Positions 1 to 32,826 of a stretch of 32,826 nt of DNA are shown here, piece after piece. Below the pieces are notes generated by a model. The model saw only the letters and a list, made by a program, of their open reading frames with translations, did no database searches and was not told the origin of the DNA. This DNA is from Kofleriaceae bacterium (lineage in GTDB: Bacteria; Myxococcota_A; Polyangia; Haliangiales; Haliangiaceae): NCBI GenBank assembly GCA_022842285.1, contig JALHPV010000046.1, positions 1 through 32,826 on the forward strand. Direction: 5' to 3'. Every line of letters begins with the position of its first letter. Within the stretch, counting starts at the first letter, position 1. Made by a program: the position numbers and the translations under genes.

Positions 1-36
1 TTTCCGCGACGCCCGCCGTCGGGTACATCCTGGGCC

Positions 37-2048
<2,012 letters not shown>

Positions 2049-2052
<4 letters not shown>

Positions 2053-3698
2053 ACGGTCGCTTGGGTGCAGTCCTCGGGTTTGGCTTCATCTCCTTGGTCT
2101 CGTCTGCAGCACACGCAGGCGGGCTCACCCTCCCTGGCTCGGGCGCGATCTCGACATCACGCGCCGGCGCGGCGATCGTCTCGGCCGATGACGGCGAGGC
2201 GCTGTCCCTGAACCCGGCCGGCCTCGCGAACGTGAAGGGCACGGTCGTCACCGTCTCCGCCGCGATCATCTCGTACGCGATGTCCTTCACGCGGACCGGG
2301 TCCTACGACCCGCTGGACGCGGCGGACACGGCCTACGAGGGGACCCCGTACCCGACCGTCGAGAACAACGCGCAAGCTCCGCTGGGCTTCGGCTCGTTCC
2401 AGCCCGTCCCTGTCATCGCGGTGGCCACCGACCTTGGAGGGAGGCTCGGCAAGCTCCGGCTCGCTGCCGGTCTCTACGCGCCGAATGCGTACCCGTTCCG
2501 CGACATGACCAACGGGTACCAGTTCAACGGTCCCAACATGAACGAGCCGCCACCGCCGTCGCGGTACGACATCTACACGCAGGAGGGCGCGATCATCATA
2601 CCGTCGATCGCGGCGGCCTATCGCGTCCTCCCGCAGCTCGACGTCGGCGCCCGCTTCTCGTACGGGTTCGCCCACGTGAAGTCGACGGTCGCGCTCTGGA
2701 CCGGCACGCAGTACGACGAGGACGTCGGGAAAGACGTCCTCTTCTCCGCCGACGCGAAGGGCACGTTCCCCACGTTCGGGCTCGGCCTGACCTACCGCAT
2801 CAACAAGGCCATCTCGGTGGCGGCCGCGTACAACTACGCCCTCGTCATTCACGCCAAGGGTGATGCGACGGCCACCAACGGCCCGCGCGTCGGCATCCCC
2901 GATCCGATCAAGATCGGCCCGGTCTCCCCGGGGACTCCGACGCGATGCGCGGAAGGCAGCACGTTCGATTCGCAGAAGGTCTGCGTCGACTTCCAGATCC
3001 CGATGAGCGCGACCGTCGGCGCGCGGTACCAGTTCCTCGACAAGAACGATCAGCCGCGCGGCGATATCGAGCTGAACATCGGCTGGGAGAACTGGGGCAA
3101 GCGCTGCGCGGGCACCGGTACCGCCGAGTACGAGGATCCGAGCTGCACGAGCCCCGGGGTGTACCGCGTCGTCGTCGACGGTGAGCCGTACCTCGACATC
3201 GACCAGGACGGGACGTTCGAGTCGCCGGTCGGCCGGCTCCAGACGAGCTTCCTGGATCACCGCCTGAAGGACGTGTGGACCGCCCGTCTCGGCGGCAGCT
3301 ACATCCTGCCCGCGGGCGAGAACTCGGTGACGCTCCGCGGTGGCGTGGGCTACGACTCGCGCGCGGCCGAAGAGGGTTGGCTCCGCGCCGACATCGACGG
3401 TATGGCCCGCGTGACCACGACGATCGGCGCCGCGTACACGACGAAGCGCTTCCAGATCAACGTCGGCCTCGGCGCCATCTTCGCGGGCTCGGCCACCAAC
3501 GAAGGCAACTGCAATCCGACCCAGGCGAACCAGGGTTGCGCGGGCACCGGCGACGATCAGCCGCTCGAAGACCGCAATGGTCCCGATCCCATCAACCCGC
3601 TCTCCGAGCCGTTCAACCAGGCCGAGAACCCCGTCACGCAGGGCACGTTCAAGGGGCGCTACCTGCTCGGCATGCTCGGAGCATCGTTTTGGTTCTAG
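2049..3698 (+). CDS. FadL/OMPP1/TodX-family outer-membrane transport protein, copy 1
   Basis: This is a predicted outer-membrane beta-barrel of the FadL/OMPP1 type, a family that passes hydrophobic compounds such as long-chain fatty acids across the outer membrane. A signal peptide ends near AAHA (about residue 24). The mature N-terminus reads [19 protein letters not shown] followed by [12 protein letters not shown], which is the family's N-terminal hatch region with the NPAGL motif. The rest is rich in alternating aromatic and polar strands and the chain ends in ASFWF, a typical terminal aromatic outer-membrane signature. At 549 residues it is longer than E. coli FadL (about 420-450 residues). 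The ATG overlaps the mnmG stop, so translation is probably coupled. A close paralogue follows directly. Substrate cannot be predicted. Confidence 0.85.
3678..3681 (+). promoter_or_regulatory. Ribosome binding site that fixes the TTG start of FadL copy 2
   Basis: GGAG lies 7 nt upstream of TTG 3689, inside the last codons of the preceding gene. No ATG or GTG in the same frame is near a signal-peptide-like sequence, so this site decides the start. Confidence 0.5.
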
Positions 3699-5353
3699 TC
3701 AGAAGCGCAGCGGGTCTGCTCGTCCTGACCGCGAGCGCGTCGGCCTGGGCGGGTGGGTTGTTTCTGCCGGGCTCGGGCGCCATCTCGACGGCGCGCGCGG
3801 GGGCGGCGATCGCCTCGGCGGATGACGGCGAGGCGCTCGCGCTGAACCCGGCGGGCCTCGCGAAGGCGCGCGGCACGACCATCACCGTGTCGGCGGCGTT
3901 GATCCGCTACTACATGGAGTTCACGCGCGCGGGCACGTACGACGATCTGTCCGACGGTACGCAGCCATACGAGGGGCAGCCGTTCCCGACGGTGGAGAAC
4001 GATCCGGATCCGCCGCTCGGCATCGGGTCGTACCAGCCGATTCCCGTCATCGCGATCGTGAGCGACCTCGGCGGACGCGTGAAGGGGCTGCACGTCGCGG
4101 CCGGCCTGTACGCGCCGAACGGCTATCCGTTCCGCGACATGTCGAACGGCTACCAGTTCCAGACGAGCGAGACCGGCGACTACTCGGCCGCGCCGCCGCC
4201 CACGCGCTACGACATCCTGAATCAGGAGAGCCAGCTGCTGCTGCCATCGGTGGCGGTGGCGTATCGCATCACGAGCGACCTGCACGTGGGCGCGCGCTTC
4301 TCCGCGGGCCGCGCGAAGGCGAAGTCACAACTCGCGACGTGGGGCACGCCGCTGAACGTCGAGGAGGACGTCCGCGACGACACGCTGTTCACGGCCGAGG
4401 TCGCCGATGGCTTCGTGCCGATGTGGAGCGCCGGCCTGACGTACCGCCCCACGCCGTGGCTCGAGCTGGCGGCCGTGTACACGTCGCGCGCGGTGATCCG
4501 CGGCAAGGGCACCGCGAAGAGCCTACCGGGACCAGATGTCCGAAACGCGGACGGAACGCCCCGCGTGATCGGCCCGCGTCCCGACGCGCTGGCGCAATGC
4601 GAGACTGGCGGCACGATGGAGGCCCAGAAGGCCTGCATCACCGTGCAGCTCCCGATGCACGCCGAGGTCGGAGCTCGCTACAAGTTCCTCGACAACAACG
4701 GCGCGCTCCGCGGCGACCTCGAGCTGAACGTCGGCTGGGAGAACTGGGGCCAGCGCTGCGACTTCACCTCCGAGGGCATCCTCGAGGATCCCGAGTGCTC
4801 GTCGCCTGGCCAGTACCTCGTGGTCGTGGACTCCGCGATCTACGAGAACGGGATGCCGTCGGACTCGCCGACGATCAAGACCAACTTCGTGAACCTCGGG
4901 CTGCAGGACACGTTCTCCGTGCGCCTCGGCGGCAGCTACCTGATCGGGCTCGATAGCGGCGACCCGGAAGCGGGCCGCACGATCGTCCTGCGCGGCGGCG
5001 TCGGCTACGACACCCGGGCCGCGCGCGAGAACTGGCTGCGCTCGAACTTCGATGGCGCGGCGCGCCTCACCACGACGCTCGGCGCCGCGTACCGCACGCC
5101 CCGCTTCGACGTGAACATCGGCGGTGGCCTGGTCTACGAGGGCTCCAACACCAACGTGGCCAAGTGCAACCCGACCCCGGAGGACACCCGCTGCAACCCC
5201 GACGGGACGCTCACCCCGCTGGATGACCGCGAGGGGCCGGACCCCACGAACCCCATCCTGGCCCCCGAGGCGCAGTGGGAGAACCCGATCGCCGGGGGGA
5301 CGTACAAGTCGCATTACTTGTTGTTCATGCTCGGGTTTTCGACCTGGTTCTGA
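3689..5353 (+). CDS. FadL/OMPP1/TodX-family outer-membrane transport protein, copy 2 (TTG start)
   Basis: This 554-residue paralogue of the preceding gene shares its N-terminal layout ([19 protein letters not shown], then LNPAGLAKARG), the segment ELNVGWENWGQRC and an aromatic C-terminus (STWF). I place the start at TTG 3689. It lies 7 nt after a GGAG (3678-3681), overlaps the end of copy 1 by 10 nt, and gives a well-formed signal peptide, [21 protein letters not shown], cleaved before GG. The frame is open far upstream, but that extension has the low-complexity composition of a shadow frame and runs through copy 1. The overlap suggests coupled translation from the mnmG transcript and a local gene duplication. 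Substrate unknown. Confidence 0.85.
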   Translation: MVLVRSAAGLLVLTASASAWAGGLFLPGSGAISTARAGAAIASADDGEALALNPAGLAKARGTTITVSAALIRYYMEFTRAGTYDDLSDGTQPYEGQPFPTVENDPDPPLGIGSYQPIPVIAIVSDLGGRVKGLHVAAGLYAPNGYPFRDMSNGYQFQTSETGDYSAAPPPTRYDILNQESQLLLPSVAVAYRITSDLHVGARFSAGRAKAKSQLATWGTPLNVEEDVRDDTLFTAEVADGFVPMWSAGLTYRPTPWLELAAVYTSRAVIRGKGTAKSLPGPDVRNADGTPRVIGPRPDALAQCETGGTMEAQKACITVQLPMHAEVGARYKFLDNNGALRGDLELNVGWENWGQRCDFTSEGILEDPECSSPGQYLVVVDSAIYENGMPSDSPTIKTNFVNLGLQDTFSVRLGGSYLIGLDSGDPEAGRTIVLRGGVGYDTRAARENWLRSNFDGAARLTTTLGAAYRTPRFDVNIGGGLVYEGSNTNVAKCNPTPEDTRCNPDGTLTPLDDREGPDPTNPILAPEAQWENPIAGGTYKSHYLLFMLGFSTWF

Positions 5354-5395
5354 TCGCCGCATCGATTTATTGGATCCATCCGGGGGGCCGGCACG

Positions 5396-5401
5396 TACAA
5401 T
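5396..5401 (+). promoter_or_regulatory. Candidate -10 box (TACAAT) 9 nt before GTG 5411
   Basis: TACAAT matches the sigma-70 -10 consensus in five of six positions and sits inside the palindrome TACAATTGTA (5396-5405). No convincing -35 at 16-18 bp spacing was seen; TTGGAT at 5370 is 20 bp away. The spacing to the GTG would give a leaderless or nearly leaderless mRNA. Confidence 0.35.
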
Positions 5402-5410
5402 TGTAGGTAC

Positions 5411-5902
5411 GTGCGCACATCGCTCCTGGCTGCCGCCTCCTTGCTCGCCCTGATCGGGTGCGGGGCGACGTCGGCGCGGTCACCCCAGCGCCCGGAGACG
5501 GTGGCGGTCGCCAAGGCCAAGCCCATCGAGCTCGAGCACGAAGACGTCGTCCGCCCGCGCCGCGTGGTCGTGACCGAGACCTCGATCGTCATCATCGGCG
5601 ACATCAAGTTCGTGGAGGACTCGACGGCCGTCGCCCCGGAGTCCGAGGCGATGCTCGATGCGGTGGCATCGGGCGTCCTCGGCGGTTCGACGATCCAGAA
5701 GCTCCAGTGCACCGTCTACATCGGCGAAGGCGTCGTGGCTGACCGCGACGAGCGGCTGCGGCTGGCGCAGGATCGCGCGAACGTGATCGTCGAGAAGCTC
5801 GTCGAGCGCGGCATCGAGCGCGACCGCCTCGTCACGGGCGCACAGATCGACACCCCGCCCGTCACGAACCCCGCGTGGATGATCCTCGATCACGGGGGCT
5901 GA
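5411..5902 (+). CDS. Small OmpA-like lipoprotein
   Basis: This 163-residue protein starts with a lipoprotein signal peptide (lipobox LIGC, Cys17), so it should be anchored in a membrane facing the periplasm. After a linker (about residues 20-50), residues 55-145 follow the OmpA/MotB C-terminal fold: a strand IIIGDIKFVEDSTAVAPESE, a helix with LDAVASGVL, and the helix LRLAQDRANVIVEKLVERGI followed by RLVTGA. That fold normally binds the diaminopimelate of peptidoglycan. The usual GHTD loop is replaced by VYIGEGVV, and the chain stops soon after, so peptidoglycan binding is doubtful. GTG 5411 is the only start that gives the signal peptide. It follows FadL copy 2 by 57 bp and probably has its own promoter. 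Confidence 0.75.
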   Translation: MRTSLLAAASLLALIGCGATSARSPQRPETVAVAKAKPIELEHEDVVRPRRVVVTETSIVIIGDIKFVEDSTAVAPESEAMLDAVASGVLGGSTIQKLQCTVYIGEGVVADRDERLRLAQDRANVIVEKLVERGIERDRLVTGAQIDTPPVTNPAWMILDHGG

Positions 5903-5920
5903 TCGTGTCATGAAGGGCGT

Positions 5921-6181
5921 ATGAGCAAGGCCCTCGTCAAGTCCAGCTCCCAGGGCGGCAGTGGCGTGGTCCCGGCTGTCTGCAGCTTCTTCATCCCCGG
6001 CGTCGGTCAGCTCGTGAACGGCGAGACCGATAAGGCGATCGGCGTCTTCGCCGTGGCCGCGATCACGGGCGCCAGCTTCCTCGGCGCCATCCCGCTCATC
6101 GGCGGCGTGGCTGGCCTCATCTATGGGGCTACCTGGTTGTACGGGGTGGGCGACGCGTACATCCAGGGCCGCAAGAAGTAG
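5921..6181 (+). CDS. Small membrane protein with TM2-like hairpin
   Basis: This is an 86-residue protein. After a Ser/Gly-rich N-terminus come two hydrophobic segments, about residues 17-31 (VVPAVCSFFIPGVGQL) and 40-75, separated by NGETDKA. The motif FIPGVGQLVNGETDKAIG resembles the P-G-x-G-Q-x-x-x-G/N-x-x-x-x-G pattern of TM2 and related small integral membrane domains. It ends in the basic tail GRKK. ATG 5921 is preceded closely by AAGGG (5913-5917). It lies 18 bp after the OmpA-like lipoprotein gene and may be cotranscribed with it. Function unknown. Confidence 0.7.
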   Translation: MSKALVKSSSQGGSGVVPAVCSFFIPGVGQLVNGETDKAIGVFAVAAITGASFLGAIPLIGGVAGLIYGATWLYGVGDAYIQGRKK

Positions 6182-6206
6182 CAGCAAGCCGACTGAGCCG
6201 CCTTCG

Positions 6207-6237
6207 ATCGCATCGCGGGCGCCCGCGCGCCTGCGAT
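6207..6237. repeat. GC-rich intergenic hairpin
   Basis: A perfect 14-bp palindrome made of CGCGGGC (6214-6220) and GCCCGCG (6221-6227) lies within outer arms ATCGCA (6207-6212) and TGCGAT (6232-6237). It falls in the 99-bp gap between the small membrane protein gene and the MoxR gene. No U-tract follows, so a rho-independent terminator is not certain. It could instead be a palindromic repeat. Confidence 0.4.
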
Positions 6238-6266
6238 GTCCTCACGGCGAAGGAACCTCCGTGGGG

Positions 6267-6272
6267 TACAGT
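6267..6272 (+). promoter_or_regulatory. Candidate -10 box (TACAGT) 8 nt before ATG 6281
   Basis: TACAGT fits the TANNNT pattern seen before several other genes in the window. It supports initiation at ATG 6281 rather than the upstream in-frame ATG at 6236. Confidence 0.35.
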
Positions 6273-6280
6273 CGGAGCCG

Positions 6281-7111
<831 letters not shown>

Positions 7112-7116
7112 GCCAC

Positions 7117-8343
7117 GTGCTCGTCGACTTCCTGTTCGAGCTACGGGCGAAGAAGGTCCCCGTCTCCACGCACGAGTGGATGGCGCTGATGGAGGCGATG
7201 GCGCTCGGCCTTCACGAGAGCTCGCTCGATGGCTTCTATCACCTGTGCCGCACGCTCTGCGTGAAGGACATCGCGCGCTACGACGCCTACGACGAGGCGT
7301 TCCTCGCCTACTTCAAGGACGTCCACGTCGACGCCTTGCGGCTCACGCAGGACATCGCCGACTGGCTGCAGAACCCGCGCGCCCTCGAGGGCCTGACCGA
7401 CGAGCAGCGCGCCGCCATGCAGGCGATGGACTTCGAGAAGCTCCGCGAGCTCTTCGAGCAGCGCCTCAAGGAGCAGAAGGAGCGCCACGACGGCGGCAAC
7501 CGCTGGATCGGCACCGGCGGGACGTCCCCGTTCGGCACCGGCGGCAAGCACCCCTCCGGCATCCGCGTGGGCGGGGGCGGTCAGCGCAGCGCCATGGCCG
7601 TGGCCGACAAGCGCCTGTTCAAGGAGTACCGCCGCGACGTCGTGCTCGACGTCCGCCAGATCGATGTCGCCCTGCGTGGCCTGCGCCGCCTCGGCCGCGA
7701 CGGGGCCGTGGAGGAGCTCGACCTCGACGAGACCGTCGACCAGACCTGCAAGAACGCCGGCGAGATCGAGGTCGTCATGCGGCCGCCGCGCCGCAACCGC
7801 GTGAAGGTCATCCTCCTCATGGACGTCGGCGGCTCGATGGATCCGCACGCCGAGCTCGTCTCGCGCCTCTTCACCGCTGCCTCCCGCGCCGGCCGCTTCG
7901 CGAAGTTCCGCAGCTACTACTTCCACAACTGCGTTTACAACTCGGTCTACGAGGACGCGAACTTCAGCAAGGCCGTCCCCGTCGCAGACCTCCTCGCGAC
8001 GAGCGACCGCGACGAGAAGCTCGTCGTCGTCGGCGACGCGCTCATGCACCCCGGCGAGCTCCTCGATCCGGGCGGTAGCCTCTACCTCTCGTCGACGTAC
8101 GGCTCCGGTCGCGCATCGGGCATCGAGTGGCTGCGCCGCCTCGCCCACCACTTCCGGTCCTCCGCCTGGCTCAACCCCGAGCCCGAGCGCTTCTGGTCGG
8201 GCACCACGATCGAGCCCATCGCCTCGGTCTTTCCGATGTTCCCGCTCACCCTCGACGGCATGGCGGCCTCGGTCCGCTACCTCGTGCGCGGCGGCGAGAA
8301 GCCGCGCATCGGCGAACCGGCGAAGTGGATGAAGGTCAGCTAA
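7117..8343 (+). CDS. CoxE-like VWA-domain protein, partner of the MoxR ATPase
   Basis: This is a 408-residue soluble protein of the CoxE-like VWA family (GTG start at 7117, five bases after the MoxR stop). The N-terminal 150 residues are helical ([20 protein letters not shown]). A Gly-rich linker follows ([15 protein letters not shown]). The VWA domain has its MIDAS at residues 236-241, DVGGSM, and [23 protein letters not shown] and a C-terminal helix follow. The usual MIDAS pattern is DxSxS; here the second position is Gly. I recall this variant from CoxE-like proteins but cannot confirm it here. MoxR-VWA pairs usually help insert metals or assemble complexes; the target of this pair is not encoded nearby, so it is unknown. 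Its stop overlaps the stop of the convergent kinase gene by 4 nt. Confidence 0.9.
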
Positions 8344-9500
8344 CCGACGCGGCGGTACGAGCGATCGATCGCGGAGACGATCTTGCCGATCACCGTCGAG
8401 CGGCGCGCCTGGCAGGAGAAGGCCCAGCGCAGCCAGGCCGTGACGTCGTCGGGTGACGCGATGCCCGTGGCCTGCCCGGCCGCCTGGAGCGCGAACTTCA
8501 TCGCGTAGGCATTCTGCCAGCGCAGCGACACGTCCTTCTGGAGCGCGGTGAGCACGATGTCATCGAGGTCGCGCGTGACCTGCGGATTCCAGCGCGAGGG
8601 CGGATCGACGGGCCGCTCGCGAGCATGGCCGAGGGCGCGGGCGAAGTTGCCCCCGAAGCGCGCACTGCCGACGAGGAGCTCGTGGGCGATGACGCCGATG
8701 GCGAAGAGGTCGACGCGCTCGTCGAAGTGGCCCTCCAGCCGCTCGGGCGCGACGTAGCCCTTCGTGCCCTTCACGACGCCGAAGCGCGTGCCCGGGCGGC
8801 CGTCGGCGGTCTTCGCGAGGCCGAGGTCCATGAGCTTGAGATCGCCGGTGCGCGAGATGGCCAGGTTCGCCGGCGAGATGTCGCGATGGATGATGCGCAT
8901 CGGACGGTTGTGGAGGTAGTGGAGCGCGTCGCAGAGCTGGATGAGCAACGCGAGCGCGACCGACACCGGCATCGCGCCGGCGGCAGTGTCGCACTGGCGC
9001 AGGACATCCTCGAGCGAGGGGCCCTCGACGAGCTCGCTCGCGCAGTAGTGGTGGCCCTCGAGGATGCCGAAGGCGAACGTGCGCGCGATGTGGCGGTGAC
9101 AGAGCTGGTGCGCGAGCTGCGCTTCGCGAATGAAGGCGCCGATCAGATCGGGGTCGGTGGAGAACTCGGTACGGAGACGCTCCACGACGATCGGACGGTC
9201 CCAGCCCACCCGCGCGGCCTCGCGCTCCATGGCCCGGTACGATCGCGCGAGACCAACCCGCCCGATCTCCTCGTAGAGGTCATACGGACCGAAGCGCTCG
9301 ATCGAACCGCCGGGCCCGTCGGCCCGGCTTCGCTCGCCCGTCCGGCCGCGCTCGATCGAACCGCCGGGCCCTTCGGCCCGGCTTCGCGCCCCCGTCCGGC
9401 CGCCCTCGACCACACCGCGTCGGGCGCCCCGCTCGATCGCACGGCGCTCGCCCGGAGGTCGCTTCCAGACCAACGTCGGACCGCAGCTATCCGCGCGCAT
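8340..9500 (-). CDS. Hanks-type Ser/Thr protein kinase homologue, possible pseudokinase
   Basis: This is a 386-residue soluble protein. Residues 71-345 show the eukaryotic-like kinase fold: [13 protein letters not shown] (catalytic loop, Asp207, Asn212), MDLGLAK (metal-binding DLG, Asp225), [11 protein letters not shown] (APE region), [13 protein letters not shown] and a final helix with SLRW. The ATP-binding side is degenerate. The Gly-rich loop reads [10 protein letters not shown] instead of GxGxxG, and the VAIK lysine position reads PIVVERL with Glu107 where Lys is expected. The alphaC Glu (FIREAQL, Glu126) is present. The protein may be inactive or may bind ATP unusually. There is no transmembrane segment. 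Residues 35-70 are two 18-residue repeats encoded by a tandem DNA repeat. ATG 9500 is the likely start, but the repeat-rich N-terminus makes it uncertain. Confidence 0.85.
9295..9402. repeat. Intragenic palindromic repeat copies B and C, 54-bp tandem (inside the kinase gene)
   Basis: Two nearly identical 54-bp units (9295-9348 and 9349-9402) begin CGCTCGATCGAACCGC and each contain a perfect hairpin: CCGGGCC (9310-9316) with GGCCCGG (9321-9327), and the same arms at 9364-9370 and 9375-9381. Read on the minus strand they give two 18-residue repeats containing GPGGSIER. Degenerate further units appear to extend to about 9460 (CTCGACCACACCGCG, GCTCGATCGCACGGCG). Confidence 0.75.
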
Positions 9501-9582
9501 GCCGGCAGCATGGCGCGACTCTTACTGACTGCGCCCCAACAAGCCCTGGCTACGCCTGGCTAACAGGGCGCCGGGCGCGTGT

Positions 9583-9588
9583 CAGTAT
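9583..9588 (+). promoter_or_regulatory. Weak candidate -10 box (CAGTAT) 7 nt before ATG 9596
   Basis: CAGTAT has three consensus matches, including the key A2 and T6. It lies in the 95-bp divergent region between the kinase and the DUF4333-like gene. No -35 was recognised. Confidence 0.25.
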
Positions 9589-9595
9589 CGCGCCC

Positions 9596-10087
9596 ATGAA
9601 CAAGGTCGCGGGGTTGGCCGTCGTCGGTGCGCTGGCAGGGTGCAGCGGGGGCTCCCGGCTGGATGGCTCCGAGGCGGAGCGAGAGATGAAGGCGTACTAC
9701 GACACGATCTACCCGGTGGGGTCGGTGAACTGCCCCGACCACATCCGCATGGCGGCCGGGACGACGTTCGCTTGCACGCTCATCTTTCGCGGCGGGGCCG
9801 AGAAGTTCGAGGTCCAGGCCAAGGTCAGAGCGGTGAGCGGCCGGGTCGCCACCTACGAGTTCCGGATCGACGCCACCGTCTTCGAGCCTCGCCCGACAGC
9901 GGAGCTCGCGGCCGCGGAGGTGAAGCAGCAGACCCAGCGCGACGTGACCGTCGAGTGCGGCGAGCCACGCCGGCCGAAGGCGACCGAGACGTGTACGGCG
10001 ACGTTCGCCGACGGCACGAAGTGGTGGGTCGTGGTCCACACGAACCCGGATGGAAGCGCGGCCAGGTTCGAGTTGGCCGAGCCGTAG
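9596..10087 (+). CDS. DUF4333-like lipoprotein, copy 1
   Basis: This is a 163-residue predicted lipoprotein (lipobox LAGC, Cys16). The mature part seems to hold two related units of about 60 residues. The first has VNCPDHIRMAAGTTFACTL, the second VTVECGEPRRPKATETCTAT, each followed by a strand-rich stretch (EKFEVQAKV; KWWVVVHTNPDG). The V-x-C-P ... G-x-x-F-x-C-T pattern is that of DUF4333-type domains, small secreted modules with a conserved Cys pair. The function of these domains is not known. A paralogue follows at once, in the same orientation, 17 bp after the stop, so this is a tandem duplication. Confidence 0.75.
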   Translation: MNKVAGLAVVGALAGCSGGSRLDGSEAEREMKAYYDTIYPVGSVNCPDHIRMAAGTTFACTLIFRGGAEKFEVQAKVRAVSGRVATYEFRIDATVFEPRPTAELAAAEVKQQTQRDVTVECGEPRRPKATETCTATFADGTKWWVVVHTNPDGSAARFELAEP

Positions 10088-10092
10088 CGGCT

Positions 10093-10098
10093 TATAGT
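10093..10098 (+). promoter_or_regulatory. Candidate -10 box (TATAGT) 6 nt before ATG 10105
   Basis: TATAGT matches five of six -10 consensus bases and lies in the 17-bp gap between the two DUF4333-like genes, giving copy 2 its own, probably leaderless, transcript. Confidence 0.45.
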
Positions 10099-10104
10099 CG
10101 CGCA

Positions 10105-10605
10105 ATGAGACATCTCGCGGCACTGGGACTCCTGGCCGCCTGTAATGCCGCGGCCGATGGCTCCAGTGCGGAGCGGGCCATCAAGGCTCACTTCGAGAAG
10201 TTCCACCCGGTGACGTCGGTGAAGTGTCCGAGCTCGGTCAAGATGGAAGCCGGCACGGAGTTCGAGTGCGACCTGGTCTTCGGTGACGGCGGGGCGTGGC
10301 ACGTGGGCGCGACGATCACGAAGACGTCCAGCCAGGGCGCGAACTTCGACTTCAAGATCAAGGAGAGGTTCTTCGACCCGACGCCGGTCGCCGCCTGGAT
10401 TGCCGATGAGGTCAAGAAGCAGATGAACGTGGAGGTGAAGGTGGACTGCGGCTGGCCGCGCGTGCCGAAGGCAGCCGAGGAGTGCAAGCTGACCGCGCCC
10501 GATGGCACGGTCAGGATCGCGGTCGTCCAGGTGAACCCGGACGGCACCCCGAAGCGCTTCGACCTGGCCGACCCGGCCACGAACGCCCCCACACCAGCCG
10601 AGTAG
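10105..10605 (+). CDS. DUF4333-like lipoprotein, copy 2
   Basis: This 166-residue lipoprotein (lipobox LAAC, Cys13) is a paralogue of the previous gene. The order of elements is the same: a charged helix SSAERAIKAHFEKFHPV, then VKCPSSVKMEAGTEFECDL, a strand region, and the second unit VKVDCGWPRVPKAAEECKLT with VVQVNPDGTPKRFDLADP. The start is ATG 10105. The frame is open further upstream through copy 1, but only this ATG yields the signal peptide and it has a good -10 hexamer just before it. Two Cys pairs are conserved with copy 1, so disulfides in the periplasm are likely. The function is unknown. Confidence 0.75.
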   Translation: MRHLAALGLLAACNAAADGSSAERAIKAHFEKFHPVTSVKCPSSVKMEAGTEFECDLVFGDGGAWHVGATITKTSSQGANFDFKIKERFFDPTPVAAWIADEVKKQMNVEVKVDCGWPRVPKAAEECKLTAPDGTVRIAVVQVNPDGTPKRFDLADPATNAPTPAE

Positions 10606-10623
10606 CGCGCCTCTGTAGGCGCG
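10606..10623 (+). terminator. Hairpin directly after the DUF4333-like pair
   Basis: CGCGCCT (10606-10612), loop CTGT, AGGCGCG (10617-10623) begins at the base after the stop codon. The stem is strong but no U-tract follows, so it is a possible rather than canonical terminator. Confidence 0.35.
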
Positions 10624-10733
10624 TGCGCACCGACACGGCTGTCCGCGAGCCGTACGAAGCCTGCACAGTGCGCCTCGCAAGTAGGCATCGCCTCGTCGCC
10701 CATGCCGGCACGCGGTTCGCTCGAGCGCTGGGC

Positions 10734-11435
10734 ATGTCCAAAGTTGCCCTGCTTGCTCTCCTCGCGGCGTGTGGTGGTTCCGCCTCCGACTTCGATCCAG
10801 GCGTCGGGGAGGACCCGGGGACCGGCACGAACACACTGGCCGTGAATGGTGATGCGACAGCGCGACCGCGGATCCCGAATGCGGCCGCCCCCGACGACTT
10901 CGACACCCACATGTCGATTCGCGTGCGCCTGAACAACGTGGATGTCACCACCGGAACCGTGACGCTCACGAGTGCGCGCGGCTCGACGGCCCTCACGTAC
11001 CGGGGGGACGAGAACGACTGGGATGCCACGATCCCGGGCTACGACGAGGTGTACGTGCTCGACGTCGTCAGCGGAGCGGACCGGGTGGAGGGCGTCCGCG
11101 TGGATGGTCCGGACATCCACACGTTCTCCGCCCCGCTCGCCGGTGCCACCGTCGACTCGACGCAGCCGCTCCTCATCACGTGGGAGTCGGAGGACGAGGC
11201 GGCGGTGGCGACGATCGACGCGGAGGAGCTCGATCGCCTGACCATCCCCGACACGCGGACGTACAGCCTCGCCGCCGGCGCACTCAAGGCGGACAGCGAC
11301 GAGGCGCGCACGAACACCATCGACCTCGAGCGCACGAACCGGGTGTCGCCGGCCGGGGCTGTGGCGGGCTCCGAGCTGCGGGTGTCGGTCGAGAACTCGA
11401 TCACCGTGGTCGCGGCCCCGGATCCCTCTCGCTGA
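10734..11435 (+). CDS. Hypothetical lipoprotein
   Basis: A 233-residue predicted lipoprotein: MSKVALLALLAAC gives the lipobox LAAC (Cys13), followed by a Gly/Asp/Pro-rich linker (PGVGEDPGTGTN). The mature part is beta-rich (TGTVTLTSARGSTALTYRG; YVLDVVSGADRVEGVRVDGPD; LLITWESEDEAAVATIDAEEL) and Asp/Glu-rich, resembling an Ig-like or carbohydrate-binding sandwich, but no family is recognised. The frame is open well upstream of ATG 10734; the upstream part has no signal-peptide character and is Arg-rich, as expected of shadow frames. The last 35 bases overlap the 3' end of the convergent HutD-like gene. No -10-like hexamer sits next to the start. Confidence 0.6.
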   Translation: MSKVALLALLAACGGSASDFDPGVGEDPGTGTNTLAVNGDATARPRIPNAAAPDDFDTHMSIRVRLNNVDVTTGTVTLTSARGSTALTYRGDENDWDATIPGYDEVYVLDVVSGADRVEGVRVDGPDIHTFSAPLAGATVDSTQPLLITWESEDEAAVATIDAEELDRLTIPDTRTYSLAAGALKADSDEARTNTIDLERTNRVSPAGAVAGSELRVSVENSITVVAAPDPSR

Positions 11436-11937
11436 TCGCCATCACCGCGACGAGCCCCAGCGGGCCCGGCTCGACCACGCCGCGGCCGACGTAGGCATCG
11501 CGCGGACCGAGCGGTTCGTCGCCGATGATCGCGGTGCCGCGCAGCACGAACGCGATCGCGAGGCCCGCGTCGGCGAGATCGCAGGGCTCGCTCGTGATGC
11601 GCGCCGTGAACTCGATGCCGCTGCGCACGATGAGGTTCAGGTCCCACTGCTTGGCCGTCACGTCCGCGCGCGCCTCGTCCTCGCCCGAGAACGTGATCGC
11701 ATCGCCGAGCGTCATCGCGTGCGGCCCGTCGGGGAGGTGGAGCGTCACGGGGCCGGCCGGCGCGAACCAGCGCGTGTAGCCGGTGAAGCGCGAGAACGGC
11801 GCGGGCTCGGTGATCTCCGCGACGGCGACGCGTACGTCGTAGTCGTTCGTCCCGGCGGGCCAGCGTCCGAGCTCGTGCGTGATGCCGCGACCGTTCGCCC
11901 AGCGCTGCGTGCGCCAGGCCATGGGGGTGATGATCAC
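11401..11937 (-). CDS. HutD/Ves-family cupin protein
   Basis: A 178-residue cytosolic protein of the HutD/Ves family, small bicupin proteins often found with histidine utilisation genes and thought to regulate or buffer metabolite levels. The N-terminal signature WRTQRWANGRGITHELGRWP corresponds to the family's MPWKNGGGxTxEI motif. It is followed by VAVAEITEPAPFSRFTGYTR (family: A-x-V-x-x-x-GPFSxFPGxxR), a Leu/His strand region and GLAIAFVLRGTA. GTG 11937 is preferred over ATG 11922 because it overlaps the upstream stop as GTGA. No hut genes are nearby, so a role in histidine degradation is not supported by context. The two 3' ends of this gene and the plus-strand lipoprotein overlap by 35 bp. 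Confidence 0.82.
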   Translation of the reverse strand: MIITPMAWRTQRWANGRGITHELGRWPAGTNDYDVRVAVAEITEPAPFSRFTGYTRWFAPAGPVTLHLPDGPHAMTLGDAITFSGEDEARADVTAKQWDLNLIVRSGIEFTARITSEPCDLADAGLAIAFVLRGTAIIGDEPLGPRDAYVGRGVVEPGPLGLVAVMAISERDPGPRPR

Positions 11938-12707
11938 GGGGTGGCTGCGGGCTCGGCGAACGGGTCTTCGTTGTCGATCGAACCGCGTTGCCCTTCGGCA
12001 CCGCTGCCGTCGAGCGTTCGCTCGTCGTCGTAGCCGGTGGGAGGCGGCCCCTGCTTCTCGCCGCACGTCTCGTCGCCGTGGACCTTCCACGGATCGAACT
12101 TGTAGACGTCGAGCGTGAACGCGACCACGAGCTCGTTCGGGTGCGAGCGATCGGGCGACTTGCCGTTCTCGATCGCGATCTGCTTGATCTTCGTCGACCC
12201 GCACTTGTCGTGGAGGTTGCGCTTCACCGCGCGGAACCGGTCCTTGATGTCGTCGAGCTCGTCGAGCGAGCACGTGCCGCCGTAGCCGCACGAGAAGGAG
12301 AAGGTGTCGTACCAGCTCTTCGTACGGGTCCCGAGCTCCTTCACCTCGAGCACGCCCACGACGCCGTCCGGGTCCGAGGCGCGGAGCTGCGCGGGATGCT
12401 CCCCCGGCGCGATGTCCACGTAGAAGCAGGCCGTGGGCACCTGGCTCGACTTGTAGAGCGTCCGGCCCGGCAGGGTGACCCACGCCTCCTGGGGCGAGGG
12501 GCCGAGCTTGATCTCGTAGCGCTTCTTGCCCGGGTCGGGGAAGCCCGCGTCCTCGTCGCCGGTGCGGCACGTACAGCCCGTCGGGGTGCAGAGGGGCCCC
12601 GCCAGCTGGCCATTCGTCACGCGGTCGGGCACCGCGCCGATCTCGACCCGCGGGGTTCCGCCACCACCACAGGCCGCCAGGGCGAGGACCACGCAAGGGA
12701 TTCGCAT
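11934..12707 (-). CDS. Hypothetical Cys-rich lipoprotein
   Basis: A 257-residue predicted lipoprotein (MRIPCVVLALAAC, lipobox LAAC, Cys13). The first half has a Cys cluster CTPTGCTC, then a strand-rich region with CFYVDIAPGEHPAQLRA, and later FSFSCGYGGTC, a helix DELDDIKDRFRAVKRNLHDKC and LVVAFTLDVYKFDPW. The C-terminal 50 residues are low-complexity and include GSGAEGQRGSIDNEDP, encoded by the intragenic palindromic repeat copy D. No family is recognised. It forms a translationally coupled pair with the HutD-like gene. Upstream, the minus strand reads TTGCCT, 18 bp, GATAAC, a plausible sigma-70 promoter ending 7 nt before the ATG. Confidence 0.65.
   Translation of the reverse strand: MRIPCVVLALAACGGGGTPRVEIGAVPDRVTNGQLAGPLCTPTGCTCRTGDEDAGFPDPGKKRYEIKLGPSPQEAWVTLPGRTLYKSSQVPTACFYVDIAPGEHPAQLRASDPDGVVGVLEVKELGTRTKSWYDTFSFSCGYGGTCSLDELDDIKDRFRAVKRNLHDKCGSTKIKQIAIENGKSPDRSHPNELVVAFTLDVYKFDPWKVHGDETCGEKQGPPPTGYDDERTLDGSGAEGQRGSIDNEDPFAEPAATP
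11974..12027. repeat. Intragenic palindromic repeat copy D (inside a lipoprotein gene)
   Basis: GTCGATCGAACCGCG is followed by the hairpin TGCC-CTTC-GGCA (11989-12000), extendable with one mismatch, and then by CGCTGCCG and a GCGTTCGCTCG tail. It matches the first 13 bases and the CCCTTCGGC core of copy C in the kinase gene. It is in frame near the C-terminus of the lipoprotein gene, in a low-complexity stretch. Confidence 0.55.
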
Positions 12708-12713
12708 GGGGGT

Positions 12714-12743
12714 CGTTATCTCCGTGTCTGGCCACGGGAGGCA
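12714..12743 (-). promoter_or_regulatory. Candidate sigma-70 promoter of the Cys-rich lipoprotein gene
   Basis: On the minus strand TTGCCT is followed after 18 bp by GATAAC, which ends 7 nt before the start codon. The segment GACACGGAGATAACG (12714-12728) recurs with one change (GACACGGAGATAGCG) upstream of the lipoprotein gene starting at 24028. Confidence 0.4.
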
Positions 12744-12803
12744 ACCCCTTCGCCTTGCAGTCGGTCCAAAGCGGGGTTAGACCGTTCTGCGCGGTAACTC
12801 CCC

Positions 12804-13601
12804 ATGATCCTTCGTCGCCTGCTCCTGATCTCGACCCTCGCCCTTGGGGCCGTCATCGCCATCGCGTGTGGCGGCGGCAAGGCCGGCACCGGCGCCGTCG
12901 AGTACTCGGTCTCGGCGCAGAAGAACTACGACAAGGGCATGGAGGAGCTGGAGCGCAAGGACTGGCTCGCGGCCTCGAAGTACTTCGCGTTCATCAAGAC
13001 GCGCTTCCCGTACAGCAAGTTCGCCGTGCTCGCGGAGCTGCGCCTCGCCGATGCCGAGCTCGGCGCCGAGGCGTTCATCGAGGCGATCGATAGCTATCGC
13101 CTGTTCATCAAGTTCCACCCCACCCACGAGATGGTCGCGAACGGCTACGCCGCCTACAAGATCGGCGAGGGCTTCGCGGCGCAGCTCGGCAGCGACTTCT
13201 GGCTGTTCCCGCCGTCCTACGAGAAGGACCAGTCCTCCACCGAGGACGCGGCCACCGAGCTGAAGACGTTCCTCGACAAGTATCCCGACTCGCCGTACCG
13301 CGAGAAGGCGCAGAAGATCCTCGAGCAGGTGGGCAAGCGCCTCGCCGATCACGAGTGGTACGTCGCGCGCTACTACTGGGATCGGGGCCGCCCCATGGCC
13401 ACCGTGCTGCGCCTGCGGCGCTTGCTGGAGCGCTACCGCGGCGTCGGCTACGACGAAGAAGCCCTGTGGCTCCTCGGCCGCGCCTACGTCGCCGTCGGCG
13501 AGACGGCCCGGGCGAAGACGACGTTCCAGGAGCTCGTCGCGAAGCACCCGCAGCACGGCAAGGCCGCCGATGCGCGCGCGGCTCTGTCCGGCATGAAGTA
13601 A
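12804..13601 (+). CDS. bamD: Outer-membrane assembly lipoprotein BamD
   Basis: BamD is the TPR lipoprotein that links BamA to substrates in the machine that folds beta-barrels into the outer membrane. The 265-residue protein has a signal peptide with lipobox IAIAC (Cys22). TPR-like helical pairs follow, with the family's phrasing: [79 protein letters not shown] and [20 protein letters not shown]. Length and motif order match BamD/ComL (about 245-270 residues). ATG 12804 gives a clean signal sequence. The TPR-protein gene follows after 10 bp but has its own -10-like hexamer. Substrates such as the FadL-like and OmpA proteins are encoded in the same window. Confidence 0.92.
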
Positions 13602-13604
13602 ACT
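13599..13604 (+). promoter_or_regulatory. Candidate -10 box (TAAACT) 7 nt before ATG 13612
   Basis: TAAACT overlaps the bamD stop codon (TAA 13599-13601) and is followed by GCTCGCG and the ATG. It fits the leaderless pattern of this window. Confidence 0.4.
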
Positions 13605-13611
13605 GCTCGCG

Positions 13612-14352
13612 ATGAGCAGTACGGACCGCGTGGAGCAGCTGATCGCGCTCGGGCGCGAGCACTACAACGCGGGCGAGTACGAGCGGGCCGAGCCGTTCCT
13701 CGCGGAGGCGGCGGCCGCACGGCCGGGCTTCCCCGACCTCTACAACATGCTCGGGATCATCTATCACTCGCAGGGCCGCTTCTCCGACGCCGAGGAGGCC
13801 TTCGAGAACGCGCTCCGCCTGAACCCGCGCTACACGGAAGCGGCGCTGAACCTGTCGGTCACCTACAACGACCGCGGCAAATACGATCGCGCCCGCGAGG
13901 TCTACACCCGCGCCGTGTCGGCCAGCGTCGGGCAGCCGAACGCCCTCGACCGCTTCGCCCGCGGCAAGCTCGCCAACATGCACGCCGACCTCGGGGCCGC
14001 GTACACGGGGCTCGCGATGTTCGACGAGGCCGTACGCGAATACAGCAAGGCGCTCGATCTCGCGCCCGAGTTCGCCGACCTGCGCGTGAAGCTCGGCAAC
14101 GTCTATCGCGACATGGGCGTGCACCACGCGGCCATCGCGGAGTTCGAGCACGCGAAGAAGCTGCGCCCCGACTTCATCCCCGCGCGCATCCACCTCGGGG
14201 TCACGCTGTTCTCCCTCGGCCGCAAGGAAGCTGCCCTCGCCGAATGGCGCGCCGTGCTCGATCGCGACCCGACCAACAAGAGCGCCCAGCTCTACATTCG
14301 TATGTGCTCGGACGAGAACGGGCCGCGCCCCGGCAGCGCCCTGACCCGCTGA
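13612..14352 (+). CDS. Tetratricopeptide repeat protein
   Basis: A 246-residue protein without a signal peptide, built almost entirely of TPR units. Clear repeats start near residues 5, 42, 76, 124, 158 and 192 (for example [98 protein letters not shown]). TPR arrays bind partner proteins; no enzymatic domain is present. It follows bamD by 10 bp, so a role beside envelope assembly is possible, but the context is too thin to assign one. It ends in a short unstructured tail ([12 protein letters not shown]). Confidence 0.88.
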
Positions 14353-14354
14353 TC

Positions 14355-14370
14355 CTGACATCCATGTCAG
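14355..14370. promoter_or_regulatory. Perfect 7-bp dyad (operator-like)
   Basis: CTGACAT (14355-14361), CC, ATGTCAG (14364-14370) lies directly after the TPR-gene stop and about 95 bp before the next start. The 2-nt centre is too short for a normal RNA hairpin loop, which favours a protein-binding dyad. A second GC palindrome, CCCCCGGGGG, follows at 14377. Confidence 0.3.
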
Positions 14371-14433
14371 ACGCCTCCCCCGGGGGCCCCCGCGCGCAGC
14401 TCGCTAACCCATTCGAGATCAATTGCTTACGCC

Positions 14434-14449
14434 AGGCACGGCCCATGCA
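14434..14449 (+). promoter_or_regulatory. Possible sigma-54 type (-24/-12) promoter
   Basis: AGGCACGGCCCATGCA resembles TGGCACGN4TTGCA. The GG (14435-14436) and GC (14447-14448) doublets have the exact 12-bp offset; the two flanking T positions are A. It would start RNA a few bases before ATG 14464. Confidence 0.25.
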
Positions 14450-14463
14450 AAAAACCGCCCGGC

Positions 14464-15459
14464 ATGCGGCACCTACTCCTCCTGGCTTCCGTCCTCACGG
14501 CCTGTACCGGCACCAGCGAGCCCGAGCCTGTCGAATGCAACACCGAGCTGGAGTCACTGGGGTCCGACTTGCGGAACGAGTTCTACAAGTTCTGCTCGAG
14601 CGAGACCCCCGACGGCATCTGGTTGTCGTCCACGCCCGTCACCGGCACGCTGATCGGTCCGCGCGAGGGCTATGCCGGCGAACGCGCCGCGATCGCCCTG
14701 GGCGGCACGATGGAGGTCGCGGTGGAGCGATTCGACGGCACGCCCTTCGACCTGCCCTACCGCGTCGAGACCGCCGGTCACGTCGGCGTCGCCGAGCAAG
14801 CGGGCGCCGCGCTGACGCTCACCGGCGAAGCGGAGGCGTTCGAGTGGCTCGCTTTGGTCGAGCCCGACGCGGAGATCCTGTTCGGCGCCACGAGCATTCA
14901 CGTGGCCCCGGTCGAGACGATCGCCCTCGTCTCCGGAACCAACGAGAAGAGCGACCCCGAGACCCCCGTGGCCTTCGCTCCGGGGACCCGGCGCGTGGGT
15001 ATCGCCCTGCGGAGCGGCAGCTTCGATTCGCGGCTCGTCGACCTCGGGATGACGATCGACGCCCCCGGCTCGCAGCGCGTGGCCTGGGACATCGTCGAGC
15101 TCGCACCGGGCTCGAGCAGCATGACGGTCACCGCGGCTGGAGGCGCCCCCGAGACCCTGACGATGACGACGGCGACCGCCGATCGCATCGCGGAGCTCGC
15201 CTCCAACGATCGCGAGGTGTACTGGACGAACATGCCGGTGCGCGTGTGTTTCGGCGCGTTCGCCGAAGCGACGCAGGTGCTCGGCCACGCGTGGACCTTG
15301 ACCGTCGATGGCGAGGTTCACACCCCCGACGGACCGCAGAACTGCACGTCGTTCGTCCGCGAGTCGGTGGGTGACGTCACGATCTCCGCCAGCGCCGGCG
15401 GCTTCACGACGAGCGTGGAGATCTATGTCGACACCGACCTCCGTGGTCGGTCGCGCTAG
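14464..15459 (+). CDS. Hypothetical lipoprotein, beta-rich
   Basis: A 331-residue predicted lipoprotein: MRHLLLLASVLTAC has lipobox LTAC (Cys14). The mature region begins with EPVECNTELESLGSDLRNEF and YKFCSSETPDGIWLSS. About 270 residues of predicted beta-sandwich follow (EVAVERFDGTPFDLPYRVET; GAALTLTGEAEAFEWLALVE; ILFGATSIHVAPVETIALVS; VTISASAGGFTTSVEIYVDT). Several short Ig-like units are plausible, but no family is recognised. Cys residues near the start and near residues 262 and 296 could form disulfides. It stands alone, with the dyad at 14355 and a sigma-54-like sequence upstream. The stop region overlaps the convergent ChaN-like gene by 4 bp. Confidence 0.65.
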   Translation: MRHLLLLASVLTACTGTSEPEPVECNTELESLGSDLRNEFYKFCSSETPDGIWLSSTPVTGTLIGPREGYAGERAAIALGGTMEVAVERFDGTPFDLPYRVETAGHVGVAEQAGAALTLTGEAEAFEWLALVEPDAEILFGATSIHVAPVETIALVSGTNEKSDPETPVAFAPGTRRVGIALRSGSFDSRLVDLGMTIDAPGSQRVAWDIVELAPGSSSMTVTAAGGAPETLTMTTATADRIAELASNDREVYWTNMPVRVCFGAFAEATQVLGHAWTLTVDGEVHTPDGPQNCTSFVRESVGDVTISASAGGFTTSVEIYVDTDLRGRSR

Positions 15460-16439
15460 CGCTTCGGCAGCTGCATCACGAACAGGTAGTCGTTCATCGG
15501 CTTCGCGAGGGCGCTCGAGACATTGTCCTCGACGTCGATCACCGGGAACACGGAGATGACCGACGGGACGCCGCGCCGCTTGATGCGATTCACGATGGCC
15601 GAGTCGTGGCAGTGGCCGTTGCCGGCGAGGATCGCGACCCGCCCACCGGGATGCTGGGCGAGCCACTTCGCGCTGGTCTCCGCCATCGTCTCGTCCCACA
15701 TCACCTGCACGGTGTAGACGCGCTCCGCGCTCGGCATGTCGGGGCCTCCCGCGTGGGGATTCGCCGGGGCCTGGCCATCCTCCTTGGCGTTGTTGCCATG
15801 CCCGTGACCGCCCATATCGCCCATGATCCCGTCGAACCAGGCGCGATGCGTCGCGTCGTCGAGGATGAGCTCGGGCACCTGCGCGCGCTCCTCGGCCGTG
15901 AACGACTCGAGCCCCTCGCGCACGGCCTTCTTCGTCAGCTCGCGCGAGGCGTTGAGCGCCAGCACCGTGCCGCCGGCGGCGATCGACGCGTCGATGATCG
16001 GGCCGTAGAGCGCGAAGTCGTAGCCCCAGCGATCCTCCCAGCCAACCCGTGACTGAAACGTGGCCGCGTCGATCCGCTTCGCGACGTAGTCGTCGACGGG
16101 GCCCTGGAACGGCCGCTGGATCATCTCGAGGCCGAGCGCGAAGTCCTTGCTCGCGAGCTTCTGGACGATATGGAGCTGCGCCCAGTGATGGTGCGGGTTC
16201 GGATGCTCCTCGCCGATACAGACCGCGGTGGCCTGGCCCACCGTCGCCCAGAACGTCGGCTCGTCGACGGCGCGGCCCGTCCGCGCATCCACGATGGCGT
16301 ACGGCAGCGCCGCCGCCGCGATGCCGCCCTTGGGGATGGGTTGCGTGGTTACGGGCGTGGGGGTCGTGGTGCCGTCACCGGGATACTTCCCGCCGCAGGC
16401 GGCGAGGAGCGTGAATGCGAGCGCGGCGAGACGAGCCAT
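15456..16439 (-). CDS. ChaN-like (DUF399) haem/iron-associated lipoprotein
   Basis: A 327-residue lipoprotein (MARLAALAFTLLAAC, lipobox LAAC, Cys15). After a Thr/Pro linker comes the ChaN-type domain. Its hallmarks are VCIGEEHPNPHHHWAQLHIV (family: GExHDxxxHH), LGLEMIQRPFQGPVDDYVA (EMF/xRxxQ), GYDFALYGPIIDASIAAG and, near the end, VAILAGNGHCHDSAIVNRI (GxGHxxxxxGxP in relatives). ChaN proteins in other bacteria bind haem at the outer membrane. A loop with GDMGGHGHGNNAKED and NPHAGGPDMP is His/Gly-rich and could bind metal. A -10-like TAGACT lies 6 nt before the ATG. The nearby exbB-exbD-tonB cluster is consistent with iron or haem uptake, but a receptor is not in the window. Confidence 0.85.
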   Translation of the reverse strand: MARLAALAFTLLAACGGKYPGDGTTTPTPVTTQPIPKGGIAAAALPYAIVDARTGRAVDEPTFWATVGQATAVCIGEEHPNPHHHWAQLHIVQKLASKDFALGLEMIQRPFQGPVDDYVAKRIDAATFQSRVGWEDRWGYDFALYGPIIDASIAAGGTVLALNASRELTKKAVREGLESFTAEERAQVPELILDDATHRAWFDGIMGDMGGHGHGNNAKEDGQAPANPHAGGPDMPSAERVYTVQVMWDETMAETSAKWLAQHPGGRVAILAGNGHCHDSAIVNRIKRRGVPSVISVFPVIDVEDNVSSALAKPMNDYLFVMQLPKR

Positions 16440-16445
16440 GGCGCC

Positions 16446-16451
16446 AGTCTA
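16446..16451 (-). promoter_or_regulatory. Candidate -10 box (TAGACT) 6 nt before the ChaN-like ATG
   Basis: On the minus strand TAGACT is followed by GGCGCC and the ATG at 16439, the same spacing as for exbB, tonB and prkA. Confidence 0.4.
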
Positions 16452-16459
16452 GCGCGCGT

Positions 16460-17281
16460 TCACTTCCGCGTAAGGATGTGCTGGATCTTCGATACGCGCC
16501 GACTCTTCATCGGCCCGTACGACTCCCCATCGGCGAAGGTCGTGGTCGAGACCACCGTGATGTCCTCGGCGATGCCGATCGAAGCGGCGACGAGCGACGC
16601 GTCCCGGGGATCGAAGCATACGTGGCGGTCATACACGCCCGTCCCGTGGATCTCGTTCTCGCCGCCTTTGATCGTGATGGTGGCGTGGAGCTCGTACCAG
16701 GCGCAGGCCGTGCCGCCAGCCGTCGCGTAGCCGCGAAACGTCACCTGCTCCGTCCCGGTCTGTACGGTCCCGGTCTCCAGCGCGAGGGGATAGGCGAAGG
16801 GCCGCTGCCGCGTGCCGCCGACGGCGAGCCCCGTCGGTGGGACCGCGAGGAGCAGCCCGAAAAACTCCCCGAGGATGGGCCGCTCCGTCGTTCCATCCGC
16901 CGCGACCTCGAGCTCGAGCGACTCGGGCTGCCGGCCGGTCGCCCCGGCCGCGAGCTCTTCGCGAATGGTCACCTTCGCGCGGCCCTTGCCCTCGCTCGTG
17001 ACCTCGAGCGTGAAGCTCTCGTCGAGCTGCTCGGTCCGTGGGTCGGTCAGGCCCGAGCTCTCGACCTGGCCCCGAGTATTCGCGTCGTAGGTCCACTGCC
17101 CTGCCGTCGCGAACCGCGAGAGCGCCAGCGGCTCCGCCGGCCCCGCCTCGAGTGTCCACGACACGGGCGGGGCGATGCCGAGCGTCGGCGGCCGGTCGAC
17201 AGGCGCGACGTTCTGCGCCGGGGGTGGCGGCGAGCCGCCACACGCCATGACGAATCCAACCACGACCACGCGGGAAGCCAT
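16460..17281 (-). CDS. Hypothetical lipoprotein
   Basis: A 273-residue predicted lipoprotein: MASRVVVVGFVMAC gives lipobox VMAC (Cys14), followed by a Pro-rich linker (GGSPPPPAQNVAPVDRPP). The mature region is beta-rich with repeated Thr/Glu strands (QWTYDANTRGQVESSGL, FTLEVTSEGKGRAKVTIREE, SLELEVAADGTTERPILG, VTFRGYATAGGTACAWYELH, IGIAEDITVVSTTTFADG), suggesting a single large sandwich or lipocalin-like barrel. A Cys pair (TACAW and HVCFD) may be disulfide-bonded. No family is recognised. The start codon lies only 6 bp from that of truD on the other strand, and its -10-like TAGCAT is inside the truD start region. Confidence 0.65.
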   Translation of the reverse strand: MASRVVVVGFVMACGGSPPPPAQNVAPVDRPPTLGIAPPVSWTLEAGPAEPLALSRFATAGQWTYDANTRGQVESSGLTDPRTEQLDESFTLEVTSEGKGRAKVTIREELAAGATGRQPESLELEVAADGTTERPILGEFFGLLLAVPPTGLAVGGTRQRPFAYPLALETGTVQTGTEQVTFRGYATAGGTACAWYELHATITIKGGENEIHGTGVYDRHVCFDPRDASLVAASIGIAEDITVVSTTTFADGESYGPMKSRRVSKIQHILTRK

Positions 17282-17287
17282 CTGGCG

Positions 17288-17293
17288 ATGCTA
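17288..17293 (-). promoter_or_regulatory. Candidate -10 box (TAGCAT) overlapping the truD start codon
   Basis: On the minus strand TAGCAT lies 6 nt before ATG 17281. On the plus strand the same bases are the truD ATG and following codon, so transcription and translation signals overlap. Confidence 0.35.
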
Positions 17294-18334
17294 CACCGCG
17301 CCGCAGTGGACCTGCCGTACCTCACCTCGGACCTGCCCGGCATCGGCGGCGCCCTCCGCACCGTGCCGGAAGACTTTCGCGTCGACGAGGAGCTCCCCTA
17401 CCCGGCGAGCGGAGCCGGCGACCACGTGTTCGTCAGGATCGAGAAGCGCGGGCTCACCACGCCGCACGCGGTGAAGGGCATCGCCCGAGCGCTCGGCATC
17501 CAGGACCGCGACATCGGCGTGGCCGGCATGAAGGACCGCCACGCGGTCACGACCCAGTGGCTGTCGTTGCCGCCGCCGGTCACGCCCGAGCAGGCGCTCG
17601 CCCTGGCGGTCCCGGACCTCACCGTGCTCGAGGCGATCCGGCACAACCACAAGCTCCGCACGGGCCATGTGCGCAGCAACACCTTCAAGCTCGTCGTGCG
17701 GGGCGTCCCCTCGGACGCTGCCGATCGGGCGCGCGCGATCCTCGAGCGACTTGCCCGGCCACCGGGCGCACCGAACTACTACGGCGAGCAGCGCTTCGGG
17801 CGCGAGGGCGACAACGCCGCGCGCGGCCGGTCCCTCCTCGCCGGAACCGCGAAGCGGGGCGACAAGAAGCTCGACCGCCTGATGGTGTCAGCGCTCCAGT
17901 CCGAGCTGTTCAACGCGTGGCTCGCGGCGCGCATCACCGACGGACTGTACGCGACCGCCCTCGCGGGCGATGTGCTGCACAAGCGAGGCGGCGGGTTGTT
18001 CGACTGCACCGAGCCCGACATCGACACGCCGCGCGTCGGTACGGGTGAGGTCACGCCCACGGGGCCGATGTTCGGGCCGAGCATGCGCCGGCCCGCCGAC
18101 GGCTCGCCCGCCGAGGCCCGCGAGGCCCACGTGCTCGGCAGCGCCGGGCTCACCCTCGAGTCGTTTGCGACCGTGCGCGCGCTTGCCGAAGGGACCCGTC
18201 GCGATGCGGCGATCGCGGTGGCCGACGTGAGCGTGGAGGCGGGAGCCGACGGTACGACCGTCCAGGTCGGCTTCGCGTTGCCTGGCGGCGCATATGCGAC
18301 CAGCGTCATGCGCGAAGTGATGAAGGTCAGCTAG
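17288..18334 (+). CDS. truD: tRNA pseudouridine synthase D (TruD)
   Basis: TruD converts uridine-13 of tRNA-Glu to pseudouridine in the cytoplasm. The 348-residue protein (E. coli TruD is 349) shows the N-terminal PYLTSDLPGIGGALRTVPED with the FxVxE-type strand, the catalytic motif GMKDRHAVTTQW with the nucleophile Asp83, the motif HNHKLRTGHVRSNTFKLVVR, NYYGEQRFGREGDN and LVSAL-like MVSALQSELFNAWL. The C-terminal TRUD insert region and GGAYATSVMREVMKV follow. ATG 17288 matches the family's usual N-terminus; GTG 17306 is an alternative. No promoter was found between it and the divergent lipoprotein gene, because the gap is only 6 bp, so its promoter must lie within that gene. Confidence 0.95.
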   Translation: MLHRAAVDLPYLTSDLPGIGGALRTVPEDFRVDEELPYPASGAGDHVFVRIEKRGLTTPHAVKGIARALGIQDRDIGVAGMKDRHAVTTQWLSLPPPVTPEQALALAVPDLTVLEAIRHNHKLRTGHVRSNTFKLVVRGVPSDAADRARAILERLARPPGAPNYYGEQRFGREGDNAARGRSLLAGTAKRGDKKLDRLMVSALQSELFNAWLAARITDGLYATALAGDVLHKRGGGLFDCTEPDIDTPRVGTGEVTPTGPMFGPSMRRPADGSPAEAREAHVLGSAGLTLESFATVRALAEGTRRDAAIAVADVSVEAGADGTTVQVGFALPGGAYATSVMREVMKVS

Positions 18335-18337
18335 ATT
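18332..18337 (+). promoter_or_regulatory. Candidate -10 box (TAGATT) 6 nt before exbB GTG
   Basis: TAGATT overlaps the truD stop codon (TAG 18332-18334) and is followed by TCCAGC and GTG 18344. Confidence 0.4.
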
Positions 18338-18343
18338 TCCAGC

Positions 18344-19018
18344 GTGGAGCTGTCCAAGACCTTTGTCGACTTCGCTCAGCTCGGCGCTGACTGGGTGCTG
18401 TGGCTCCTGATCGCCCTCTCGGTGTTCTCCGTGGGCGTGATGGTCGATCGCTTTCTCTGGTTCCGCGGTCGCGACGCCGACACGCAGGCCTTCCTGACCG
18501 AGATGCGCGGCGCGTACGAACGCGACGAGCTCGACCACCTCACCAAGAAGTACAAGGACGATGCGTCGATCCCGGTGCAGGTCGCGCTGCGTGGCCTCGC
18601 GGAGCGCAAGGGCGGGCCCGCCGCCGTCGCCGAGGCGATGCACGGCGAACGCGCGCGCTGGCGGCGAGCGGGTGACAAGAACCTCATCATCCTCGGCACG
18701 CTCGGTAACAACGTGCCGTTCGTGGGCCTGTTCGGCACCGTGCTCGGCGTCATGAACGCCTTCCTGTTGCTGTCATCGAAGTCGTCGCAGGCGGAGAAAG
18801 AGACGCTCGATACGATCGCCGAGGCGCTGTCGGCGACGGCGTTCGGCCTCATGGTCGCCATCCCGGCCGTCGTGGCGTTCAACTACTTCTCGCGGAAGCT
18901 GAAGGTCGTGATGTCGGGCGCGGACGAGTGCGCGCACCACGTGCTCGCCCTGGTCCACGGCACCGAGCACGCGGGCGCCTCGCCGAAGCCCCTCGGCAAG
19001 CCCGAGGAGACGAAGTAA
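18344..19018 (+). CDS. exbB: ExbB/TolQ-family proton channel subunit
   Basis: A 224-residue inner-membrane protein of the MotA/TolQ/ExbB family. Together with the ExbD-like partner it converts proton flow into force on TonB. Three transmembrane segments are visible: about residues 15-35 (DWVLWLLIALSVFSVGVMVD), 115-140 (LIILGTLGNNVPFVGLFGTV) and 155-180 (ALSATAFGLMVAIPAVVAFN). The large cytoplasmic loop between the first two (residues 40-110) is helical. The signatures PFVGLFGTVLGVMNAF and AEALSATAFGLMVAIPAV are typical. The GTG start at 18344 follows a -10-like hexamer. The stop overlaps the exbD start by one base (TAATG). Whether it serves TonB or a Tol-like system is open; the tonB gene downstream favours ExbB. 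Confidence 0.88.
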   Translation: MELSKTFVDFAQLGADWVLWLLIALSVFSVGVMVDRFLWFRGRDADTQAFLTEMRGAYERDELDHLTKKYKDDASIPVQVALRGLAERKGGPAAVAEAMHGERARWRRAGDKNLIILGTLGNNVPFVGLFGTVLGVMNAFLLLSSKSSQAEKETLDTIAEALSATAFGLMVAIPAVVAFNYFSRKLKVVMSGADECAHHVLALVHGTEHAGASPKPLGKPEETK

Positions 19019-19437
19019 TGGCGGGCGGGGGCAGCCTCTACAACGACGACGACAACGCCGCGATCACGGACATCAACGTCACGCCGTTCGTCGACGTCGT
19101 GCTCGTGCTCCTGGTCGTCTTCATGGTGACGGCGAAGCTCATCATCTCGCGCGGCCTCGAGATCGATCCCCCCAAGGGGCCCGGCGGGGCGGTGACGGCC
19201 CAGCTCAAGGTCACGGTCGACACGACGGGCTACATCGACGTGAACGGCCTCAAGCTCCAGGGCGACGACGTCAAGATCGCCAAGATCAAGGAGGTCGCGA
19301 GCACGCTCGAGAAGCCGAAGGCCATCATCACCGGCGACCCGACGGTGCAGTACGAGGGGGTCATGAAGGCCATCAGCCTGGTCAAGAAGGCTGACAAGAA
19401 CATCGGCATCGCCCTCGAGACCAAGCCCGAGCAGTAA
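19018..19437 (+). CDS. exbD: ExbD/TolR-family proton channel subunit
   Basis: A 139-residue single-pass inner-membrane protein. The N-terminal cytoplasmic segment (MAGGGSLYNDDDNAAITDIN) leads into VTPFVDVVLVLLVVFMVTAK, where Asp26 of the FVD motif is the expected proton-carrying residue. The periplasmic part has the ExbD fold (LEIDPPKGPGGAVTAQLKVT, YIDVNGLKLQGDD, PKAIITGDPTVQYEGVMKAI, DKNIGIALETKPEQ). The length is normal for the family (about 130-145). ATG 19018 shares one base with the exbB stop. It is cotranscribed with exbB, and 20 bp separate it from tonB. Confidence 0.92.
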   Translation: MAGGGSLYNDDDNAAITDINVTPFVDVVLVLLVVFMVTAKLIISRGLEIDPPKGPGGAVTAQLKVTVDTTGYIDVNGLKLQGDDVKIAKIKEVASTLEKPKAIITGDPTVQYEGVMKAISLVKKADKNIGIALETKPEQ

Positions 19438-19445
19438 TCACGCGC

Positions 19446-19451
19446 TAGGCT
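19446..19451 (+). promoter_or_regulatory. Candidate -10 box (TAGGCT) 6 nt before tonB GTG
   Basis: TAGGCT, then TTCGTC and GTG 19458, in the 20-bp gap after exbD. Confidence 0.35.
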
Positions 19452-19457
19452 TTCGTC

Positions 19458-20264
19458 GTGCGCTGGGACTCACCCGCCGTGCTGGTCAGCGCCGCCACGC
19501 TGGCCGTACACCTCATCCTCGTCGTCATCATCGACGCGATCGTGGTGACGAATCCCTACGTCCCGGAGCCGCCGGCGCCCCACATCGAGACCTTCGACGT
19601 CGATGTCGAGCCCCCGCCGCCCAAGGCCCCCGAGCCCGAGCCCGAGCCGGAGCCCGAGCCCGAGCCCGCCGACGAGCCCCCGGAGCCGACCAAGCCGGCG
19701 CCGACCCCCACGGTCCGCGCGCCCCGCGCCAGCACCAGCAGCAAGGCGCCGCCGACCGAGACTGTGGTCACCCCGACCACCCCGGCCACGCCACCGGGTG
19801 GTAGCGGTCCCGTGATCCAGATGGGCGACCTCCCGACCGGGCCGGGGTATGGGCCGGGTAAGAAGAAGGTCCCCAAGCCGGGCTCGGGCGGCCGCGGCAC
19901 CGGCAACGGCACCGGTACGGGCTCAGGCTCGGGCGGCGATCCCCCGCCGCCGCCTCCCGGCCCGGTCTCCGTGGCGATGCTGAAGAAGCGGGCGCTGCCG
20001 AAGAACGACGCCGAGACCTACACCAACGAGTATCCCGCCGAGGCGAAGCGGCTCGGGATCGAGGGGCAGATCCTGGTGCGCTTGACGGTGTCGTCCGAGG
20101 GCAAGGTCAAGAAGGCGGTCCTCCTGAAGAAGCTCGGAGGTGGCCTGGACGAGTGGGCCCTCTCGCGCGCGAAGAAGATCGAGTTCACGCCGGCGCTCGA
20201 CACCAACGACCAGCCTGTCGAATCGACCGTCGTGTGGACCTTCGATATGACGTTACCGAAGTAG
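19458..20264 (+). CDS. tonB: TonB-family energy transducer
   Basis: TonB carries energy from ExbBD across the periplasm to outer-membrane receptors. The 268-residue protein has an N-terminal membrane anchor (residues 8-32, LVSAATLAVHLILVVIIDAI). A Pro/Glu-rich arm of about 40 residues of EP repeats and a Thr/Pro/Ala stretch follow, long enough to cross the periplasm, then a Gly-rich linker. The C-terminal TonB fold is at about residues 180-268: YTNEYPAEAKRLGIEGQILV, LTVSSEGKVKKAVLLKKLGG and IEFTPALDTNDQPVESTVVW (family: YPxxAxxxGxxGxVxVxFxI). The GTG start is chosen from the anchor and the -10-like TAGGCT. The conserved anchor His is present (AVHLIL). Confidence 0.9.
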   Translation: MRWDSPAVLVSAATLAVHLILVVIIDAIVVTNPYVPEPPAPHIETFDVDVEPPPPKAPEPEPEPEPEPEPADEPPEPTKPAPTPTVRAPRASTSSKAPPTETVVTPTTPATPPGGSGPVIQMGDLPTGPGYGPGKKKVPKPGSGGRGTGNGTGTGSGSGGDPPPPPPGPVSVAMLKKRALPKNDAETYTNEYPAEAKRLGIEGQILVRLTVSSEGKVKKAVLLKKLGGGLDEWALSRAKKIEFTPALDTNDQPVESTVVWTFDMTLPK

Positions 20265-20297
20265 CTCGCCCCGTAGAGATATGGCGCAGGTTCGGCT

Positions 20298-20303
20298 TAA
20301 TAT
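20298..20303 (+). promoter_or_regulatory. Candidate -10 box (TAATAT) 7 nt before ATG 20311
   Basis: TAATAT matches four of six -10 consensus bases and is the most A/T-rich hexamer in the region. It favours ATG 20311 over the in-frame ATGs at 20281 and 20302, which would then lie upstream of or within the promoter. Confidence 0.45.
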
Positions 20304-20310
20304 GTCGGCA

Positions 20311-22764
<2,454 letters not shown>

Positions 22765-22771
22765 GGGACGT

Positions 22772-24028
22772 CTACGGGCGCCCCGTCGGTCCGAGCGTCA
22801 GCACGAACGCGTCGTAGCCCTGGGGCTGGTGATCGGGGACGAGCGGACCGTCCGAGGCCCCGGCCACGATCACGGTCCCGCACGCGTCCACCGCGATGCG
22901 AGCCGGCATCTCGTCGCCGGCCGTCCCGCGCTGCGCGGCCCAGCCGCGCGTGCCATCGGGATCGATCTGGATGACGAACAGATCATTGCCCCCGGCGGCC
23001 GGGCCGGCGACGTCGCCCGAGGTCTCGCCGAGAAGCCAGCTCGCCCCGGTCGCGAGGTCGACGGCGAGATCGATCGCGAAGTCGGGTGCGGTCGAGCCGT
23101 AGGTCTGGGCCCAGCGCAGACGCAGGTCCGGAGCGAGGCGGGCCACGAACACGTCCTGCTCGCCGAACAGCTGATCGCCGATGGGGTTGATCGTCGTGCC
23201 GGCGATCAGGAAGTCACCGTCGGCGAGGCGCTCGATGGACCGGATGTAGTCGAGCGGGCCCGGCAACGAGAAGGCCGGCGCTTCGATGCGGTCGCTCACG
23301 CGGCTCACGAACGAGCCCGCCCGCGACTCGGTGGACCCGACGAGGATGGGCGTGCCATCGGGATCGAGCGTGACGTCGGTGGCGAGGTCCGGCCGCCCCG
23401 TCAGCGCCCGCACGAAGGTGCCGGCCTGGCGCTCCACGTCGTAGTCGAAGACGAACGGGTCCTGCCACGCCTCGACGTAGTTCGAGGGGATGAAGATGTC
23501 GTGGTAGCCGCCCACCACCCGGCGCGTGCCTGCCGCGACGATCGTGAACGGGCGCTCGGGCGGGGCCTCCCCCGCGGTGGTCAGGCGGAGCTGTTGGCCC
23601 TCGGCGTCCAGGTCGGCGAGCATCAGGTCGAGCTCGCCATCGACGAGCATCCGGCCCACGAGCGCGATCCGATCGTCGGCATCGACGGTGATCGCATCAA
23701 CGGCCGTGCCGACACCCGGCGTCCACGCCCACGCCACCTGCGCGCCGTCCCAGCGCTCCAGGAACGGCCGATCCCCGACCCCACCGAACACGTGCACGGC
23801 GCCAGAGCGCGCGATCGAGACCCCGGCCGTGTCGTCGGCCGTCGAGCCCCATTGTCGATCGGGCACCGGCATCGCGCAGCCCGCCGGCGGCGGATCGACC
23901 GGCGCGTCCATCCCCGGCGGCGCGTCCATCCCCGGCGGGGCATCGACCGTGGGCTCGTCATCGGGCAGCCCCGGGGCCTCCGTACAAGCACCGAGAGCCA
24001 GGCAGGCGGCGGCGAGTCGGACCTTCAT
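22772..24028 (-). CDS. Hypothetical lipoprotein with beta-propeller-like repeats
   Basis: A 418-residue predicted lipoprotein (MKVRLAAACLALGAC, lipobox LGAC, Cys15). After the short repeat APPGMDAPPGMDAP comes a region of about 350 residues with recurring four-strand units of the form GSTADDTAGVSIARSGAVHV, DAITVDADDRIALVGRML, ATDVTLDPDGTPILVGST, SIERLADGDFLIAGTT, IDLAVDLATGASWLLGET and ARIAVDACGTVIVAGAS. These resemble the SBBP/NHL-like beta-propeller repeats (V-x-x-D-x-x-G-N-x-x-V-x-G) common in secreted myxobacterial proteins. Function unknown. The 3' end is 7 bp from the convergent OmpA-type gene. Upstream (24060-24074), its leader shares 14 of 15 bases with that of the gene starting at 12707. 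Confidence 0.7.
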   Translation of the reverse strand: MKVRLAAACLALGACTEAPGLPDDEPTVDAPPGMDAPPGMDAPVDPPPAGCAMPVPDRQWGSTADDTAGVSIARSGAVHVFGGVGDRPFLERWDGAQVAWAWTPGVGTAVDAITVDADDRIALVGRMLVDGELDLMLADLDAEGQQLRLTTAGEAPPERPFTIVAAGTRRVVGGYHDIFIPSNYVEAWQDPFVFDYDVERQAGTFVRALTGRPDLATDVTLDPDGTPILVGSTESRAGSFVSRVSDRIEAPAFSLPGPLDYIRSIERLADGDFLIAGTTINPIGDQLFGEQDVFVARLAPDLRLRWAQTYGSTAPDFAIDLAVDLATGASWLLGETSGDVAGPAAGGNDLFVIQIDPDGTRGWAAQRGTAGDEMPARIAVDACGTVIVAGASDGPLVPDHQPQGYDAFVLTLGPTGRP

Positions 24029-24059
24029 GCCGGCCGCCGTTTGCAGCCTCGATGCCAGG

Positions 24060-24074
24060 CGCTATCTCCGTGTC
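24060..24074 (-). promoter_or_regulatory. 15-bp motif shared by two lipoprotein promoter regions
   Basis: On the minus strand GACACGGAGATAGCG lies 32-46 nt before ATG 24028. The related GACACGGAGATAACG is at 12714-12728 before the lipoprotein start at 12707. It includes a GATARC -10-like core. It lies in the 172-bp gap 24029-24200, which otherwise holds only the hairpin at 24162. Confidence 0.3.
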
Positions 24075-24161
24075 ATCGCGTAACCCGCTGCGAGCTCGCG
24101 CGGAGATCCACGGGTGCGGTTCACGGATTTCTCGCGTCGCCCTGGCGTCCGCGCCCTGGGA

Positions 24162-24192
24162 CCGCCTGCGGCGCCGCTGCGGCCGCGGGCGG
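24162..24192. terminator. Strong GC hairpin downstream of the prkA operon
   Basis: CCGCCTGCGGC (24162-24172), a 9-nt loop and GCCGCGGGCGG (24182-24192) form an 11-bp stem with one wobble or mismatch, starting 8 bp after the last stop of the minus-strand operon. No U-run follows, so it is a terminator candidate only. Confidence 0.4.
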
Positions 24193-24200
24193 CGTCGCGG

Positions 24201-25205
24201 CTAGCGGGTGCCCTTCAGGACCTTCGGGGTCGGTGCAACTTCGAGGACCTCGATCGGCCCGCCGTAGTGCTTCGCGAGGCCCACGTCGATGCGCCAGACG
24301 GCCCCATCGCACGCGGACGTGATGCCCGTCTGCTGGGGCGTGTGACCGACGACCATGCGCTTGGCGTTCAGCACCTTCAGGGCCGCGGCGAGCGCGGCAC
24401 AGTCCACGTCCTCGAAGCCGTAGGCCCGGGTCCAGACCGGTGAGTCGTCGGCGGTGAGGGCTGGTGGGGGCTCGGTGATGTCGCCGGCCTGGCCGTCGAG
24501 CCAGCACCGGGACGCCGCGTTGACCGCCTCCACCTGCGTGGCCCAGGGGCCGATGACACCGGCGTGCGAGTAGACGGTGTCACCGATGATCGCGACGACG
24601 TTGTGCGCGGCGAACTTCTTCGCGTAGACGCCGCCCGGGGCGAGCGCGGCGATGCGCCCGCGGGCCTGCTCGGGGACGCGCGCCCACTTCGCGGTGTCGG
24701 CGGCGGCCGCTTCGTCGAAGTCGTGCATCGCGCCCGGCGTGACATAGCGGAGGTCACCGGCCGCGTTCATGAGCTCGTGGTTGCCGTTCAGGAGAATCAC
24801 GGCGCCACCGGCGGCCTGGGCTTCGCCTTCCAGCTTGGCGAGCAGATCGACGATCGCCTGCTCGTCGTCGCCCCGATCGAGGATGTCGCCCGTCTGTACG
24901 ATCGTGAGATTGCCGCCGACCCACGTGTCCTTGGCATCGATCGCCCCCGCGGCCTGCAGCGCCGCGCGCGTGGCCGCGAGATCACCGTGGAGGTCGCCGA
25001 TCGCGACGACGCGGCCCGCCGGTGCCTCGTAGCGCAGGGGCACGTCCGAGAGCTTGCACGCCGCATCGCTCGTCGGTGCAGGAGCGACCGCGGCTGCGGG
25101 GGCGTCGGCCTTCGGATCCACGAGGGTTGGCCGCGCGGCCGGCGGGTCGGCCGACTGCTTGCGGTCGCACGCGACCAGCGTCAGGAGCAGGAGCGCGTGC
25201 TTCAT
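24201..25205 (-). CDS. Calcineurin-like metallophosphatase lipoprotein
   Basis: A 334-residue protein with a lipoprotein signal (MKHALLLLTLVAC, lipobox LVAC, Cys13) and the metal-binding motifs of PPP-type metallophosphatases in order: GDLHGD, GDILDRGDDE, NGNHE, SHAGV and VVGHTP. This is the layout of bacterial Shewanella-like protein phosphatases (Shelphs), which use two metal ions to hydrolyse phosphate esters of proteins or small molecules. The lipobox places the catalytic domain outside the cytoplasm, so its substrate would be periplasmic or on the cell surface. ATG 25205 overlaps the stop of the PP2C gene as ATGA, making it the last gene of the prkA operon. Confidence 0.85.
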   Translation of the reverse strand: MKHALLLLTLVACDRKQSADPPAARPTLVDPKADAPAAAVAPAPTSDAACKLSDVPLRYEAPAGRVVAIGDLHGDLAATRAALQAAGAIDAKDTWVGGNLTIVQTGDILDRGDDEQAIVDLLAKLEGEAQAAGGAVILLNGNHELMNAAGDLRYVTPGAMHDFDEAAAADTAKWARVPEQARGRIAALAPGGVYAKKFAAHNVVAIIGDTVYSHAGVIGPWATQVEAVNAASRCWLDGQAGDITEPPPALTADDSPVWTRAYGFEDVDCAALAAALKVLNAKRMVVGHTPQQTGITSACDGAVWRIDVGLAKHYGGPIEVLEVAPTPKVLKGTR

Positions 25206-26149
25206 GCGTTCGGTGGGGTGGGCGGCTCGTTCGCCACCAACCCGACGACCACAGTGATGTTGTCGTCGCCGCCGCGGCTGTTCGCGAGGTCGATCAAGGT
25301 CTCGGGGAGCCGGCGGTACCACGTCATGGCCATGATGCGTTCGAGCTCGCCTGCTTCCACGTAGTTCGACATGCCGTCGGAGCACAAGAGAAAGCAGTCC
25401 CCCGCGGACACGGGGAGCACCTTCATGTCCGCGTCGATCTCGCGCTCGAAGCCGATCGACTTCGTGATGACGTGGCGGAACTTGCTGCTCTTCGCCTCCG
25501 CCTCGCTGATGGATCCCGAGCGGAGCTGCTCGGCGATCCACGAATGGTCGTCGGTCACCTGCGCGAGCTTGCCGTCGCGGAACAGGTAGCAGCGCGAGTC
25601 CCCCGCGTGAACCACGTGGGCCTTACCGGCATGGACCAGCGCCGCCGTGAGCGTCGTCCCCATGCCACGCAGCTCGGGCTTCTGCCACGCCGCCTCGTAG
25701 ATGGCTCCGCTCGCGCGACGAACGATGCCGCGCATGAGCTCGAGGGCGGGCGCAAACGCGAGCACGCTCGTCGCGGGCAGCGTCGCCTCGTCGCCGCGGA
25801 CGGGCGTCGGCCCGGCGAGGCCACTGCTGCGGACATTGGCCGCGAGCTCGCGGGTCAGCGTGGGCGAGTGCGCGAAGTCGTCGAAGCTGCCCATGGCGGG
25901 CATCTCTTCGGTCGTCCGCATGCTCGCCCGGATCTGGGCCTCGAGCGCCTTGGCGAAGTCGCCGCGCGCGGCGGCCAGCTCGGTGCCGAGGAACTCGACG
26001 GCCATCCGACTCGCGGTCGCGCCACCTTGATGCCCCCCCATGCCGTCGGCGACCGCCAGGATGCCGGTCTCCGGATCGACGAGGTAGCTGTCCTCGTTGC
26101 GCTCCCGCTTCTTCCCGGGGTCACTCGCCCCCCACGCCCAGAGCTTCAT
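25202..26149 (-). CDS. PP2C-family (PPM) Ser/Thr protein phosphatase
   Basis: A 315-residue cytosolic phosphatase. The PP2C motifs occur in order: RNEDSYLVDPETGILAVADG with GMGGHQGG (metal-binding Asp and Gly), MGTTLTAALV, HAGDSRCYLFRDGKLAQVT with DDHS, FLLCSDGMSNYV and RGGDDNITVVV (final metal-binding Asp). Between the first and second motif groups is an insertion of about 60 residues (residues 85-145). PP2C enzymes remove phosphate from proteins phosphorylated by Ser/Thr kinases. ATG 26149 shares one base with the spoVR stop (TGATG), so it is translated with the PrkA-DUF444-SpoVR genes. That makes it a natural candidate to oppose PrkA, which is inference. Confidence 0.94.
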   Translation of the reverse strand: MKLWAWGASDPGKKRERNEDSYLVDPETGILAVADGMGGHQGGATASRMAVEFLGTELAAARGDFAKALEAQIRASMRTTEEMPAMGSFDDFAHSPTLTRELAANVRSSGLAGPTPVRGDEATLPATSVLAFAPALELMRGIVRRASGAIYEAAWQKPELRGMGTTLTAALVHAGKAHVVHAGDSRCYLFRDGKLAQVTDDHSWIAEQLRSGSISEAEAKSSKFRHVITKSIGFEREIDADMKVLPVSAGDCFLLCSDGMSNYVEAGELERIMAMTWYRRLPETLIDLANSRGGDDNITVVVGLVANEPPTPPNA

Positions 26150-28859
26150 CAGTAGTCCGCGCTCCGCTCGCTGATGGTTCCGTCCTCGCACCGCAAGAGC
26201 TTGCCCTTGCCCTCCACGCGGGTGAGCAAGCTCACCGGTCGCGTCCACAGCTTCGACGCGTTCTTCAACGTGTCGCGCGTCTGGCCGCCATCGAGATCCG
26301 CGCCCTCGTGGATGTGGCGCAGGAGCAGTTCACTCTTGTTGTCGAAGTTCCCGTCCTCGACGACGATCACCGGCTGGCCGCGGTTGGTCAGCATCTTCAA
26401 GAGCTGGTCCTTCACCTTCTTGAACTCGCGGCTCATGATCTCCCAGTTGCCACTGCGCTCGGAGAAGCCGAACGCATAGAACTTCTGTTCGATGCAGAAC
26501 TCGAGCGTGAAGAACTCGTCGATGAACGTGATGTCGTTGTAGAGCTTGCGCACCTCGAAGATCCGCTTGCGCCCGAGGCCGGTCCGCCGGTCCCAGTTGC
26601 GCTTCAGATCCATCTGATCGCACTCGTCCCACTCCTTGCCGAACTGGCCGCGATTCCACCGCTCCTCGATGTTGCGGAACAGCTCGATGCCGAGCTTGTA
26701 GGGATTGAGCCGCCCCGGCGCGGTCGCGAGCACGCCGGCATTCGCGTCGGCGTAGTCGATGACCTCCGCGGCCGTCAGCGCCTTCTCCGTCAGGATCTTC
26801 GAGTGCCAGTAGGAGTTGTGGTTGATGAATCCGCACGCCGCGTAGCGATGAGTCTCCTCCACCGAGATGTCGTAGACATCGGCACGGCCGTGCTCGATGG
26901 AGACGACCTCGTCCTCCCACTTCTCCTCGAGGAACCACTTCCGCTCTGCGATGTACGCGTCGAGCTTCGCTTGCTTGCGCGCGAGGCCGAACCCGATCTT
27001 CTCCGCGAAGACCTTCGCGGACGCACCGGCCACATGCACGTGCCAGCACTCGTCCTTCTGCTTCCGCTTGCGGCTCAGGATGCCGTAGTTCAGCAACAGG
27101 AGCTGCGTCTGCTCCGCGAGCTGGTCGCTCATCGTGCTGAGGATGACGCCCTGCTTGCCGGCGTAGCCGTCGCAGTCGAAGTACGCGCGCAGGAACGCCC
27201 GCACGACCGGCTCGGGCGACCTCAGGATCGCTTCCGGTATCGCCTTCTCGCGCGCGCTGACCCCATGGGTCATGCCGAAACACTCGACGAGAAAATCGGT
27301 CAGGTGCTGTGAGTGCAAAAGCACGCGCCACCGCCCCTCGTCCTTCTCCATGCTCGCGATCACGTCGAACAGATCGTGCGCAAGTCGCATGAAGTCCGAC
27401 GCCTGCGGATCGTCCGCCGTGGTGAGTCCCAGATTGCGCTTTACCTTGCTGATGTGCCCGTCGCCGACGAGGTACCCGAGGAAAGCACCGAGCCGCTCAT
27501 CGACCCGCGTGGGGACACGAATCGGCGCGCGTTTGTTGTGCCCCGTTCCCAACGCCAGGTTGCCTGGCCGCTCGTATTCAGCACGCGCGGCGTTGTACTC
27601 GGCGCGCGTCCGCTGACGGGCCACAGTCGTGCCGGCATGCGCGGTCGCGACAAGGTCAATCAAACCGACGTCCGAGTTCACGTCTGCCATCGACACTCGG
27701 TACGGCTCGAACCACGTGATGGGCACCTGTTCGGAAGCCCACATTCCACCGCCGCCGGACACGGCAACGCGATCGCCAACACCGAGCTCGTCGAGACGCT
27801 TCCAGGTGGTGAGGTCAGAAGCGAGAACTCGGTGGTTGTTCGAGCCCTCGATCACCAAGCCGCGGCGGGTCGTGACCTTTACCGTCGGATGGTCGGGGAT
27901 GATATTTCGGTCATAGACCCGGCGCCGTTCGGAACCATCGAATACAAAGTTGCCGCTCTCATTGCGTACCAACGCCTCCATCGTCAACACGCCGTTTTCT
28001 GAAAACACCAACGATTTCGATATGATGCAGGCCCACCCTTCGTTCATGACCTTCGTCATTGCTTGGGGTGCAAAGTAATACGCCTCGTCGCGCACGACTT
28101 CGAGGATGTCGCGCTGCCAGTGCTCGAGCGGAGCGTGCTCGATCAGGAACGCCAGCACGTCGCGCTGCGGAGCTTCCGGGAAGCGCTTCTTCGCCTTCTT
28201 CTCCTCCTCCTCGCGCTTCTTCTTCTGCTTCTCGAGGTACTCGGGCGGGTTGATGAACGAGTCCATGTAGCCCTTGGACTTGAGCCGCCCGCTCTTGTCC
28301 TGGAGGTCATCCTCGTCCTCGGTCTTCGGCTTCGCCGTGCGCACGATGTACGCGCTCATCGGATCGATGAGGTTCTCGAGCGAGAGGCACGTGTCGATGT
28401 AGTCCTCGACGACGTCCTGGCCCTGACGGGCCATGTGGCGACGCACGCGCGCGGCGTGGTTCGCCATGCCGTCGATCATCTTGCGATTGGTCTTCGAGAA
28501 GAAGTAGTTGTTCTTGAAGAAGTCGACGTGCGCGCAGACGTGCGCCATCACGATCTTCTGATCGGTGAGCGAGTTGCCCTCGAGCAGGTACGCGTAGGCG
28601 GGGTTCGTGTTGATGACCATCTCGTAGATCTTCGAGAGGCCCCACTCGTAGCTCTTCGAGAGCTGCTCGTAGTCCATGCCGAAGCGCCAGTGCGGATAGC
28701 GCGTCGGGAAGCCGCCGTACGCGGCGACCTCGTTCATGGTCTTGTAGTCGAGGACCTCGTAGAGGATCGGGAAGAAGTCGAGGCCGTAGTTCTTCGCGTA
28801 GGCCTCGATCTCCACCTGCATATCGGAGAGATAAGCAGGAAAGCGCTTCATCGCAGACA

Positions 28860-28860
<1 letters not shown>
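26149..28860 (-). CDS. spoVR: SpoVR-family protein interrupted by an intein
   Basis: A 903-codon gene. The exteins (residues 1-277 and 683-903, 498 in total) match a full-length SpoVR protein (about 500 residues): [87 protein letters not shown], then SYWHSKI, and C-terminal [20 protein letters not shown] and [11 protein letters not shown]. SpoVR works with PrkA (YeaG) and DUF444 (YeaH) proteins in stress and sporulation responses; its biochemical role is not settled. A 405-residue intein separates MNEGWA from SYWHS, so active SpoVR requires protein splicing. ATG 28860 shares one base with the yeaH stop; earlier in-frame starts lie inside yeaH and are rejected. Confidence 0.95.
26815..28029 (-). 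mobile_element. Intein with LAGLIDADG homing endonuclease domain in spoVR
   Basis: The intein runs from Cys1 (codon 28029-28027) to Asn405 (codon 26817-26815), with Ser as the +1 residue. Block A is [13 protein letters not shown]. Block B is [11 protein letters not shown], with His66 and Ser at the usual Thr place. The endonuclease motifs are [11 protein letters not shown] (Asp190) and [12 protein letters not shown] (Asp287), with [11 protein letters not shown] between them. Block F is [13 protein letters not shown] and block G is GFINHN with penultimate His404. All residues needed for splicing and both endonuclease acids are present. By hand count the first 120 bases at its 5' end (27901-28020) are about half GC, lower than the extein, as expected of a recently acquired element. 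Confidence 0.95.
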
Positions 28861-29971
<1,111 letters not shown>

Positions 29972-29975
<4 letters not shown>

Positions 29976-30193
29976 ACGGCCACGTCCCCGAGCTCACCTC
30001 GCTCGTTCACGAAACACAGGCGACCGCCGGTGCGCTTGGTCCGCATCGCCATGTCGAGCAGGCCGAGCGCGCGCGACATGACATCCGACGGATTCTCGGT
30101 GTCCATCTCCACGCACAGCCGCGCGAGGAGGGTGGCGAGCGTGTGATTGAGCTCGACCGAGACGGACCCCATGCCGCGCGGATCGTCGCTCAC
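29972..30193 (-). CDS. Small ribbon-helix-helix-like protein in the prkA operon
   Basis: A 73-residue protein starting at GTG 30193 (an in-frame ATG at 30172 is an alternative). The sequence [20 protein letters not shown], followed by [20 protein letters not shown] and [16 protein letters not shown], fits a MetJ/Arc ribbon-helix-helix: a beta strand with alternating residues, two helices with the S-x-x-x-x-x-x-R-A-L pattern, and a C-terminal G-x-x-x-x-V-N-x-x-G-E-L tail seen in several small RHH proteins. Such proteins bind operators as dimers, or act as adaptors. It overlaps yeaH by 4 nt and lies 55 bp after prkA. It is not part of the usual yeaG-yeaH-spoVR set as I know it. Autoregulation is possible but unproven. 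Confidence 0.65.
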
Positions 30194-30210
30194 GAGGCTT
30201 CGCCCCGCTC

Positions 30211-30230
30211 CCCCACCCGTGGGGCCCCAC
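30211..30230. repeat. Overlapping GC hairpins between prkA and the RHH gene
   Basis: CCCCAC (30211-30216), CC, GTGGGG (30219-30224), and the overlapping 12-bp palindrome GTGGGGCCCCAC (30219-30230), can form alternative hairpins in the 55-bp gap. There is no U-tract. This might modulate read-through from prkA or be an operator. Confidence 0.35.
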
Positions 30231-30248
30231 TCCGGCGTGCGCGCCGCA

Positions 30249-32291
<2,043 letters not shown>

Positions 32292-32297
32292 GAAGCG

Positions 32298-32303
32298 ACG
32301 GTA
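32298..32303 (-). promoter_or_regulatory. Candidate -10 box (TACCGT) 6 nt before prkA ATG
   Basis: On the minus strand TACCGT, CGCTTC, ATG 32291. It is the likely promoter of the six-gene operon; no -35 was recognised. Confidence 0.4.
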
Positions 32304-32357
32304 CCATGCGAGCGCGAGGTGCGTACTGCCGCCGCCCAGGCCCGCGATGCGGTCGGG

Positions 32358-32826
32358 TCAGGGGAGCGACTTCACGTACTCCCTCACGAACTTCTCGTGC
32401 TGCTCGACGCTCTTCGAGAAGTTGTGCTCCTTCGACTGGTACGCCTTGGCGACGAAATAGAAGTAGTCGGTACCGTCGGGGTTGAGGGTCGCCTCGATCG
32501 CGGCGCGACCGGGATTGGAGATCGGTCCGGGCGGCAGTCCCTCGTGCGCATAGGTGTTGTACGGGTTGTCGGCGTCCTGGAGCTGGGCCGAGTGGAGCGC
32601 GTTGCAGCCGGGCTCCTTGGGAGGCGTCGCCTTCGTACATTCCTCGATCCAGGCGACGCAGGGTCCGCTCTTGGTCGCGGGCACGAGGCAGCCGTAGCGG
32701 GTGGTCGGATCGGTCTGCAGCTTCTTGGGCTTGAAGCTCGGTGACAGGAGGCGGTTCATGAAGACCTGCGCGATCGTGGGCCGCTCGCGATCCAGGACAG
32801 CCTCCTTCTCGACGATCGACGCCATC
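32358..32826 (-). CDS. mltG: Endolytic murein transglycosylase MltG, C-terminal part (cut by the window edge)
   Basis: MltG cleaves nascent peptidoglycan strands at the inner membrane and limits glycan length. Only the last 155 residues are here. The window edge cuts the gene just upstream of MASIVEKEA, where the Glu of ASIVEKE is the catalytic residue, so the Met is internal, not a start. The second signature, [20 protein letters not shown], is present, as is the terminal [20 protein letters not shown]. Between them, the loop carries an insertion with four Cys (YGCLVP, GPCVAW, EECTK, PGCNAL) that is longer than in the E. coli enzyme. A 66-bp gap, with no evident terminator, separates it from the prkA start. 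Confidence 0.93.

Follow-up and report, generated by a model that had tools for sequence, protein, structure and literature searches.

The window analysed here, 32,826 bases long, is the whole of one contig (C46) in a 7.9 Mb assembly of 550 contigs from an environmental bacterium. On its minus strand an open reading frame at 8340..9500 (386 residues, stop codon included in the interval, ATG at 9500) encodes a protein kinase homologue. It matches Pkinase (PF00069) at 107.2 bits against a curated cut-off of 31.7, and is thus a Hanks-type bacterial Ser/Thr kinase by family. The original prediction had placed the gene at 8340-9290, an interval that takes in the kinase-domain part and stops short of the full frame; by our reckoning the kinase domain and its C-terminal helices occupy residues 67-386 (8343..9302, minus strand). 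The frame begins over a GC-rich tandem repeat with a 54-bp unit (2.1 copies, 9294..9409, assigned to neither strand), related copies of which are dispersed in the genome: at least 25 matches at E 0.001 or better, the window copy included, were found among the best 40 of 249 candidates. Some of these other copies are also tandem, with a similar unit length. The first 66 codons, which contain the repeat, have a non-coding-like composition (GC by codon position 0.77/0.76/0.82, against 0.71/0.52/0.90 over the whole frame), and the true start codon is therefore uncertain, as is the residue numbering used throughout, which is counted from the ATG at 9500. A plus-strand frame at 8625-9563 (312 residues; GC 0.88/0.52/0.73 by codon position) was treated as a shadow of the kinase frame.

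The kinase gene is convergent with a CoxE-like VWA gene (PF05762; 6985..8343, plus strand), and the two stop codons overlap. Between 6236 and 8343 an AAA ATPase gene precedes the CoxE-like gene; the likeness of this stretch to MadB and MadC is weak (122.8 bits against a cut-off of 475, and 39.7 against 600). Beyond the other end of the kinase gene, and divergent from it, lie two neighbouring DUF4333 coding stretches (9596-10605), both with a start that looks lipoprotein-like by eye. No PADLOC model matched the CoxE-like or DUF4333 neighbours. The kinase homologue itself is matched by 33 PADLOC families, the best being the phage-defence kinase PD-T4-6 (2.9e-56, residues 68-363), with mad6 at 2.9e-42; these are presumably general kinase-domain matches. 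Against the NCBIfam MAD6 model it reaches 85.6 bits, with a cut-off of 460.

Of the PASTA kinase PknB/Stk1 model (NF033483) the kinase domain alone is matched, at 176.2 bits against an equivalog cut-off of 450. AlphaFold2, given an alignment of 20 sequences, predicts a bilobal kinase fold (mean pLDDT 84.2, pTM 0.83) in which the activation loop, residues 167-177 of the model, falls below a pLDDT of 50. The best solved match of the predicted fold is PknB of Mycobacterium tuberculosis (Z 32.5, rmsd 1.8 over 255 residues).

Alignments locate the motifs of the C-lobe: HRD at residues 205-207 (8880..8888), DLG for DFG at residues 225-227 with its metal-binding Asp (8820..8828), and APE at residues 251-253 (8742..8750), all on the minus strand and all intact, as originally predicted. 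The αC glutamate, Glu126 (9123..9125, minus strand), is also retained. The prediction had further read a glutamate in place of the VAIK lysine, within PIVVERL, and a departing Gly-rich loop, GRVGLA, and both readings hold. Glu107 (codon GAG, 9180..9182, minus strand), at the VAIK or β3 lysine position in the sequence and alignments, lies opposite the catalytic lysine of M. tuberculosis PknB in a phmmer alignment; in all 19 aligned relatives (38-46% identity to the kinase homologue) the position is Lys, and the kinase homologue alone has Glu there. The Gly-rich loop runs G80-R-V-G-L-A, with Val82 (9255..9257, minus strand) at its second glycine position in the alignments. A frameshift as the source of this odd N-lobe was rejected, as GLARSYRA and a further segment align in one frame with the relatives.

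The kinase homologue sits within a very large kinome, and by kinome size and sequence character the genome is presumably myxobacterial. At least 151 matches to it at E 0.001 were found in its own genome, from the best 150 of 271 candidates. We assembled 148 hmmsearch domain rows from 120 stretches of this genome (L072-L191) and the window, leaving out places on C352, C231 and C276, and dropped four short rows to give 144 near-full domains, the kinase homologue included. Every one of the 142 other domains with a residue aligned at position 107 has Lys there, and all 142 with one at position 82 have Gly, so that Val82 is unique (143/143 at each position before the short rows were dropped); these counts treat related kinases as independent. 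At position 87, the β2 valine, we found V in 115, I in 23, L in 4 and S in a single domain, which is the kinase homologue (Ser87). Two other changes are weak signs of loss. The VAIK alanine (position 105) is A in 120 domains and V in 23, and the Val of the kinase homologue is thus shared by 22 other domains; similarly, the DFG Phe position is L in 3 of 145 rows, two of them besides the kinase homologue, and W in 8.

Among the 19 relatives 56 residues are invariant, and the kinase homologue has changed 11 of them (82, 87, 88, 105, 106, 107, 196, 226, 246, 281 and 322), including the β3 Lys, the GxG glycine and the β2 Val, all three of which are changed. The changes concentrate in β1-β3 (residues 72-110), where 6 of 11 invariant residues differ, compared with 5 of the 45 outside it (Fisher p 0.004, the region having been picked post hoc; the same test on the whole N-lobe, residues 72-165, gives p 0.15). 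When each relative was left out in turn, it departed at 0-6 of 56-62 invariant positions, compared with 11 of 56 for the kinase homologue. Expressed as a fraction of the relatives' own mean, the mean identity to the relatives rises from 0.56 in β1-β3 through 0.63 for the N-lobe to 0.84 for the C-lobe. Fifteen positions are conserved in at least 95% of the kinome domains; the kinase homologue retains 13 of them, including all 11 in the C-lobe, and has lost Gly82 and Lys107. By this measure it is not the most degenerate domain of the set, which covers the best-scoring kinases (best 150 of 271 candidates) and may miss more degenerate ones: L104 has lost 3 of 15, the kinase homologue 2, seven others 1 each, and 135 none. 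L104 (305-2947; G000:C319) is a degenerate kinase of another type, with HLG for HRD, Ala for the αC Glu, an altered Gly-loop and the β3 Lys retained.

The original prediction had left two branches open, a pseudokinase with a scaffold role or an atypical kinase that uses another lysine, and the second is disfavoured. Lysine is absent from residues 14-221 of the kinase homologue, so a replacement from the N-lobe of the type seen in WNK kinases is unavailable. In the C-lobe, position 209, which we take to be that of PKA K168, is Ser, and position 246 is Thr; Lys246 is invariant in the 19 relatives, in which it may do the work of K168. Across the 144 own-genome domains, positions 209 and 246 are Lys and Thr in 88 and Ser and Lys in 40. 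The kinase homologue has Ser and Thr, and no other domain of the 144 is devoid of Lys at all three positions (107, 209 and 246); ten others carry it at a single one of them. The pairing of 209 and 246 in these kinases resembles the relocation of a lysine. Mapped on a tree, the two traits undergo just 6 changes each; the 3 independent pairs that fall on supported branches do not reach significance, and the pairing is therefore mostly a property of clades.

No orthologue of the kinase homologue emerged from overlapping sets of 56 relatives and 30 family genomes (both at E 1e-70) and of 317 class genomes (E 1e-76): among the matches listed in each, none exceeded 46% identity besides the gene itself. 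The listed matches all fall within the genus (in 11, 11 and 8 genomes of the three sets respectively, counting the kinase homologue's own), and a scan of genome contigs added one distant kinase, at 30% identity, in a Bacillota assembly. The terminal branch of the kinase homologue is long (1.93 against a median of 0.29). Of 16 genomes of the genus that were searched, 15 (own genome included) contain a match to its CoxE-like neighbour, at E 1e-100 or better. We compared the downstream side of CoxE at 14 congeneric loci, five of which end at contig edges; in the nine that reach more than 5 kb past CoxE (L042-L048, L050, L054) no kinase match was found there at E 1e-5.

We conclude that the kinase homologue is probably a pseudokinase specific to its lineage that arose from a canonical subfamily of Ser/Thr kinases in the genus, one characterized by VALK, HRDVSPxN and KGK...APE, and that the conversion looks recent. 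The pseudokinase branch of the original prediction is supported by the changes at the β3 Lys, the GxG glycine and the β2 Val. By the usual definition, a pseudokinase is without one of the β3 Lys, the HRD Asp and the DFG Asp (PMC12599244; PMC4718504); both aspartates are present in the kinase homologue, and it qualifies because its β3 Lys is missing, replaced by Glu107. It would be unlikely to transfer phosphate efficiently. One of these papers describes the β3 Lys, or a Lys standing in for it, as indispensable to catalysis in the kinases cited there, though not always to nucleotide binding (PMC4718504); judged from sequence, activity has thus likely been lost, whereas the loss of binding is less sure. 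The change in the Gly-loop would point toward loss of binding too, and the intact HRD Asp, Asn212 and DLG Asp leave open a weak or unusual binding of ATP.

Residues expected to hold ATP on the N-lobe side are altered (Gly to Val in GxG, Lys to Glu in VAIK, and Val to Ser in β2), and the N-lobe contains no lysine that could take over, whereas the αC Glu and the C-lobe motifs persist, within what is predicted to be a kinase fold. The protein, probably little more than a soluble domain, would then act, if it acts at all, through protein-protein contacts of the retained C-lobe. From that retention we infer a putative role, for instance in scaffolding or in decoying the partners or substrates of active sister kinases. 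The coding-like GC3 of 0.90 supports the pseudokinase reading; on the other side, none of the genomes searched yielded an orthologue sharing these changes, which would have pointed to selection for a non-catalytic role.

The chief alternative to the pseudokinase reading is gene decay, which we regard as possible, though doubtful: a duplicated kinase would have landed beside the CoxE gene, lost constraint on its N-lobe and become a functionless copy on its way to a pseudogene. The lack of an orthologue among the matches listed, the long terminal branch and the kinase-free stretch downstream of CoxE in 9 of the 14 congeneric loci, those reaching past 5 kb, are all as expected of such a copy, as are a start region that crosses a dispersed repeat with non-coding-like composition and a C-terminal tail shorter than in several relatives. 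However, the frame is open across 386 codons with a high GC3, nearly all kinome-conserved positions are kept, the C-lobe ones included, and the changes are clustered in β1-β3 and not spread over the domain.

Two further readings concern the pocket itself. An active but atypical kinase, with the β3 lysine replaced by a different basic residue much as in WNK kinases, would fit the retention of the HRD Asp, Asn212, the DLG Asp and the αC Glu, and the N-lobe does offer several arginines (81, 86, 89 and 108, for example); we nevertheless consider it improbable, given the lysine-free stretch of residues 14-221, the additional loss of the GxG glycine, and Thr at the invariant Lys246. Moreover, the position of the WNK β2 lysine, aligned by eye, is presumably that of Ala85. 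WNK kinases have the catalytic Lys moved to strand β2 (PMC12599244), and the kinase homologue has no Lys there. Still less probable is that the pocket has been repurposed, with Glu107, Glu126 and the DLG and HRD aspartates forming an acidic site that would receive a metal ion or cationic ligand instead of ATP and serve as a ligand-sensing switch. An error of sequencing or assembly at the Glu107 codon, the real residue being Lys, is likewise very unlikely. The headline change is one codon, in a fragmented assembly of 550 contigs where single-base errors are possible, and a second assembly of the species was not found; but five more relative-invariant residues of β1-β3 (82, 87, 88, 105 and 106) are changed in one uninterrupted frame.

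The pseudokinase reading, if right, describes an apparent conversion of a kinase to a pseudokinase within a very large bacterial kinome, seen in one genome so far. A protein in which several nucleotide-binding residues of the N-lobe have changed and the motifs of the C-lobe have been retained is useful for understanding how pseudokinases arise. Bacterial and myxobacterial pseudokinases are already known as a class, to which the kinase homologue would add a further case with a putative role.

The closest comparison is with congeneric kinases (for example L006, L007, L008 and L010; 44-46% identity) that carry VALK and HRDVSPxN motifs. They resemble the kinase homologue in their domain, their HRDxSPxN loop and C-lobe motifs and, by eye, their C-terminal helical end, whereas they have GxGGM, VALK, DFG and KGK where it has GRVGL, VVER, DLG and KGT. 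Several relatives have long, often proline-rich C-terminal tails, in contrast to the kinase homologue, which is without one. In M. tuberculosis PknB, its best structural match, the catalytic Lys is present and the Gly-rich loop intact, neither of which holds for the kinase homologue. Among bacterial pseudokinases, the DYD and DLHK families have lost the β3 Lys, as has the kinase homologue (PMC12599244). From that same description, DYD pseudokinases have Arg at β3, no αC Glu and a DYD motif, in contrast to Glu107, Glu126 and DLG, and the kinase homologue falls outside that family; the DLHK example has AVLT and GFG where the kinase homologue has VVER and DLG (PMC12599244). In Myxococcus xanthus, 11 of 99 Ser/Thr protein kinases are reported to be pseudokinases, and 7 of 22 developmentally regulated genes for such kinases encode them (PMC6791715); it is this class, taken as a whole and not by individual sequences, to which we liken the kinase homologue.
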